Below, in pieces: positions 1 to 64,000 of a DNA stretch of 64,000 bases. The notes beneath the pieces were generated by a model that saw only the letters and a program-made list of their open reading frames with translations, ran no database searches and was not told where the DNA came from. Each line of letters starts with the position of its first letter. The stretch's first letter is position 1. A program made the translations under genes and the position numbers. This DNA is from Roseococcus sp. (lineage in GTDB: Bacteria; Pseudomonadota; Alphaproteobacteria; Acetobacterales; Acetobacteraceae), in the NCBI GenBank assembly GCA_026414745.1, contig JAOAIK010000040.1, forward strand, positions 1-64,000. Direction: 5' to 3'.

Positions 1-1
1 C

Positions 2-394
2 GGTGACTTCAACTTCTTCTGGGGCAACCCGGTCCGTGGTGACCGCACCGGCGAGCAGCTCGTCCTCGGCGCGACCTATACCAACGGTCCGATCACGGTG
101 GGCGTGAACTACACCAACTCGCTGGTCGAGGGCGGCGCGCGGTTCGCCTACAGCTCCGCGACGGGTCTGATGACCCAGGGTGCGGGCGCGACCGCCGCCC
201 AGCAGGCGATGATGCGCCGCTGGGGCATCGGCATCGGCGGCAACTACCGCCTGGCGCCGGGGCTCGACCTGATCGCCGAGTATGTCTACCACTCCATCCG
301 CGAGCGCGGCCGCGATCTGGATGCCGGGCGTGCCGGTACCCAGGACCGCATGTTCGCCAACACCTTCCTGCTGGGCACTCGCCTCGCCTTCTGA
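2..394 (+). CDS. Outer-membrane porin, C-terminal part (5' end outside window)
   Basis: The reading frame is open from the first bases of the window and ends at 394, so only the last ~130 residues are present. They alternate polar and aromatic/hydrophobic residues as in transmembrane beta strands (for example the stretch around VNYTNSLV and the later GGNYRLAPGLDLIAEYVYHS), and the protein ends ...TRLAF with a terminal phenylalanine, the usual BamA-recognised signal of Gram-negative outer-membrane barrels. Known for the family: trimeric general or weakly selective diffusion pores. A strong intrinsic terminator follows 27 bp after the stop, so it is probably transcribed alone or is the last gene of its unit. 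The exact porin family cannot be decided without the N-terminus. Confidence 0.8.
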   Translation, partial: GDFNFFWGNPVRGDRTGEQLVLGATYTNGPITVGVNYTNSLVEGGARFAYSSATGLMTQGAGATAAQQAMMRRWGIGIGGNYRLAPGLDLIAEYVYHSIRERGRDLDAGRAGTQDRMFANTFLLGTRLAF

Positions 395-420
395 GGCGGG
401 GCTCCCGAGACGGGGTTCCG

Positions 421-453
421 GGGGCGGCAGTCATCTGCCGCCCCTTTTCTTTT
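421..453 (+). terminator. Rho-independent terminator after the porin
   Basis: A perfect 10-bp stem (ggggcggcag / ctgccgcccc) closes a 4-nt tcat loop and is followed directly by a T-rich run (ttttcttttgg). It is the only textbook intrinsic terminator I found in the window and fits a highly expressed porin mRNA. Confidence 0.92.
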
Positions 454-480
454 GGCCAGTGCCTCGCTAATGCAACGCGC

Positions 481-1017
481 ATGCGCCGCCCCGCCCGAAT
501 CGCCCTTGCCCTCTCGGCCATGGCCATGCTCGCCGCCTGCGGCGGAGGCCGGCTCGTCGGGAACGAGGAATACGGCACGGACAATCAGCGCGAGCTGATC
601 CTGCGCCAGACGGGCCGGAACCCCGCGGATGCGGGCATCGTCATCTTCGGCGTGGACCGTTCGCGCCAGCAGGAGCAGGCCTCCGGCGGCGCGGGCATGG
701 CCGTGAACGCCTTCCTGTGGCGCGCGACGCTGGACACGCTTTCCTTCATGCCGCTGGCCAGCGCCGACCCCTTCGGTGGGGTGATCATCACCGACTGGTA
801 TTCGCCGCCCGGCGCGCCGGGCGAGCGCTTCAAAGCCACCGCCTATGTGCTGACGCGGCAGCTCCGCTCGGACGGGGTGCGGGTGCAAGTGTTCCGCCAG
901 GTGCTGCGCGGCAACCAGTGGGTCGATGCGCCGGCCTCCGCCGCCACCAATGCCGAGCTCGAGGACCGCGTTCTCGCCCGCGCGCGCGAGCTGCGGACGC
1001 AATCGGCGGGGCGGTAG
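481..1017 (+). CDS. DUF3576-family outer-membrane lipoprotein
   Basis: A 178-residue protein with a lipoprotein signal peptide: positive n-region (MRRPAR), short hydrophobic core and lipobox LAAC with the acylated cysteine at residue 20. The mature part has YGTDNQREL, a segment reading FLWRATLDTLSFMPLASADPF, and GGVIITDWY, which match the DUF3576 family as I remember it. The molecular function of the family is unknown. In many alphaproteobacteria this gene lies next to leuS and lptE, which points to an envelope role; here it is on the opposite strand and about 4 kb from lptE. The ATG at 481 is chosen because it gives a complete signal peptide; no strong ribosome-binding site is visible. Confidence 0.75.
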   Translation: MRRPARIALALSAMAMLAACGGGRLVGNEEYGTDNQRELILRQTGRNPADAGIVIFGVDRSRQQEQASGGAGMAVNAFLWRATLDTLSFMPLASADPFGGVIITDWYSPPGAPGERFKATAYVLTRQLRSDGVRVQVFRQVLRGNQWVDAPASAATNAELEDRVLARARELRTQSAGR

Positions 1018-1110
1018 CCTTCCTCTCACGACATCGGCCTGTCGCAGGCGCCTGCCTTTGTGGCGGGCTGCATCGCTTCGTGAGCGAAGGGCTGCCGCCT
1101 GTGGTCCCCG

Positions 1111-2211
1111 TCAGCCTCCGCCGCAGCTTCGCCGCCGCAGGCCGCGCGGCGCGCCCGCTTCGGGCGCTTGCAGCAGGGTGAGCACGCAGGCGGCATGGTC
1201 GCGGGTGAAACGCCAGTCTCCCACCGCCGAGTGTCCCCGCACCGGTCCCGGCGGCCACAGGGCCAGGGTGGGGGGGCGGCGCTCGGCCGCCAATTCGGCC
1301 AGGGCGCGGGCGCGCTGGGCGGGATCCGGATCGAACTCGTCCTCCTCGAAGAGAATGACGAGCAGGCGCAGCGGCGTCTCCCGCAGCCCGGCCAGGACGC
1401 GGCGGAAATCCTCCAAGGCAACGGCCTGGACTTCGGGCGAACGGCCCATCTCCCCATGCGCCGCCGGCGCTGCCGCGATGACCGCCTCCACGAGGTCCGG
1501 CCGCTGGGCAGCCGCCAGCATCGCCTGCCAGCCCCCGCGCGACTGCCCGCCCAGGACCACCCGGCGATAGCCGGCCTCACGCAGCAGGGGCAGCGCGCGC
1601 ACAAGGCGCGGCAAGGTCAGGGCCAGCGCGTCGTCCCCCGGCAGGCGGTCGAAGCGCAGGATGTCATAGCCCGCCTCGTTCAAGGCGGTGAGGAAGCCGG
1701 GCAGGGGGGCGCCGCGCATCTCCTCCCCGGCGCCGCCATAGCCATGACCCCAGACCACGACCCCTTCCGCCCCCGCGGGCCCGCGGTGAAGGTGGAAGGC
1801 GCTGCGGGTGAAGGGGCCGAGCGCGCCCTGTTCGGGCGGAATGGACGGGCCGCCGATGATCTGCCCATCGCTGGCCAGCAGCCGGCAGGTTGCATTCAGA
1901 GGTTGGCGCAGCCGGCGGATTTGCCGCTCGCACCCCTGCACCGCCTCGCGCTCCGCCTCGTCCGGCCGGGCATGGCCGGAGGCCATCGCCCAGGCGGCGC
2001 GTCCATCCTCGCCCTGGGCGAAGGCGAAGGCCGCATGCGGCACCGCGCCGCGGTAGTGCTGAGTGAAGCCGATGGAAAGGCTCGCGCTCGGCAGGCCGCC
2101 CGGTGCGGGAATGTTGGCCGCCGAGAAGACGCGGCGATGCGCGGCCTCATCCGCCGCCTGGGCGGTGAGGGGCGGCAGCAGCGCAAGGAGGAGGAAGAGG
2201 AGGCGACGCAC
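1111..2211 (-). CDS. Exported alpha/beta hydrolase
   Basis: A 366-residue protein with a clear Sec signal peptide (MRRLLFLLLALLPPLTAQAA, cleavage likely after AQA). The fold signature of alpha/beta hydrolases is visible: an oxyanion-region VWGHGYGG (about 153-160) and the nucleophile elbow GGQSRGG with Ser224. An acidic FDPDPA segment near 295 and a late His (GHSAVG near 330) could supply the rest of the triad. Substrate unknown; the C-terminus (RGLRRRSCGGG) is basic and low-complexity and may be a recent extension. It is a single leftward gene, so its product probably acts in the periplasm as an esterase or peptidase-like enzyme. No neighbour suggests a pathway. Confidence 0.7.
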   Translation of the reverse strand: MRRLLFLLLALLPPLTAQAADEAAHRRVFSAANIPAPGGLPSASLSIGFTQHYRGAVPHAAFAFAQGEDGRAAWAMASGHARPDEAEREAVQGCERQIRRLRQPLNATCRLLASDGQIIGGPSIPPEQGALGPFTRSAFHLHRGPAGAEGVVVWGHGYGGAGEEMRGAPLPGFLTALNEAGYDILRFDRLPGDDALALTLPRLVRALPLLREAGYRRVVLGGQSRGGWQAMLAAAQRPDLVEAVIAAAPAAHGEMGRSPEVQAVALEDFRRVLAGLRETPLRLLVILFEEDEFDPDPAQRARALAELAAERRPPTLALWPPGPVRGHSAVGDWRFTRDHAACVLTLLQAPEAGAPRGLRRRSCGGG

Positions 2212-2257
2212 GGCGGGGAGTGTGGGCTCGCGCCGCCCGGGTGCAAGGCGTGCGCCG

Positions 2258-3490
2258 CTATTCCGCCCGGTAGGCGAGACGGAACCCGCCCCAGTGGCGC
2301 CCGCGCACCAGGATGGGAGCGGAGCAGTCCTTCATCAGCGCCACCTGCCCGCCCCCCATGTCGCGGCGATAGGCCTGCAGCAGGAAGGGCTTGCGGTTGC
2401 GCGCCGCGCGCAACCCGGTGCGATCGTCGAAGATGCGGCGGTTGCGGCTGTTCGCGGCGTTCCAGGCCGTCTCGCCGGGGCGCTGAGGCTTGCTGAACAC
2501 AGCGTTGTGCGTCGGCAGATAGCCGTTCCGATCCACCGCCGCGGCGAACACGACGCGCGGGTCGAGGCCGAGCAGCGGCTCCTGCACGGCGGGCAGAAGC
2601 CGGTCCGTCAGCGTCGTGAACTGTGCCATCAGCTGCGGCGGATCGGTGCCGGGGATGGGCCGGTACGCCTCGTCGAAGAGCTCGGCCTCGGCGATCTCGC
2701 CGGCGGCGAGGGCGGCCTCCAACAGGCGTCCCACTTCGGCGGCGGCGGCCTGGGCGGCGCGGATGAAACGGGAATCCTCGGTCTCGACGCTGGCAGCCGC
2801 CATCTCCTCCATCAGCGCCTCGGAGATGTCGCGCAGCGTCTCGCCACGCTTGGCGGCCTGCGCCACCTACTGCGCCAGCACGGCGGTGGCACGCGCCTGG
2901 GCGGCGATGCCGGCGCGCATGGCGGCCGCCTCCTCGCCCGCCGCGGCGGCGCCGGCGGCCATGGCGGCCACCTCCTCGCCGGCGCGCTGCACGCTTTCCG
3001 CCAGCGCCCCGAGCGCGGCGCGGCTGGTGCGGGCGCCTTCGGCGGCGGCCTCGGCCTCGACGGCGTTGCGCTCCGCCGCCTCGCGCAGCGCCAGCGCGGC
3101 AGCCCGCAGCTCGTCCACCCCCCGCTCGATCCGGGCGGTGGCCGCGCGAGTCTCGCCGGCGAGCGCCTTCACCTCCTGCGCCGCCACGGCGAAGCCGCGC
3201 CCTGCCTCCCCGGCGCGCACGGCCTCGATGGTGGCGTTGAGCGCAAGCAGGTTGGTCTGCCGTGCGATGCGTTCGATCGCGCCGGCGATGCCGGCCACGG
3301 CCGAGAGGGCGGAATCCAGCGCGGCCAGGCGGCGCGCGGCGTCGCGCACTCCCTCGGCCACGCGCGCGGACTCGACTTCGGCGCGGGTTGCGGCGGCCTC
3401 GACCCCCGTCGCCTCCTCGCGCGCGGCGGCGAGCGCGGCCTCGGCCCGGGCCGCCCGCCAGCAGAGGCCGGGTGCGGGAGGCGCCGCTAG
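2258..3490 (-). pseudogene. Methyl-accepting chemotaxis protein remnant with in-frame TAG
   Basis: One continuous frame of about 411 codons encodes a soluble chemotaxis receptor but is interrupted by a TAG at 2869-2867. The upstream part holds the signalling hairpin tip ([16 protein letters not shown], then [15 protein letters not shown]), long Ala/Glu-rich coiled coils on both sides, and no membrane segment. After the stop the same frame continues as VAQAAKRGETLRD and ends in a domain with NGYLPTHN, PFLLQAYRRDMGGG and GRHWGGFR, motifs I associate with the C-terminal sensory module of many proteobacterial receptors. There is also no ATG/GTG upstream of codon GTG 3361; the open frame simply runs into the end of holA. 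Both lesions suggest a decaying gene. A single sequencing error could explain the TAG but not the missing start. Confidence 0.72.
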
Positions 3491-4491
3491 CCGCGCGCGA
3501 TGGCGAGCAGCGCGTGCCGCGCGATCAGCGCATCGGGCAGGCCGGTGGTCTTGGCCTGGCGCTCGGCGCGCAGCAGGGCCAGGCCCAGCGCCTCCAGTCG
3601 CGCCGCGCTCCAGCGGCGCAGCGCGCGCTCCATGGCGGGCTTGTGCCGCCAGAACACGGGCGGGCGCAGGGCGCCGATGGCCTCCGCCGGCGGCATCCCG
3701 CGCTCCACCGCCAGCGCCGCGAGATGCAGCCGCTGCACATGCCGCAGCGCGGCGCGGATCACCTGCACCGCGTGGCTCCCTTCAGCGAAGGCCTGGGCGA
3801 TGGCGCGATCCGCCGCCGCCACCTCCCCCGCGGTCGCGGCGAGCAGCGCCTCCTCGAGGTCGAGCGCCGCGCCCTCGCCCAGCAGGGCCATGGCGTCCTC
3901 CACGGTGATCGCTTCGCCCGGCGCCGCGTGCAGCGCCAGCACTTCCAACTGCCGGCGCAGCGCCATGCGGTCCTCGCCGCCGCGCTCGGCCAGCCAGTCC
4001 AGCGCCGCCGGATCGGCCTGGGCGCCGAGCTCGGCCAACATGCGCTGGATCGAGGCGGCGAGATCGCGCCCGCGCTCGGCATAGCATTCGATCAACTGGC
4101 CGCGCGGATCCTTCTCGATCAGCGCACGCAGCTTGGAGGACCGGGTGAGCCCCGGACCCTCGAACACGACGACGCCCGGGCCCGGTCCGGCTAGGACGAG
4201 GCGCGCGGCCTCGGCCCAGGCATCGGTGGCCTCGCGCACGCGCAGCGCCATGCGGCCGCCCAGCAGGGGCGTGGCGGCCGCCGTATCGGCCAGCATGTGC
4301 GGCTCCTTCAGCGCCTCCCACCCCGCTTCGGCGAGGCAGAGCGCATCCCCGCCGGAGACGGCGCGCAGCAGCGTTTCGGCACGCTCGGCGATCAGCCCCG
4401 CGTCGTCGCCCACCAGCAGCACGGCGCGGCAATCGGGCGGGGGCGCGGCCAGGAACGCCGACAGCCGCCGCGGATCGAGCCGGCCGGCCAT
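3487..4491 (-). CDS. holA: DNA polymerase III subunit delta
   Basis: A 334-residue protein resembling HolA, the clamp-loader subunit that opens the beta sliding clamp. Visible hallmarks are the N-terminal [18 protein letters not shown], the central [23 protein letters not shown] segment, [22 protein letters not shown] and a C-terminal helical bundle ([17 protein letters not shown], then [18 protein letters not shown]). Length is normal. It starts 6 bp after lptE and so belongs to the leuS-lptE-holA unit, a conserved alphaproteobacterial order. Its last codons overlap the remnant chemotaxis frame. Confidence 0.92.
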
Positions 4492-4497
4492 CGGCGT

Positions 4498-5037
4498 TCA
4501 GCCCTGCGCGGCGAGGCGCTGGCGCAGCCGGGCGGCGACGGCCATGGTGATGCGCTCGCCAACCTCCTGCACGATGCGCCGTTCCATGTCGTCGCGCGAG
4601 ACCTCGGCGGCGAAGAGCTGCACGTCCGGGATGTTGTAGGCGTCGAGGGTGCGGACCTCGCCGCGGCCGACGAGGTTGGGCGGCGCGGCCGTGTCGGTCA
4701 GCGCCCAGCTGCCGGTGGCGATGTAGCGCACCCGGGTGGGCAGCCCGTCGCGCCGGATGCCGAGCACCTCGACGGTGTAGCCGAGGCTCGCGATGAGGGT
4801 GTAGCGCTGCGGCGTGCCCGGCAGCCGGTCCTCGAAGCTGCGCTGGAGCTGGCGGCGCAGGAGCTGGCCGATGCGCTCGGGGATTTCGGCCACGCGCACC
4901 GCCGCCATCTCGCGCAGCAGGCGCGGCTCGCTCGGCGCCTCGGCCGCGCGGCGCTCGCCCTCCGGCCCGTAGAGCGGGCGGAAGCCGCAGCCGGCGAGAG
5001 GGGCCAGCGCGCCGACGAGGAGGCGCCTACGCCACAA
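4498..5037 (-). CDS. lptE: LPS-assembly lipoprotein LptE
   Basis: A 179-residue lipoprotein: basic start (MWRRR), short hydrophobic core, lipobox LAGC with Cys17, then GFRPLYG, the characteristic opening of LptE. The family plugs the LptD barrel in the outer membrane and helps insert lipopolysaccharide. The body has the expected mixed alpha/beta pattern ([21 protein letters not shown], later [12 protein letters not shown]). The start codon overlaps the last 11 bp of leuS, so translation is probably coupled; holA follows after 6 bp. Confidence 0.9.
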
Positions 5038-7612
5038 GGTTCACCACCCGGCCCTTGACGTGGATGCGTTTCCTGACCGGCCGGCCGGCGAGGGCGCGCA
5101 CCACGTTGGGCTCTGCCTCGGCGAGCGCGAAGACCTCCTCGTCCGTCGCGTCCACCGGCGCCAAGATGGTGGCGCGCAGCTTGCCGCCCACCTGGACGGC
5201 GAGCGTCACCGTCTCGACCGCCAGCAGGGCGGGATCGGCCTCGGGCCAGGGCATCTGGGCGAGGAGCCCGGCCCCGGGATTCAGCGCCTGCCAGATCTCC
5301 TCGGCGAGGTGGGGCATCATCGGCGCGAAGAGGCGCGTCATGATCTCCACCGCCTCGCGCCGCGCGGCCAGCGGTGCGGAGGGGCTGTCGGCGATGGCGT
5401 TGGCGAGTTCGTGGATGCGCGCCACCGCCACGTTGAAGGCGAAGCCTTCGAGCGCCTCGGTCACGGCCGCGATGGTGCGATGCGCGGCCTGGCGCAGCCT
5501 GCGGCCGGCGGCATCGTCGGGCGCATCGGCCTCGCGCAGCGTCTGCGCAAGGCGCCAGAGGCGCCCGATGAAGCGGCTGGCGCCGGCCACTCCGGCCTCG
5601 CTCCACTCCATGTCGCGCTCCGGCGGGTTGTCGGAGAGGATGAACCAGCGCGCCGTGTCGGCGCCGTAGCGGTCGATGATGGCGCCCGGGTCCACCGTGT
5701 TGCGCTTGGACTTGGACATGGCCTCGACGCGGCCGATGGTCACGGTCTCCCCGGTCTCGCGGTGCACCGCGGTGCCGTCGGGCCGCTTCACCACCTCCTC
5801 GGGGTAGAGCCAGCGCCCGTCCGCGCCCTTGTAGCTCTCGTGCTGCACCATGCCCTGGGTGAACAGGCCGGCGAAGGGCTCCTCGATGGCGAGATGGCCC
5901 GTCGCCCGCATCGCGCGCGTGAAGAAGCGGCTGTAGAGCAGGTGCAGGATGGCGTGTTCGATGCCGCCGATGTACTGGTCCACGGGCAGCCAGGCGTCCA
6001 CCGCCGCGCGCGCCACGGGCGTCTCCGCGCGCGGCGAGCAGAAGCGGGCGAAATACCAGGAGCTGTCCACGAAGGTATCGAAAGTGTCCGTCTCACGCCG
6101 CGCCGGCGCGCCGCAGCGCGGGCAGGGCACATGCTTCCAGGTGGGGTGGTGGTCGAGCGGGTTGCCAGGCTTCGAGAAGTCCACGTCCTCGGGCAGGCGG
6201 ACGGGAAGCTCCGCCTCGGGGACGGGGACGATGCCGCAGGAGTCGCAGTGGATGACCGGGATCGGGCAGCCCCAGTAGCGCTGGCGGCTCACGCCCCAGT
6301 CGCGCAGGCGCCAGTTCACCACGCCCCGGCCCGCGCCGAGCGCCTCCAGCTTCGCGATCGCCGCGCGCTTGGCGCTTGCCACGTCGAGCCCGTCGAGGAA
6401 GCCCGAGTTGAAGACGACGCCGTCCTCGGTGAAGGGCCTCTCGGCGACCGAGAACGCCTCGTCCGCATCGCGCGGCCGCACGACCGGGATGATGGGCAGG
6501 CCGTACTTCGTCGCGAACTCGTGGTCGCGCGCGTCGTGGCCGGGGCAGCCGAACAGGGCGCCCGTGCCGTAGTCCATCAGCACGAAATTCGCGATCCAGA
6601 CGGGATGCGTCTCCCCCGTGAAGGGATGCACGACGCGCAAGCCCGTGTCGTGGCCGCGCTTCTCGGCCTGCTCGATCGCCGCCTCGCTGGTGCCGAGCGC
6701 GCGGCACTCGGCGATGAAGGCGGCCGCCGCGGGGTCGCGCGCCGCCGCGGCGGCGGCCAGCGGGTGCTCGGCCGCCACCGCGAGGAAGCTCATGCCGAAG
6801 AGCGTGTCGGGGCGGGTGGTGAAGACCTCCACGCTCTCCATGCCGTCGACCGGCTCGGCGAGCTTGAAGGCGAAGCGCGCGCCCTCGCTGCGGCCGATCC
6901 AGTTGGCCTGCATCAGCTTCACGCGCTCGGGCCAGCGGTCGAGGCGGTTCAGCGCCTCCAGCAGCTCGGGCGCGAACTTCGTGATGGAGAGGAACCACTG
7001 GCTGAGCTTCTTCTTCTCGACCGGCGCGCCGCTGCGCCAGCCGCGCCCGTCGATCACCTGCTCGTTGGCGAGCACCGTGCCGTCCACCGGGTCCCAGTTG
7101 ACCCAGCTCTCCTTGCGCTCGACGAGGCCGGCCTTGAGGAAATCGAGGAAGAGCTTCTGCTGCTGCCCGTAGTATTCGGGGTCGCAGGTGGCGAACTCCC
7201 GCTCCCACTCGAGCGAGAGGCCCATGCGCTTGAGTTCTGCGCGCATGTTGGCGATGTTGTCGTAGGTCCATCGGCCCGGGTGGATGCCGCGCTCGCGCGC
7301 CGCGTTCTCGGCAGGCAGGCCGAAGGCGTCCCAGCCCATGGGGTGCAGCACGAGATGGCCGCGCGCGCGCTTGTAGCGTGCCACCACGTCGCCCAGCGTG
7401 TAGTTGCGGACATGGCCCATGTGGATCTTCCCCGAGGGGTAGGGGAACATCTCCAGCACGTAATACTTGCGCGCGCCGGGCGGCGGCACGTCGGGCACGC
7501 GGAAGCAGCCGGCCTCCTCCCAGCGCTTCTGCCACTTCGGCTCGGCGGCGCGGAAGTCGTAGCGTGTCTCGGGGCGCGTGTCGGCGGCGGTAGGCACGGG
7601 TGTGTCGGGCAT
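5027..7612 (-). CDS. leuS: Leucyl-tRNA synthetase
   Basis: Class I aminoacyl-tRNA synthetase charging tRNA-Leu. From the ATG at 7612 it has 861 residues, normal for bacterial LeuRS. HIGH-type motif HMGH at 64-67 inside [18 protein letters not shown], the CP1 editing domain in the middle ([12 protein letters not shown], then [10 protein letters not shown]), a zinc-ribbon-like [10 protein letters not shown], and MSKSKRN (KMSKS motif) at about 632. A TTG at 7633 would add seven residues; I prefer the ATG because the extra residues (MPLHVPS) have no counterpart I know, but neither site has a strong ribosome-binding sequence. First gene of leuS-lptE-holA. Confidence 0.96.
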
Positions 7613-7825
7613 GCTCGGAACGTGGAGAGGCAAAAGGGGCTTGGCCTTTTCCCTCTAGTGCAGATCGGCGCGGAGGGGAAACGCCCGCCGATTCCCCCTT
7701 GATCGCCCCGGCCGGCTGTGGTTCATGCGCGCCACCCTGCCGTGGGCGCTGGCACGCTCGCGGCTATGCCCGTTTGCGCGCCCCGATCCCCGGGGCCTGG
7801 GGCTGAGCATCCACAGGGAGAAATC

Positions 7826-8290
7826 ATGCCGCTTTACGAATGCGTGTTCATCGCGCGCAGCGAGGTCACCCAGCAGCAGGTCGAGGCGATCGCCGAGGAG
7901 ATGGCGGCCATCCTCGCCGAGCATGGTGGCGACGTGAAGAAGCGCGAATACTGGGGCCTGCGCAGCCTTGCCTACCGCATCAACAAGAACCGCAAGGGGC
8001 ATTACATGCTCCTCGGCGTGGACGCGCCCGCGGCCGCGATGCAGGAGGTGGAACGCCGCCTCGGCCTGCACGAGGACGTGCTGCGCGAACTCACCGTCCG
8101 TGTGGAGGCGATCGAGGAGGGGCCCTCGGCCATTCTCGCCAAGCGCGGCGAGGACCGCGAGCGCGGCTTCCGCGGGCCCAAGCCGGCCGGGCGCTTCGCC
8201 TCGGGCCGCGCCCGCGGCGGCGACGACCGCGAGGAGTTCCGCGCCCGCTCGCGCGACGAGCTCGACATGTCCCTGAACGAGGAGGTCTGA
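7826..8290 (+). CDS. rpsF: 30S ribosomal protein S6
   Basis: A 154-residue S6, starting [15 protein letters not shown] at an ATG preceded by a good ribosome-binding site (agggag, 5 bp upstream). The core S6 fold is clear: [25 protein letters not shown], then the [19 protein letters not shown] strand. It has a basic, Gly/Arg/Asp-rich tail of about 45 residues beyond the minimal S6, common in alphaproteobacteria. It heads the rpsF-rpsR-DUF2232-rplI operon; S6 pairs with S18 on the 30S platform. A longer frame upstream to 7718 is open but has no plausible S6 sequence. Confidence 0.95.
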
Positions 8291-8294
8291 GCCG

Positions 8295-8573
8295 ATGAGC
8301 GAGAGCCTCGAGCCCAACATCGCCAACCGCCGCCCCGCCGTGGGCGCGCGCCGTCCCTTCTACCGCCGGAAGAAGTCCTGCCCCTTCTCCGGCCCGAACG
8401 CGCCGAAGATCGACTACAAGGACGTGCGGCTGCTCTCGCGCTTCCTCTCGGAGCGCGGGAAGATCGTGCCCTCGCGCATCACGGCGGTGAGCGGCAAGAA
8501 GCAGCGCGAGCTGGCGCAGGCGATCAAGCGGGCGCGCTTCCTCGCGCTGCTGCCCTACGTCATCAACGACTGA
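8295..8573 (+). CDS. rpsR: 30S ribosomal protein S18
   Basis: A 92-residue S18 containing [15 protein letters not shown], the block [27 protein letters not shown] and the terminal [14 protein letters not shown], all diagnostic. The Cys in CPFSG belongs to the zinc-associated N-terminal motif seen in many S18 proteins, here with a single Cys. Starts 4 bp after rpsF, as expected for the S6:S18 heterodimer partners. Confidence 0.97.
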
Positions 8574-8597
8574 GCGGGCGGGGCGGGAGCCTTCGGC

Positions 8598-9506
8598 GTG
8601 AGCGGTGCGGGACAGTCGGGCGCTCCGGGCCAGGCGGCGCTGCTCGCCGTCGGTGCGGCCGGGCTCGTCTCCGCGCTGCTGGCGCTCTGGGCCATGCGGG
8701 GGCTGCCCTTCGGCGCGCTGCTGCTGTGGCTCGCGCCGCTGCCGCTCTTCGCGGCCGCTGCCGGCTTCGGGCCGCGCGTGGCCTGGGGGGCGGCGGGGGT
8801 GGGGGCGGCCGCGGTGCTGATCGGCAGCAACAGCCTCGGTGCGGCGCTGTATCTCGGCGCCTTCGCCCTGCCCGTGGCGCTCATCGCCGCCACCGCCTTC
8901 CCGGGCGGCGCGGGGGGCGGGCGGCTCGATCTCTCGACCCCGCTCGCGCTGCTCGGCCTCTGGCCGGCGCTGGTGCTCGCCGTGGTGGCGCTCATGGTCA
9001 GCGACCTCGAGGGGGCGATGCGCGAGGCGGTGGCCCAGGGCGTGCGCCGCATGGGCGTGCCGCTGGCCGAGGGGATGATCGAGCAGATCGCGCGCGTGAA
9101 GGCGGCGGCGGTGGGCTTCTGGACGGCGCTGCTCATGCTCGGCAACGGGCTCGCGGGGCAGCGGCTCATGGAGCGGCAGGGCCTCGCGCTCGCGTCCCTG
9201 CCCGCGGCCGAGGATCTGCGCCTGCCCGGCTGGTATGCGCCGCTGCCGCTGCTGGCGCTGGGCGGCTGGGCCGCTTTCGGCGGGGTGGTCACCCTCTCGG
9301 CCCTGCTGATCCTGCTCATCCCCTTCTTCCTGCTCGGCGTGGTGGGGGTGCACCGGCGGCTGCGCGGGCGGGCCGGGCGGCTCGCCTTCCTCGCCGGCTT
9401 CTACCTGCTGATGCTGCTGTTCCTGCAGATCATGGCCCCGCTGATGGTCGGCGTGGGCCTCTTCGACCAGTTCCGGCGGCGCGCCGCGCCGTCCAACCCG
9501 ACGTGA
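8598..9506 (+). CDS. DUF2232 multi-pass membrane protein
   Basis: A 302-residue integral membrane protein starting at a GTG, with around seven to eight hydrophobic segments, including a very Ala/Gly/Leu-rich N-terminal half and a C-terminal [20 protein letters not shown] segment. In alphaproteobacteria a DUF2232 (YybS-like) protein is regularly placed between rpsR and rplI, and its position here is the main support for the call. Function unknown; a transporter or energy-coupling S-component-like role has been proposed for related families but nothing in this sequence proves it. Confidence 0.75.
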
Positions 9507-9531
9507 ACATCCGATCCCGAAAGGGCGTGCC

Positions 9532-10083
9532 ATGATTGAACTGATCCTGATGCAGCGCGTGGAAAAGCTCGGCCAGATGGGCGAGCTGGTGAAGGTGAAG
9601 CCCGGCTACGCGCGCAACTACCTGCTGCCGCAGGGCAAGGCGATCCGCGCCACCAAGGCCAACATCGCCCAGTTCGAGGCGCAGCGCGCGCAGCTCGTGG
9701 CGCAGAACCTCAAGCGCCGCGAGGAGGCCGAGCGCGTGGCCGAGCGCATGGAGGGCCTCTCCGTGGTGCTCATCCGCTCGGCCGGCGAGAGCGGCAGCCT
9801 CTACGGCTCCGTCTCGGCGCGCGACATCGCCGAGGCATGCAAGGCGGCGGGGCTGAACATCCCCCGCCAGCAGGTGCTGCTGGATGCGCCGATCAAGACG
9901 CTCGGCATCGCCACCGTGCGCGTCGAGCTGCACCCCGAGGTGCTGCTGCCCGTGGTGGTGAACGTGGCGCGCAGCCCCGAGGAGGCCGAGAAGCAGGCGC
10001 GCGGCGAGGAGATCCTCCGCGAGGAGGAGGTCACCCTCGAGGAGGAGCTGGTCGCCGAGCTCGGGGCCGCCACGCGCGAGTGA
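9532..10083 (+). CDS. rplI: 50S ribosomal protein L9
   Basis: A 183-residue L9. The N-terminal rRNA-binding domain reads [22 protein letters not shown] followed by [15 protein letters not shown], the family signature. A long helix links to the C-terminal domain ([16 protein letters not shown]...). The acidic tail rich in Glu ([16 protein letters not shown]) is longer than in E. coli (149 residues) but usual for alphaproteobacteria. Last gene of the ribosomal operon; two GC hairpins follow. Confidence 0.97.
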
Positions 10084-10090
10084 GACCGGC

Positions 10091-10141
10091 GGGCCGGGGC
10101 ATACCCGGCCCCGCCCGCCCTGCAGGGGCCGCAGGGCGGGC
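10091..10141 (+). terminator. Tandem GC hairpins after rplI
   Basis: Two consecutive perfect hairpins: gggccggg/cccggccc (8 bp, 5-nt loop, 10091-10111) and gcccgccctgc/gcagggcgggc (11 bp, 7-nt loop, 10113-10141). No T-run follows, so they are not classical intrinsic terminators; they may end or stabilise the ribosomal operon mRNA, perhaps with Rho. Confidence 0.6.
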
Positions 10142-10194
10142 ATGATAGGTCAGCCTCATGGACCGAATGGGTGGGGCGCGCCAGCCTCAGGGGC

Positions 10195-10782
10195 ATGGAT
10201 GCGCCGCTCGCCCTGATGGGCTTCGCCATCGCCACCTCGGCCACGCCGGGGCCGAACACGCTGATGGTCTCGGCCGCGGCCGCGCAGGTCGGCGTGCGGC
10301 GGGTCCTGCCGCACATGATGGGGGTGACGCTGGGCTTCCCGGCCATGATGGTGGCCATCGGGATGGGGCTCGATGCGCCCGTCCAGGCCCTGCCCTGGCT
10401 GCATGGGCTATTGCGGGCGGCGGGCAGCGCCTGGCTGCTCTGGCTCGCCTGGAAGATCGCCTCCGCCCCGCCGCCGGGCGAGGGCGCGGGGCGGCCGCCG
10501 CTGGGCTTCTGGGGCGCGGTCGCCTTCCAGTGGATCAACCCCAAGGCCTGGATGATCGCGCTGGCCGCCGTGCCGGCCTTCACCAGCCCGGCCGCGCCCA
10601 TGCTGCCGCAGGTGCTGCCGCTGGCCGCCATCTTCGCCGCCTGCACCCTGCCGACCTTGTGGCTCTGGGCGGTGATCGGGGTCGGCGCGCGCCATGCGCT
10701 CGCCACGCCGCGCCGGCTGCGCGTCTTCAACGCGACGATGGCGCTGCTGCTGGTGCTGGGCTTGGCGCCGGCCTGGCTGTAG
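10195..10782 (+). CDS. LysE/RhtB-family amino-acid exporter
   Basis: A 195-residue inner-membrane protein with about six hydrophobic segments. The family signature near the N-terminus is seen as ATSATPGPNTLMV, and later the conserved FQWINPKAWMIAL. Known family role: export of amino acids or small metabolites driven by the proton gradient. I start at the ATG at 10195 (MDAPLALMGFAIATS), since the eight codons upstream are not typical. Its substrate cannot be read from sequence, and its neighbours (ribosomal operon before, WecA-type enzyme after) do not help. Confidence 0.85.
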   Translation: MDAPLALMGFAIATSATPGPNTLMVSAAAAQVGVRRVLPHMMGVTLGFPAMMVAIGMGLDAPVQALPWLHGLLRAAGSAWLLWLAWKIASAPPPGEGAGRPPLGFWGAVAFQWINPKAWMIALAAVPAFTSPAAPMLPQVLPLAAIFAACTLPTLWLWAVIGVGARHALATPRRLRVFNATMALLLVLGLAPAWL

Positions 10783-10837
10783 GGGCGGGGCCCGGTTGCC
10801 CTCCGGCGCGGGCCGGGGCATCAGGGCCGGCCCGCCG

Positions 10838-11896
10838 ATGCCGCTCTCGACCCTCCTGCCCATCCTGCTGCTCGCGCCGCTGCTCGCGCTCGTCTCGGCG
10901 CTGGCGGTGCGCGCGATGATCGCGCGGCCCATCCTCGACCACCCGGACGCGCGCAAGGCCCATGCGCGGCCCACGCCCAAGGGGGGCGGGGTGGGGCCGG
11001 TGCTGGCCTTCGTGCTGGGGATGCTGGCGCTCTACCACCTGATCCCGCTCAGCCCGGCGGCGGAGACGCGCTATGTCGGCGTCATCCTCGCGGCGGTGGC
11101 CATCGCGGGCATCGCGCTGCTGGACGACGTGAAGGATTTCCGCTTCGTCGTGAAGCTCGCCGCCCAGGCGCTGGCGGCGCTGGTGGCGATGGCCTCGGGC
11201 CTCGTGCTCACGCGGCTGTCGGTGCCCGGCTTCGGGCCGGTGGAGCTCGGCCTGCTCGGCTACGGGCTGACGCTGTTCTGGATCCTGGGCTGCACCAATG
11301 CGGTGAACTTCCTCGACGGGATGGATTCGCTGGTGGGCGGCGTGGTGGTGATCGCCTCGGCCGCGCTGGCGGTGATCGCGGCGCTGGAGGGCGCCTGGTT
11401 CGTGCACGCCGCGGCGCTGTTCCTGCTGGCGGGCTTCCTCGGCTTCCTGCCCTTCAACCTGCCGCCCGCGCGCATCTTCATGGGCGATGTGGGCAGCCAG
11501 TTCGCGGGCTTCATGCTGGCGGTGCTGGGCATCGCCGCCGCCGGCTTCGAGGAGAGCCAGGTGAGCTTCCTCATCGTGCCGCTGCTGCTGTTCGGCCTGC
11601 TCTTCGACGCCGGCTTCACGCTGCTGCGCCGCGCTCTGGCGGGCGAGCGCCTGGCGGCGCCGCACCGCAGCCACCTCTACCAGATGGCGCAACGCGCCGG
11701 CCTGCCGGTCTGGGCGGTGAGCGGCGCCCATGCGGGCTTCGCCCTGTTCCACGCCGCGCTCGCCTTCGTCTTCCTCGGCCTCGCGCCGGAGGAGAAGCCG
11801 CTGATCGTGCTGCCGGCGCTGGTGCTGCAGCTCCTCTGGGTCGTTCTGGTGCTGGCGGCGATGCGACGGGCGGGGATCGGCTTCCGCGACCGCTGA
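10838..11896 (+). CDS. WecA/MraY-type polyprenyl-phosphate sugar-1-phosphate transferase
   Basis: A 352-residue, roughly 10-11-helix glycosyltransferase family 4 protein. Visible active-site motifs: KGGGVG in the first cytoplasmic loop (HARPTPKGGG), the Asp pair in LLDDVKDF, the Mg/nucleotide-binding NAVNFLDGMDSLVGG and the late HRSHLYQ basic loop. Such enzymes transfer a HexNAc-1-phosphate from UDP-sugar to undecaprenyl phosphate to start O-antigen or other envelope polysaccharides. HRSHLY rather than the MraY-type PHHHH loop favours WecA/WbpL over MraY. It stands apart from any polysaccharide cluster in this window. Confidence 0.87.
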   Translation: MPLSTLLPILLLAPLLALVSALAVRAMIARPILDHPDARKAHARPTPKGGGVGPVLAFVLGMLALYHLIPLSPAAETRYVGVILAAVAIAGIALLDDVKDFRFVVKLAAQALAALVAMASGLVLTRLSVPGFGPVELGLLGYGLTLFWILGCTNAVNFLDGMDSLVGGVVVIASAALAVIAALEGAWFVHAAALFLLAGFLGFLPFNLPPARIFMGDVGSQFAGFMLAVLGIAAAGFEESQVSFLIVPLLLFGLLFDAGFTLLRRALAGERLAAPHRSHLYQMAQRAGLPVWAVSGAHAGFALFHAALAFVFLGLAPEEKPLIVLPALVLQLLWVVLVLAAMRRAGIGFRDR

Positions 11897-11921
11897 GCGC
11901 CGGTGCGGAGCTCGCGGCCGC

Positions 11922-13973
11922 TCAGCCCCCCTCGACGCGCTTCGCCCGCTCCGCCTCGCGCAGATAGTCCTCCGTGGTGCGGGTGAGGGGGCGTTCGCCC
12001 GCGGCATAAGGGTCCACCCCGCCCAGGGTCGCCTCCACGATCCGACAGTCCTCGCAGAGGTCGAGCACGGCAAGGCGCGCCGGGTCGGTGAACATCCAGT
12101 GCGCGCTCGCCGTCAGCTTCGCTTTCACCCGGTCGATGCTCGCCCTGGTCCCGAACAGCTTGCCACAGCGCGGGCAGGCGGCCGGCTCCTCCTCCTTCAC
12201 CACCAGGGGCTGGGCGGCCTCAGGCGCGAGGTTCAGCCGGGGTTCGAGGGTGATCACCTTCTCCGGGCAGGTGGCCGCGCACAGGCCGCACTGCACGCAG
12301 GCGTCCTCCAGGAAGCGGAGCTGCGGCTTGTCCGGGTTCGCGCTGAAGGCGCCGGTCGGGCAGACCATGGTGCAGGCGAGGCAGAGGGTGCAGCCCTCCG
12401 CCGCCACCCGGGCGATGCCGAAGGGCGCCTTCTCGGGCATGGGCAGCGCCTCGGCCGGAGCGCCGCGGGCGGCGGCGAGCGCGCGGAAGGCCTGCTTCAT
12501 CACCTCGCGCGGCTTGCCGAGCGGCAGGAAGCTGTCGGCGGTCCAGCCAGCGCTGAGCGGCGCGAGGGCGGCCAGCGCCTCGCCCAGCGCGAAGGGGTCG
12601 TCCGTCTCGATGGCCGCTGCACGCGGCAGGGGCGCGGCGAGGCCGAGCCCGGAGAGGACAGCCTCGATGTAGCCGAGATTGCGCAGCGCGCCCTCCACGC
12701 CGTGGCCGCGACGGGCGGGCAGCAGCAGCCGCACCCCGGCCGCGCCCCAGGCGAAGGCGCCGGCCAGCAGCGAGAGATCGACCTGCCCCGCCTCGTTCAC
12801 CCGCAGCGGCAGCACGCGGGCGGGCAGCCCCTCGCCATGCCGGGCCAGCGCGTCGATCAGCGCCTCGCCATGCGCCTCGTCGTGCAGCAGCAGGATGGCG
12901 TCCTGCCCGCCGGCCTCGGCGTAGCCGAGCAGCAGGGCGCGCATGCGCCGGGCCAGCGCGTCGGCGGGCGGCAGGGCGTAGGTGATGGCGCCGGTGGGGC
13001 AGACCGCGGCGCAGGCGCCGCAGCCGGCGCAGATCTCGGCGCTCACCTCGACGTGATCCTTGCCCGCGGCCGGTGCGATCGCCCCGGTCGGGCAGAGGTC
13101 GAGGCAGCGGGTGCAGCCGGTCTTGCGATTGCGCGCATGGGCGCAGAGGCCGGCCTCCATGGTCACGAAGCGCGGCTTGTCGAAGGTGCCCACCAGCTCC
13201 CCCGCCGCCGCGACGGCCTTGGCCACCGCCGCCGCGTCGCGCGGGTCGGCGCGCAGATAGCCCTGGCGCACCTCGTGCGAGGGAAAGAGCGGCGCGCGCC
13301 CCGTCAGGTCGAGCAGGATGTCGCAGCGGCTGGTGGTGCCGTTGCGGCCCTCGCCCCAGAGGTAATGGGTGCGCGAGGCGGGCGAGGCGGCGGCGGCCTG
13401 GTCCACCGTCACGCTGAACTGGCCGAGCCAGCCCGTGGCGGCCCGGGCCACGCCCTTCAGCACCGGGAACTCCACGCGCCGCGCGGGGGTGACGGCGACC
13501 TCCCCCGTCAGCAGCACGGTGAGGTCGAGCTTCTCCTGCAGGGCGCGGGCGGCCTCCAGCGCCACCTCGTCGCGGCCGAGCACGAGGCACACGCCCCGGC
13601 TCTCGAGCGAGACAAGCGGCACGGGCGGCATGGGCACGGCGGCGGCGGCCAGGAGCCCGGCCATCTTGGGCCCGGCGGCCGCGCCCTCGCGGCTCCAGCC
13701 CGCATGCTCGCGCACATTCACGAAGTCGAGCCGGCCGGCGAAGCTCGCCTCATCGGCCTCCTGCTGGAAGAGCGGCGCCTCCTGCGTGCAGGCGACGGTG
13801 ACGGGGCGGCCCTCCTCCAGCGCCGCGAGGAAGCGGTCGAGCTGGGCGCGGCAGAGCTGCTCGGCGGTGCGCAGCTCGGCCCCGCGGGCCTGGCAGCCCC
13901 TGGAGAGCGCCTTGCCATCCAGCTCCATCGTGTCCTCGCAGGAGCAGACGAAGGCGATGCGGCTTTCCGACAT
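11922..13973 (-). CDS. Multi-[4Fe-4S] ferredoxin-type protein of the formate dehydrogenase locus
   Basis: A ~683-residue protein, starting MSESRIAFVCSCEDTMELDG (the open frame extends 30 codons upstream to 14063 but that part overlaps the divergent gene). It carries four CxxCxxCxxxC-type clusters in two pairs: CTRCLDLCPTG with CAGCGACAAVCPTG mid-protein, and CTLCLACTMVCPTG with CVQCGLCAATCPE near the end, plus Cys pairs in CSCED, CPRCGK and CEDCR. Proteins of this kind sit beside formate dehydrogenase operons in many proteobacteria and are annotated only as 4Fe-4S binding proteins. A role as electron carrier to or from the enzyme, or in its assembly, is inference from position. Divergent from the next gene with about 80 bp between. 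Confidence 0.85.
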   Translation of the reverse strand: MSESRIAFVCSCEDTMELDGKALSRGCQARGAELRTAEQLCRAQLDRFLAALEEGRPVTVACTQEAPLFQQEADEASFAGRLDFVNVREHAGWSREGAAAGPKMAGLLAAAAVPMPPVPLVSLESRGVCLVLGRDEVALEAARALQEKLDLTVLLTGEVAVTPARRVEFPVLKGVARAATGWLGQFSVTVDQAAAASPASRTHYLWGEGRNGTTSRCDILLDLTGRAPLFPSHEVRQGYLRADPRDAAAVAKAVAAAGELVGTFDKPRFVTMEAGLCAHARNRKTGCTRCLDLCPTGAIAPAAGKDHVEVSAEICAGCGACAAVCPTGAITYALPPADALARRMRALLLGYAEAGGQDAILLLHDEAHGEALIDALARHGEGLPARVLPLRVNEAGQVDLSLLAGAFAWGAAGVRLLLPARRGHGVEGALRNLGYIEAVLSGLGLAAPLPRAAAIETDDPFALGEALAALAPLSAGWTADSFLPLGKPREVMKQAFRALAAARGAPAEALPMPEKAPFGIARVAAEGCTLCLACTMVCPTGAFSANPDKPQLRFLEDACVQCGLCAATCPEKVITLEPRLNLAPEAAQPLVVKEEEPAACPRCGKLFGTRASIDRVKAKLTASAHWMFTDPARLAVLDLCEDCRIVEATLGGVDPYAAGERPLTRTTEDYLREAERAKRVEGG

Positions 13974-14053
13974 GATGGCTCTGGCTTTCTTCCCGGCGCG
14001 GCCCGCGCGGCCTATATGGCCGGCGAGTGACGCCCCGATAGATGGGAGGTGAC
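13974..14053. promoter_or_regulatory. Divergent promoter region with short palindrome
   Basis: The space between the Fe-S protein and the accessory operon contains an AT-rich core tatat (14013-14017) flanked by the inverted arms cggcc and ggccg (14008-14022). It could be an operator or a -10 region; no regulator can be assigned. The rightward gene has a strong ribosome-binding site at 14044-14051. Confidence 0.4.
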
Positions 14054-14761
14054 GTGACCGCAAGCGAGGGCCTGCCGCCGCTGCCGAGCCTCTTCGCGCC
14101 GGTGATGCTGCGCGAGGGCGGCGATGCCCTGGCGCGCGCGGTGGAGCTCGCGCCCGAATCGGGCCCGGGCCTCGCGCCCGCGCGCGGGGCGGGCACCCTG
14201 GTCTGGGTGCGCGCCTATGCCCGCGCCGAGGCCGCCGTGGTGCTGGAGCCGGAGCTTCCCTTCGCCGAGGCGCGGCTCGCCGTGCTCGCGGCGGGCAATG
14301 CGCTGGCCGATGCGCTGGCCGCCATCGCCCCGCCCGAGCGCCCGGTGCAGTGGCGCTGGCCCGGCCGGCTGCTGGTGAACGCGGGCGATGTGGGCGGGCT
14401 GCGCTGGGCCGCCCCGCCCGGCACCGCCGAGGAGGCGGTGCCCGACTGGCTGGTGGTGGGCTTCGAGCTGCGCATCGCCTGGCCCGAGGGCACCGTGACC
14501 GGCGAGCGCCCCGGCGAGACCTCCCTGCAGGAGGAAGGGTTCGAGGAGGTCAGCCCGGCCCTCGTGACCGGGGCCTGGGCGCGGCACCTGATGGCCCATC
14601 TCGACGAGTGGCAGGCGCGCGGCGCGCGTCGGGTCATCGAGACATTCCTCGCCCGGCTGGCGGAGCCGGCGGCGGAGAAGGGGCTGCGGCGTGGCGTCAA
14701 CCCCAAGGGCGCGGCTCTGGTGCTGGAGCGCGACGGTCAGCGCACCGAGGTGCCCCTGTGA
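14054..14761 (+). CDS. Biotin/lipoate protein ligase-like protein
   Basis: A ~235-residue protein resembling the biotin/lipoate A/B protein ligase fold: ARGAGTLVWV near the N-terminus, VQWRWPGRLLVNAGDVGGLRW in the middle and PDWLVVGFELRIAW later. The fold normally attaches biotin or lipoate to a lysine; I cannot verify the catalytic lysine. The GTG at 14054 is chosen because ggaggtg lies 4 bp before it; an ATG at 14042 would add four residues. First of five rightward genes packed without gaps or with 4-bp overlaps, all associated with formate dehydrogenase loci elsewhere. What it modifies, if anything, is not known. Confidence 0.72.
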   Translation: MTASEGLPPLPSLFAPVMLREGGDALARAVELAPESGPGLAPARGAGTLVWVRAYARAEAAVVLEPELPFAEARLAVLAAGNALADALAAIAPPERPVQWRWPGRLLVNAGDVGGLRWAAPPGTAEEAVPDWLVVGFELRIAWPEGTVTGERPGETSLQEEGFEEVSPALVTGAWARHLMAHLDEWQARGARRVIETFLARLAEPAAEKGLRRGVNPKGAALVLERDGQRTEVPL

Positions 14762-15312
14762 TGGCTCTGATGCTTCGCACCCTGCGGCTCGACGCCTCGG
14801 ACACGCTCATCTTCCCCGCCGCGGCCGAGCCCGGCGAATGGGCGGTGCCCGGGGGCTTCGTCTTCTGGGACGACCCACCCGGCAGCCTCTCGGGCAAGCG
14901 CCAGCAGGCCTTCCGGGCGGGGTTCCTGGGGCTTGGCTCCTTCGGCTGGTCGACGCTGGTGGAGGTGGCCGAGGCCAGCGCGAGCGATCAGGAGGCGGCG
15001 CTGGCGGCGCTGGCGGCGCATATCCGCACCGTCTATGGCGCGCCCGACGAGGCGACGGCGCGCGCGGCGGCGCAGGAGGAGCTCGCCTTCGCCGCCTCGC
15101 TCTGCGAAGGGCAGGCGCCGGGCACCGTGCTCGCGCTGCATCGGACCCACGACGAAGCCGGCGCGCAGCGCGAGACCTTCCGCACGCTTCATCGGCGCGA
15201 GACCCCGCACCGGGATTTCGGCGCCCTGCCGGTCTTTGCCATCGCCGGTGTCGAGGAGGAGGAGCCGGCGGAACGGCCCGACCTTGCCGCGCTCGCCCGG
15301 GCCCGCCCATGA
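14761..15312 (+). CDS. DUF6505-family protein of the formate dehydrogenase locus
   Basis: A 183-residue protein whose ATG overlaps the stop of the preceding ligase-like gene (TGATG), so translation is likely coupled. It starts MALMLRTLRLDASDTLIF and has GEWAVPGGFVFWDDP, GFLGLGSFGWSTLVEV and a Glu-rich end. I recognise it by its place between the ligase-like gene and the DUF6352 gene, which recurs in formate dehydrogenase gene sets. No signal peptide, metal ligands or catalytic motif seen. Function unknown. Confidence 0.7.
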   Translation: MALMLRTLRLDASDTLIFPAAAEPGEWAVPGGFVFWDDPPGSLSGKRQQAFRAGFLGLGSFGWSTLVEVAEASASDQEAALAALAAHIRTVYGAPDEATARAAAQEELAFAASLCEGQAPGTVLALHRTHDEAGAQRETFRTLHRRETPHRDFGALPVFAIAGVEEEEPAERPDLAALARARP

Positions 15313-16337
15313 CGCTGCTCGCTCCCGGCGATTTCTGGGTCGCCTCCGGGCACCATCTCTGCGATGTGACCGAGGAGGGCCGGCTCAGCGCCACCCCCGA
15401 TCTGTGGCGCGCCTTTCTCGCCCGCCCGGAGCTCCGCCCGCCACCCGAGGCCTGCGCGGCCGAGCGCGCGCTGCACGCGCGCCTGATGGAGGATCCGCTG
15501 GCGGCGGTGGAGGCGGTGGGCCTCGCCGATCCGGATGCGGAGGAGAACTGGCGCCTCTTCCTCGCCTTCCGCGACCGGGTGGCGGCACACCCGACGCTGG
15601 AGGCCGCCTGGCTGGCGCTGTTCCGGGGCGATGTCTCGGGCATTCCCCCGCTCTTCCTGCAGATGCTGACCCATCTCGTGGTGCGCGCGGCGCTGGAGGG
15701 CGAGGGCGACGCCTTCACGCTGCGCGCCGCCGAATGCTTCTTCCGCACCCAGCGGGTGGCGATCACCCAGGGGGCCACGCTGCTGGCCGACGAGGAGGCG
15801 GTGGACCGCAAGCACCAGGACGGCGACCTCGGCGCGCTCGGTCGTCTCCTGGTGGAGGCCGGCGCGCCGCCGCGCGAGGTGGAGCTCGACGTGCTCTCGG
15901 AGGAGAACGCACCAGGCTACAAGGCGCGCTCGGACGCGCACGACATGGCGCTCGACATCGCCGAGGGCCGCCCCGGCCAGAGGGGGCTGGCCCGCGCGCT
16001 GGAACGGTTCATCCTGCACATGTTCGGCGAGCGGGTGAGCGTCCGTCCGGTGCCGGTGATCGAGGACAGGCACTGGACTTGGCATGTCGGGCTGGATGCC
16101 GAGGCCACGCGCATCGCCAACGCGCTGTGGAACGGAAAGACGGTGAAGCAGGCCGATCTGGCGAAGATCCTCTGGCTCGGTGTGCTCGAGTTCGCCGACC
16201 CCTCGCGCGTGCTGAAACGGGTGCAGGGACGGCCGGTCTATCTGGCGTTGGCCATGGACGCGGCGCAGCGGGTGCGGATGAAGCCGCAGAACCTCGTTCC
16301 CGGCCTGCCGCTGCTGCCGGCGGAGAAGGCGGCATGA
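15309..16337 (+). CDS. DUF6352-family protein of the formate dehydrogenase locus
   Basis: A 342-residue soluble protein beginning MTLLAPGDFWVASGHHLCDV; its ATG overlaps the previous stop by 4 bp (ATGA). Most is helical, with HLVVRAALEGEGDAFTLRAAECFFRTQRV and later a conserved-looking DRHWTWHVGLDAEATRIANALW followed by FADPSRVLKRV. I know of no biochemical role for the family; its constant company is formate dehydrogenase and DUF3305/DUF3306. Cytoplasmic, probably an assembly or regulatory factor (inference from context only). Confidence 0.72.
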   Translation: MTLLAPGDFWVASGHHLCDVTEEGRLSATPDLWRAFLARPELRPPPEACAAERALHARLMEDPLAAVEAVGLADPDAEENWRLFLAFRDRVAAHPTLEAAWLALFRGDVSGIPPLFLQMLTHLVVRAALEGEGDAFTLRAAECFFRTQRVAITQGATLLADEEAVDRKHQDGDLGALGRLLVEAGAPPREVELDVLSEENAPGYKARSDAHDMALDIAEGRPGQRGLARALERFILHMFGERVSVRPVPVIEDRHWTWHVGLDAEATRIANALWNGKTVKQADLAKILWLGVLEFADPSRVLKRVQGRPVYLALAMDAAQRVRMKPQNLVPGLPLLPAEKAA

Positions 16338-16831
16338 CGGAGACACTTCCGCCCGAGCTCGAGATCCCGGTTGCGATCCTGGCCGAGCGGCGGCCGGGCG
16401 CGACGCCCTGGCAGGAGCATGTGTGGCGCGCCGCCGCCGTGCTTGAGGAGGCGCCGCCCGTGCCGCCCTGGACGAAGCTGCGCGAGGAGGCCGGGCGCGA
16501 ACTTTTCTTCGCCGGCACGGCCCCGGTGCGGCTGCACCGGACGGACACGCCGAACTATCGCGAGAACCTGACGGCCGCCGCCCCGCGCCTCTGGGTGCTG
16601 CTGCGCGAAGCGGGGACGGGGATGGAACTGGCGGCGGTGACGGTGGACCCGGGCGAGGCCGAGGTGCTGGCCGAGGATCCGCGCGCGCTGCTCGAGGCGC
16701 TGCCCCTTCCGCCCGGTCTGCAGGCCCTGCTCGCGGCCTTCGTGGCGCAACACCACGTCGAGCGAGTGTTCCACAAGCGTCAACGCGACCGGCAGGATCC
16801 CGATTCGCTCGGGCGCAGGGGGCGGGTGTGA
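16334..16831 (+). CDS. DUF3305-family protein
   Basis: A 165-residue soluble protein, starting by a 4-bp ATGA overlap with DUF6352. Motifs typical of DUF3305 are visible: IPVAILAERRPGATPWQEHVWRA near the N-terminus and a C-terminal HHVERVFHKRQRDRQDP. Members sit upstream of formate dehydrogenase genes together with DUF3306; the biochemical role is not established. The basic C-terminus could bind nucleic acid or an acidic partner (speculative). Confidence 0.8.
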   Translation: MTETLPPELEIPVAILAERRPGATPWQEHVWRAAAVLEEAPPVPPWTKLREEAGRELFFAGTAPVRLHRTDTPNYRENLTAAAPRLWVLLREAGTGMELAAVTVDPGEAEVLAEDPRALLEALPLPPGLQALLAAFVAQHHVERVFHKRQRDRQDPDSLGRRGRV

Positions 16832-16912
16832 CGGCCATCCTCCCCTCCTTTCCCGGCGCCTTTCCCGGCCTGTGGTGCAGCGACGCCCCCCCTTCGCGCC
16901 GCTCGGTGGACC

Positions 16913-17620
16913 ATGCCCTCTGAGGGGTTTCTCTCCCGCTGGTCGCGGCGCAAGCGCGGCCTTGATCAGGGCGAGGAAGCGGCCGCGGCACCGCCCGCGG
17001 CGCCGCCTGCACCGGCCGCCGCCCCGGCTCCTCCGGCCGAGTCGCCCGCGCCGCGGCCCGCTTCATCGGCCGAAGGCGCGCCGCCTGCGGAGGCCGAGCC
17101 CGAGTTCGACCTGTCCAGCCTGCCGGACATCGACTCGATCACCGCCACCACGGACATCCGCGGCTTCTTCCACAAGGCGGTGCCGGAGGCGCTGCGGCAG
17201 GCGGCCCTGCGCAAGGCCTGGGCGACGGACCCGGTGATCAGCACCTACATGGGGCCGCTGGACTATGCCTGGGACTTCAACGCGCCGGGTGGCCTGCCCT
17301 TCGGCTTTTCCTCCGAACTGGGCGAGGTCGGGGAGGCGTTGCGTGACCTGATCGCCCAGGCGGTCGGCGAGCCACCGCCGCGGCCCGATGTCCGGGCGGA
17401 GGCCGGGCCCGGGGCCGCGCCGCAGGCCCTTGTCGCGGCCGACGATACTGCGCCGGAAGCGGAGACGGCCGCGGTCGATCCGCCTGTCGAACCCCCGCCC
17501 TCGCCTGTGCGCCCCGCCGCGGCGGAGCCGGACGCGGCGGATGTCGAGCCGAGCTCGGCGGAGGCCGCCGCGCCGGCCCCTCCGCCCCGCCGGCGCCACG
17601 GGGGCGCGGTTCCCATCTGA
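16913..17620 (+). CDS. DUF3306-family protein with Ala/Pro-rich arms
   Basis: A 235-residue protein. The family core is clear: N-terminal FLSRWSRRKRG, then after a 50-residue Ala/Pro linker DLSSLPDIDSITATTDIRGF, FHKAVPEALRQAALRKAW and STYMGPLDYAWDFN. A second Ala/Pro/Glu-rich tail of about 100 residues ends in RRRHGG. The low-complexity arms are probably disordered and lengthened by GC-rich drift. Separated from DUF3305 by 81 bp and from the chaperone gene by 132 bp. Function unknown; position implies work with formate dehydrogenase. Confidence 0.8.
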   Translation: MPSEGFLSRWSRRKRGLDQGEEAAAAPPAAPPAPAAAPAPPAESPAPRPASSAEGAPPAEAEPEFDLSSLPDIDSITATTDIRGFFHKAVPEALRQAALRKAWATDPVISTYMGPLDYAWDFNAPGGLPFGFSSELGEVGEALRDLIAQAVGEPPPRPDVRAEAGPGAAPQALVAADDTAPEAETAAVDPPVEPPPSPVRPAAAEPDAADVEPSSAEAAAPAPPPRRRHGGAVPI

Positions 17621-17657
17621 GACGGCGAGCGGCGGTCGTCACGCCGCAGGGCTCAAC

Positions 17658-17741
17658 TGCAATCGCCTCTCACTTGCACATCCTGGACATTCCGACATCT
17701 TTTCGCCATGAGGAGTTGACGCGGGTGCAGTTTCTTTGCAC
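17658..17741 (+). promoter_or_regulatory. Two inverted TGCA-centred pairs before the HTH-TorD gene
   Basis: The 132-bp gap upstream of the chaperone gene holds four TGCA cores arranged as two inverted pairs: tgcaa-N11-ttgca (17658-17678) and gtgca-N7-tgcac (17725-17741). The second lies 11 bp before the ATG. A ttgacg at 17716-17721 could be a -35 element but no good -10 is seen at 16-18 bp. The arrangement looks like operator half-sites, possibly for the HTH domain of the adjacent protein. Base counting by eye; chance occurrence of a 4-bp core is not excluded. Confidence 0.4.
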
Positions 17742-17752
17742 GCTTCGCGTCA

Positions 17753-18532
17753 ATGAAACAGGAAGCGCAGGCTGGGGCGCTGGACGCCGCGATCGCTGCC
17801 GCCGGGGGGATGGAAGCCTTCCAGGCCGCCCTGGGTGTCGCGCGTCGCACTGTGTTCCTGTGGAAGCAGCAGGGCGTTCCGGCCGAGCGTGTGCCGGAAA
17901 TCGAGGCTGCGACCGGCGTGCCGCGCCACAAGCTTCGTCCTGACCTCTGGGCCCCTCCCGGCGCCGTGGCGGATCCGATGCGCGAGGGGCGGGCCAATCT
18001 CTACGCGCTTCTCGGTCATCTGCTGAGCGACGTGCCGGCCCAGGGGGTGCTGGCGCGCCTTGCGGCCCTGCCGGCCGACGATACGCCGCTCGGCGCCGCA
18101 CTGGGCGCGCTCTCGGCTGCGGCGCGGGTGGCGAAGCCCGAGGCGCTGGAACGCGAATATCACGCCCTGTTCATCGGCCTGGGGCGCGGCGAGCTGCTGC
18201 CCTACGCCTCCTACTATCTCACCGGCTTCCTGCACGAGCGCCCGCTTGCGGAGCTGCGCGCCGATCTCGGCCGCCTCGGCATCGCCCGGGCGGAGGGCGT
18301 GTGCGAGCCGGAGGACCACATCGCCTTCCTGTGCGAGGCGATGGCCGGGCTCTTGCGCGGCGGGACGCCGGACGAGGCGGACAGGCTGTTCGAGCGGCAT
18401 CTCCGCCCCTGGGCGGGACGTTTCTTCGCCGACCTCTGCGTGGCCGAGAGCGCGGTGTTCTACCGTGCCGTGGGCGGGCTGGGGCGGGCACTGATGGATG
18501 TGGAACTGGCGGCGGCGGAGCTGCCCGCCTGA
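17753..18532 (+). CDS. TorD-family chaperone fused to N-terminal YdaS/Cro-like HTH
   Basis: A 259-residue protein with two parts. Residues 9-66 read as a YdaS/Cro-type helix-turn-helix: LDAAIAAAGGMEAFQAALGV, then ARRTVFLWKQQGVPAERVPE and IEAATGVPRHKLRPDLW. Residues ~75-259 are an all-helical TorD/DmsD chaperone: EREYHALFIGLGRGELLPYAS and the EPEDHIAFLCEAM motif. TorD chaperones bind the Tat signal peptide of molybdoenzymes and hold them until cofactor insertion. Here the client is presumably FdhA, encoded 300 bp downstream. The fused HTH suggests DNA binding and possible autoregulation; this is inference. The first ATG is used; the HTH lies after it in the same uninterrupted frame, so the fusion is not a start-site artefact unless translation begins at Met76. 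Confidence 0.85.
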   Translation: MKQEAQAGALDAAIAAAGGMEAFQAALGVARRTVFLWKQQGVPAERVPEIEAATGVPRHKLRPDLWAPPGAVADPMREGRANLYALLGHLLSDVPAQGVLARLAALPADDTPLGAALGALSAAARVAKPEALEREYHALFIGLGRGELLPYASYYLTGFLHERPLAELRADLGRLGIARAEGVCEPEDHIAFLCEAMAGLLRGGTPDEADRLFERHLRPWAGRFFADLCVAESAVFYRAVGGLGRALMDVELAAAELPA

Positions 18533-18564
18533 GGCTTCAACGGGTGACTGGGAAGGAGTGCGCC

Positions 18565-18810
18565 ATGGCGAGCAAGGATGAAGCGGGCACCATCGGGGGC
18601 GCGAGCAGGCGCCGTGGCTTCCTGAAGACGCTGGGCATCGGCACGGCTGCGGCTGCGGCGGCGGCCTCGCCTGCTCTCGCGCAGCGTGCGGACAGCGTTC
18701 CCGCGCGCGAGGCCCGCAAGGAGAACGCCCAGCAGCGGGTGGCCGCCCGCTACCAGGCGAACTCTCCGCATGTGCAGAGCTTCTATCGCACCAACCGCTA
18801 CGAGTATTGA
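18565..18810 (+). CDS. Small Tat-targeted formate dehydrogenase-associated protein
   Basis: An 81-residue peptide with a twin-arginine signal (SRRRGFLKTLGIG, hydrophobic Ala run, then ASPALAQ) and a short mature part ending YRTNRYEY. It matches the small 'formate dehydrogenase region Tat target' proteins that precede fdhA in many proteobacteria. ATG at 18565 with gaaggag 6 bp upstream. No cofactor ligands are seen; it may be a small subunit or assembly partner exported with the enzyme. Only 22 bp separate it from fdhA. Confidence 0.88.
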   Translation: MASKDEAGTIGGASRRRGFLKTLGIGTAAAAAAASPALAQRADSVPAREARKENAQQRVAARYQANSPHVQSFYRTNRYEY

Positions 18811-18832
18811 GCGCCGGGAGGGAAGAAAAACA

Positions 18833-21778
18833 ATGCTCATCAAGCGTTCCGACGGGGCCCGCGCGAAGCAGCGGCTTGCCTCGGCCTATCAGGGCCTCTC
18901 GGCTGGCGGCATGGACCGCCGCTCCTTCCTCAAGACGGCGGGCCTCGCCGGCGCCGGCGTGGCCGCTCTGGCCGGCATCGCGCCGCGCATGGCCGAGGCG
19001 GCCGGCGCGGCGACGGGCGTGCATGATCTCTCGCGCCCCATTCAGCGGGTGAAGAATCTCTGCACCCACTGCTCGGTGGGCTGCACCGTGACGGCCGAGG
19101 TGCAGAACGGCGTCTGGGTCGGCCAGGAGCCGACCTGGGAGAGCCCGATCAACCGCGGCACGCATTGCGCCAAGGGCGCCTCGGTGCGCGAGCTGGTGCA
19201 TGGCGATCGCCGCCTCAAGTATCCGATGAAGCTGGTGAACGGCCAGTGGCAGCGCATCAGCTGGGATGTCGCGATGAGCGAGATCGCCGATCGCATGATG
19301 GCGATCCGCCAGGCCTCCGGCCCTGACTCGATGTACTGGCTCGGCAGCGCCAAGTTCTCCAACGAGGGCGCCTATCTGTTCCGCAAGTTCGTCGCCTTCT
19401 GGGGCACGAACCATGTGGACCACCAGGCGCGCATCTGCCACTCGACCACGGTGGCGGGCGTGGCGAACACCTGGGGCTACGGTGCGCAGACCAACAGCTA
19501 CAACGACATCCGCAATTCCAAGACCATGATCATCATGGGCGGGAACCCGGCGGAGGCGCACCCGGTCTCGCTGCAGCACGTGCTCTCCGGCAAGGAGATC
19601 AACCGTGCGAACCTGATCGTGATCGACCCGCGCTACACCCGCACGGCCGCCCACGCGACGGAGTATGTCCGCATCCGCCCGGGCACGGACATCCCGGTGA
19701 TCTGGGGCATCCTCTGGCACATCTTCCAGAACGGCTGGGAGGACAAGGAGTTCATCCGCCAGCGGGTCTACGGCATGGACGAGATCCGCGCCGAGGTCGC
19801 GAAGTGGACGCCGCAGGAGGTCGAGCGCGTCTCGGGCGTGCCGGGCGCCCAGCTCCGCCGCGTGGCGGAGATGTTCGCGACCCAGAAGCCCTCGACGCTG
19901 ATCTGGTGCATGGGCACGACGCAGAAGACGGTGGGCACGGCGAATGTCCGCGCCTACTCGGTGCTGCTGCTCGCCACCGGCAATGTCGGCGCCGAGGGCA
20001 CGGGCGCGAACATCTTCCGCGGCCACTGCAACGTGCAGGGCGCCTCGGACTTCGGGCTCGATGTCGGCACGCTGCCGGCCTATTACGGCCTCGATGAGAC
20101 GGCCTGGCGCCACTGGAGCCGCGTCTGGGGCGTCTCCTTCGAGTCGATGCGCGCGCGCTTCGACACGCCGCAGATGATGCACACGCCGGGCATCCCCTCG
20201 ACGCGCTACATGGATGCCGTGCTGCTGCCGAAGGACCAGGTGCAGCAGCGCGACACCCTGAAGGGCATGATCGTCTTCGGCCACGGCGGCAACACCGTGA
20301 CCCGCATGCCGGAGGCGCAGCGCGCGCTCGACGCGCTCGATCTGCTGGTGGTCGCGGACCCGCACCCCACCACCTTCGCGGTGCTGCACAACCGGCGTGA
20401 CAACACCTATCTGCTGCCGATCGCCACCCAGTTCGAGTGCTCGGGCAGCCGCACCAGCTCCAACCGCTCGGTGCAGTGGGGCGAGAAGGTCGTGAACCCG
20501 ATCTTCGAGAGCCGCACCGACTACCGCGTGATGTATGATCTCGCCAAGGCGCTCGACGTGGCGGCGCAGCGGCGGAACATGACCATCCGCTTCGCGGAGG
20601 ACATGTTCAAGCACTACGACATCCAGAACGGCGAGCCGACGCCCGAGAGCATCCTGCGCGAGATCAACCGGGGCGCCTGGGGCACGGGCTACACGGGCAT
20701 CAGCCCCGAGCGTCTGAAGCTGCACATGCAGCACCAGGACAAGTTCGACCTGGTGACGCTGCGCGCGCGGCCGGACGCGCCGCCGGAAATCCGCGGCGAC
20801 TATTACGGCCTGCCCTGGCCCTGCTGGGGCACGCCGGAAATGCGCCACCCCGGCAGCCACATCCTGTACAACACCAACCTCGCGGTGAAGGATGGCGGCG
20901 GCACCTTCCGCCCGCGCTTCGGACTGGAGCGCAACGGCGTGACGCTGCTGGCCGAGGGCAGCTACTCGAAGGACAGCGACATCCGCGACGGCTACCCGGA
21001 GTTCACCGTGGCGCTGCTCAAGCGGCTCGGCTGGTATGACGAGCTCACGCCGGCCGAGAAGGCGACCATCGCGGAGATCGGTCAGGGCCTGGGCGGCGAG
21101 GACCGCGTGTCCTGGATGACGGACCTCTCGGGCGGCATCCAGCGCGTGGCCATCGCGCATGGCTGCTCGCCCTTCGGCAACGGCAAGGCCCGCGCGGTGG
21201 CCTGGAACCTGCCCGACCCCGTGCCGGTTCACCGCGAGCCGATCTACACGGCCCGTCCTGACCTGATCGCCCAGTATCCGACCCTGCCGGATCGCCGCGG
21301 CTTCCGCCTGCCGCATCTCGGCCAGTCGGTGCAGGCGCGCAGCCACGAGGTGTTCCGCAACTTCCCGATCATCCTCACCTCCGGCCGGCTGGTCGAGTAC
21401 GAGGGTGGCGGCGAGGAGACGCGCTCGAACAAGTGGCTCGCGGAACTCCAGCAGGACATGTTCGTGGAGATCAACCCGGCCGACGCCGCCGCGCGCAACA
21501 TCCGCGACGGCGCCTGGGTGTGGGTGACGGGCCCGGAGAACAACAGCCGCGCCCGGGTGAAGGCGCTGGTGACGGAGCGCGTGGGGCCGGGCGTGGCCTT
21601 CATGCCCTTCCACTTCGCCGGCTGGTTCATGGGCGAGGACCAGCGCCGCAAGTATCCGCAGGGCACCGACCCCGTGGTGCTCGGCGAATCGGTGAACGCC
21701 CTGACCACCTACGGCTACGACCCCGTCACCTTCATGCAGGAGACGAAGGTCACGCTCTGCCAGATCCGTGCCGCCTGA
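18833..21778 (+). CDS. fdhA: Formate dehydrogenase catalytic (alpha) subunit, Tat-exported
   Basis: A 981-residue molybdopterin oxidoreductase oxidising formate to CO2 on the periplasmic side. Tat signal DRRSFLKTAG (Arg29-Arg30). The [4Fe-4S] ligands are Cys77, Cys80, Cys84 and Cys112 (CTHCSVGC ... HCAKG). The metal ligand is Cys202 in ARICHSTTVAG, followed by the conserved His, so this is a cysteine, not selenocysteine, enzyme (codon TGC). MGGNPAEAHPV and IDPRYTRTAAHA are the bis-MGD binding stretches; a C-terminal molybdopterin dinucleotide-binding domain holds TSGRLVEYEGGGEETRS. Start ATG at 18833 has gggaggg upstream; frames further upstream belong to the Tat peptide gene. Length fits FdoG/FdnG-like enzymes. 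Confidence 0.96.
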   Translation: MLIKRSDGARAKQRLASAYQGLSAGGMDRRSFLKTAGLAGAGVAALAGIAPRMAEAAGAATGVHDLSRPIQRVKNLCTHCSVGCTVTAEVQNGVWVGQEPTWESPINRGTHCAKGASVRELVHGDRRLKYPMKLVNGQWQRISWDVAMSEIADRMMAIRQASGPDSMYWLGSAKFSNEGAYLFRKFVAFWGTNHVDHQARICHSTTVAGVANTWGYGAQTNSYNDIRNSKTMIIMGGNPAEAHPVSLQHVLSGKEINRANLIVIDPRYTRTAAHATEYVRIRPGTDIPVIWGILWHIFQNGWEDKEFIRQRVYGMDEIRAEVAKWTPQEVERVSGVPGAQLRRVAEMFATQKPSTLIWCMGTTQKTVGTANVRAYSVLLLATGNVGAEGTGANIFRGHCNVQGASDFGLDVGTLPAYYGLDETAWRHWSRVWGVSFESMRARFDTPQMMHTPGIPSTRYMDAVLLPKDQVQQRDTLKGMIVFGHGGNTVTRMPEAQRALDALDLLVVADPHPTTFAVLHNRRDNTYLLPIATQFECSGSRTSSNRSVQWGEKVVNPIFESRTDYRVMYDLAKALDVAAQRRNMTIRFAEDMFKHYDIQNGEPTPESILREINRGAWGTGYTGISPERLKLHMQHQDKFDLVTLRARPDAPPEIRGDYYGLPWPCWGTPEMRHPGSHILYNTNLAVKDGGGTFRPRFGLERNGVTLLAEGSYSKDSDIRDGYPEFTVALLKRLGWYDELTPAEKATIAEIGQGLGGEDRVSWMTDLSGGIQRVAIAHGCSPFGNGKARAVAWNLPDPVPVHREPIYTARPDLIAQYPTLPDRRGFRLPHLGQSVQARSHEVFRNFPIILTSGRLVEYEGGGEETRSNKWLAELQQDMFVEINPADAAARNIRDGAWVWVTGPENNSRARVKALVTERVGPGVAFMPFHFAGWFMGEDQRRKYPQGTDPVVLGESVNALTTYGYDPVTFMQETKVTLCQIRAA

Positions 21779-21793
21779 GGGAGGACCAGAACC

Positions 21794-22390
21794 ATGGCCC
21801 GCATGAAGTTCCTGTGCGACGCGGACCGCTGCATCGAGTGCAACGCCTGCGTCACGGCCTGCAAGAACGAGCACGAGGTGCCCTGGGGGATCAACCGCCG
21901 GCGTGTCGTCACCATCAATGACGGCAAGCCGGGCGAGCGGTCGATCTCCATGGCCTGCATGCACTGCACGGACGCGCCCTGTGCGGCTGTCTGCCCGGTG
22001 TCCTGCTTCTACACGACGGCGGACGCCATCGTGCTGCACGACAAGGACCTCTGCATCGGCTGCGGCTATTGCTTCTATGCCTGCCCCTTCGGCGCGCCGC
22101 AGTATCCGCGCGTCGGCAACTTCGGCGGCCGCGGCAAGATGGACAAGTGCACCTACTGCGCGGGCGGCCCGCAGCAGGACAACACCCGTGTCGAGTACAC
22201 GCAGTACGGCTCCAACCGGATTGCGGAGGGCAAGCTGCCTCTCTGCGCGGAGATGTGCTCGACCAAGGCGCTGCTGGCCGGCGATGGCGAGATGATCGCG
22301 ACCATCTATCGCGAGCGTGTGCAGCGCCGCGGCTACGGCTCGGGCGCCTGGGGCTGGCGGACGGCCTACCGCACCACGGTCAACGTCTGA
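21794..22390 (+). CDS. fdhB: Formate dehydrogenase Fe-S (beta) subunit
   Basis: A 198-residue electron-transfer subunit with four ferredoxin-type clusters: CIECNACVTAC, CMHCTDAPCAAVCP, CIGCGYCFYACPFG and the spread Cys set around CTYCAGG and CAEMC. It matches Fdh3B-type beta subunits, shorter than E. coli FdnH and without its C-terminal membrane anchor. Electrons pass from the molybdenum site of FdhA through these clusters to the cytochrome subunit. Starts 15 bp after fdhA; a strong hairpin follows it. Confidence 0.95.
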   Translation: MARMKFLCDADRCIECNACVTACKNEHEVPWGINRRRVVTINDGKPGERSISMACMHCTDAPCAAVCPVSCFYTTADAIVLHDKDLCIGCGYCFYACPFGAPQYPRVGNFGGRGKMDKCTYCAGGPQQDNTRVEYTQYGSNRIAEGKLPLCAEMCSTKALLAGDGEMIATIYRERVQRRGYGSGAWGWRTAYRTTVNV

Positions 22391-22396
22391 TCATCC

Positions 22397-22424
22397 GGCG
22401 GCCCGGGGGAGACTCCGGGCCGCC
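22397..22424 (+). terminator. Hairpin between fdhB and fdhC
   Basis: A perfect 10-bp stem ggcggcccgg/ccgggccgcc with an 8-nt loop lies 6 bp after the fdhB stop. It is followed by catcccattctc, not a T-run, so it may be a partial terminator or an mRNA-stability element that sets the ratio of the membrane subunit to the soluble ones. The remaining ~85 bp up to fdhC have no recognisable signal except a ggagga ribosome-binding site. Confidence 0.5.
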
Positions 22425-22509
22425 ATCCCATTCTCTCGCCGCGCGGGCGCTCTGCCGGGGCCGCGCGGAGCGGAACCGGGCAGAGACCCGCTGATCCGGA
22501 GGAAGTCAC

Positions 22510-23502
22510 ATGCGGCGCATCCTTCTCGCACCCCTGATGGTGCTCTTCCTGGCGCTCTGCGCGCCCGGCATCGTCACGCAGGCCCAGGCGCAACCGGCGC
22601 GCGGCGCCATCTCGGCCGAGGAGCTCGAACTCCAGCGCATGCTCCAGGGCGGGCGCATCGAGGGGCGCACCACCCTGCCGGACGCGCAGTCCGAGGTGCT
22701 GATCCAGCCTGCCGGGAAGGCTTGGCGGGACTTCCACAACGTCACCCTTGCCTGGGTCGGCGGCATCGCCGTGGGCGGGATGCTCATCATCCTTGTCGCC
22801 TTCTATCTCGGGCGCGGGAAGATCATGGTGGAGGGCGGCCTGTCCGGGCGCACCATCCAGCGCTTCAACCTCCTCGAGCGCGCGAACCACTGGATGGTGG
22901 CCTCCTGCTTCATCGTGTTGGGGCTGACGGGGCTCAACCTCACCTTCGGCCGGCATCTGCTGCTGCCGATCGTGGGGGCCGAGACCTTCACCGCCATCTC
23001 GCTCTGGGGCAAGGTGCTGCACAACTATCTCGCCTTCCCCTTCACGCTCGGCATCGTGCTGATGCTGCTGCTCTGGGTGAAGGACAACATCCCGAATGGC
23101 CGCGACATCGAGTGGTTCAAGCAGGGCGGCGGGCTGATCGGGAAGGGCCATCCCAAGGCCGGGCGCTTCAACGCCGGCCAGAAGATGGTGTTCTGGATCA
23201 CCACGCTGGGCGGCGCGGCGGTGGCCATCTCGGGCTACATGCTCATTTTCCCCTTCTGGGGCGAGTTCGGCGTGGCCGAGATGCAGCTGGCGCACATCGT
23301 CCACTCCGTCATCTCGGTGCTGATGATCGCGGCGATGCTCGCGCACATCTACATCGGCTCCATCGGCATGCAGGGCGCCTTCGACGCCATGGGCACCGGC
23401 GAGGTGGACCTCAACTGGGCGAAGGAGCACCATGCCCTCTGGGTCGAGGAGCAGCAGAAGCGCGAGACCGCGGCCCGGCCCGCCGCGCAGCCCGCGGAGT
23501 GA
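22510..23502 (+). CDS. fdhC: Formate dehydrogenase cytochrome b (gamma) subunit
   Basis: A 330-residue membrane anchor. It starts with a signal peptide or first helix (MRRILLAPLMVLFLALCAPG, then QAQAQP), a periplasmic stretch of ~75 residues, then helices near VTLAWVGGIAVGGMLIILVAF, ANHWMVASCFIVLGLTG, HNYLAFPFTLGIVLMLLLW, FWITTLGGAAVAISGYML and HSVISVLMIAAMLAHIYIG. The His residues in ERANHW, VLHNY, HIVHS and LAHIY are candidates for the two haem b ligand pairs. Role: pass electrons from FdhB to quinone in the inner membrane. Longer at the N-terminus than E. coli FdnI, as in many Fdh3-type gamma subunits. Confidence 0.92.
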   Translation: MRRILLAPLMVLFLALCAPGIVTQAQAQPARGAISAEELELQRMLQGGRIEGRTTLPDAQSEVLIQPAGKAWRDFHNVTLAWVGGIAVGGMLIILVAFYLGRGKIMVEGGLSGRTIQRFNLLERANHWMVASCFIVLGLTGLNLTFGRHLLLPIVGAETFTAISLWGKVLHNYLAFPFTLGIVLMLLLWVKDNIPNGRDIEWFKQGGGLIGKGHPKAGRFNAGQKMVFWITTLGGAAVAISGYMLIFPFWGEFGVAEMQLAHIVHSVISVLMIAAMLAHIYIGSIGMQGAFDAMGTGEVDLNWAKEHHALWVEEQQKRETAARPAAQPAE

Positions 23503-23512
23503 GGCGCACCCC

Positions 23513-24019
23513 ATGCGGGTGATCGGCCTCGCCGGCTGGAGCGGGGCCGGCAAGACCACGCTCCTGACCAGGCTCATCCCCTGCCTCACCGGGCAGGGGA
23601 TTTCCGTTTCCACCCTCAAGCACGCCCACCACCGCTTCGACCTGGACCAGCCGGGCAAGGACAGCCATGCCCACAGGGAGGCGGGAGCGCGCCAGGTGCT
23701 GATCTCCTCGTCCCATCGCTGGGCGCTGATGAGCGAGCTGCGCGGTGCGCCGGAGCCGGGGCTGCGCGAACTGCTCGCCAGGCTCGACCCGGTGGACCTC
23801 GTGATCATCGAGGGCTTCAAGCGCGACAGCCACCCGAAGATCGAGGTGCACCGCGCCGCCAATGGCAAGCCCTGGATCTTCCCCGAGGATCCCATGGTGC
23901 GCGCGGTGGCGAGCGACACGCCCCCGCCCGAGGGCGCGCCGGAGGCCTTCCACCTCGACGATGTGCCGGCCATCGCCGCCGCCCTGCTGCGCCTCGCGGT
24001 TCCGCGCGCCGCGCTGTAG
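23513..24019 (+). CDS. mobB: Molybdopterin-guanine dinucleotide biosynthesis protein B
   Basis: A 168-residue P-loop GTPase. Walker A GWSGAGKTTLL at residues 8-18, then GISVSTLKHAHHRFDLDQPGKDS and the Walker B-like VDLVIIEGFKRD, which are MobB signatures. MobB is thought to deliver GTP or help MobA in making bis-MGD, the cofactor that FdhA needs. Start ATG at 23513 is 10 bp after fdhC; the frame is open further upstream but inside fdhC. No mobA is present in the window. Confidence 0.93.
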   Translation: MRVIGLAGWSGAGKTTLLTRLIPCLTGQGISVSTLKHAHHRFDLDQPGKDSHAHREAGARQVLISSSHRWALMSELRGAPEPGLRELLARLDPVDLVIIEGFKRDSHPKIEVHRAANGKPWIFPEDPMVRAVASDTPPPEGAPEAFHLDDVPAIAAALLRLAVPRAAL

Positions 24020-24028
24020 GAAGGGCGC

Positions 24029-25264
24029 ATGGCCCAGCTCTCGGACGACTGCTTCGCCTTCGGCGGCGCGCTGCTCTCCGTCGAGGCGGCGCAGGCGCTG
24101 ATCCTGGAGCGGCTCTCGCCGCTCCCGGGGGTGGAGGAGGTGGCGCTGCCCGCCGCGCTCGGCCGGGTGCTTGCCGGCCCGCTGCGCGCGCGCACCCCGC
24201 TGCCGCCCTTCTTCAACTCGGCGGTGGACGGCTACGCCTTCCGCCATGCGGACCTCGCGCCGGAGGGCGAGACGCGGCTCGCCCTCGCGGGGCGCATCGC
24301 GGCGGGGGGGCGTGGCGGGCCGCTGGCTCCCGGCACGGCGGCGCGCATTTTCACCGGCGCCCCCATGCCCGAGGGCGCGGACACGGTGATGATGCAGGAG
24401 GATGCGCGGCTGGAGGGCGAAGTGCTGCTGCTGCCGCCCGGCCTCAAGCCCGGCGCCAACTGCCGCCCGGCCGGAGAGGATGTGCCCGCGGGCGCCGAGG
24501 CCCTGCCCGAGGGCACGCGGCTGCGCGCACCCGAGATCGGCCTCGCCGCCGCGCTGGGCTTCGCGCGCCTGCCGGTGCGGCCGCGGCTCAGGGTGGGCGT
24601 GTTCTCCACCGGCGATGAGCTGGCCAGCCCCGGCGCGCCGCTTGGCCCGGCGCAGACCTATGATTCCAACCGCTTCACGCTGATGGCGATGCTCGCCGCC
24701 CTGCCGGTGGAGGTCACCGATCTCGGCATCCTGCCGGACCGCGCCGAGGCCACGGCGGCGGCGCTGCGCGCGGCGGCCGGGGCGCATGACCTGCTGCTGA
24801 CCTCGGGCGGCGTCTCGACCGGCGAGGAGGACCATGTGCGCGCCGCCATCGAGGGCGCGGGGCGGCTGGTGTTCTGGCGGCTCGCGGTGAAGCCGGGGCG
24901 GCCGGCGGCCATGGGGGTGGTGGAGGGCACGCCCATGCTGGGCCTGCCCGGCAACCCGGTGGCGGCGGTGGTCACCTTCCTGCACCTGGCGCGCCCGGTG
25001 ATCCTGCGCCTGGCCGGCGCGCGGCCGGAGGCGCTGCCGTTCTTCCCCGCCACCGCCGATTTCGCCTACCGCAAGAAGGCCGGGCGGCGGGAATATGTGC
25101 GCGTGACCCTGCAGGCCGGCGCGGCGCGGAAATTCTCGCGCGAGGGGGCGGGCCTGCTCACCTCGCTCACCCGCTCCGACGCCTTCGCCGAACTGCCCGA
25201 GGAGGTGACGCAGCTCGCCCCCGGCGATGCGGTGCGGGTGCTGCCCTTCGCCGCCATCTTCTGA
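24029..25264 (+). CDS. moeA: Molybdopterin molybdenumtransferase
   Basis: A 411-residue MoeA (also called Glp), which inserts molybdate into adenylylated molybdopterin. Family marks: PFFNSAVDGYAFR in the N-terminal part, IFTGAPMPEGADTVMMQED, GEDVPAGAE, STGDEL ... TYDSNRFTLMA, TSGGVSTGEEDHV and GLPGNPVAAVV. Length is normal. It lies 9 bp after mobB, and the two complete the cofactor step of the formate dehydrogenase operon. Confidence 0.96.
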   Translation: MAQLSDDCFAFGGALLSVEAAQALILERLSPLPGVEEVALPAALGRVLAGPLRARTPLPPFFNSAVDGYAFRHADLAPEGETRLALAGRIAAGGRGGPLAPGTAARIFTGAPMPEGADTVMMQEDARLEGEVLLLPPGLKPGANCRPAGEDVPAGAEALPEGTRLRAPEIGLAAALGFARLPVRPRLRVGVFSTGDELASPGAPLGPAQTYDSNRFTLMAMLAALPVEVTDLGILPDRAEATAAALRAAAGAHDLLLTSGGVSTGEEDHVRAAIEGAGRLVFWRLAVKPGRPAAMGVVEGTPMLGLPGNPVAAVVTFLHLARPVILRLAGARPEALPFFPATADFAYRKKAGRREYVRVTLQAGAARKFSREGAGLLTSLTRSDAFAELPEEVTQLAPGDAVRVLPFAAIF

Positions 25265-25290
25265 CACTCTCCCCGCCCAGGGAGAGAGCC

Positions 25291-26043
25291 ATGTCCGAAC
25301 ATGTCCTGATCGAGCGCGGCGGGGCCGTGCTGACCATCCGCCTGCACCGGCCGGAGAAGAAGAACGCCCTCACCCGCGCCATGTATCGCGCCATGGCCGA
25401 GGCGCTGGAGGCCGCGGCGGGGGAGGAGGCGGTGCGGGCCGTGGGGCTGGCCGGGGGCGCGGACTTCACCGCCGGCAACGACATCGCCGATTTCGCCGAC
25501 GCCACCGCCCGCAGCCCGGAGGAGCCGGGGGCCGGCTTCCTCTTCCTCGAGGCGCTGGCCGCCTTCCCCAAGCCCGTGCTGGCGGCCGTGCGCGGCCACG
25601 CGGTGGGCATCGGCACCACGCTGCTGCTGCATTGCGACGTGGTGGTGGTGGCCGAGACGGCGCGGCTGATGACGCCCTTCACCCGGCTCGCCCTGGTGCC
25701 CGAGGGCGGTTCCTCGCTGCTGCTCGCCCAGCGCGTCGGGCCGGCGCGGGCGAGCTGGTGGCTGCTCTCGGGCGAGCCCTTCAGCGGCCGCGCGGCGGCG
25801 GAGGCGGGCCTCGCCACCTGCGCGGTGGATGATGCGGAAGTGGAGGCCGAGGCCGCGCGCCGCGCCGCAACGCTGGCCGCCCTGCCCCCCGGGGCGCTGC
25901 GCGACTCGAAGCGGCTGATCCGCGCCCCCCAGGCCGCCGCGCTGCAGGCGGCGATGGCCGCCGAGCGCGCCTGCTTCGGCGAGCGGCTGCGCAGCCCCGA
26001 GGCGCAGGCCGCCTTCGCCGCCTTCCTCAAGCGCCCGGCGTGA
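25291..26043 (+). CDS. Enoyl-CoA hydratase/isomerase family protein
   Basis: A 250-residue crotonase-fold protein. RPEKKNALTRAMYRAM, then GLAGGADFTAGNDIADFAD (first oxyanion-hole region) and VRGHAVGIGTTLLLHCDVVV (second), with a Glu in LVPEGGSSLLLAQRVG at the position that is catalytic in hydratases and isomerases. Likely acts on enoyl-CoA in fatty-acid or branched-acid breakdown. It has its own ribosome-binding site (gggagag) 27 bp after moeA and may be co-transcribed by accident of position. Its 3' end overlaps the convergent oxidoreductase gene by 17 bp. Confidence 0.88.
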   Translation: MSEHVLIERGGAVLTIRLHRPEKKNALTRAMYRAMAEALEAAAGEEAVRAVGLAGGADFTAGNDIADFADATARSPEEPGAGFLFLEALAAFPKPVLAAVRGHAVGIGTTLLLHCDVVVVAETARLMTPFTRLALVPEGGSSLLLAQRVGPARASWWLLSGEPFSGRAAAEAGLATCAVDDAEVEAEAARRAATLAALPPGALRDSKRLIRAPQAAALQAAMAAERACFGERLRSPEAQAAFAAFLKRPA

Positions 26044-27010
26044 GCACCACGCGCCCGATGGCGCGGCGGGCGCGCAGCTCGGCCATCGCCTCGCGGAAGC
26101 CCTCGAGCGGGAAGCGCGCGTGGATCTCGGGCGTCAGCCTCCCCTGCTCCCACCACTCCAGGAGCCGCGCCCACAGGGCGCGCACGCGCGGCGCGTGGGC
26201 CTCCCGCCCGTCGCCGGGGGACCAGCCGACATAGGCGCCCCAGTTGAAGCCGGCCACGCCGATGTTCTTCAGCAGCAGGATGTTGGCCGCCACCGTGGGG
26301 ATGCCGCCGCCGGCGAAGCCGATGCTCACCAGCGTGCCGCCATCGCCGAGGCAGCGCAGCGCCTCGTCGAAGGCGGGGCCGCCCAGCGTGTCCAGCACGC
26401 AGGCCACGCCGGCGCCGCCGGTGGCCGCGCGCACCGCCTCGCGGAAGGGCTGGGCGGAGTCGAGGATCACCTCCGCCCCGCGCGCCGCCAGGGCGGCGTG
26501 CTTGCCCGCCCCGGCGCGGGCGATCACGCGGCAGCCCATGGCACGCGCCACCTCCACCCCGGCCAGCCCCACGCCGCCGGCGGCGCCCAGCACCAGCACC
26601 CACTCCCCGGGCGCCGGCTTCGCGCGCCAGAGCAGCGCGCCGGCGGCGGTGGGATAGCTGATGGGGAAGGCCACGGCGGCCTCATGCGGCAGATGCGCGG
26701 GGATGGGCACGCAGTGGATGGCGTCCGCCACCGCCTGCTCGGCGAAGCCGCCCCAGTCGAGCACGGCGAAGACGCGGGTGCCGGCCGGCAGCGGCCCTTC
26801 CAGCACCCGGCCCACCACCTCGGTGCCGGGCACGAAGGGCAGGGGCGGCTTGCGCTGATACCTCCCCGCCACCACGAGCTGCGTGGCGAAGGAGACGCCG
26901 GCCGCCTCCACGGCAAGCCGCACCGCGCCGGGGCGCAGCGGCGGCGGCGGGATGTCCTTCACCTCCAGCGCGTCGAAGTCGCGCCAGCTTTCGCAGACCA
27001 GGGCGCGCAT
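26027..27010 (-). CDS. Zinc-independent NADPH:quinone oxidoreductase-like MDR protein
   Basis: A 327-residue medium-chain dehydrogenase/reductase. N-terminal GroES-like domain starting MRALVCESWRDFDAL, with PFVPGTEVVGRVLEG; Rossmann domain with VLGAAGGVGLAGVEVARAMG; then VACVLDTLGGPAFDEALRCL. No Cys-rich zinc motif, as in quinone reductases. Closest in pattern to QorA-type enzymes that reduce quinones or enals with NADPH. Its end overlaps the enoyl-CoA hydratase on the other strand, and it starts 8 bp downstream of the Bug receptor gene, so the two leftward genes are likely one unit. Confidence 0.87.
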   Translation of the reverse strand: MRALVCESWRDFDALEVKDIPPPPLRPGAVRLAVEAAGVSFATQLVVAGRYQRKPPLPFVPGTEVVGRVLEGPLPAGTRVFAVLDWGGFAEQAVADAIHCVPIPAHLPHEAAVAFPISYPTAAGALLWRAKPAPGEWVLVLGAAGGVGLAGVEVARAMGCRVIARAGAGKHAALAARGAEVILDSAQPFREAVRAATGGAGVACVLDTLGGPAFDEALRCLGDGGTLVSIGFAGGGIPTVAANILLLKNIGVAGFNWGAYVGWSPGDGREAHAPRVRALWARLLEWWEQGRLTPEIHARFPLEGFREAMAELRARRAIGRVVLTPGA

Positions 27011-27017
27011 GGGCGCG

Positions 27018-27953
27018 TCACTCCGGCTGGATGTTGGCGTCGCGGATCAGCCGGCCGAAGCGGGCGTGCTCCTCGCGCAGGAAGGCCGCGAAGCCCGAGG
27101 GCTCGCTGAACACCGGAATGGCGCCCATGGCGTCCCAGGCCGCCTGCGCCGCCCCGCTGCGGCCCGCCCGCAGGAGGGCGAGGTGATGCCGCCGCGCGAC
27201 CTCCGGCCCCATCCCGGGCGGGCCCCAGACGCCATACCAGGTGGTGATCTCGTAGCCAGGCACGCCGGCCTCGGCCATGGTGGGCACATCCGGCAGGGCG
27301 GGCAGCCGCCCCGCCGTGGTGACGGCGAGCGCGCGCAGACGCCCCTCGCGCACATGCTGCGCCGAGGAGGCGAGGCTGTCGAACATCATCTGCACATGCC
27401 CCGCGATCAGGTCCGAGAGCGCGGGGCCGGAGCCGCGATAGGGCACATGCACGAGGTCCACCCCCGCGAGCAGCTTGAACAGCTCGCCCGCCAGATGCGG
27501 CGCGCCGCCGATGCTCGAGGAGGCGTAGGAGAGGCGGCCCGGATTGGCCCGCGCCTGGGCCAGAAGCCCGGGCAGATCGCGCGCGGGCAGGGAGGGGTTC
27601 ACCACCAGCACCAGCGGCACCTTCACCACCTCCGTCACCGGGGTGAAGTCGGCGATGGCGTCGAAGGGCATCTGGCGCTGGAGGTGCGGCACGATCACAT
27701 GCGCCGAGGCGTTGACGAGCAGCGTCTGCGTCTCGCCGCGCAGCCGCGCCACATCGCCGGCCCCGATGAGGCCAGAGGCGCCGGGCCGGTTCTCGACCAG
27801 CGCCGGCGGCTGCAGGGCCGCCGCCAGGGTGCGCGCAACAAGATCGGTCGGGCCGCCGGGTGGATAGGGGACGATGAGGCGCAGCGGCCGGTCCTGCGCC
27901 AAGGCAGGGGCGGCGAGCGGCAGCATCACGAGGGCGCGGCGCTTGGCCTGCAT
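27018..27953 (-). CDS. Bug-type (TTT) periplasmic solute-binding receptor
   Basis: A 311-residue secreted protein with signal peptide MQAKRRALVMLPLAAPALAQ. Typical Bug/TctC marks: LIVPYPPGGPTDLVAR at the start of the mature chain, VENRPGASGLIGA, YASSSIGGAPHLAGELF and VPYRGSGPALSDLIAGHV. Bug proteins bind carboxylates or related small organic acids, usually with TctA/TctB membrane subunits that are absent here; orphan receptors of this type are abundant in this group of bacteria. Divergent from the CoA-transferase gene with 56 bp between. Confidence 0.93.
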   Translation of the reverse strand: MQAKRRALVMLPLAAPALAQDRPLRLIVPYPPGGPTDLVARTLAAALQPPALVENRPGASGLIGAGDVARLRGETQTLLVNASAHVIVPHLQRQMPFDAIADFTPVTEVVKVPLVLVVNPSLPARDLPGLLAQARANPGRLSYASSSIGGAPHLAGELFKLLAGVDLVHVPYRGSGPALSDLIAGHVQMMFDSLASSAQHVREGRLRALAVTTAGRLPALPDVPTMAEAGVPGYEITTWYGVWGPPGMGPEVARRHHLALLRAGRSGAAQAAWDAMGAIPVFSEPSGFAAFLREEHARFGRLIRDANIQPE

Positions 27954-28009
27954 GCCGTTCCTCCTTTGCCGGTTTGGCGCAAGGATAGGCGCGAGACGGA
28001 GGAACGGCC

Positions 28010-29125
28010 ATGATGAAACCCTATGAGGGCCTGTTGGTGCTCGATGCGGCGCAGGGCATCGCGGGGCCCTCCTGCGGCATGATGCTCGCGCAGTGCGGGG
28101 CCACGGTGGTGAAGCTCGAACCGCCGCAGGGCGACTGGTCGCGCGGGCTCACCGCGCGGGCGGGCGGGCATTCGGTGATGTCCACCGCCTTCAACCGCGG
28201 CAAGAAGGGCGTGGTGCTGGACCTCGCCACCGAGGAGGGGCGGGCGCGGGCCGGGGCGCTGGCCGCCCGCGCCGATGTGCTCATCGAGGCCTTCCGCCCC
28301 GGGGTCGCGGCGCGCATCGGGCTCGGGCCGGAGCGGACGAAGGCGGATGCCGTCTGCGTCTCGGTCTCCGGCTTCGGCCAGCAGGGGCCCTATGCCGAGC
28401 GCCCCTGCACCGATGGGGTGGCGCAGGCCTTTTCGGGGCTCGTGGCGCTGAACGCGGGGATGGACGGCGTGCCGCACAAGGTGGGCACGCTGGTGGTGGA
28501 CATCTTCGCCGGACTCTCCGCCTTCGCCGCCTGCCAGGCCGCGCTCGCCGAGCAGGCGCGGGACCGCGCGGCCGGCGCCCCGCCCCGGCGGCGGCACCTC
28601 GACATTTCGCTCATGCAGGCCGCCGCAGCGCTGATGGTGCTGCCGCTGGCCGAGGCCGGGCTGCTCGGCCGCCTGCCCGCCGAGATGAACGTGCCGGCCG
28701 GCGCCTGGCCCGCGCAGGACGGCGCCTTCGTGATGATCGCCCTGCTGCGGGAGGAGGAGTTCGTCACCCTCTGCCGCGAACTGGGCCTGCCCGGGCTGCC
28801 GGATGATCCCCGCTTCGCGAGCTTCGCGCAGCGCGCCGCCCACAAGGCCGCGCTGCGGCCCATTCTCGAGGCCGCCTTCCGCACCCGCCCCGCCGCCGAG
28901 TGGGTGGCGCGGCTGCAGGCGGCGCGGCTGCTGTGCGAGCGGGTGAACACGCCGCTCGACTGGCTCGCGGACCCGCATGTGCAGGCGGTGGGGGCGGCGC
29001 CCTTGTTCGCGCAGCCCGGCCTCGGCACGCTGCCCCTGCCGCTGCTTCCCGGGCTCGGCGCCGTCACGGCGCCCGCGCCGGGGCTGGGCGAGCACGACGC
29101 CTTCCTCGCCGAACTCGGGATCTGA
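28010..29125 (+). CDS. Family III CoA-transferase (CaiB/BaiF type)
   Basis: A 371-residue CoA-transferase. GPSCGMMLAQCGATVVKLEPPQGD at the N-terminus, then FNRGKKGVVLDL, SGFGQQGPYAERP and HKVGTLVVDIFAGLSAF, where the Asp is at the place of the catalytic aspartate of formyl-CoA transferase. It moves CoA between carboxylic acids; the acid is unknown. Two in-frame ATGs are adjacent (28010 and 28013). Next to a Bug receptor, an MDR reductase and an enoyl-CoA hydratase it could belong to uptake and activation of an organic acid (inference). Confidence 0.9.
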   Translation: MMKPYEGLLVLDAAQGIAGPSCGMMLAQCGATVVKLEPPQGDWSRGLTARAGGHSVMSTAFNRGKKGVVLDLATEEGRARAGALAARADVLIEAFRPGVAARIGLGPERTKADAVCVSVSGFGQQGPYAERPCTDGVAQAFSGLVALNAGMDGVPHKVGTLVVDIFAGLSAFAACQAALAEQARDRAAGAPPRRRHLDISLMQAAAALMVLPLAEAGLLGRLPAEMNVPAGAWPAQDGAFVMIALLREEEFVTLCRELGLPGLPDDPRFASFAQRAAHKAALRPILEAAFRTRPAAEWVARLQAARLLCERVNTPLDWLADPHVQAVGAAPLFAQPGLGTLPLPLLPGLGAVTAPAPGLGEHDAFLAELGI

Positions 29126-29129
29126 GCCC

Positions 29130-30473
29130 ATGCCGCAGGACGCCCAGGGAAACCCCGCCAGCTTCGCCTCGGACGCCGCCGCGGCGGCCTTCGACGCGAC
29201 GCTGGAGGCCTTCCTGAAATACCGCTTCGACACGCCGCTGCGGCTGAAGGAGGCGCTGAAGCTGGACGCCGAGGCGCCGATGCTGCACGCCATGAAGGCG
29301 GGCTTCGCGCTGCTGGCCTACAATGTCGCGCACATCCCGGCCGCGCGGGCCGCCATCGCCACGGCGCGCGGGCTGCGCCCCAACCCGCGCGAGGCGCGCC
29401 ACCTCGACGCGCTGGAGGCCTGGGCCGAGGGCGCGCAGGAGCGCGCGATCGCCGTGTGGGAGGACATCCTCGCCACCCACCCGCGCGACATGCTCGCCTT
29501 CCGCCTCCACCACTTCTCGGCCTTCTGGATGGGGCGGCCCGAGGCGATGCTGGCCAGCGTGGAGCGCTGCCTGCCGCATTGGGGCGAGGAGATTCCCGGC
29601 TACGGCTCCATGCTCGCCTGCCGGGCCTTCGCCAACGAGGAATGCGGCCACTACGTCGTGGCCGAGAATGCGGGGCGCGAGGCCATCCGCCGCGACCCGG
29701 CCGATCTCTGGGCGGCGCACGCCATCGCCCATGTGCTCGAGATGCAGGGCCGCCGCGCCGAGGGCATCGGCTGGATCACGCGCCTCGCCCCTCATTTCGG
29801 AGCTGGCAACAACCTGCGCCACCACATCTTCTGGCACCAGGCCATGTTCCACCTCGAGCGCGGCGAGCACGAGGAGGTGCTGCGCCTCTATGACGAGGGG
29901 TTCCGCAACCTGGACAGCCCGGTGACCCAGGTGCAGCCCGATCTCTACATCGACTGCCAGAACGCCGCCTCCATGCTGTTCCGCCTGGAGCGGCAGGGCG
30001 TGGATGTGGGCGCGCGCTGGGAGGAGCTCGCCGACAAGGCCGAGGCGCGCATCGGCGACTGCCTCTCCGCCTTCACCCTGCCGCATTGGATGATGGCGCT
30101 GACCGCCACGGGCCGCCTCGCCGCCGCCGAGCGCATGCTGGCGGCGATGCGCGACTATGCGGCGGCGAACCGAGGCGAGAATCCGCGCATCGTCCGCGAG
30201 GCGGCGATTCCCGTCTGCGAGGCCCTGCTGCACCGCGCGCGGGGCGAGCACGCCGCGGCGGTGGCGGCGATGCGCCCCGCGCTCGGCGGCATGCATGAGC
30301 TGGGCGGCAGCCACGCCCAGCAGGATGTGCTGGAGCAGCTCTTCCTCGACGTGGCGCTGAAGGCCGGGCTGCACGCCGATGCGGCGATGCTGCTGGAGCG
30401 GGTGCGCGGGCGCTGGCCCACGCCGCCGGAGCGTCGCGCGGGCTATGCGGCGGCGGCGGGGGCGCTCGGCTGA
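29130..30473 (+). CDS. TTC38-like tetratricopeptide repeat protein
   Basis: A 447-residue all-helical protein starting MPQDAQGNPASFASDAAA, 4 bp after the CoA-transferase stop. It resembles tetratricopeptide repeat protein 38 relatives: FDATLEAFLKYRFDTPLRLKEAL, HPRDMLAFRLHHFSAFWMG, WAAHAIAHVLEMQGRRAEGI and HHIFWHQAMFHLERGEHEE. These proteins are widespread in bacteria and eukaryotes and lack a defined enzymatic role. The coupling to a CoA-transferase suggests a shared pathway but nothing in the sequence fixes it. Confidence 0.85.
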   Translation: MPQDAQGNPASFASDAAAAAFDATLEAFLKYRFDTPLRLKEALKLDAEAPMLHAMKAGFALLAYNVAHIPAARAAIATARGLRPNPREARHLDALEAWAEGAQERAIAVWEDILATHPRDMLAFRLHHFSAFWMGRPEAMLASVERCLPHWGEEIPGYGSMLACRAFANEECGHYVVAENAGREAIRRDPADLWAAHAIAHVLEMQGRRAEGIGWITRLAPHFGAGNNLRHHIFWHQAMFHLERGEHEEVLRLYDEGFRNLDSPVTQVQPDLYIDCQNAASMLFRLERQGVDVGARWEELADKAEARIGDCLSAFTLPHWMMALTATGRLAAAERMLAAMRDYAAANRGENPRIVREAAIPVCEALLHRARGEHAAAVAAMRPALGGMHELGGSHAQQDVLEQLFLDVALKAGLHADAAMLLERVRGRWPTPPERRAGYAAAAGALG

Positions 30474-30534
30474 CAGGCGGCCAGCCTCGGAAAACCATCC
30501 CTCGCCCGGATCAGAATTGCAACAAAAAGCACAA

Positions 30535-30565
30535 TTGATCTTTTTTTTGCGCGATCTCGTATATT
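30535..30565 (+). promoter_or_regulatory. AT-rich candidate promoter before the Flp-like ORFs
   Basis: In an otherwise GC-rich region the stretch 30513-30570 is clearly AT-rich and holds ttgatc (30535-30540) and tatatt (30560-30565), separated by 19 bp, slightly long for a sigma-70 promoter. An 8-T run lies between. The inverted pair aattg/caatt sits just upstream. The rest of the 30474-30630 gap shows only this and the inverted repeat at 30587-30621. Confidence 0.5.
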
Positions 30566-30586
30566 CTCGGAAAGGAAGCCGCCGCG

Positions 30587-30621
30587 CCCGTTCCAGAAGC
30601 GCGGCTGCCTCCAGGAACGGG
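30587..30621 (+). repeat. Inverted repeat overlapping the ribosome-binding site
   Basis: Perfect 8-bp arms cccgttcc (30587-30594) and ggaacggg (30614-30621) with a 19-nt loop. The right arm includes the first bases of gggag (30619-30623), the likely ribosome-binding site of the small ORF that starts at 30630, so a hairpin in the mRNA would block it. Confidence 0.55.
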
Positions 30622-30629
30622 AGAACGCT

Positions 30630-30683
30630 ATGCGATTTGTTGCCGGACCTGCCCAGAGCGTCCTTCAGGGGGCCGCAGGATGA
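30630..30683 (+). CDS. 17-residue leader-like ORF before the Flp-like peptide
   Basis: ATG at 30630 with gggag 6 bp upstream, ending at TGA 30681-30683. The peptide reads MRFVAGPAQSVLQGAAG. Its stop overlaps the start of the next ORF (ATGA). It ends in Gly, and if joined by a -1 shift to the next ORF it would place Gly directly before MSALEY, which is how class III prepilin leaders of Flp pilins look. It could thus be the leader half of a broken or frameshifted prepilin, or a coupled leader peptide. Confidence 0.4.
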   Translation: MRFVAGPAQSVLQGAAG

Positions 30684-30778
30684 GCGCCCTGGAATATGGG
30701 CTGGCCGCCGCCACCCTCTCGGCCATCGTCATGTTTGGGCTGTCGTCGCTGTTGACCGCCCTCGGTCTCATGCTCTGA
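30680..30778 (+). CDS. 32-residue Flp-pilin-like hydrophobic peptide
   Basis: ATG at 30680 preceded by aggggg. The peptide begins MSALEYGLAAATLS and is hydrophobic to its end (TALGLML). It resembles the mature N-terminus of Flp/Fap type IVb pilins, where Glu at position 5 and Tyr at 6 are hallmark residues. Mature Flp pilins are ~45-60 residues, so this is short. No tad/cpa genes are in the window, so it would rely on machinery elsewhere or be a relic. A single membrane helix protein of another kind is possible. Confidence 0.45.
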   Translation: MSALEYGLAAATLSAIVMFGLSSLLTALGLML

Positions 30779-30812
30779 GGCAAAGGGTCGGGCCGGGGCC
30801 GGCCGAGGGCCA

Positions 30813-30834
30813 GGGCCGGCGTCGGCGCCGGCCC
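30813..30834. terminator. Strong GC hairpin between convergent genes
   Basis: Perfect 9-bp stem gggccggcg/cgccggccc with a tcgg loop lies between the Flp-like ORF (rightward) and the xanthine dehydrogenase-type gene (leftward). No T-run on either side. It is well placed to act in both directions. Confidence 0.5.
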
Positions 30835-30863
30835 GGTGACGCGCCGCCGGTGATGGGTCTCCC

Positions 30864-33197
30864 TCAGGCCGCGTGCAGCGCTCTCCAGACCGTCTCCGGC
30901 GTGGCCGGCATGTCCAGCGCCGTCACGCCCGCCTCGCTCAAGGCATCGATGATCGCGTTCACCACGGCGGGCGGCGAGCCCACCGCCCCGGCTTCGCCCG
31001 CGCCCTTCACGCCGAGCGGGTTGGTCTCGCAGGGCACCTCGATCAGGTCCACCTCGATGTCCGGCAGGTCGTCGGCGCGCGGCAGGGCGTAGTCCATGAA
31101 GGAGGCGGAGAGGAGCTGGCCGCTCTCCCTGTCATAGGTTGTCTTCTCCAGCACCGCTTGGCCGATGCCCTGCGCCACGCCGCCATGCACCTGGCCGCGC
31201 ACGATCAGCGGGTTCAGCGCATGGCCGACATCGTCCACCACGACGTAGCGCGGGATGGTGACCACGCCCGTCTCCGGGTCCACCTCCACCTCGGCGACGT
31301 GGCAGCCGTTGGGGAAGGTGTGGGATTCGATCTTGGCGGTCTCCAGCGCATCGAGCAGGAAGGTGTCCTCGCCGGCGGCCACCCGCGCGCGCTGCCGGGC
31401 GGCCAGTTCGAGGATGCCGATGGCCCGGTCGGTTCCCGCCACGGCGAACTGCCCGCCCTTGGGCCCGCGCGGCGTGAACTCGATGTCGGCCACCGCCGCC
31501 TCCAGCGCCTCGGCGGCCGCCTGCTTGCCCTTCTCGATCACGCTCGCGGTGGTGACCAGGATGGCCTGACCCTCGGAATAGAGGCTGCGCGCCCCGCCCG
31601 TGCCGCCGCCCGAGGGCAGCGTGTCGGAATCGCCCTGCTTCACCCGGATCTTCCCGAGCGGGATGCCGAGCTCGTGCGAGGTGAGCATGGCATAGGCCGT
31701 CTCGTGCCCCTGGCCGGTGCTCTGGGTGCCCACGAACACGTCCACCATGCCGTCCTCGGCGAACACCACCTTGGCGTTCTCGGTGGGGCCGCCGCCGGTG
31801 GCCTCGAGGTAGTAGGCGAGGCCGATGCCGCGCTTCTTCCCGCGCTTCGCCGCCTCGGCGCGGCGGGCGGGGAAGCCGGCCCAGTCGATCCTGGCGAGTG
31901 CGGCATCCATCAGGCGCGGGAAGTCGCCGCTGTCGTAGCGCTGGCCGATGGCCGTGACGTAGGGCATCTTCTCCCGCGTCACCATGTTGCGCCGGCGCAG
32001 CTCCACGCGGTCGATGCCCATCTCGCGCGCCGCCTGGTCGATCAGCCGCTCCACGAGATAGTTCGATTCGGGCCGCCCCGCGCCGCGATAGGCGTCCACC
32101 GGCACGGTGTTGGTCAGCACGCCCAGCACATGCGCGTGGATCGCGCCGAAGTCGTAGACGCTCGCCAGCACCTTGGTGCCCGCACCGGTCGGGATGAAGG
32201 GCGCGAAGGTGGAGAGATAGGCCCCCATGTTGGCGTGGTTGCGCGTGCGCAGCGCGAGGAAGCGCCCGTCCTTGTCGAGGGCGAGTTCGCCCAGCGTGAT
32301 GTTGTCGCGCCCATGCGTGTCGGAGAGGAAGGCCTCGCTGCGTTCGGCGCGCCACTTCACCGGCCGGCCGATGAGCCTGGCCGCGATCACGCACAGCGCG
32401 TACTCGGCGTAGAGGTAGAGCTTCATGCCGAAGCCGCCGCCGACATCCGGTGTGACCACGCGCACCTTCTCGGGCTCCACCTTGAGCACCGAGGCGGCGA
32501 GCAGGTTCTTCACCAGCCAGGAGCCCTGGGTGCCGGCGTAGAGGGTGTAGCGCCCGCTCGCCGGGTCGTATTCGGCGGCGCAGGCGCGCCCCTCCATGGA
32601 GGCGACGACGACGCGGTTGTTGACGACGGTCAGGCGCGTCACATGCGCGGCCTCGGCAAAGAGCGCCTCTGTCTTCGCCTTGTCGCCCGCCTCCCAGTCG
32701 AAGCAGATGTTGCGCGGCGCCCCCTCCCAGATCTGCGGCTGGCCGGGCTCGTGGGCGATGGCGAGGTCGGTGACGGAGGGAAGGACCTCGTAGTCCACCG
32801 CCACCGCCTCGGCGGCGTCGCGCGCCTGCTCGAGGCTGTCGGCCACGATGAAGGCCACCGGGTCGCCCACATGGCGCACGCGGTCGGTGGCGAGCGGCAG
32901 GCGCGGCGTCTCGGCCCGCGGCGTGCCGTCGCGGTTCTTGAGCGGGATGGTGCAGGGCAGCTCGCCGATGCCCATGGCCTGCAGATCGGCCCCGGTGATC
33001 ACGGCGCGCACGCCGGGCATGGCCCTGGCCGCTGCCGTGTCGATGCGCCTGATGGCCGCATGGGCGTGCGGGCTGCGCAGCACCAGACCGAACGCCGCGC
33101 CGGGCAGGGCGATGTCGTCGGTGTAGCGCCCGCCGCCCAGCAGCAGGCGCGGATCCTCGACGCGGCGCACGGATTGGCTGAGGCCGAACTTCGGCAT
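30864..33197 (-). CDS. Xanthine dehydrogenase-family molybdenum-binding subunit (CoxL form II-like)
   Basis: A 777-residue large subunit of the xanthine oxidase family, binding molybdopterin cytosine dinucleotide. Marks: RVEDPRLLLGGGRYTDDI at the N-terminus, the VGGGFGMKLYLYAEY block, TNTVPVDAYRGAGRPES (AYRGAGR as in form II carbon monoxide dehydrogenase-like proteins, not the AYXCSFR of true CO dehydrogenase), GTQSTGQGHET and the catalytic Glu region GVKGAGEAGAVGSPPAV. Its usual partners, an FAD subunit (CoxM) and a 2Fe-2S subunit (CoxS), are absent from the window. Substrate unknown; a CO-oxidising role is unlikely from the active-site loop. Confidence 0.9.
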   Translation of the reverse strand: MPKFGLSQSVRRVEDPRLLLGGGRYTDDIALPGAAFGLVLRSPHAHAAIRRIDTAAARAMPGVRAVITGADLQAMGIGELPCTIPLKNRDGTPRAETPRLPLATDRVRHVGDPVAFIVADSLEQARDAAEAVAVDYEVLPSVTDLAIAHEPGQPQIWEGAPRNICFDWEAGDKAKTEALFAEAAHVTRLTVVNNRVVVASMEGRACAAEYDPASGRYTLYAGTQGSWLVKNLLAASVLKVEPEKVRVVTPDVGGGFGMKLYLYAEYALCVIAARLIGRPVKWRAERSEAFLSDTHGRDNITLGELALDKDGRFLALRTRNHANMGAYLSTFAPFIPTGAGTKVLASVYDFGAIHAHVLGVLTNTVPVDAYRGAGRPESNYLVERLIDQAAREMGIDRVELRRRNMVTREKMPYVTAIGQRYDSGDFPRLMDAALARIDWAGFPARRAEAAKRGKKRGIGLAYYLEATGGGPTENAKVVFAEDGMVDVFVGTQSTGQGHETAYAMLTSHELGIPLGKIRVKQGDSDTLPSGGGTGGARSLYSEGQAILVTTASVIEKGKQAAAEALEAAVADIEFTPRGPKGGQFAVAGTDRAIGILELAARQRARVAAGEDTFLLDALETAKIESHTFPNGCHVAEVEVDPETGVVTIPRYVVVDDVGHALNPLIVRGQVHGGVAQGIGQAVLEKTTYDRESGQLLSASFMDYALPRADDLPDIEVDLIEVPCETNPLGVKGAGEAGAVGSPPAVVNAIIDALSEAGVTALDMPATPETVWRALHAA

Positions 33198-33262
33198 GGT
33201 CTGCTCCCTCGTCCCTTCTCGGCCCCATCATCTGACGGCGCGGGGCGAAAGGGGAAGGGGGG

Positions 33263-34456
33263 TCAGGCCAGCACGCCGTCTGCGCGCAGGGCAGCGATCT
33301 CGCCCTCCGAGAGGCCGAGTTCGCGCGCGATCTCCTCGTTGTGTGCGCCGGGCGGGGCGAGGTCATGGCGCAGCGGCGGGCGCGCGCCGTCCAGCGCCAG
33401 CGGCAGGGCGGGCAGCTTCACCGGCCGCCCGTCGGGCAGGGTGAGCGGCACGAGCCCGCCGCTCGCGTTCAGGTGCGGATCCTCGAACAGGTCGGCCGGC
33501 CGGCCGATGGGGGCGTAGGGCAGGCCCAGCGCCTCGCATGTCTCGACCAGCGCCGCGGTGGTGAAGCGCCGCAGCGCCGCGGCGATCACGGGGATGGTGC
33601 GCGCGCGCGCGGCCACGCGCTGCTGCTTGGTGGCGAGCGCGGGGTCCTCCTTCAGCGCCGCGAGCCCGAAGGCGTCGCAGAAGGCGGGCCAGGCCGTGTC
33701 GGTGACCACGCCGACGAAGATCTGCCCGCCATCGGCCGTCTCGAACACGTCATAGACGGGCCAGGCGGGCGTGCGGACGGACATGGGCGGCGGCGCCTGC
33801 CCGGTGATCGCCGTCTGCGCCATGTGCTGGGCCATGAGCAGCGCCACCGTCTCGAACAGCGCGGCCTGCACGTGGCGGCCGCGCCCGGTGCGCTCGCGCT
33901 CCGCCACCACCGCGAGGATGGCGATGGCCGCCGACAGCCCGCCCATGATGTCGATGACGCTGCTGCCCGCGCGCAGCGGCCGCCCCTCGGGGCCCGTCAT
34001 GTAGGCGAGGCCGCCCATCATCTGCACCACCTCGTCCAGCGCGGTGCGGTGCTCGTAGGGGCCGGGCAGGAAGCCCTTGCAGGAGCAGTAGATCAGGCGC
34101 GGATGCTCGGCCATCAGCGCGGCTGGCCCGAGGCCGAGCTTCTCCATCGCGCCGGGGCGGAAGTTCTCGATCAGCGCGTCGCTGCGCGCGATCAGGCGGC
34201 GTACCAGCGCGAGCCCCTCGGGCCGCTTCATGTCCACGCAGAGCGAGCGGCGGTTGCGCTGGAAGCTGGCGTAGAAGCCGGTGCCGCTGCCCGTGAGGTG
34301 GCGCGTGGTGTCGCCCTTCGGCGCGGGTTCCACCTTCACCACATCGGCGCCGAGATCGGCCAGCACCATCCCCGCCGTCGGGCCCATCACCATGTGCGTG
34401 AACTCGACGATGCGCAGGTGACGGAGCGGTTGCGGGGGCGAATCGGGCGCGTCCAT
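33263..34456 (-). CDS. Family III CoA-transferase (CaiB/BaiF type)
   Basis: A 397-residue enzyme from the ATG at 34456 (MDAPDSPPQPLRHL), which has gagga about 9 bp upstream; an ATG three codons earlier is possible. Marks: IVEFTHMVMGPTAGMVLADLGADVVKVEP, FQRNRRSLCVDMK, SDALIENFRPGAMEKLGLG and AGSSVIDIMGGLSAAIA with the Asp at the catalytic place. Different in sequence from the CoA-transferase at 28 kb. It follows 65 bp after the molybdenum subunit gene start on the same strand but upstream of it, so both may be one leftward unit. Substrate acid unknown. Confidence 0.9.
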   Translation of the reverse strand: MDAPDSPPQPLRHLRIVEFTHMVMGPTAGMVLADLGADVVKVEPAPKGDTTRHLTGSGTGFYASFQRNRRSLCVDMKRPEGLALVRRLIARSDALIENFRPGAMEKLGLGPAALMAEHPRLIYCSCKGFLPGPYEHRTALDEVVQMMGGLAYMTGPEGRPLRAGSSVIDIMGGLSAAIAILAVVAERERTGRGRHVQAALFETVALLMAQHMAQTAITGQAPPPMSVRTPAWPVYDVFETADGGQIFVGVVTDTAWPAFCDAFGLAALKEDPALATKQQRVAARARTIPVIAAALRRFTTAALVETCEALGLPYAPIGRPADLFEDPHLNASGGLVPLTLPDGRPVKLPALPLALDGARPPLRHDLAPPGAHNEEIARELGLSEGEIAALRADGVLA

Positions 34457-34592
34457 GCGCGACATCCTCTGCGGGGCAGGCTTGCGCGGAGGAGACTGGC
34501 CGGGGGCCGCCGGTCGTGCAAGCTGAGGGCGTTTCCGATTGACCGGCGCGCGCGCCTCGGGCGTGCTGCGCGCCGTGACGAGGTGCCCACCG

Positions 34593-35756
34593 ATGCGCGC
34601 TGGTCTTCTGCTTCTCGCCCTGCTGTTCGCCCCGCTGCCCGCGGCGGGGCAGTTCGGCCCCGCCGGGCCGCCGGCGGTGGGGGTGGTGGAGGCGCGCCGC
34701 CAGGCGGTGACGGAGCTGACGGAGTTCATCGGCCGCGTGGAGGCCATCCAGCGCGTGGACATCCGCGCCCGCGTCACCGGCTATCTGGAGGAGCGGCTGT
34801 TCCAGGAAGGCAGCGAGGTAGAGGAGGGCGCGCTGCTCTTCCGCATCGAGCGCGCCCCCTTCGAGGCGCAGCTCGAACAGGCGCGCGCGGCCCTGGCCTC
34901 GGCCGAGGCGCAGCTCTACAACGCGCGGGTCGGCCTCGCCCGTGCGCGCGAGCTGCGGCAGACCGGCGCGGGCACCCAGGTGGCGCTGGACAATGCGCTG
35001 GCGCAGGAGCGCATGGCCGCCGCCGCGGTGCTGAGCGCCCAGGCCCAGGTGCGCGCGGCCGAGATCAGCCTGGCCTACACCGAGATCACGGCGCCCATCG
35101 CGGGCGCCATCGGCCGCTCCACCTTCACGCCGGGCAATGTGGTCTCGCCGAACAGCGAGGTGCTCGCGACCATCACCAGCCAGGATCCGATGCGCGTGGC
35201 CTTCCATGTCTCCTCGCGCCAGGCGCAGGAGCTGCGCGAGCGCTTCGAGGCGCGCGGCGGGGCCGAGGCGCTTCTGGTGCGCATCCGCTTCGCCGGCGGG
35301 CGCGTCTATGAGCACGCGGGCCGGGTGGACTTCATCGACACCGCGCTGAACCGCGAGACGGACACGCTGCTGATGCGCGCCTCGCTGCCCAATCCGCGGC
35401 GCACGGGCAACGGCACGGCGCTGGCCGGCGGGCGCACCCTGCTGGACGGGCAGTTCGTGACGGTGCTGCTGGAGGGCGCGCAACCCGTACAGGCCATCGC
35501 CGTCCCGCGCGCGGCCGTCGCGCAGGACCAGCAGGGCTTCTTCGTCTTCGTGGTGGACGGCGAGGGGCGCGCGCAGCGCCGCAACATCCGCCTCGGCCGC
35601 AGCACGGCGGAAACCGCCGTGGTGGAGGCGGGCCTCGAGGACGGCGAGCGCGTGATCGTCGAGGGCGTGCAGCGCGTGCGCCCGGGCCAGCCGGTGAACG
35701 CCGCCCCCGCGGGCGCGCCGCCGCGGCCCGGCGGCGTGCAGGGCCGGCCGGGCTGA
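34593..35756 (+). CDS. RND efflux periplasmic adaptor subunit
   Basis: A 387-residue membrane-fusion protein of the AcrA/MexE type. Signal peptide MRAGLLLLALLFAPLPAAGQ; then VGVVEARRQAVTELTEFIGRVEAI, RVTGYLEERLFQEGSEVEEG (lipoyl half), a coiled-coil hairpin, AYTEITAPIAGAIGR (second lipoyl half) and beta-barrel/membrane-proximal parts with AVAQDQQGFFVFVV. No lipobox Cys, so it is held by protein contacts. The ATG at 34593 has gaggtg 7 bp before it. Six bp separate it from the pump gene. Confidence 0.92.
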   Translation: MRAGLLLLALLFAPLPAAGQFGPAGPPAVGVVEARRQAVTELTEFIGRVEAIQRVDIRARVTGYLEERLFQEGSEVEEGALLFRIERAPFEAQLEQARAALASAEAQLYNARVGLARARELRQTGAGTQVALDNALAQERMAAAAVLSAQAQVRAAEISLAYTEITAPIAGAIGRSTFTPGNVVSPNSEVLATITSQDPMRVAFHVSSRQAQELRERFEARGGAEALLVRIRFAGGRVYEHAGRVDFIDTALNRETDTLLMRASLPNPRRTGNGTALAGGRTLLDGQFVTVLLEGAQPVQAIAVPRAAVAQDQQGFFVFVVDGEGRAQRRNIRLGRSTAETAVVEAGLEDGERVIVEGVQRVRPGQPVNAAPAGAPPRPGGVQGRPG

Positions 35757-35762
35757 GGCGCC

Positions 35763-38700
35763 ATGTTCTCCGCGCTCTTCATCCGCCGCCCGCGCCTCGC
35801 CATCGTCATCTCCATCGTGATGACGCTGGCGGGCCTGCTCTCGCTGTTCCAGATCCCGGTGGCGCAGTTCCCCGACATCGTGCCGCCCACGGTGCAGGTG
35901 ACGGCGCGCTATCCCGGCGCCTCGGCCGGGGTGGTGGAGGCCACGGTGGCCCAGCCCATCGAGAGCGCGGTCAACGGCGCGGACCGCATGCTCTACATGC
36001 GCTCCAACAGCGCCAATGACGGCAGCTACAGCCTCACCGTCACCTTCGCGCTGGGCACGAACGCCGACATCAACACGGTGAACGTGAACAACCGCGTGCA
36101 GGGCGTGCTGGCGCGGCTGCCCGCCGAGGTGCAGCGCGGCGGCGTGACGGTGCGCAAGCAGTCGGCCGCGGTGCTGCAGTTCGTCGGCGTCTCCTCCGAC
36201 AATCCGGAGCACACGCCGCTGTTCCTCTCGAACTACGTCACCATCAACATGCTGGACACGCTGCGCCGCCTGCCCGGCGTGGGCGACGTGCAGATGTTCG
36301 GCGCGCAGGACTATTCGATGCGCGTGTGGTTCGAGGTGGACCGGCTGAACAACCTCAACGTCACGCCCTCCGAGATCATCGCCGCGATCCAGGCGCAGAA
36401 CATCCAGGCGGCGGCGGGGCGCATCGGCGCGCGCCCCGTCTCCGACGACCAGCAGTTCCAGTTCAACATCCAGACCCAGGGGCGGCTGACCAGCCCCGAG
36501 CAGTTCGGCGAGATCGTGGTGCGCGCGAACCCCGACGGCTCCACGCTGCGGCTGCGCGACGTGGCGGGCGTGGAACTGGGCGCGGCCAACATGGACGTGG
36601 AGGCGCGGCTGAACCAGCGCCCCACCATCACCATGGGCATCTACCTCTCGCCCGGCGCGAACGCGGTGGAGGTGGCCGGCCGGGTGCGCCGCACGCTCGA
36701 GGAGCTGGGCCAGCGCTTTCCGCCGGGCATGCGCAGCACCGTGATGTACGACACCTCCGCCTTCGTGGTGGAGACGATGCGCGAGGTGATCAAGACGCTG
36801 ATCGAGGCGTTCATCCTCGTCGTCGTGGTGGTCTATCTCTTCCTCGGCTCGCTGCGCGCCACCGTGATCCCGACGGTCGCGGTGCCGGTCAGCCTGATCG
36901 GCACCTTCGCGGTGCTGCTGGCGCTGGGCTACTCCGCCAACACCATCTCGCTGCTCGCCATGGTGCTCGCCATCGGCATCGTGGTGGACGACGCGATCGT
37001 GGTGGTCGAGAACGTCGAGCGGGTGATGGAGGAGAACCCCGGCCTCTCGCCCGCCGAGGCCACCGACAAGGCGATGCGCGAGATCACCGGGCCGATCATC
37101 GCCATCACCCTCGTGCTTCTCTCCGTCTTCGTGCCGATCGGGCTGATCTCGGGGGTGGCGGGGGTGCTGTTCGCGCAGTTCGCGGTGACGATCAGCGTGG
37201 CGATGGTGATCTCGGCGATCAACGCGCTCACCCTCTCGCCCGCGCTCTGCGCCATGATCCTGCGCCATGGCGGGCCGAAGCGCGGGCCCATCAGGTACGT
37301 GCTCGGCGCCATAGACCGGGTGCGCGACGGCTACGCCTGGATCGTGGAGCGGCTGGTGCGCGTGGCCGTGCTCTCGCTGGTGCTGACGGCGGCGATCGCC
37401 TGGGGCATCCTCGAGATCGGCAAGCGCACGCCCTCGGGCTTCCTCCCCTCCGAGGACCAGGGCGCCTTCTTCATCCAGCTCCAGCTTCCGCAGGGCTCCT
37501 CGGTGGCGCGCACGCGCGAGGCGGTGATGCAGGTGGAGGAGCTGCTGCGCGCCAACCCGGCGGTGGAGAACATCCTCGCCATCGTCGGCTTCTCGCTCAT
37601 CGACGGCGGCGCGCAGTCCAACTCCGCCTTCATGGTGGCGCGGATGAGGCCCTTCGCCGAGCGCACCCGCGTCGAGGACAGCGTCTTCTTCGGCATCCAG
37701 CGCGTCTTCGCCGAGGCGCAGGCCATCCGCACCGCCAATGTCTTCGCCTTCAACATCCCGCCCATCATCGGGCTCGGCACCGGGGGCGGCTTCGAATACC
37801 AGCTCCAGGACTTCGAGGGGCGCGAGCCGGTGGAGATGGCCTCCGCCATGCTCGGCATGATGGTGGCGGCGAACCAGGACCCGCGGCTGATGGGGGTGTT
37901 CTCCACCTTCTCGCCCACCACCCCCTCGCTGTTCCTCGACATCGACCGCGACAAGGCGCAGGCGCTCGGCATCCGCATCAGCGACGTGTTCACCACGCTG
38001 CAGGCCTCGCTCGGCGGATTCTACGTGAACGACTTCAACCTGTTCGGCCGCACCTGGCAGGTGAACATCCAGGCCGTGGCGCCCGACCGCGACGACCTGC
38101 CCGACATCTGGCGCCTGCAGGTGCGCAACGCGCGCGGGCAGATGGTGCCGCTGCGCGCCTTCGCCGATGTGCGCGTGGTGCTGGGGCCGCAGACCATCCA
38201 GCGCTACAACAACGTGCGCTCGCTCACGCTCAACGGCGCGCCGCGGCCGGGCGTCTCCTCCGGCGCGGCGCTGGCCGCGATGGAGGAGATCTCGCGCAGC
38301 GTGCTGCCGCCGGGATACAGCTTCGAGTGGACCGGCACCGCCTATCAGGAGAAGCAGGCGGCCGGGCAGACCGGCGTGCTGATCGCGCTCGCCATCCTCT
38401 TCGCCTACCTCTTCCTCGTCGCGCTCTACGAGAGCTGGACCATCCCCGTGCCGGTGCTGCTCTCGGTGGCGGTGGGCGGGCTCGGCTCCTTCCTCGCGCT
38501 GTTCGTCGCGCAGCAGCCGCTGACGGTCTATGCGCAGATCGGGCTGGTCGTGCTCATCGCGCTGGCGGCGAAGAACGGCATCCTGATCGTGGAGTTCGCC
38601 AAGGAGCAGCGCGAGAAGGGCCTCTCCATCCGCGAGGCGGCGGTGATGGGCGCGCGCATGCGCTTCCGCGCGGTGATGATGACGTCCTTCGCCTTCATCC

Positions 38701-38903
38701 TGGGCCTCGTGCCGCTGGTCACCGCCACGGGCGCGGCGATGCTCTCGCGCCAGGCGGTGGGGCTGCCGGTGTTCGGCGGCATGCTGGCCGCCTCCCTCTT
38801 CGGGATCTTCATGATCCCGATGCTCTATGTCGTGTTCCAGACGCTGCGCGAGCGGGTGAAGGGCGCCTTCGCCGGCAAGCCCGCCGCCGCGGCGGCGCAT
38901 TGA
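35763..38903 (+). CDS. RND multidrug efflux permease (HAE1/AcrB type)
   Basis: A 1046-residue inner-membrane proton antiporter. [21 protein letters not shown] begins the first helix; [18 protein letters not shown] follows in the periplasmic head. [19 protein letters not shown] contains the two Asp residues of the proton relay, and the repeat in the second half is seen in [21 protein letters not shown]. The [16 protein letters not shown] block is typical of HAE1 pumps. Works with the adaptor before it and an outer-membrane channel that is not encoded here. No local TetR or MarR regulator is visible. Confidence 0.95.
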
Positions 38904-38918
38904 GAAAGGAGAGGAGCC

Positions 38919-39380
38919 ATGTCCGCAGACGCCCGCCTCGCCGCGCTCGGCATCATCCTGCCGCCGCCGCCCAAGGCCATGGGCAACTACGTCCCCTGGC
39001 GCATCGGCGGCGGGCTGCTGTTCCTCTCCGGCGTCGGGCCGCGCCAGCCCGATGGCAGCTTCATGGCGGGCGTGGTGGGGCGGGATCTGAGCGTGGCGCA
39101 GGGCTATGAGGCGGCGCGGCTGTGCGCCATCAACCTGCTCGCCAACATGAAGGGGGCGCTGGGCTCGCTCGACCGGGTGGACACCATCCTCAAGGTGCTG
39201 GGCATGGTGCGGGCCGCCCCCGATTTCGGCGAGCATCCGGAAGTGATCAACGGCTGCACCGACCTTTTCGTGGAGGTGTTCGGCGAGAACGGACGGCCCG
39301 CGCGCTCGGCCGTCGGCATGGGCAGCCTGCCGCGGGGCATCCCCGTCGAGATCGAGGCGGTGGTGCTGATCCGCGGCTGA
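38919..39380 (+). CDS. RidA/YjgF-family protein
   Basis: A 153-residue Rid-type protein beginning MSADARLAALGIILPPPPK, with GLLFLSGVGPRQPDGS, LLANMKGALGSLDRVD and RSAVGMGSLPRGIPVEIEAV, where the Arg in ARSAVG is the likely imine-hydrolysis residue. Rid proteins clear reactive enamine/imine intermediates. The N-terminal extension places it among the longer Rid groups rather than RidA proper. Starts 15 bp after the pump with a good aggagag site; functional link to efflux is doubtful. Confidence 0.87.
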   Translation: MSADARLAALGIILPPPPKAMGNYVPWRIGGGLLFLSGVGPRQPDGSFMAGVVGRDLSVAQGYEAARLCAINLLANMKGALGSLDRVDTILKVLGMVRAAPDFGEHPEVINGCTDLFVEVFGENGRPARSAVGMGSLPRGIPVEIEAVVLIRG

Positions 39381-39381
39381 G

Positions 39382-39795
39382 CTATTCCACCTGCGCGATC
39401 CAGGCGCGCAGGTTGTAGAAGTTCGTCACCCGCGCGATGCGCCCCGCCTCGATGGCGAAGAAGGCGCCGGCCGGCAGGCGATAGCGCTGGCCGCGCGCGG
39501 GGGGCAGGCCAGGGTCGGTCAGCAGGTATCCGCCGCTGACCACGAACTCCGCCGCGGCGCGGCGGGCATCGGCGCTGACCATCACCACCAGCTCCTCCAC
39601 CTGCTCGCGGTAGTGGCGGGCCATGCGGTCGAGGAAGGCGCGGAAGGCGGCGCGCCCGCCTTCGCGCGCGCCCTGGTTCACGTCATGCGCCACATCCTCG
39701 CTCAGCAGCGCGGCCATGCCGTCCCAGTCGCCGGCGTTGAAGGCGGCGTAATAGGCGCGGATCAGGGCCTCGGCCTCCAGGGCGGGGTCGCTCAT
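39382..39795 (-). CDS. NTF2/SnoaL-like protein
   Basis: A 137-residue ketosteroid isomerase-like protein: ALIRAYYAAFNAGDWDGMAALLSEDVAHDVNQ is the classic start of the fold, followed by FLDRMARHYREQVEELVVM and FFAIEAGRIARVTNFYNLRAWI. The family includes isomerases, hydrolases and binding proteins. Its ATG overlaps the stop of the racemase gene, so they are translated together; convergent with RidA, with one base between the stops. Confidence 0.85.
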   Translation of the reverse strand: MSDPALEAEALIRAYYAAFNAGDWDGMAALLSEDVAHDVNQGAREGGRAAFRAFLDRMARHYREQVEELVVMVSADARRAAAEFVVSGGYLLTDPGLPPARGQRYRLPAGAFFAIEAGRIARVTNFYNLRAWIAQVE

Positions 39796-40457
39796 GCCGC
39801 GAGCACCGGGGCCTGCGCGCCCAGCACCGCCAGCAGCGCCGCCGCCGCCGCCGCCTGGCAGGGCTCGATCACCGGCCCCCCCGCCTCGGCCGCGGGGCCG
39901 ACATGGCGGGCGAGGCCGGCGCAGCCCAGCACGATGGCCTCGGCCCCGCGCTCGGCCAACTCCCGCGCGGCGGCGGCGATGCGCGGCTGCGGCGCCACCG
40001 GGTCGGTCAGCACCTCCATCGGCAGGTCGAGCGGGATCCAGGCGGCGAGGCGCTGCTCCACCCCCATGGCCTGCAGGATGCGCCGCTGCCGCGCCTCCGA
40101 GCGGTGGGTGAAGCCGATCACGCCGAAGCGTTCGGCCCGCGTCATCGCCGCGGCCACGGCGCAGCGGAACATGCCCAGCACCGGCCGGTCGGTGACGCCG
40201 CGCGCCGCCTCCAGCCCCGGGTCGCTGACGCAGCCGATGACGTAGGCATCGGCCGCCTCGCGCTCGATGGCGCGGCACAGCGGCTCGGCCACCGCGTGCC
40301 AGTCGCGCCAGGTCACGATGGCGGGCGGGCCCTCGGGCAGGAAACTCACCTCGAGGCGCGGCAGCCCGGGCGCGGCGAAGGGGGCGACGGCCTCGGCGAT
40401 TCCCTCGGTGCAGGCCCGCGAGGCGTTGGGGTTGATGATGAGGATGCGTCCGGCCAT
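39792..40457 (-). CDS. Aspartate/glutamate (hydantoin) racemase family protein
   Basis: A 221-residue protein starting MAGRILIINPNASRACTEGI, the typical opening of hydantoin racemase relatives. Two catalytic Cys are seen in VIGCVSDPGLEAA and VLGCAGLARHVGP, one in each half. Such enzymes racemise amino acids or hydantoins, or (maleate isomerase branch) isomerise diacids. Frames continue upstream but the ATG at 40457 starts the conserved part. Paired with the NTF2-like gene. Confidence 0.87.
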   Translation of the reverse strand: MAGRILIINPNASRACTEGIAEAVAPFAAPGLPRLEVSFLPEGPPAIVTWRDWHAVAEPLCRAIEREAADAYVIGCVSDPGLEAARGVTDRPVLGMFRCAVAAAMTRAERFGVIGFTHRSEARQRRILQAMGVEQRLAAWIPLDLPMEVLTDPVAPQPRIAAAARELAERGAEAIVLGCAGLARHVGPAAEAGGPVIEPCQAAAAAALLAVLGAQAPVLAA

Positions 40458-40527
40458 GCAGGGCAGCATGGCAGGAAGCGGTTTTCCTTGCCATGCTGGC
40501 CGCGCCGGTCCCATGGTGCATCGCAAT

Positions 40528-40956
40528 ATGACCCCTTCCGACACCCCCGCCACCTGGGCGCCTGACCGTGCCGCTCCGCCCTCTCCCTGGCCCCGGCCGG
40601 GCCTGGGGGAGGCGCTGTGGCGCGGCGCACGCGGCCGCTGCCCCGTCTGCGGCGAGGGGCGGGCCTTCCAGGGCTTCCTGCGCGTCGCCCCGGCCTGCGC
40701 GCGCTGCGGCACGCCGCTCGGCCGGCTGCGGGCGGATGACGCGCCGCCCTACTTCACCATCTTCCTCGTCGGCCATGTCGTGGTGCCGCCGATCCTGATG
40801 GTCGAGCGCCTCTACGCCCCGCCCATGTGGCTGCACATGGCGCTGTGGCTGCCGCTGATCGCGGTGCTCACCACGCTGCTGCTGCGCCCGGTGAAGGGGG
40901 CCACGCTCGGCCTCATGTGCCGCCTCGGCATCACCGGCGAGGAGCAGAGGGCCTGA
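40528..40956 (+). CDS. DUF983 membrane protein with zinc-ribbon-like motif
   Basis: A 142-residue protein from ATG 40528 (an in-frame ATG at 40513 is possible). A Cys4 motif, GRCPVCGEGRAFQGF with CARCGTPLG, precedes two membrane helices (YFTIFLVGHVVVPPILMVE and MWLHMALWLPLIAVLTTLLL). This is the DUF983 layout found next to UPF0262 or cytochrome oxidase genes in alphaproteobacteria. Function unknown; Cys4 suggests zinc binding. Confidence 0.85.
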   Translation: MTPSDTPATWAPDRAAPPSPWPRPGLGEALWRGARGRCPVCGEGRAFQGFLRVAPACARCGTPLGRLRADDAPPYFTIFLVGHVVVPPILMVERLYAPPMWLHMALWLPLIAVLTTLLLRPVKGATLGLMCRLGITGEEQRA

Positions 40957-40963
40957 GCGCGCC

Positions 40964-41434
40964 GTGCCCGACCGAAGGCTGATCCGCATCGAGCTGCCCG
41001 ATGCCCCGCCGCCGCCCTCGGCCTACGCCGAGGCCGACCGGCGCCAGGCCATCGAGGATCTGCTGCGCGGCAACCGCTTCGACCCCGCCGGCGCGGGCCA
41101 GGGGCCCTTCGGCCTGCGGCTGATGCTGCGGGAGGGGAGGCTCGTCTTCGACATCCGCGACGCGGCGGGTGCGCCGCTGCGCGCCATCATCCTCGCCCTC
41201 GGCCCCTTCCGCCGGCTGATCAAGGACTACCTGATGCTGGTGGAGCACCACGAGGAGGCGGTGACCCATGGGGCGATGGAGGCGCGGGTGCAGGCCATCG
41301 ACATGGGCCGGCGCGGCCTGCACAACGAGGCGGCGGAGCTGCTGATCTCGCGCCTCGAGGGCCGCATCCAGGTGGATTTCGAGACGGCGCGGCGGCTGTT
41401 CACGCTGATCGCGGCGCTGCATCAGCGGGTGTGA
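40964..41434 (+). CDS. UPF0262-family protein
   Basis: A 156-residue soluble protein starting at a GTG (VPDRRLIRIELPD). Marks of UPF0262: EADRRQAIEDLLRGNRF, HHEEAVTHGAMEARVQAIDM, GRRGLHNEAAELL and VDFETARRLFTLIAALH. The family is almost confined to alphaproteobacteria and has no known function. It starts 7 bp after DUF983 and is 24 bp before mtnA, so the three probably form one unit. Confidence 0.9.
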   Translation: MPDRRLIRIELPDAPPPPSAYAEADRRQAIEDLLRGNRFDPAGAGQGPFGLRLMLREGRLVFDIRDAAGAPLRAIILALGPFRRLIKDYLMLVEHHEEAVTHGAMEARVQAIDMGRRGLHNEAAELLISRLEGRIQVDFETARRLFTLIAALHQRV

Positions 41435-41458
41435 GCCGCCCCGCGCGAAGGATGGACC

Positions 41459-42538
<1,080 letters not shown>

Positions 42539-42544
42539 CGCCCC

Positions 42545-43855
42545 CTACTCCTCGCCCGCCGCGAGGCCGAGCCTGCGCAGCCGCTCCCACAGCGTGGTGC
42601 GGCCGATGCCGAGCACCCGCGCCGCCTCGCCCACCCGCCCGCCGCAGCGGGCGAGCACACGGCGGATGTGCTCGCGCTCGGCGGCCTCGCGCGCCTCGGC
42701 CAGGGTGGCCGGCATCTCCGGCGGGGCCGCGCCGGGGAAGAGATCGGCCGGCGCGATGTCCGGCCCCTCGGCCAGCACCGCGGCGCGGGTCAGGCGGTTG
42801 CGCAGCTCCCGAACATTGCCGGGCCAGGGATGCGCGGCGAGTGCTGCGCGCGCGGCCTCGGAGAGCGAGAGGCCGGGCCGCCCCGCCTCGGCCGCCGCGG
42901 CGGCCAGCAGCGCCTCGGCCAGCGCCGGCAGATCCTCCTGGCGCTCGCGCAGCGGCGGCACGCGCAGCTCGACCACGGCGAGGCGGAAGTAGAGGTCCTC
43001 GCGGAAGCGCCCCGCGCGCACCCGCTCGGCCAGGTCGGCGTTGGTGGCGGCCACCACGCGGGCCTCCAGCGCCAGCTCCCGCGTGCCGCCGAGGCGCAGG
43101 AAGCGCCGCTCCTCCAGCAGCCGCAGCAGCTTGGCCTGCAGCAGCGGGTCGAGCTCGGCCACCTCGTCGAGCAGCAGCGTGCCCGCGCCCGCGCGTTCGG
43201 CCGCGCCGGGGCGGCGCTCCGTGGCGCCGGTGAAGGCGCCGCGCTCATGGCCGAACACCTCGCTCTCCAGCAGGTCGCGCGGGATGGCGGCGCAGTTGAG
43301 CGCGACGAAGGGCGCCCCGGCGCGCGGGCCGAGCGCGTGCAGCCGGCGCGCCGCCACCTCCTTGCCCGCGCCGCTCTCGCCCAGCAGCAGCACGGGCGCG
43401 GCGCTGGGCGCGAGGCGGCGCAGCGCCGCATCGAGCGCGCGCATGGCGGGCGAGGCCCAGCCCGCCTCGGCCGGGGCGGGGGCGGGCGCGGCGGGCGCGG
43501 GCAGGGCGCGCAGCTTCTCGAGCAGCCGCTCCATGTCGAAGGGCTTGAGCAGGTAGTCGTCCGCCCCGGCGCGGACGAGGCGCACCGCCTGCTCCACCCC
43601 GCCATAGGCGGTCATCGCGATCACCGGCACGGCGCCCAGCGCGGGCATCAGCCGCAGCAGCAGCGCCTCGCCCGAGCCGTCGGGCAGGCGCATGTCGCAG
43701 AGCACGGCGGCCGGGGGAGGGCCCTGGCGCAGCGCCGCCTCGCCCTCGGCGAGGCTGCGCGCCCAGCGCGGCGCGAAGCCCTCCAGCCGCAGTCGCTGGG
43801 TCAGCGCCTCGCCCAGCACCGGGTCGTCCTCGATCAGCAGGATGGGGGCGCTCAT
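42545..43855 (-). CDS. Sigma-54-dependent response regulator (NtrC/DctD type)
   Basis: A 436-residue regulator: receiver domain with phospho-acceptor Asp54 (AVLCDMRLPDG) and the acidic pair IEDDP, AAA+ domain with Walker A GESGAGKE, the sigma-54 contact loop GAFTGAT and Walker B TLLLDEVAELDP, then a Fis-type HTH (GEAARVLGIGRTTLWERL). It activates RNA polymerase with sigma-54 after phosphorylation. Its start overlaps the kinase gene end by 4 bp, so the two are a cognate pair. Domain order and partner resemble DctB/DctD. Confidence 0.93.
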   Translation of the reverse strand: MSAPILLIEDDPVLGEALTQRLRLEGFAPRWARSLAEGEAALRQGPPPAAVLCDMRLPDGSGEALLLRLMPALGAVPVIAMTAYGGVEQAVRLVRAGADDYLLKPFDMERLLEKLRALPAPAAPAPAPAEAGWASPAMRALDAALRRLAPSAAPVLLLGESGAGKEVAARRLHALGPRAGAPFVALNCAAIPRDLLESEVFGHERGAFTGATERRPGAAERAGAGTLLLDEVAELDPLLQAKLLRLLEERRFLRLGGTRELALEARVVAATNADLAERVRAGRFREDLYFRLAVVELRVPPLRERQEDLPALAEALLAAAAAEAGRPGLSLSEAARAALAAHPWPGNVRELRNRLTRAAVLAEGPDIAPADLFPGAAPPEMPATLAEAREAAEREHIRRVLARCGGRVGEAARVLGIGRTTLWERLRRLGLAAGEE

Positions 43856-45255
43856 GCCGAAGCCCCCTCCCGGCGGGGCAGGTGCAGCACGATGCGCGTC
43901 GCGCGCCCGGGCGCGCTGTCCACCGCGATGCGCCCATCGAGCCGGGCGAGCTGCGCCATCACCACGCGCAGGCCGAGCCCCGGGCCGCGCCCGCGCTCGC
44001 CCGAGAGCAGCCGGCGCGCGGGTTCGGGCAGGCCGGGGCCCTCGTCCAGCACCTCGATGCGCAGCCCCTCCGGCTCCTCGGCGGCCGTCAGGCTCACCGC
44101 CCCGCCCGCGGGCGTGGCGGCCAGCGCGTTCAGCAGCAGATTCAGCAGCGCCTGGCGGGCGGCCAGGGCATCGGCGGGGAAGGGGGCGTCCAGCCGCACC
44201 GCCAGGCGCAGCCGCACGCCGCGCCGCGCCGCCTCGGGCCGCAGCAGCGCCTCCAGGTCCTGGAAATCCTCGGCCGAGAGGGGGCGCGGCTCGGGCGGGC
44301 CGCGATGGGTGGCCAGCGTCGCCTCCACCACCCGCTCGATCTGCCGCAGCCCGCGCTCCAGCAGGTCGCAGGCGCGGGCGCGCTCCTCCTCCGCCGCGCC
44401 GAAGCGGCGCAGCGAGCCGAGGGCGGTCAGCATCCCCGCCAGCGGGTTGCGCACCTCATGGGCGATGGTGGCGGCCAGCTCGCCCAGCCCCGCGGCCTGC
44501 TCGCGCTCGGCGAGGCGCTGGGCCAGCTCCTCGCGCTCGGCGAGGCGGGCGAGCATCATCTCGGCCGCGGCGAAGAGCCGCGCCGCCTCGCTGCCCGGGG
44601 CGGGCGGGCGGGCGGTGGGCAGCGGCCGGAAATCCCCCGCGCCGGCGCGGTCCAGCACGCCCGCCACCAGCAGCAGCGGCGCCATGGCCCGGCGCGCCAG
44701 CAGCGCGGCCAGCAGCGCGGCCACCCCCGCCAGCGCCAGATCGAGCCCGAGCAGCCACAGGCGCAGCGCCTCGCGCCGCGCCAGCACCTCGCCGAGATCG
44801 AGCCGGGCGGCGATCACCGCCGGCCCCGCGCCGGGCACGGGCAGCAGCCGGCGCGCCCAGGCGCTGCGGGAGTCCGGCTCGAGCGCGAAGGCGGGCAGCG
44901 GGGCCGGCAGGGGCGGGGCCTCGCCCTCGCCGGCGCGCAGCGGCGGGCGGCCGGGCGCGGGCCAGACGAGGAGCTGGCGCTCGCGCACCCCCTCCTGCAC
45001 GCCCAGCGCCGCCTGCAGCGTGGCGGCGATGGCGGCCTCGTCGCGCTCGGCCAGCGGGCGGGCCAGCGCCGCCGCCAGCCCGTCGAGATAGACCGCGCCG
45101 AGCTGCGCGAGCGCCCGGTCCACCTCGCGCTCCAGGGCGCGGCTGGTCACCTGGGTGGTGGCCACGGCGGCGAGGAAGACGCAGAGCGCCGCGAGCAGCG
45201 GCAGCTTCACCGCGAGCGGCAGGGGGGGCGGGGCGAGGCGGCGCATGGGCGCCAT
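43852..45255 (-). CDS. Membrane sensor histidine kinase
   Basis: A 467-residue kinase. Helix 1 about 15-35, a periplasmic domain of about 130 residues, helix 2 about 165-190, a HAMP-like linker, dimerisation domain with phospho-acceptor His266 in ATIAHEVRNPLAGM, then the ATPase domain with N box (LLNLLLNALAATP), G1 (DEGPGL) and G2 (GRGPGLGL). The sequence is unusually rich in Ala/Leu/Arg. It signals to the regulator encoded 4 bp overlapping. The stimulus is unknown; it lies 39 bp downstream of the Mrp antiporter operon on the same strand. Confidence 0.92.
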   Translation of the reverse strand: MAPMRRLAPPPLPLAVKLPLLAALCVFLAAVATTQVTSRALEREVDRALAQLGAVYLDGLAAALARPLAERDEAAIAATLQAALGVQEGVRERQLLVWPAPGRPPLRAGEGEAPPLPAPLPAFALEPDSRSAWARRLLPVPGAGPAVIAARLDLGEVLARREALRLWLLGLDLALAGVAALLAALLARRAMAPLLLVAGVLDRAGAGDFRPLPTARPPAPGSEAARLFAAAEMMLARLAEREELAQRLAEREQAAGLGELAATIAHEVRNPLAGMLTALGSLRRFGAAEEERARACDLLERGLRQIERVVEATLATHRGPPEPRPLSAEDFQDLEALLRPEAARRGVRLRLAVRLDAPFPADALAARQALLNLLLNALAATPAGGAVSLTAAEEPEGLRIEVLDEGPGLPEPARRLLSGERGRGPGLGLRVVMAQLARLDGRIAVDSAPGRATRIVLHLPRREGASA

Positions 45256-45294
45256 ATCGCCCCTGGCGCGGCCGGGGCCAACGCCCCCGCCCGG

Positions 45295-46500
45295 TCAGAC
45301 CAGCAGCACCGGGATCGGGGCGTCGCGCAGCGAGCGCCAGGCGCGCGAGGCGCCCCCCGCGCGCACCGGCAGCACCGCCAGCACCGCGCCGCTGAACGCG
45401 GCGAGCGGCGCGGGGTGGTCGGGAGGCAGGGGCGGCGTGCCGAGCGCGGCGGCCCAGCCATGGGCCCGGGCCAGGGCCACCCCTTCCTCCGCCGCCTCCA
45501 CCGCCCCCGGCGCCTCCAGCGGCGTGATGGTCAGCGCAAGCCCCCCGAACAGGCCGAGGCCGAGCAGGTGCTTCAGGCTCTCGCCGGAATCCGGGTCGCC
45601 CTCGTGCAGGAAGTGCAGCGCGCGGGGCGGGGCCATGCCCGGCACGGCGATCAGCGCGCCGCGGAGGGCGAGCCGCGCGGCGCGCGCGGCCGCCTCGCCC
45701 TCGGGCAGCACCAGCGCCTGGTCGAACCAGGCGTCGCGCGGCAGCAGCGTCAGGTCATGGTGGGCGGCGGCGCGGGCCAGCAGCAGCCGCGCATCGCCCT
45801 CCTCATGGCGGGTGCGGAAGGCGAGCCCCGCCGCATCGCAGTGCCGCTCCAGCGCATGGGCGAGCAGCGCGGCGGATTCCCGCGCCTGGGCCATGCGCCG
45901 CTCGACGAGCCGCTTCGCGTGGAAGGCGCCGCCCAGCGGCACGGGGCCGGTGCTGGCGAGGCTCGGCGTGCAGAGCAGGCTGAGCAGCGTCACCTCCGTG
46001 CGCGCGCCGGCCACCGCCAGCAGCCCGTCGCGCAGCGCCGCCTCGGCCCCCGGCCCCTGCGCGAGGCCGAGCAGCACGCGCCGGGCCGCGCCGGGCGGCA
46101 GCGGGCCCTGCGCCCGCCGGGCCGCGGGCTCCGGCAGCGAGGTTCGCAGCACCGGCGCGGCATCCAGCGTCGCGCGCGGCAGCACGCCCCGAAGCTCGTC
46201 GAGCGCGGTTTCGCCCCACATGGGCGCGCCGCCCACATAGGCGGCCCGGCCCAGCGCGTGCGAGGCGAGCGGCACCGTCACCAGCAGGAACGCGATGATC
46301 AGCCCCACGCGCAGCCAGGCCTCGCCCGTGCCGAAGGCGAGGCCGAGGCCGAGCAGCATGAAGCCCGCCCCCACCACGCCCGCCTTGGTGGCGGCGTGCA
46401 TCCGCAGGAAGGCGTCGGGCAGCCGCGCCACGCCGATGGCGGCGATCAGCGCGACGACGGCCCCGCCCAGGATCAGCGCGGCGGCGAGGATCTCACTCAT
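45295..46500 (-). CDS. mrpG: MrpG antiporter subunit with C-terminal universal-stress-like extension
   Basis: A 401-residue protein, against about 100-130 for normal MrpG/MnhG. Residues 1-105 are a full MrpG with three helices: ALILGGAVVALIAAIGVARL, PDAFLRMHAATKAG (the family signature) and WLRVGLIIAFLLVTVPLASHAL. Residues ~130-401 form two half-repeats that look like universal stress protein (UspA) domains: RRVLLGLAQGPGAEAALRDG ... DLTLLPRDAW, and ALHFLHEGDPDSGESLKHL ... DAPIPVLLV. The Usp nucleotide motif (GxxGxxxxxxxxxG) is not obvious, so binding may be lost. The extension must be cytoplasmic or periplasmic next to the antiporter and may sense something; inference only. Last gene of the mrp operon. 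Confidence 0.82.
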   Translation of the reverse strand: MSEILAAALILGGAVVALIAAIGVARLPDAFLRMHAATKAGVVGAGFMLLGLGLAFGTGEAWLRVGLIIAFLLVTVPLASHALGRAAYVGGAPMWGETALDELRGVLPRATLDAAPVLRTSLPEPAARRAQGPLPPGAARRVLLGLAQGPGAEAALRDGLLAVAGARTEVTLLSLLCTPSLASTGPVPLGGAFHAKRLVERRMAQARESAALLAHALERHCDAAGLAFRTRHEEGDARLLLARAAAHHDLTLLPRDAWFDQALVLPEGEAAARAARLALRGALIAVPGMAPPRALHFLHEGDPDSGESLKHLLGLGLFGGLALTITPLEAPGAVEAAEEGVALARAHGWAAALGTPPLPPDHPAPLAAFSGAVLAVLPVRAGGASRAWRSLRDAPIPVLLV

Positions 46501-46783
46501 CGCCCTTCTCCCCGCCGCGCGCCGCGCGCTCGATGAAGGCGGCGATGCCCACCGTGCCGATGAAGCCCACGAGGCCGAGGCCGAGCGCGATGTCGAGCAG
46601 CGCGAGGTGCCCGCCCGCCAGCGCCGCCAGCGCCACGCCCGCCACCGCGAGCAGCCCGAGCAGGTCGAGCGCCACGGCGCGGTCGGCGATGCCGGGGCCG
46701 CGCAGCATCCGCCAGCCGGTGAGGCCCACGGCGATGGCGAGCAGCAGCCCCGCCAGCGCCATGGCGATGCCGAGCAGGCTCAT
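46493..46783 (-). CDS. mrpF: Mrp Na+/H+ antiporter subunit F
   Basis: A 96-residue, three-helix protein (MSLLGIAMALAGLLLAIA; then RMLRGPGIADRAVALDLLGL; then LDIALGLGLVGFIGTVGIAA). RGPGIADRAVALD is the MrpF/PhaF signature. Overlaps mrpG by 8 bp and mrpE by 4 bp. Subunit of the multi-protein antiporter for Na+ or K+ against H+. Confidence 0.92.
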   Translation of the reverse strand: MSLLGIAMALAGLLLAIAVGLTGWRMLRGPGIADRAVALDLLGLLAVAGVALAALAGGHLALLDIALGLGLVGFIGTVGIAAFIERAARGGEKGDE

Positions 46784-47118
46784 GGCAGCACCCGCATGGT
46801 CGGGGCTTCCAGCCGCGCGGCGATGCTCGCGCGCAGCGCCTCGGCGCTCTCCACGTCCATGGCGTGGACGTAGAGCACCGAGCGGTCGGGCGAGACGTGC
46901 AGCGCCGTGGTGCCCGGCGTCAGCGTCACCATGTCGGCGAGCAGCGTCACGCCCGCGGCGGAGCGCAGGCGCAGCGGCACCGCCACCACGCCCGGCCGCA
47001 CCTCGAGGCGCGGGGCGAGGGTGGCGCGGATCACCGTCCAGGCCGAGAGGACCAGCTCGCGCAGGAACAGCGCGAGCAGCCAGAGCCAGGCCAGGATGTT
47101 CCAGGGGCGCGGTGTCAT
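46780..47118 (-). CDS. mrpE: Mrp Na+/H+ antiporter subunit E
   Basis: A 112-residue protein starting MTPRPWNILAWLWLLALFL. After two hydrophobic segments comes the MrpE soluble domain with RPGVVAVPLRLRSAAGVTLLADMV, TLTPGTTALHVSPD and VLYVHAMDVE. Shorter than typical MrpE (~160) because it has fewer N-terminal helices. Four-bp overlaps with mrpD and mrpF. Confidence 0.9.
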   Translation of the reverse strand: MTPRPWNILAWLWLLALFLRELVLSAWTVIRATLAPRLEVRPGVVAVPLRLRSAAGVTLLADMVTLTPGTTALHVSPDRSVLYVHAMDVESAEALRASIAARLEAPTMRVLP

Positions 47119-48626
47119 GGCGTGCCTCCCAGCACGGCCGCGATGTAGGCCTCGCGGCCGAGCAGCTCCTCGCCCGCGGCCAGGGCGAAGGCGGCGAAGG
47201 GCTCGGTCCAGAGGCCGATGGCGAGGGTGATCAGCGCGAGCGCGGCGACGGGGGCGAGCAGCCAGGCGCGCTCCGCGCCCAGGAGCGGCGGCGGCGCGGC
47301 CTGCCCCTCGGGCGGGGCCTTCCAGAAGGCCTCGAGCCAGATCTTCAGCATGGAGTAGAGGGTGAGGATGCCGGTCGCGAGCGCCACCGCGGCGAGCCAG
47401 TACCACTCCGCCTCCAGCCCCGAGCGGATCACCAGCAGCTTCGCCCAGAAGCCCGAGAGCGGCGGCAGCCCCGCGAGCGAGAGGGCGGGAACGGCGAAGA
47501 GCAGGCCGAGCCAGGGATCGCGCCGCCACAGTCCCCCCAGCGCGGCGAGCGAGAAGGAGCCGCCCGCGCGGCGGATCGCCCCCGCCACGAGGAAGAGGTT
47601 CGCCTTCACGACGATGTGATGGAGCATGTAGAGCACCGCCCCCGCGAGCGCGAGCGGCGTGGCGATGGCGATGCCCACCAGCATGTAGCCGATCTGGCTG
47701 ATGATGTGGAACGAGAGGATGCGGCGGATTTCCCAGTGCGCGGCCGCCCCCAGCACGCCGACCACCATGGTCAGCGCGGCCGCGAGGCCGATCAGCGGCC
47801 CCACCCAGGGCAGCTCGCCCGGGAAGACCAGCGTGAACAGCCGGATCAGCGCATAGACGCCCACCTTCGTCAGCAGCGCGGCGAAGATGGCGCCCACCGG
47901 CGCGGGCGCGGTGTGATAGGAGGCGGGCAGCCAGAAGAAGAGCGGAAAGACGGCGGCCTTGGCCGCGAAGGCCGCCAGCAGCAGGAAGGCCACCGCCCCC
48001 ACCGCGCCCTGGTTCGGCGCCTCCGGCAGCCGCCGCGCGAGGTCGGCCAGGTTGAGCGTCCCCGCGAGCCCGTAGGTCAGCCCGATGGCGATGAGGAAGA
48101 CGCTGGTGGCGACGAGGTTCAGCACCGCGTATTTCACCGCCGCATCGCGCCCCGCCGCGCCCGCCTTCAGCACCAGCAGGCCGAAGGAGGCGATGAGCAT
48201 CACCTCGAACCAGACGTAGAGGTTGAACAGGTCGCCCGCCAGGAAGGCGCCGGCCACGCCCGTCACCAGCGCGGCCAGCAGCGGGTGCCACAGCGGCTCG
48301 GCCTCGCCCAGCGCGGCGTCGCCGCGCGCGGCCAGGGCGCAGGCGGCGTACATCACCGCGGTGATCAGCACGAGGGCGGCGGCCAGCCGGTCCGCCACCA
48401 GGGTGATGCCGAAGGGCGGCGCCCAGTCGCCCATCTGCGAGGCGATGGGTCCGCCGCGGTCCACCACCCCCAGGAGCAGCGCGGCAGAGAGCAGCATGGC
48501 GGCGGAGGCGGCGGCGGTGAGCATCCGCTGCGCGCCCGGGCGGCCGCGCAGCGCCGCCCCGCCCGCGCAGGCGAGCAGCGGCAAGAGGATGGGCAGGGCC
48601 AGCAGCCAATCGGCGAGGCGCGCCAT
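47115..48626 (-). CDS. mrpD: Mrp Na+/H+ antiporter subunit D
   Basis: A 503-residue, ~14-helix protein homologous to complex I proton-pumping subunits. Conserved FNLYVWFEVMLIASFGLLVL (with the key Glu), a Lys-rich helix near TKVGVYALIRLFTLVFPGEL, and ILSFHIISQIGYMLVGIAIA. Probably part of the ion path with MrpA. Overlaps mrpC by one base (TGATG type) and mrpE by 4 bp. Confidence 0.94.
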   Translation of the reverse strand: MARLADWLLALPILLPLLACAGGAALRGRPGAQRMLTAAASAAMLLSAALLLGVVDRGGPIASQMGDWAPPFGITLVADRLAAALVLITAVMYAACALAARGDAALGEAEPLWHPLLAALVTGVAGAFLAGDLFNLYVWFEVMLIASFGLLVLKAGAAGRDAAVKYAVLNLVATSVFLIAIGLTYGLAGTLNLADLARRLPEAPNQGAVGAVAFLLLAAFAAKAAVFPLFFWLPASYHTAPAPVGAIFAALLTKVGVYALIRLFTLVFPGELPWVGPLIGLAAALTMVVGVLGAAAHWEIRRILSFHIISQIGYMLVGIAIATPLALAGAVLYMLHHIVVKANLFLVAGAIRRAGGSFSLAALGGLWRRDPWLGLLFAVPALSLAGLPPLSGFWAKLLVIRSGLEAEWYWLAAVALATGILTLYSMLKIWLEAFWKAPPEGQAAPPPLLGAERAWLLAPVAALALITLAIGLWTEPFAAFALAAGEELLGREAYIAAVLGGTP

Positions 48627-49036
48627 CAGCGGGCCTCCGCGCTTGGCTCGGCCTCGGCGGCCTCGGCGGGGTCGGTGCTCGGCAGGGCGGGCGGTTCGGC
48701 GCTGCGCAGCGCCTCGGCGTCCACCACCGCCTCGCCCTTCCAGACCGCCCAGGCCAGCACCATGACGAAGGCCGTCAGCCCGAAGGAGATGACGATGGCC
48801 GTGAGCACCAGCGCCTGCGGCAGCGGGTTGGCGGCGCCGGCGGCCAGCGCCTGCGCGCCGGGCGAAACGAGCGGCGGCGCGGTGCCCAGCACGCGCCCGC
48901 CCGCCAGGATGGCGATGTTGGCCGCGTTGCCGAGCAGCAGCAGCCCCAGGATCACGCGCGGCAGCGAGCGCGCGAGCAGCAGATGGACCGCCCCCGCGAG
49001 CAGCACGCCGAAGAGCAGGGCGAGCAGGATTTCCAT
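48626..49036 (-). CDS. mrpC: Mrp Na+/H+ antiporter subunit C
   Basis: A 136-residue NuoK-like protein with three helices: MEILLALLFGVLLAGAVHLL, VILGLLLLGNAANIAILAGG, and ALVLTAIVISFGLTAFVMVL. Conserved PLPQALVLTAIVI is typical of MrpC. It has an acidic tail of ~25 residues (EPSAEAR end). A 43-bp gap precedes it after mrpB. Confidence 0.93.
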   Translation of the reverse strand: MEILLALLFGVLLAGAVHLLLARSLPRVILGLLLLGNAANIAILAGGRVLGTAPPLVSPGAQALAAGAANPLPQALVLTAIVISFGLTAFVMVLAWAVWKGEAVVDAEALRSAEPPALPSTDPAEAAEAEPSAEAR

Positions 49037-49079
49037 GGCTCAGCGCCCCGTCGGGCGAGGCTGTGGCGCGCGCACGGGC

Positions 49080-49478
49080 TCACTCCTCCAGGAAGGGCAG
49101 GACGAAGGCGAGGGCGAAGCCCACCACCACGAGATAGACGCCGAGGTCGAACAGCAGCGCCGTGCCGATGGGCGTGCCCGCCAGCCATTGCTGCGTCAGG
49201 AAGGGCTCGCCGTGGTGCAGCAGGGCGGGCAGCCCGGCCAGCGCCGCGGCGAGCAGGCCGAGCCCCGCCCAGGCGAGCGGATCGAGCCGCAAGAGCCGCC
49301 GTGTGGCGCCCTGGCCCAGCGCCAGCGCGTGGAAGACGAAGCCCAGCGCGCCCACCAGGCCGCCGATGAAGCCCCCGCCCGGTTCATTGTGCCCGCGCAG
49401 CAGGATGAACAGCGAGACGGCGAGGCTGGTCCAGAGCACGTAGCGCGCCGAGCTCTGCAGGATCAGGCTCTCCTTCAC
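49080..49478 (-). CDS. mrpB: Mrp Na+/H+ antiporter subunit B
   Basis: A 132-residue MrpB starting at a GTG ([16 protein letters not shown]) that overlaps the mrpA stop by 4 bp. Four helices; [20 protein letters not shown] is the family signature and [20 protein letters not shown] follows near the end. The open frame further upstream lies inside mrpA. Confidence 0.93.
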
Positions 49479-51757
49479 GGCTCTCTCCTCCCGCCGCGCT
49501 TCGCCAGCAGCGCCGCGGCGGCGAGCGCGGCGATGAGCAGCACCGCGATCTCGCCCAGCGTGTCGAGCGCGCGGAAATCCACGATCACGACGTTCACCAC
49601 GTTGCGCCCCTTCGCCTCCGGCACCGCGGCCTGGCCCATCCACTCGGGGATGCGCGGATCGAAGGGCACGGAGAGGATGGCGAGCATCACCGCCACCCCC
49701 ACCGCGCCCACCACGCCGGCGAGGATCGCGTCGTTGCGCCGCTCGGCCGCGCGGCGCGCGTCCAGCGCGCGGAAGGGCAGCCGCGCGAGGATGGCGACGA
49801 GCAGCACCACCGCGATCACCTCCACCGTGAACTGGGTGAAGGCGAGATCGGGCGCGCCGAGGGTGAGGAAGAGCAGCCCCGCGCCGAAGCCCACCAGCGC
49901 CGCGCCCATCACCTGCGCGAACAGATCGCGCATCAGCGCCGCCGCCGCCGCGCCCGCGGCGATCAGCAGCACCAGCAGCGCCTGCTCCACCCGCACCGGC
50001 GCCGCCTGGCCGGGGATGGCGAGCCCGCCCGCCAGCACGAGCACCAGCCCCGCCCCGCCGAAGACCATGAGCAGCGTGAGCGAGAGGTAGCGCCGCAGGC
50101 TGCCCGCCTGCACGCGCCGCGTCAGCGCCACCGCCGTGCGCGAGACGGCGCGCAGCACCTCGCCATAGGCGCTGTCCGGCCCGTAGCGGTCGAGCCATTC
50201 CTGCCCGGCGAGGCGCGGCTGCAGCCGGCTCCAGCCGAGATACATCACGACCCCCACGCCCAGCGCGGCGAGGGAGAGCAGCAGCACCAGCTCATCGCCC
50301 TGCTTCTCGCCCAGCGCCACGCCGGTCGGCCGGCCCAGGATCGCGCCCGCCGCGGGCTCGATCAGCGCGGCCGAGATCGGCCCGGGCAGCAGGCCGAAGA
50401 GCAGCCCGAGCACGGCGAGCAGCAGGGGCGGGGCGAGCATGGCGAGCGGCGGCTCCTTCACCGCGCGGTCGGCCTCCATGGGGCGGCCCATGAAGGGGCG
50501 CGCGGCCACCACGCCCGCCACCACCACCATGGCCGCGTTCACCGCCAGCGCGATGGCGGGCAGCAGCCCCGGCACGCCGAGCTGCACGGTGAAGAGCAGG
50601 TCCTTCGCGAAGGCGCCGATGAAGCCCGGCGCGCCGGCCATGGAGAGCCCCGCCAGCGCCGCCGCCAGCGCGGTGAGCGGCATGGCGCGCGCCAGCCCCC
50701 GCAGCACCAGCGCATCGCGCGTCCCCGCCTTCTTGTCCACGATGCCCGAGATGAGGAAGAGGCTCGCCTTGTAGAGCGCGTGCACCAGCAGGAACACCAC
50801 GGCGGCGGTGGCGGAGAGCGGCTCCTCCAGCCCGATCAGCGTCACCAGCGTGCCGAGCGCCACCACGGTGGACCAGGCGAGCTTGCGCTTGAGGTCGCGC
50901 TCGCGCAGCGCGAGCAGCGCGCCTGTCAGCATGGTCAGCCCGCCCGCGCCGGTCAGCAGCCCCTGCCACAGCACCGCCTCCTGGAAGGCCGGATTGAGGC
51001 GCGCCAGCAGATAGACGCCGAGCTTCACCATGGTCGCGGAATGCAGGTAGGCCGAGACGGGCGCCGGCGCGGCCATGGCGTTGGGCAGCCAGAAATGCAG
51101 CGGCCATTGCGCGCTCTTGGCGAAGCAGCCGCCCGCCACCAGCAGGATGATCCAGGGCGCGAAGGGATGGGCCGCGAGCGCCCCGGCCTGCTCGAGGATG
51201 AGCGAGATGCGCGTGGTGCCCGCCGCCGCCGCGAGCAGCAGGAAGCCCGCGAGCATGGCGAGCCCGCCCGCCACCGTCACCATCAGCCCCTGCTGCGCCG
51301 CCCTGCGCGCGGCCGCGCGCTCGTGATCGAAGCCGATGAGCATGAAGGAGGCGAGGCTCGTCAGCTCCCAGAACACGAAGAGGCTGAACAGGTCGTCGGC
51401 CAGCACGGCGCCGAGCATCGCGCCCATGAACAGCGTCAGCACCGCGAGGAAGCGGTGCAGCGCCGCATGCCCCTTCAGATAGGCCGAGGCGTAGAGGAAG
51501 ATCCCCGCGCCGATGCCGGTGATGAGCAGCGCCATCAGCCGCGACAGCCCGTCGAGCCGGAAGGAGGTCTCGAGGCCGAGGGAGGGGAGGCGCTCGGCGG
51601 TGAAGGCCGCGCCCGGCGGCAGCAGGAGCAGGGCGAGGAAGAGGCCGAACGGCAGCAGCGCCAGCAGCGGCGCGGCGGCGGGGCGCGCGCGCAGGCCCAT
51701 CGCCACCAGCGGCAGGGCGAGGAAGGGCAGCGCGACGAGGAGGGGCAGGGCGATCAC
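49475..51757 (-). CDS. mrpA: Mrp Na+/H+ antiporter subunit A
   Basis: A 760-residue, ~20-helix protein. N-terminal NuoL-like part with [40 protein letters not shown] (key Glu), [40 protein letters not shown] and the Lys-containing [13 protein letters not shown]; the C-terminal part ([20 protein letters not shown], later [15 protein letters not shown]) is the NuoJ-like/DUF4040 extension that ends MrpA. First gene of the seven-gene mrpABCDEFG operon, group 1 order. The 126 bp upstream of it (to the MFS gene) hold no clear promoter by eye. Confidence 0.95.
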
Positions 51758-51883
51758 GCCCCCATGGGGGCAAATGCCGTGCCACGGCGCGGGGCGCGGC
51801 CATCCGCCACGTGCCGGCGCGCCCTGTCCGGAATCCCGAACAGGGCGGCCGCGCCGCGTCCGGCCGGCCGAACCTGGCGGCGG

Positions 51884-53053
51884 CTACTCGGCGGGCTGCA
51901 CCCGGCCCATGCGCATGCGCTGCCAGGCCAGCAGCGCCACCGCCACGACGAGCGGCGGCAGCAGGGTGAGGTTCAGCACCTCCCACCCGTAGCGGTGGTG
52001 CACGAAGCCCGAGAGGAAGGCGGTGCAGGCCACGGTGCCGAAGACGATGACCTCGTTCGCCGCCTGGGCGCGCACCCGCTCCTCCGGCGCATGGCTGGTG
52101 GCGAGCAGCGTGGTCGCGCCCACGAACATGAAGTTCCACCCCACGCCGAGCAGCGTCAGCGCCACGATGAAGTGCCAGAAATCCCGCCCGAGCAGCGCCA
52201 CCGCCACGCAGGCGGCGGTGAGCGCGCTGCCGGCGAGGATCACGCGCATCACCCCGAAGCGCGTGATCAGCCGCCCGGTGACGAAGCCCGGCGCGAACAT
52301 GGCCAGCGAATGCGCCTGGATCACCGTCGCCGCCGCGCCCACCGAGAAGCCGCAGAGCTGCATCTCGAGCGGCGTGGCCGTCATGGCGAGGTTCATGGTG
52401 CCATAGGCCACGAGCCCCGCCACCGCCGCGGCCACGAAGGCCGGCCGGCGCAGGATCTCGGGGATCGGGGTGCGCGCGCCCGTGCGCGGCGGCGGCGGCG
52501 GCAGGTCGAGGCCCGAGAGCAGCACCATGCCGATCAGCGGCAGCAGCGCCAGCACGAGATAGGTGCCGAGGAAGAGCGTGGGCGCGAACAGGTCGTAGCT
52601 GTGCTTCACGATCTCCGGCCCGAACAGGGCGGAGAGCACCGGCCCCGCCATCACCAGCGAGATGGCGCGCGGCCGCCAGGCCGGGGGCGCCGCCTCGGCC
52701 GCGGCGAAGCGGTAGTGCTGGCCGATGCCCCAGCCGCAGCCCGCGAAGACCGCGCCGAGGTTGTAGAGCCAGAAATCCTGGAACCACACCCCGGCGGCGA
52801 AGGTGAGCGAGCCCAGCAGCGAGAGCAGCGCGCCGACCAGGAAGCCCGTGCGCCGGCCGCAGCGGCCGAAGATCAGCGAGGCCGGGATGGAGGCGGCCAT
52901 CACCGCCGTCATCTGCACCGCCATGGGCAGGGTGGCCAGCGCCTGGTCGCCCGAGAGGGAGTGGCCGATCAGCGCGCCCATCGCCACCTGGCCCACCATG
53001 GTGGCGTTGATCAGCGCCTGGCAGAAGAACAGGCGCCAGACGGTCGTCTTCAT
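51884..53053 (-). CDS. MFS transporter
   Basis: A 389-residue, 12-helix major facilitator. LIFGRCGRRTGFLVGALLS is the loop 2-3 motif (GRxGRR), FAGCGWGIGQHYRFAAAEAA and FGPEIVKHSYDLF follow; the second half has TGRLITRFGVMRVILAG. ATG 53053 has gaggag 6 bp before it; a GTG at 53089 overlapping the thiL stop would add 12 residues and give direct coupling. It ends the riboflavin/nusB/thiL unit. Substrate unknown; a vitamin or its precursor is a tempting guess from position only. Confidence 0.85.
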   Translation of the reverse strand: MKTTVWRLFFCQALINATMVGQVAMGALIGHSLSGDQALATLPMAVQMTAVMAASIPASLIFGRCGRRTGFLVGALLSLLGSLTFAAGVWFQDFWLYNLGAVFAGCGWGIGQHYRFAAAEAAPPAWRPRAISLVMAGPVLSALFGPEIVKHSYDLFAPTLFLGTYLVLALLPLIGMVLLSGLDLPPPPPRTGARTPIPEILRRPAFVAAAVAGLVAYGTMNLAMTATPLEMQLCGFSVGAAATVIQAHSLAMFAPGFVTGRLITRFGVMRVILAGSALTAACVAVALLGRDFWHFIVALTLLGVGWNFMFVGATTLLATSHAPEERVRAQAANEVIVFGTVACTAFLSGFVHHRYGWEVLNLTLLPPLVVAVALLAWQRMRMGRVQPAE

Positions 53054-53085
53054 GCGCCGCTCCTCGGCGGCGCTCGGTGTCGTGC

Positions 53086-54027
53086 TCACAGGTGGCTCCA
53101 GCCCAGGCGCTCGGGCGTGATGTCGGCGCCGCCCGGTGCGCGCAGCGTCACACGCGGCGGGCCGGCCGTGAAGCGGCCGATCCGCGTCACCGGCGTGGCG
53201 GCGGCGGCGGCGGCGGCGAGGACCGCCTCCTCCGCCTCGGGCGCGGCGGCGAAGAGCAGCTCGTAATCGTCCCCGCCGGTGGCCAGCGCGGCGATGGGCG
53301 CCGCGGGGTCGGAGACGGGGATCCGCGCCGCCTCCACCTCGGCCGCCACGCCGCCCTCGCGGCAGAGATGCGAGAGATCCTGCAGCAGCCCGTCCGAGAC
53401 ATCGAGGCAGGCGTGGGCGAGGCCCCGCAGCGCGCGGCCGAGGGCGAGGCGCGGCTCCGGCAGGCGGTAGCGCGCGGCCAGCGCGCCGCCGGGATCGGGC
53501 CATTCCCCGCGCGCGGCGCGCAGGCCGAGCCAGCCATCGCCGATGCGCCCGCTCACCCAGATCGCATCGCCCGGCCGCGCCCCGGCCCGGCGCAGCGCCG
53601 CCCCCGGCGCCACCGTGCCGAGGATGGTGAGCGAGAGCGTCACCGGCCCCGGCGTCGAGACGGTATCGCCCCCCAGCACCGCGAGGCCGAAGCGCCCCTG
53701 GTCCTGCGCGAGGCCGGCGGCGAAGCCGGCGAGCCAGCCCTCCGGCAGGCCGGGCGGCAGCGCCACCGTCATCAGGTAGCCGAGCGGCGCCGCGCCCATG
53801 GCCGCGAGGTCGGAGAGGTTCACGCGCAGCAGCTTGCGCCCGATGCTCTCGGGCGGGTCCTCGGGCAGGAAATGCACGCCCTGCACCATGGCGTCGGCGG
53901 CCAGCACCAGCTCGCAGCCGGGGGGTGGGGCGAGCAGCGCGGCGTCATCGGCCAGCCCCAGCGCGCCCTCGCCGGCCAGCGGGCGGAAATGCCGCGCGAT
54001 GGCGGCGAACTCCGCGGGCAGGCTCAC
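53086..54027 (-). CDS. thiL: Thiamine-monophosphate kinase
   Basis: A 313-residue ThiL making thiamine diphosphate from the monophosphate. Start GTG at 54027 overlaps the nusB stop by 4 bp (VSLPAEFAAIARHFRPLAG). Marks: LGLADDAALL (metal-binding Asp), DAMVQGVHF, RKLLRVNLSDLAAMGAAPLG, LGGDTVSTPGPVTLSLT, CLDVSDGLLQDLSHLC and GGDDYELLF. Length normal. Confidence 0.94.
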   Translation of the reverse strand: MSLPAEFAAIARHFRPLAGEGALGLADDAALLAPPPGCELVLAADAMVQGVHFLPEDPPESIGRKLLRVNLSDLAAMGAAPLGYLMTVALPPGLPEGWLAGFAAGLAQDQGRFGLAVLGGDTVSTPGPVTLSLTILGTVAPGAALRRAGARPGDAIWVSGRIGDGWLGLRAARGEWPDPGGALAARYRLPEPRLALGRALRGLAHACLDVSDGLLQDLSHLCREGGVAAEVEAARIPVSDPAAPIAALATGGDDYELLFAAAPEAEEAVLAAAAAAATPVTRIGRFTAGPPRVTLRAPGGADITPERLGWSHL

Positions 54028-54518
54028 CCCTTGTGGAACTCCTCCGCGCGCAGGCTGCGCGCCATGGCGTCCAGCACGCCGTTGCAGAAGCGCGGCTCCT
54101 CGCCGCCGAAGAAGCCATGGGCGATGTCCATGTACTCCTTGATCACGACGCGCGCGGGCGGGCCGCCGAGGTCGCGCAGCTCCGCCCCCGCGGCGCGCAG
54201 GATGGCGCGCAGCACCGGGTCGAGCCGGCTCAGGGCCCAGCCCGGAGCGAGGTGGCCCGCGATCACCTGGTCGAGATCCTCGGGCCGGGTGGCGGCAGCG
54301 CGCACCACGCGGGCGAAGAGGGCGGTGTCCGCCTCCTCGACCCGCCCGTCCTCGAAGCCCCTCTCGCCGGGGGCGGCGCCGATGCGGTGGCGCAGGAACT
54401 GGTCGAGCACGGTCTCGGCGCTCTCGCCCGTCTGCTCGGCCTGGAAGAGCGCCTGCACGGCGGCCACGCGCGCGCCGGTGCGCGGGCGGGCCTGGCTTGC
54501 GGCCGGTTTCGCCTTCAT
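54024..54518 (-). CDS. nusB: Transcription antitermination factor NusB
   Basis: A 164-residue all-helical protein: ARVAAVQALFQAEQTGESAE, DLDQVIAGHLAPGWALSRLD, PVLRAILRAAGAEL and RVVIKEYMDIAHGFFGGEEPRFCNGVLDA, the last being highly conserved. With NusE it binds boxA RNA to support rRNA transcription. Overlaps ribH and thiL by 4 bp each. Confidence 0.95.
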   Translation of the reverse strand: MKAKPAASQARPRTGARVAAVQALFQAEQTGESAETVLDQFLRHRIGAAPGERGFEDGRVEEADTALFARVVRAAATRPEDLDQVIAGHLAPGWALSRLDPVLRAILRAAGAELRDLGGPPARVVIKEYMDIAHGFFGGEEPRFCNGVLDAMARSLRAEEFHKG

Positions 54519-54997
54519 CCGAGCCCCCAGCGGCGGCGCAGCGCCACCTGCATGAGCGCGGCCAGGGCGGCCTCCGCGCCCTTGTTGAAGCCGTCATCGC
54601 GCGCGCGCGCCTCGGCCTGCGCCAGGCTGTGCACGGTGAGGAGGCCGCAGCCCACCGCCGCGCCGGTGTGCGCGGAAATGGCCATGACACCCGCCATCGC
54701 CTCCCGGCAGATGTGGTCGTAGTGGTCGGTCTCGCCCTTCACCACGCAACCCAGCAGCACATACCCGTCCCAGCCGCGGCGGGCCTCGATGGCCATGCGC
54801 AGCGCGGCGGGAAGCTCGAAGGCGCCGGCCACTTCCGCCAGCTCGAGGCTCGCGCCGGCCTGGGCGGCCACGCGCTCCACGCCGCGGCGCATGCCGCCCA
54901 CCACCTCGGCGTAGTAGGGGGCCTGGATCAGCAGCAGGCGCGGGGGCGCGCCCTCGAAGCGCGGAACGGCGCGGTTGGGCGCGTCGGCGGTGGACAT
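54515..54997 (-). CDS. ribH: 6,7-dimethyl-8-ribityllumazine synthase
   Basis: A 160-residue lumazine synthase, condensing the DHBP product with the ribitylamino-uracil. GAFELPAALRMAIEARRGWDGYV, LGCVVKGETDHYDHICREAM (catalytic His in DHYDH) and NKGAEAALAALMQ are diagnostic. ATG 54997 is used; upstream frame is inside the next gene. Two bp after ribB. Confidence 0.95.
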   Translation of the reverse strand: MSTADAPNRAVPRFEGAPPRLLLIQAPYYAEVVGGMRRGVERVAAQAGASLELAEVAGAFELPAALRMAIEARRGWDGYVLLGCVVKGETDHYDHICREAMAGVMAISAHTGAAVGCGLLTVHSLAQAEARARDDGFNKGAEAALAALMQVALRRRWGLG

Positions 54998-54998
54998 C

Positions 54999-56122
<1,124 letters not shown>

Positions 56123-56126
<4 letters not shown>

Positions 56127-56725
56127 GCGCGGAACTCCATCAGGCGCGCCACGTAGCGGGCGAGCGTGTCGATCTCGAGGTTCACCGCGTCGCCCGGCTG
56201 CAGCGTGCCGAAGCTGGTGACGGCGGCGGTGTGCGGGATGATGTTGACCCCGAACTCGGCCCCGTCAACCTCGTTGACGGTGAGCGAGACGCCGTCCACC
56301 GCGATGCTGCCCTTCACCGCGATGTAGGGCGCGAGCGCCGCCGGGGCGCGGAAGCGCCAGCGCACCGAGGCGTTCTCGGGCGTGGCGGAGAGCACCTCCC
56401 CCACCCCGTCCACATGGCCGGTGACGAGGTGCCCGCCCAGCTCGTCCCCGAGCCTGAGGCTGCGCTCCAGGTTCACCCGCCGCCCCGGGCGCCAGGCGCC
56501 GAGCGTGGTGCGCGACAGCGTCTCCGCGCTGGCGTCCACGGCGAAGCTGTCGGCCGAGAGCTCCACCGCCGTCAGGCAGACGCCCGAGCAGGCGATGGAG
56601 CAGCCGATCGCCGCCCCCTCCAGGAAGCCCGGGGCGACGCCGATGACGAGGCGCGCGTCATGCCCCTCGCCGAGGGGCTGCACCTCGCGCAGGGTGCCGA
56701 GCGCGGTGACGATGCCGGTGAACAT
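56123..56725 (-). CDS. ribE: Riboflavin synthase alpha chain
   Basis: A 200-residue protein with two lumazine-binding repeats, each beginning with the family pattern: MFTGIVTALGTLREV ... GCSIACSGVCLTAVEL in the first and GHLVTGHVDGVGEV ... IAVDGVSLTVNEVDGAEFGVNIIPHTA in the second. Makes riboflavin from two lumazines. Shares one base with ribD and overlaps ribB by 4 bp. Confidence 0.95.
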
Positions 56726-57834
56726 CAGCCCTCTTCCTTCGCGTAGTCGCTCATCACGTCCTCGCCCAGCACGGTGCTCGCCACCAGCCGGAAGCGCGGC
56801 ATGCGCGCGAGCGCGGCGATGCCGAGCGGGCCCACCCCCGGCAGGCCCTCCGCGCCCATCACGCCCGGGGCATGGAACCAGACGAGCCGGTCCACAAGCC
56901 CCGCCCTCAGCATCGCCGCCGCGAGCCCCGCGCCGCCCTCGACCAGCACCCGCGTCACGCCGCGCTGGGCAAGCGCGGCCAGCATGGCGCGCGGCAGAAG
57001 CCCGCCGCCGGGGGCGCGGCGGATGGTCACCACCTCCACGCCCGCGCGGATATAGGGCGCGAGCGCGGCGGGGCGATGCCCGGTGCCGGTCAGCAGCCAG
57101 GTCGGGTGCGCCGCCGCGGTGGCGACGAGCCGCGCCCCGGGCGGCGTGCGCAGCCGCGCATCCGCCACCACCCGCAGCAGCGGCACGGGATCCAGACCAG
57201 GGAGCCGCACGGTGAGGTCCGGGTCATCGGCCAGCACCGTGCCGCTCCCCACCAGCACCGCATCGTGCCGGGCGCGCAGCGCCTGCACCGCGCGGCGCGC
57301 GGCGGGGCCGGTGATCCAGCGGCTTTCGCCGCCGGCGGTGGCGATGCGCCCGTCCAGCGTGGCGGCGAGCTTGAGCGTGACGAGCGGCAGCCCCTCGGTG
57401 ATGCGCTTGAGGAAGCCGGCGTTGAGGCGCGCCGCCTCCTCGCCCAGCAGCCCCTCCTCCACCGCGATCCCGGCGGCGGCGAGCCGCGCGAGGCCCCGCC
57501 CGTCCACCCGCGGGTCGGGGTCGCGCATGGCCACCACCACCCGCGCCACCCCCGCGCGGATCAGCGCGTCGCAGCAGGGGGGCGTGCGGCCGTGGTGCGA
57601 GCAGGGTTCGAGCGTGACATAGGCGGTGGCGCCGCGCGCCGCCTCGCCGGCGCGGGCCAGCGCCTCGGCCTCGGCGTGCGGGCGGCCGCCGGGCTGGGTC
57701 CAGCCGCGGGCGATCACGCGCCCCTCCTTCACCAGCACGCAGCCCACCGCCGGATTGGGCCAGGTGTTGCCGAGCCCCCGCGCGGCGAGGCGCAGGGCGG
57801 CGCGCATCTGCGCCGCGTCCTCCTCCCGCCCCAC
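56725..57834 (-). CDS. ribD: Bifunctional deaminase/reductase RibD
   Basis: A 369-residue protein starting at GTG 57834 (VGREEDAAQMRAAL), 2 bp after nrdR. N-terminal deaminase: GNTWPNPAVGCVLVKEG, zinc motif GGRPHAEAEAL and EPCSHHGRTPPCCDALI. C-terminal reductase: LKLAATLDGRIATAGGESRWITG and VLVEGGAGLAAAMLRAGLVD. Catalyses the second and third steps of riboflavin synthesis. An ATG nine codons later (MRAAL) is less likely since it would cut into the first helix. No FMN riboswitch fits the 2-bp gap. Confidence 0.94.
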   Translation of the reverse strand: MGREEDAAQMRAALRLAARGLGNTWPNPAVGCVLVKEGRVIARGWTQPGGRPHAEAEALARAGEAARGATAYVTLEPCSHHGRTPPCCDALIRAGVARVVVAMRDPDPRVDGRGLARLAAAGIAVEEGLLGEEAARLNAGFLKRITEGLPLVTLKLAATLDGRIATAGGESRWITGPAARRAVQALRARHDAVLVGSGTVLADDPDLTVRLPGLDPVPLLRVVADARLRTPPGARLVATAAAHPTWLLTGTGHRPAALAPYIRAGVEVVTIRRAPGGGLLPRAMLAALAQRGVTRVLVEGGAGLAAAMLRAGLVDRLVWFHAPGVMGAEGLPGVGPLGIAALARMPRFRLVASTVLGEDVMSDYAKEEG

Positions 57835-57836
57835 GG

Positions 57837-58289
57837 TCAGGGCTTTTCGAGGCCGCTCAGGAAGGCCCCGAAATCCTTCGCCTCGGTGAAGTTCTGATAG
57901 ACCGAGGCGAAGCGCACATAGGCCACCTCGTCCACGCCCTTCAGCGCCTCCATCACCATCTCGCCGATTCGGCGCGAGGGGATTTCCGCCTCCGCCTCCA
58001 TCTCCAGCCGGCGCTGGATGCCGTTGGCGATGCGCTCGATGCGCTCCTCCGCCACCGGACGCTTGCGGCAGGCGATGGTGATGGACTTCACCAGCTTGTC
58101 CCGGTCGAAGGGCACGCGCCGGCCGTCGGACTTCAGCACCGTGAGCTCCTTGAGCTGGATGCGCTCGAAGGTGGTGAAGCGGTTGCCGCAGGCGGGGCAG
58201 AAGCGGCGGCGGCGGATGGAGGAGCCGTCCTCGGAGGGGCGGCTGTCCTTCACCTGGGTGTCCTCGTGGCCGCAGTAGGGGCAGCGCAT
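57837..58289 (-). CDS. nrdR: Transcriptional repressor NrdR
   Basis: A 150-residue repressor of ribonucleotide reductase genes. Zinc ribbon [18 protein letters not shown] ... [15 protein letters not shown] (four Cys) followed by an ATP-cone starting [20 protein letters not shown]. dATP/ATP in the cone controls DNA binding. Its place between glyA and ribD is conserved in this group and probably reflects chromosomal history rather than function. Confidence 0.96.
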
Positions 58290-58306
58290 GGTCTTCCGCC
58301 CTCAGA

Positions 58307-58363
58307 GGCCGCGCGCGCGCCGCGCGCGCCGGGCGCGCCCGCGCGGCGGGGCGCCCGGCCGCC
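58307..58363. repeat. 57-base stretch of only G and C
   Basis: Between nrdR and glyA lies an unbroken run without A or T, starting with alternating cg steps and containing several short inverted segments (for example gcgcgc blocks and ggcgcgccc). It probably folds in RNA and may mark the end of the glyA message. The rest of the 154-bp gap shows no recognisable promoter. Confidence 0.5.
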
Positions 58364-58443
58364 ATGTCGTCCGGGTGGTGCCGGCCGCGGGCCGAGGGGA
58401 TGGTCGCGGAGCGAGGCGCGATGGCCCGGACGGCGCCATCTCG

Positions 58444-59745
58444 TCACTGGTAGATGGGGAAGCGCTGGCACAGGGCGAGCACCTCCCGGCCCACCGCCTG
58501 CTCCACCGCGCTGTTCGCCTCTGGGCTGTTCGCCTGCTGCAGCCCGTCCAGCACGCGCACGATCAGCCGCCCCACCTCGCGGAACTCGGCCTCGCCGAAG
58601 CCCCGCGTGGTGCCGGCCGGCGTGCCGAGGCGGATGCCGGAGGTCACCATCGGCTTCTCCGGGTCGAAGGGGATCGCGTTCTTGTTGCAGGTGAGGTGCG
58701 CGCGCCCGAGCGCCGCCTCGGCCGCCTTGCCCGTCAGCCCCTTGGGGCGGAGGTCCACCAGCATCATGTGGCTGTCGGTCCCGCCCGAGACGATGGCCAG
58801 CCCGCCCTTGACCAGCTCATCGGCGAGCGCGCGGGCGTTGGCCACCACCTGCCGCGCATAGGCGCGGAACTCGGGGCGCAGCGCCTCGCCGAAGGCCACC
58901 GCCTTGGCGGCGATGACATGCATCAGCGGCCCGCCCTGCAGGCCCGGGAACATCGCGCTGTTGATCTTCTTCGCGATGGCCTCGTCGTTGGTCAGGATCA
59001 GCCCGCCGCGCGGGCCGCGCAGCGTCTTGTGCGTCGTCGTCGTCGTCACATGCGCGTGCGGAACGGGCGAAGGATAGGCGCCGGCGGCGACGAGGCCCGC
59101 GTAATGCGCCATGTCCACCATCAGGATCGCCCCCACCTCGTCGGCGATGCGGCGGAAGCGCGCGAAGTCGATCTCGCGCGAGTAGGCCGAGCCGCCCGCG
59201 ATGATCAGCTTCGGCCGGTGCGCGCGCGCCAGCCGCTCCATTCCCTCGTAGTCGAGCAGCCCGTCCTCGGCGCGCACCCCGTAGTGGATCGGGCGGAACC
59301 ACTTGCCCGAGTAGTTCACCGGCGCGCCATGCGTCAGGTGCCCGCCGGCGGCGAGGTCCATGGCGAGGAAGCTGTCGCCCGGCTGGAGCAGGGCGAAGAA
59401 CACCGCGATGTTGGCGCTGGCGCCGCTGTGCGGCTGCACATTGGCGAAGGCGCAGCCGAAGAGCTGCTTCGCGCGCTCGATGGCGAGCGTCTCCGCCACG
59501 TCCACGAACGCGCAGCCGCCGTAGTAGCGCCGGCCGGGATAGCCCTCGGCATACTTGTTCGTCAGCACGCTGCCCTGCGCCTCCAGCACGGCGCGGCTGA
59601 CGATGTTCTCGGAGGCGATGAGCTCGATGCCGTCCTGCTGGCGCGTCAGCTCCTGCGCGATGGCGGCGGCGAGCTCGGGGTCGCTCTCGGCCACGCCGGC
59701 CTGGAAGAAGCGGGCGGGCAGGAAGCGGGCGGTGCTCTCGTTCAT
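58444..59745 (-). CDS. glyA: Serine hydroxymethyltransferase
   Basis: A 433-residue PLP enzyme interconverting serine and glycine with tetrahydrofolate. [95 protein letters not shown] and [14 protein letters not shown] with the PLP lysine are all intact. Length is normal. The start ATG is at 59745; rpiB lies 63 bp upstream on the same strand. Confidence 0.97.
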
Positions 59746-59808
59746 GGGCGGGGCCTCTCGGATCGGCGCAGGCTTAGCACGGGCCGCGCCGCGGGGGGAC
59801 AGAGGGGG

Positions 59809-60249
59809 TCAGCCCGGCGCGCCGGGGGCGAGCTTGGCGAGGCGCCGCGCGTGCCGCCCGCCCTCGAAGGGCGTGGCGAGGAAGGCGGCCAGCGCGTCGA
59901 GCGCCACCTCCACCCCCGTGGTGCGGGCGCCGAAGCAGGCGATGTTGGCGTCGTTGTGCGCCCGCGTCAGCCGCGCCTCGGTGGCCGAGTGCAGCACGGC
60001 GGCGCGGATGGCGGGGTGGCGGTTGGCGGCGATGGCCATGCCGATTCCCGTGCCGCAGACCAGCACGCCGAAGCGCGCCTCGCCCGCGGCCACCCGCGCG
60101 GCCACGGCCTCTGCGAAATCGGGGTAGTCCACGCTCTCGGCGCTGTGCGTGCCGAGGTCGAGCAGCGCATGCCCGCCCGCCTCCAGCGCGGCGGCGAGAG
60201 CCTGCTTGAGCGGCAGGCCGGCGTGGTCGGAGCCGAGGGCGATGATCAT
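59809..60249 (-). CDS. rpiB: Ribose-5-phosphate isomerase B
   Basis: A 146-residue RpiB/LacB-type isomerase. MIIALGSDHAGLPLKQALAA with the SDHAG loop, VDYPDFAEAVAARVAAGEA, GVLVCGTGIGMAIAANR (catalytic Cys) and HNDANIACFGART are diagnostic. Precedes glyA, a conserved pair in alphaproteobacteria. Confidence 0.95.
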   Translation of the reverse strand: MIIALGSDHAGLPLKQALAAALEAGGHALLDLGTHSAESVDYPDFAEAVAARVAAGEARFGVLVCGTGIGMAIAANRHPAIRAAVLHSATEARLTRAHNDANIACFGARTTGVEVALDALAAFLATPFEGGRHARRLAKLAPGAPG

Positions 60250-60310
60250 GCGCGGGCGCTTACCATGCCGGGCGCGGGGCCGGGTATCGCGCCCGCGTCA
60301 TGGCCCCCCC

Positions 60311-61111
60311 TCACGGAGTGCCGGCGTGGCGCGCCAGGAAGGCGGGCAGCTCGGCCCGGGCGGCCTCGCGCGCCGCCGGCTCGGGGCCGAGATGCACGCG
60401 CCGGCCATTGGGCAGCAGCCAGGCCCGGAGCGGCCCGCCCAGCATGTCGAAGCCGTGATGGGCGCCGGGCAGCAGCCGGGCGGTGGCGGCCTCGGGCGCG
60501 CGGGCGGCGAGGGCGAGGCAGGGCTCGGGCGGCGTCCAGTCATCCTCCGCGCCCAGCAGCATCAGCAGCGGCGCGCGGCCCGGGCCGGGCTCGGGCCGGC
60601 CGATGCTGAGCGGCCCGCAGCCGGGATAGAAGGCGATGGCGGCGGCGATCTCGCCCGGGGCGGCGGCGAGCCAGGCGAGCAGCGCGGTGGAGCCGCCATG
60701 CGACCAGCCGAGGAGCACCGGCCCGCGCCCCGCCTGGCCCCAGGGCTGGGCGCGGGCCCAGGCGGCGGCGGCCCGCGCGTCGGCCGCCCTGAGGCGCGGC
60801 GGGGCGCGGTGCTCGGGCCGGCCGCAGGCGTCGCCGAGGCCCCGGCTGGCGAAACTGTCGGGAAACAGCACCGGATGCCCCAGCGCGGCCAGCCGCGCCG
60901 CCCAGTCGGCCTCGCGCGGAGGCAGGCGCAGCGGGGCCTCGGCGCCGCCCAGGCCCATGCAGCCATGCAGGGCGATGACCGGGGCGGCGCGCACCGCCTC
61001 GGGCCGGACGAGCCAGGCGCGCAGCGTCACGCCCTCGGGGCCGGGGAGGGCGAGGGGCTCGGCCGCCGCCGGAACGGCGAGGGCGAGCAGCAGCAGGGCG
61101 AGGCGGCGCAT
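60311..61111 (-). CDS. Exported dienelactone hydrolase-family protein
   Basis: A 266-residue alpha/beta hydrolase with a signal peptide (MRRLALLLLALAVPAAAEP). VIALHGCMGLGGAEAPLRLP is the oxyanion region, FPDSFASRGLGDACGRP follows, the nucleophile elbow is LLGWSHGGST and the late His is in LLPGAHHGFDML, with an Asp in GAEDDWTPPEPC. The Asp-Trp-Thr and HHGFD motifs place it among dienelactone hydrolase-like proteins. Periplasmic; substrate unknown. 41 bp after the phytase-like gene on the same strand. Confidence 0.85.
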   Translation of the reverse strand: MRRLALLLLALAVPAAAEPLALPGPEGVTLRAWLVRPEAVRAAPVIALHGCMGLGGAEAPLRLPPREADWAARLAALGHPVLFPDSFASRGLGDACGRPEHRAPPRLRAADARAAAAWARAQPWGQAGRGPVLLGWSHGGSTALLAWLAAAPGEIAAAIAFYPGCGPLSIGRPEPGPGRAPLLMLLGAEDDWTPPEPCLALAARAPEAATARLLPGAHHGFDMLGGPLRAWLLPNGRRVHLGPEPAAREAARAELPAFLARHAGTP

Positions 61112-61152
61112 GGGCGGCAGGCTGCGCCCGGCCCCGCCCCGGGGGCAAGCGG

Positions 61153-62100
61153 TCAGTCCAGCCGGTAGAGCAGCAGCAGGCTGCGCTGGGCGCGCCGCTC
61201 GTTGTCGTCGGAGATCAGCGCCACCAGCGTCGTGCCGCCATGGCGCGCGGCCGCCACCCCCTCCCAGTTCTCGGCCGGGGCGTCCTCGGGCAGGGAGAGC
61301 AGCGTCTCGCCCGCGAGGAGGGGGGCCTCGGCGGCGAGCGCGGCGGCGGGCAGCCGCGCGAGGCGGCAGCGGAAGCCGGAGAACAGGGCGTAGCGCCGCT
61401 CCAGCACCAGCGCGCCGCCATCGGGCAGGCCGGCGGCGCCGGTGGGCTCCATGTCGGGCTCGGGGCGATAGGCGGCGGGCGTCCAGCGCGGCCGGCCCGC
61501 CTCCAGCCGGGCGAGCCAGGCGGCGCGCAGCGCGCTCTCGCCGCCCGGCGCGAGGGATTCGGCGATGGCGAGGAGCCGCCCGTCGGCGAGCTGCGTCAGC
61601 GCCTCCAGCCCGCCATTGTCGGGGGCGGCGGCGAGGCCGGGCGGGGCGGGAAAGGCCGCCCCGGGCGCGTCGAGCCGCGGATGGTGCTGGATGCGGTGCT
61701 GCCGCTCGAAGGCGATGAGCCAGCCGCCCTGGTCGAGGCGCGCCAGCGCCTCGGCATCGCCGGCGCGGCCGGCCAGCGCCTGGCCGTTCGCCCCGCGCAG
61801 GGGGCCGTGGCGCACCTCCTCCAGCGCGCGGGGCCGGCCCTCGGCGTCCAGGCGCAGCCGCGCCTGCCACCAGCGCCCGCGGTCGCTGACCGCCGAGAGG
61901 GTGAGGTCCGGGGCGAGGTGCAGGCCGGAGAAGCCGCCAAAGCCCCAGGGCGAGGTGTCGAGCACCAGCCCGCCCAGCGGCCGCAGGCCGGGACGCGCCG
62001 GGGCGGGCAGGGGGAAGGGGCCGGTGAGGGCCCGCGCGAGGGCGGGGGCGGCGAGCAGCCCCGGCAGGACCAGCAGCAGGGCGCGGCGGGCGGGGGCCAT
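61153..62100 (-). CDS. Exported phytase-like (esterase-like) beta-propeller protein
   Basis: A 315-residue protein with signal peptide MAPARRALLLVLPGLLAAPALA. The repeating pattern GLVLDTSPWGFGGFSGLHLA, LSAVSDRGRWWQARLRLD, NGGLEALTQLADGRLLAIAE, GAAGLPDGGALVLERRYAL and ENWEGVAAARHGGTTLVALI followed by SDDN matches the 'esterase-like activity of phytase' family seen in alphaproteobacteria. Probably a calcium-dependent phosphoesterase-like propeller, actual activity unproven. Followed by the hydrolase gene, preceded by the repeat array and cobT. Confidence 0.83.
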   Translation of the reverse strand: MAPARRALLLVLPGLLAAPALARALTGPFPLPAPARPGLRPLGGLVLDTSPWGFGGFSGLHLAPDLTLSAVSDRGRWWQARLRLDAEGRPRALEEVRHGPLRGANGQALAGRAGDAEALARLDQGGWLIAFERQHRIQHHPRLDAPGAAFPAPPGLAAAPDNGGLEALTQLADGRLLAIAESLAPGGESALRAAWLARLEAGRPRWTPAAYRPEPDMEPTGAAGLPDGGALVLERRYALFSGFRCRLARLPAAALAAEAPLLAGETLLSLPEDAPAENWEGVAAARHGGTTLVALISDDNERRAQRSLLLLYRLD

Positions 62101-62133
62101 GGTCAGCGGGTCGGGCTGGGGGCTGGCGGCGCG

Positions 62134-62172
62134 TCAGACCATGGCCGGCGCAGGCTCCGCCGCGGCCCGGTG
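62134..62172 (-). repeat. Duplicate copy of the cobT 3' end
   Basis: Bases 62134-62172 match 62335-62373, the last 13 codons of cobT including its stop, at about 35 of 39 positions. Read leftward it encodes HRAAAEPAPAMV and stop, against [12 protein letters not shown] and stop in cobT. The two copies are 201 bp apart, exactly 67 codons, so they are in the same frame. The 27-bp repeat array fills most of the space between. Confidence 0.85.
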
Positions 62173-62173
62173 C

Positions 62174-62308
62174 GTCGCGCCGGAAGGCGCGCGGGGAGAG
62201 GTCGCGCCGCAAGGCGCGCGGGGAGAGGTCGCGCCGGAAGGCGCGCGGGGAGAGGTCGCGCCGGAAGGCGCGCGGGGAGACGTCGCGCCGCGAGGCGCGC
62301 GGGAGCTG
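62174..62308 (+). repeat. Five tandem 27-bp repeats, each a GNRA-loop hairpin
   Basis: Units begin at 62174, 62201, 62228, 62255 and 62282. Each has the stem cgcgcc/ggcgcg around a 4-base loop: ggaa, gcaa, ggaa, ggaa, gcga on the + strand. The loop is where most unit-to-unit change occurs, yet all fit GNRA. 27 bp equals nine codons; read leftward in the cobT frame the array would give repeats of the type SPRAPSGAT, with no interior stop. A 61-codon frame starting at ATG 62319 spans it, but Arg/Pro/Ser-only content makes translation doubtful. The stretch 62101-62334 holds no supported gene. Confidence 0.9.
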
Positions 62309-62334
62309 ACGCGGGGCATCGGGCCGCCCGGGCT

Positions 62335-64000
62335 TCAGAGAATCGCCGGCGCACGCTCCGCCGCGGCCCGGTGCCACGCCTCGGCGGCGTCCTCGTCGAA
62401 CAGTTCGGCGAGCTTCTTCATCATGGTGCCGCCCAGCTCCTCGGCGTCCACGATGGTGACGGCGCGGCGGTAGTAGCGCGTCACGTCATGGCCGATGCCG
62501 ATGGCGATCAGCTCCACCTGCTGGCGCGTCTCGATCTCGCGGATCACCTCGCGCAGGTGGCGCTCCAGGTAGTTGCCGGGGTTCACCGAGAGGGTGGAAT
62601 CGTCCACCGGCGCGCCGTCGCTGATGACCATCAGGATGCGCCGGTGCTCGGGCCGAACCAGCAGGCGGCGATAGGCCCAGTTCAGCGCCTCGCCGTCGAT
62701 GTTCTCCTTGAGCAGCCCCTCGCGGAGCATCAGCCCCATGGCGCGGCGGGCGCGCCGCCAGGGCGCGTCCGCAGGCTTGTAGACGATGTGGCGCAGGTCG
62801 TTCAGACGCCCCGGGTTGCGCGGCTTGCCCTCGGCCACCCAGCGCTCGCGGCTCTGGCCGCCCTTCCAGGCGCGGGTGGTGAAGCCGAGGATCTCCACCT
62901 TCACCGCGCAGCGTTCCAGCGTGCGCGCCAGGATGTCGGCGCACATGGCGGCGACGGTGATGGGCCGGCCGCGCATGGAGCCGGAGTTGTCGATCAGCAG
63001 GGTCACCACCGTGTCGCGGAAATCGGTGTCGCGCTCGCGCTTGTAGGAGAGCGAGTGGGTGGGGTTGGCGACCACGCGGGCGAGCCGCGCGACGTCGAGA
63101 AGCCCCTCCTCCAGGTCGAACTCCCAGGCGCGCTGCTGCTGGGCCATCAGCCGCCGCTGCAGCCGGTTGGCGAGCTTCGAGACCACGCCGTGCAGATGCT
63201 GGAGCTGCTGGTCGAGCTGCTGGCGCAGCCGCGTGAGCTCGTCGGGGTCGCAGAGATCTTCGGCCTCCACCACCTCGTCGAACTGGGTGGTGAAGGCGCG
63301 GTAGCGCGAGCTGTCCTCGACCTGGGGCGGTTCGCGGCGGGCCTGGGGGCCGCCGGGCTTCTCGTCGCCCTCGGCGGCCGCCCCCTCCTCCTCGGACTCC
63401 TGGGCCTCCTCCTCGGCGGCGTCGCCCTCCATGGTCTCGGGCTCGGCGCCCTGCATGGCCTCCTGGTCCATGGACTGCGCCTCGCCGGGCGAGGCCTGGT
63501 CCTGCTGGCTCGCCTCCTCGGCGCCCTCGTCACCCTCCTGGTCGTCCTCGGCCTCGGAGTCGAGCTCGGCCTCGGCGAGGTCCATGGCGGCAAGCAGCTT
63601 GCGCGCGGCGCGGGCGAAGGCGTCCTGGTCGTCGGTGGCGGCGGCGAGCTCCTCCATCGCCGCGCTGGCCTTCTCGTCGAGATGGCCGCGCCAGAGCTCG
63701 AGCACGCGCTGCGCCGCGGGCGGCGGCGGCTCGCCCGTGATCTTCTCGCGCGCCATCAGGGCCAGCGCCGCGTGCAGCGGAAGCTGGTCCTTGCGCGTCA
63801 TGCGGTCATAGCCCTCGGCCTCGCACTCCTCGGCGAGGCGGGCACGGAGGTTGGCGGCCACTCCGGCCATGTGGCGGGCGCCCACGGCCTGCACGCGCAC
63901 CTCCTCGAGGGCGTCGAACACCTCGCGCGCCTCCTTGCGGGCGGGGGCGCGGGCGGCGTGGGTGGCCTCGTCGTGATGGCGCAGCTTCAGCGCCACGGCA
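62335..64000 (-). CDS. cobT: Cobaltochelatase subunit CobT (N-terminus outside window)
   Basis: The last ~555 residues of CobT, the VWA-domain subunit of the aerobic cobalt chelatase that with CobS and CobN inserts Co2+ into hydrogenobyrinate diamide. The frame is open through the window edge; the GTG at 63996 (before ALKLRHHDE) is internal by comparison with ~630-residue relatives. Visible: a very acidic Glu/Gln/Ser linker (about codons 145-225), [20 protein letters not shown], a coiled segment, then the VWA domain with MIDAS motif [28 protein letters not shown] and [13 protein letters not shown]. Ends in [15 protein letters not shown]. Confidence 0.95.

What the first reader, a model, noticed from the sequence alone, without database searches (positions are those of the whole stretch)
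17753..18532. TorD chaperone fused to a YdaS/Cro-like DNA-binding domain
Seen: one uninterrupted 259-codon frame with an HTH-like segment (residues ~9-66, ending HKLRPDLW as YdaS-type proteins often do) joined to a TorD/DmsD chaperone domain. Known: TorD chaperones bind the Tat signal of an apo-molybdoenzyme. Inference: the protein could read the amount of unfilled FdhA (or its signal peptide) and adjust transcription of the formate dehydrogenase genes, linking cofactor insertion to expression. I do not know of a described regulator of this design, though fused homologues may already sit in databases under the TorD name.
Basis: partly seen in the sequence, partly recalled or inferred. Interest (0 to 1): 0.78.

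Follow-up and report, generated by a model that had tools for sequence, protein, structure and literature searches.

The report
Formate-dehydrogenase chaperone with built-in DNA-binding switch
The chaperone that helps a bacterium assemble its formate dehydrogenase carries a phage-like DNA-binding domain, and a matching DNA target sits in its own operon's promoter region in nearly all fused relatives examined but rarely in unfused ones, so the assembly helper probably also controls the genes of the enzyme it assembles.

Summary
ORF 17753-18532 fuses a YdaS/Cro-type HTH (PF15943, 48 bits, cut-off 30) to a TorD/DmsD chaperone domain. HTH dN/dS is below that of the TorD half in 13 of 13 pairs; the model shows a Cro-like and a DmsD-like fold.

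Beyond the finding, I located the probable operator. A 17-bp palindrome GTGCA-N7-TGCAC (17725-17741) lies between a -35-like TTGACG and the start codon, kept in 13 of 13 group loci with at most 1 mismatch. Other fusions (Hyphomicrobiales where named) carry a different half-site with the same geometry: ATAR-N7-YTAT in 77 of 78 fused loci against 5 of 128 unfused. Stricter forms were fixed before two further sets were fetched: 5 of 5 and 48 of 56 fused, 0 of 7 and 0 of 35 unfused. One recognition-helix residue tracks one operator base. fdhA follows in 91 of 94 fused loci; the other 3 end at contig borders.

Best reading: a self-regulating chaperone, BirA-like in design, probably an autorepressor of the fdh operon. 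Gating by apo-FdhA or its Tat signal is plausible but untested. Ten literature searches listed no such protein.

The parts
17753..18532 (+). HTH-TorD fusion protein, 259 aa
17780..17953 (+). YdaS/Cro-type HTH domain, residues 10-67
   Evidence: PF15943 48 bits, cut-off 30; 3bd1 fold match
17843..17872 (+). Recognition helix, residues 31-40 (RRTVFLWKQQ); T33 is the position whose residue tracks an operator base in the other fused group
   Evidence: AF2 helix 31-40; residue/half-site table; helix role inferred from HTH topology
17978..18529 (+). TorD/DmsD chaperone domain, residues 76-259, with EPEDH at residues 185-189 (18305-18319)
   Evidence: PF02613 110 bits; P186, E187, D188, H189 invariant in 13 of 13
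17725..17741 (.). Candidate operator GTGCA-GTTTCTT-TGCAC, 17-bp palindrome
   Evidence: at most 1 mismatch in 13 of 13 group loci, 0 of 89 unfused loci
17716..17721 (+). -35-like TTGACG just upstream of the operator
   Evidence: read in the sequence; TTGAC in front of the operator in the aligned group; the strict promoter scan found no complete sigma-70 match
17739..17744 (+). Tentative -10 (CACGCT), 17 nt after the -35-like hexamer and overlapping the right operator arm
   Evidence: inference from spacing only; weak match; one search found no promoter
18565..18810 (+). Small twin-arginine protein of the fdh region, 81 aa
   Evidence: translation
18833..21778 (+). FdhA, molybdopterin formate dehydrogenase alpha subunit with Tat motif RRSFLK; presumed chaperone client
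   Evidence: PF00384, PF01568, PF04879; sequence
21794..22390 (+). FdhB, 4Fe-4S subunit
22510..23502 (+). Cytochrome b561-type gamma subunit (start uncertain)
   Evidence: PF01292
23432..24019 (+). MobB; same-operon membership presumed from spacing
   Evidence: PF03205
24029..25264 (+). MoeA; same-operon membership presumed from spacing
16913..17620 (+). DUF3306 protein, upstream neighbour
   Evidence: PF11748; a DUF3306 hit lies in 93 of 94 fused loci (its position there was not tested)

Best explanation
A bifunctional, self-regulating maturation chaperone. The N-terminal Cro-like HTH binds, presumably as a dimer, the 17-bp palindrome 17725-17741 in the promoter of its own presumed operon (HTH-TorD, small Tat protein, fdhABC, mobB, moeA) and in the window most likely represses it, because the site overlaps the promoter. 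The TorD half is the chaperone of FdhA. The likely design is that of biotin protein ligase BirA: free chaperone shuts the operon, while client-occupied chaperone (bound to apo-FdhA or its Tat signal) is diverted from DNA, so expression follows assembly demand. Shown by sequence comparison: the fusion, selection on the HTH, an operator that accompanies the fusion, matching change of helix and half-site, fdh context in every testable locus. Inferred: binding itself (my estimate 0.93), repression in the window (0.75), gating by client (0.5).
For: Operator: GTGCA-N7-TGCAC with at most 1 mismatch upstream of 13 of 13 group-A fused loci and 0 of 89 unfused loci (after removing 5 fused duplicates from the controls). 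Group B: exact ATAG-N7-CTAT in 21 of 21 (L013 set aside, it lacks it) and 0 of 93 unfused. Tests with the motif fixed beforehand: 5 of 5 fused, 0 of 7 unfused; 48 of 56 fused, 0 of 35 unfused (44 of 52 after dropping 4 loci with TorD domains identical to earlier ones). Seven of those 8 misses and L013 carry the one-base variant ATAA or a hybrid; only L206 lacks it, giving 77 of 78 for ATAR-N7-YTAT against 5 of 128 unfused. Specificity: helix residue A goes with ATAA/TTAT in 6 of 8, S or T with ATAG/CTAT in 68 of 70. Arms 7 bp apart are shared by both half-site types. In the window's genome exact GTGCA-N7-TGCAC occurs 3 times; of the two others one lies inside a 505-aa frame and one spans the stop of a frame and a following ATG. 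HTH dN/dS is below TorD dN/dS in 13 of 13 pairs, though in L037/L046 pN itself is higher in the HTH. fdhA follows on the same strand in 91 of 94 loci, the rest cut by contig ends. In G060 an exact group-B site, with a second palindrome read by eye beside it, precedes an ABC operon with a PBP_like_2 binding protein. The same HTH fused to pyruvate kinase has its own CTTA-N7-TAAG site starting 23-24 bp before the ATG in 3 of 3 distinct cases.
Against: No binding or expression data. The sequences are related: on well-supported branches only 5 independent fused/unfused contrasts exist, about 4.7 agreeing and 0 opposing, median p 0.0625. No complete sigma-70 promoter is found in the window. In one clade (e.g. 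L116, L170, L172) the site lies 5' of a TTGAC box, which fits activation as well. Class C fusions (L118-L120) lack the A and B operators apart from one 1-mismatch A match in L119 that is probably chance. L206 lacks the site, L013 lacks the strict form. Exact palindromes of either type also occur elsewhere and in genomes without the fusion, 0-6 per genome, so a site alone proves nothing. Nothing tested touches client sensing.
Confidence: 0.62

Rival explanations
1. Plain dosage autoregulation: the HTH-TorD represses its own operon at a set protein level, and the TorD half works independently as chaperone with no client signal. (Odds of the rivals overlap; they are not exclusive of each other.)
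For: Everything that supports autoregulation holds equally; nothing tested shows coupling. Linker length varies between relatives.
Against: The fusion arose or was lost repeatedly (at least 4 supported changes), each testable case beside fdhA; an HTH alone would serve mere dosage control. This is an argument, not a test.
Confidence: 0.28
2. Activator: the protein switches the fdh operon on, with the site used from upstream of the -35 in some clades.
For: In L114, L116, L170, L172 and a number of loci of the second set the palindrome lies just 5' of a TTGAC box.
Against: In the window the palindrome lies between TTGAC and the start codon, 11 bp before ATG; in L036, L117, L171 the right arm merges with a -10-like TATGCT/TATACT/TATAAT. 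Promoters are read by eye, not mapped.
Confidence: 0.12
3. The palindrome is the target of another regulator, and the HTH has a different role.
For: A second inverted repeat upstream in the group (e.g. L006, GAGAATGCTTCGCATTCTC) shows that other regulators may act here; 4 related Roseomonas MAGs with unfused TorD have an ATAA-N7-TTAT sequence.
Against: Strict motifs are absent from 128 of 128 unfused loci and present in 77 of 88 fused, including unfused paralogues in the same genus; half-site base follows recognition-helix residue.
Confidence: 0.05
4. The HTH is a degenerate phage remnant without function, or translation starts at Met76.
For: YdaS is known as the Cro equivalent of a cryptic prophage (PMC5917428, passages).
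Against: Purifying selection on the HTH, retention across many genera, confident HTH fold.
Confidence: 0.02

Closest known systems
Group II biotin protein ligase BirA
   Same: N-terminal DNA-binding HTH on a protein ligase, controlling genes of its pathway; group I ligases lack the domain, as unfused TorD does (PMC4016012, abstract)
   Different: Different HTH and different partner domain; BirA uses a small-molecule corepressor (recalled); no cofactor requirement is known here
TorD(fdh)/DmsD(fdh) chaperones of the NarJ subfamily
   Same: Same chaperone family, operons with fdh genes, DUF3305/DUF3306 and a small Tat gene (PMC4464133, passages)
   Different: Described without a DNA-binding domain: the words helix-turn-helix, DNA-binding, fusion and fused do not occur in that paper's main text
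YdaS / Xfaso1 Cro phage regulators
   Same: Same HTH fold and family; YdaS regarded as the Cro equivalent (PMC5917428, PMC9986795, passages)
   Different: Stand-alone phage proteins; here fused to a chaperone and tied to a metabolic operon
PutA, a proline-catabolic enzyme with DNA-binding domain (recalled, no call)
   Same: Enzyme and autorepressor in one chain
   Different: Ribbon-helix-helix, redox/membrane switch
YdaS HTH-CcdA antitoxins in relatives (L025, L028)
   Same: Same HTH module N-terminal to a partner-binding domain
   Different: Antitoxin rather than chaperone; no 5-N7-5 site found upstream

Membership tests
YdaS/Cro-type HTH (PF15943) | Profile score over the curated cut-off | tested here: met
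   48 bits vs 30; 13 of 13 aligned members, the window's included, match the family at E 0.001 or better
YdaS/Cro-type HTH (PF15943) | Five-helix Cro-like fold | tested here: met
   AF2 model and 3bd1 match, 1.1-1.2 A over about 60 columns, probability 1.00, E 0.17-0.37
YdaS/Cro-type HTH (PF15943) | Binds a palindromic operator | not testable with these tools
   A 17-bp palindrome accompanies the fusion; binding itself not measured
TorD/DmsD (NarJ subfamily) chaperone | PF02613 profile | tested here: met
   110 bits vs 22.2; the narrower NCBIfam DmsD and TorD equivalog models stay below their cut-offs
TorD/DmsD (NarJ subfamily) chaperone | EP(E)DH motif (motif recalled) | tested here: met
   EPEDH at residues 185-189; P186, E187, D188, H189 invariant in 13 of 13
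TorD/DmsD (NarJ subfamily) chaperone | Beside a Tat-exported molybdoenzyme | tested here: met
   fdhA with Tat motif downstream in the window; fdhA downstream in 91 of 94 fused loci, 3 cut by contig ends
TorD/DmsD (NarJ subfamily) chaperone | Binds Tat signal / apo-enzyme | not testable with these tools
   needs biochemistry
BirA-like client-gated repressor (works like) | HTH fused to client-handling domain plus operator-like site at own pathway's promoter | tested here: met
   sequence evidence only
BirA-like client-gated repressor (works like) | Client competes with DNA binding | not testable with these tools
   inference only
Biotin protein ligase family itself | Biotin/lipoyl ligase domain in the protein | tested here: not met
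   no such Pfam match in the protein up to E 1: an analogue, not a member

The most novel reading that the evidence does not exclude
A molybdoenzyme maturation chaperone that is itself a transcription factor: the Tat signal of unfinished formate dehydrogenase is the inducer, so the cell reads its backlog of unassembled enzyme directly at the promoter. More widely, Alphaproteobacteria repeatedly wire household proteins (TorD, pyruvate kinase, perhaps the NAD(P)H-hydrate repair enzyme) to their own promoters by adding an N-terminal YdaS/Cro domain and a matching 17-bp operator.
Probability: 0.45. Interest if true: 0.88.

Novelty: new variant of a known kind. Interest (0 to 1): 0.78.

Why it matters
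How bacteria match the synthesis of complex metalloenzymes to their assembly capacity is largely open (my judgement). Here chaperone and regulator are one molecule, with a defined 17-bp candidate target, natural fused and unfused pairs, and a helix residue that predicts an operator base, so the coupling can be tested directly. The fusion is common in one large-genome genus (76 of 85 genomes that have the chaperone, 117 searched) and would easily pass in annotation as an ordinary TorD. The same HTH on pyruvate kinase with its own palindrome hints at a general trick.

Tried and rejected
Stand-alone HTH beside unfused TorD genes: none found by tblastn at E 1e-3 in the stretches held for 93 unfused loci. 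Fusion outside the class: in 299 genomes of the phylum 41 matched, and every match outside the class begins at profile position 56 or later, so 0 fused there. Genome-wide regulon in the window's genome: no second intergenic target found. Second palindrome GAGAATGCTTCGCATTCTC in the group: a Fur-like box by recall only; 2 to 5 strand matches per genome at up to 3 mismatches in 6 genomes, neighbours not examined, and the window's own copy is too degenerate to match. PDB search by VIA-align was not available. Class C operator: L119/L120 share a long inverted repeat with an 11-nt centre, not proven. A phylogenetically corrected test did not reach significance with the available independent contrasts. 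Met76 start and chance ORF were rejected by codon-level selection. In one search five fused loci (L031-L035, copies of or near group A) were wrongly placed among controls; I removed them, so the control for that count is 89. Five loci with TorD domains identical to others were dropped. Control windows reach 300 bp or 460 bp upstream of the TorD-domain hit, two of them shorter (L051 242, L084 282); fused windows reach 200-260 bp upstream of the start or HTH, and the same 460 bp as controls. Ten literature searches listed no paper on such a fusion; several listings were capped (e.g. 25 of 44 papers, 15 of 51, 15 of 30), and the library holds only open-licence PMC papers.

Full report
1. What is there. 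The frame 17753-18532 encodes 259 aa. Residues 10-67 match Pfam YdaS_toxin PF15943 with 48 bits (cut-off 30) and residues 108-226 match PF02613, the TorD/NarJ family, with 110 bits (cut-off 22.2). NCBIfam agrees more weakly: DmsD and TorD models, and the carph-isopro HTH domain, all below cut-off. The AF2 model from 13 sequences has mean pLDDT 82.9, with residues 11-60 at 85-94 and a weak stretch around 144-161. Foldseek finds YcdY and DmsD for the chaperone part, and Xfaso1 Cro (3bd1, 1.1-1.2 A, about 60 columns) for the HTH, the latter with probability 1.00 but E-values of 0.17-0.37 because it covers a quarter of the query. phmmer with residues 1-72 gives 3bd1 E 3.9e-6.

2. The HTH is translated and selected. 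Between the window and L002 (95% identical protein) the 58 compared HTH codons have pN 0.000 and pS 0.391. In 13 of 13 compared pairs HTH dN/dS is below that of the TorD part; in the closest case, L037/L046 (0.068 vs 0.082), pN itself is higher in the HTH (0.027 vs 0.014).

3. Distribution. Same genus: 13 of 21 genomes (G000 included) carry the chaperone, all 13 with the HTH, two of them cut short (G002, G018). Class sample: 59 of 385 genomes match; 10 have the full fusion, one more begins at profile position 18. Phylum sample: 41 of 299 match, 0 fused outside the class. In the genus of G561, 85 of 117 genomes match and 76 of these have a fused copy; in the family of G224, 42 of 119 match and 31 are fused. 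A tree of 130 TorD domains needs 11 changes between fused and unfused, at least 4 on supported branches; 12 on 216 rows. So the HTH was gained or lost several times. Named carriers include Rubritepida, Roseococcus, Chelatococcus, Mesorhizobium and Phreatobacter.

4. Context. In the window, downstream on the same strand come a small Tat protein, fdhA (Tat motif RRSFLK), fdhB, a cytochrome b561, mobB and moeA. fdhA follows the fusion on the same strand in 91 of 94 fused loci; the three others (L008, L009, L017) end within 170 bp of the gene. A DUF3306 hit lies in 93 of 94 (position not tested). The 94 include four near-duplicates. The window's genome shows no second match to the fusion protein and no second YdaS domain at E 1e-4.

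5. The operator. Aligning upstream regions of the window's group showed a conserved block amid drifting surroundings: TTGAC, then GTGCA-N7-TGCAC, then the start codon. The palindrome is exact in 12 of 13 group-A loci and has one mismatch in the other (L017); in the window it is 17725-17741. In other fused loci a different palindrome with the same 5-7-5 layout appeared: CATAG-N7-CTATG, at most 1 mismatch in 14 of 17, with a mean of 0.03 in 100 single-base shuffles. Unfused loci: 0 of 89 for either motif at that stringency (94 listed, 5 were fused duplicates).

6. Tests with motifs fixed beforehand. Five fused loci fetched later: 5 of 5 (CATAG-N7-CTATG, at most 1 mismatch); seven unfused: 0 of 7. 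Then 56 fused loci: 48 with exact ATAG-N7-CTAT, and 35 unfused: 0, among them unfused paralogues from the same genus and in some cases the same genome. Four of the 56 have TorD domains identical to earlier loci; without them it is 44 of 52.

7. The misses explain themselves, all but one. Of the eight, L231, L232, L234, L236 and L237 carry ATAA-N7-TTAT and L220 and L221 the hybrid ATAG-N7-TTAT; L013 of the first set carries ATAA too. With the widened core ATAR-N7-YTAT, chosen after seeing these, 77 of 78 fused loci match (only L206 lacks it) and 5 of 128 unfused; four of those five are Roseomonas MAGs with near-identical sites. The residue after QP in the recognition helix, window T33, follows the half-site: alanine with ATAA/TTAT in 6 of 8 (one hybrid, one ATAG), serine or threonine with ATAG/CTAT in 68 of 70 (one hybrid, one none). 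The window group, with ARRTVFLW instead of SQPSVSxW, has GTGCA. This is what one expects if the fused HTH itself reads the site. Relatedness inflates all these counts: supported independent contrasts number 5, about 4.7 with and 0 against, median p 0.0625.

8. Where the site lies. In the window it fills the space between TTGAC and the start codon, 11 bp before ATG; in L036, L117 and L171 it lies between TTG-type and TAT-type hexamers 16 nt apart (read by eye). That favours repression. In L114, L116, L170, L172 and a number of loci of the second set it lies 5' of a TTGAC box, which is also compatible with activation. The strict scan saw no complete promoter in the window, so promoter placement is inference.

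9. Possible regulon. Exact GTGCA-N7-TGCAC occurs 1 to 5 times per genome in 14 genomes, 7 with and 7 without the fusion. In the window's genome the other two sites lie in or across reading frames. Exact CATAG-N7-CTATG occurs 0 to 6 times in 16 genomes, also in ones without the fusion, against 0 to 2 for the reversed control pattern. In G060 an exact site at L181:3174, with a second palindrome GATAG-N7-CTATC read by eye next to it, precedes a gene row whose ATPase and PBP_like_2 binding protein match Pfam; the presumed permease frame matched nothing (a tungstate/molybdate transporter is a guess by recall). G070 has a second exact site at the 3' end of a MobA-like gene. The other extra sites were not examined.

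10. Mechanism. [quoted passage not shown] By analogy the client would compete with operator binding. This last step is inference. TorD is reported to bind the Tat signal of TorA (PMC10609526, passages).

11. Novelty. The broad NarJ-subfamily survey describes TorD and DmsD in fdh operons with DUF3305/DUF3306 but its main text does not contain the words helix-turn-helix, DNA-binding, fusion or fused (PMC4464133, passages). Ten literature searches, some with capped listings, listed no description. Each part is known; the combination with its operator code is, as far as searched, not described.

12. A wider pattern. The same HTH is fused to pyruvate kinase (L026, L029, L296), to NAD(P)H-hydrate epimerase/dehydratase (L020) and to CcdA antitoxin (L025, L028). 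Of six loci given to five match the pyruvate kinase fusion, being three distinct cases; L295 does not. All 3 have CTTA-N7-TAAG starting 23-24 bp before the ATG, two of them a second copy further up. CcdA fusions showed no 5-N7-5 site; L020 showed one 5-N7-5 palindrome (CACAA/TTGTG) 76 bp up, significance unknown.

Noticed in passing
L026:259-1893 (-), L029:64-1722 (-), L296: YdaS HTH fused N-terminally to pyruvate kinase, with a CTTA-N7-TAAG palindrome starting 23-24 bp before ATG in 3 of 3 distinct cases: a second possible self-regulating enzyme of the same design.
   Followed up: partly
L020:1-1719 (-): YdaS HTH fused to bifunctional NAD(P)H-hydrate epimerase/dehydratase (PF03853 + PF01256); one 5-N7-5 palindrome 76 bp upstream.
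   Followed up: partly
L025:1486-1872 (+), L028:1489-1911 (+): YdaS HTH fused to CcdA antitoxin; no 5-N7-5 palindrome upstream.
   Followed up: partly
window about 17658-17678; exact in G006 at C1:801572-801590 and G016 at C1:326176-326194: A second inverted repeat upstream of the group's operator, GAGAATGCTTCGCATTCTC in relatives, degenerate in the window; resembles a Fur-type box by recall.
   Followed up: partly
L181:3174-3190 and about 3233-3249: Operator-like sites (one exact, one read by eye) in front of an ABC gene row with a PBP_like_2 binding protein, 8 kb from the G060 HTH-TorD promoter: possible second target.
   Followed up: partly
L119, L120 upstream of the fusion: A third HTH class with its own long inverted repeat, AAATCTTGCAA-N11-TTGCAAGATTT in L120, with paired changes in L119.
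   Followed up: partly
L042, L049, L058, L059 upstream of unfused torD: Roseomonas MAGs share CATAACGG(G/T)(C/T)CATTATT although their TorD has no HTH; chance, shared descent or a relic of a lost HTH.
   Followed up: no
window 16367-16780 (DUF3305) and 16913-17620 (DUF3306): Uncharacterised gene pair beside the fdh operon; a DUF3306 hit lies in 93 of 94 fused loci.
   Followed up: no
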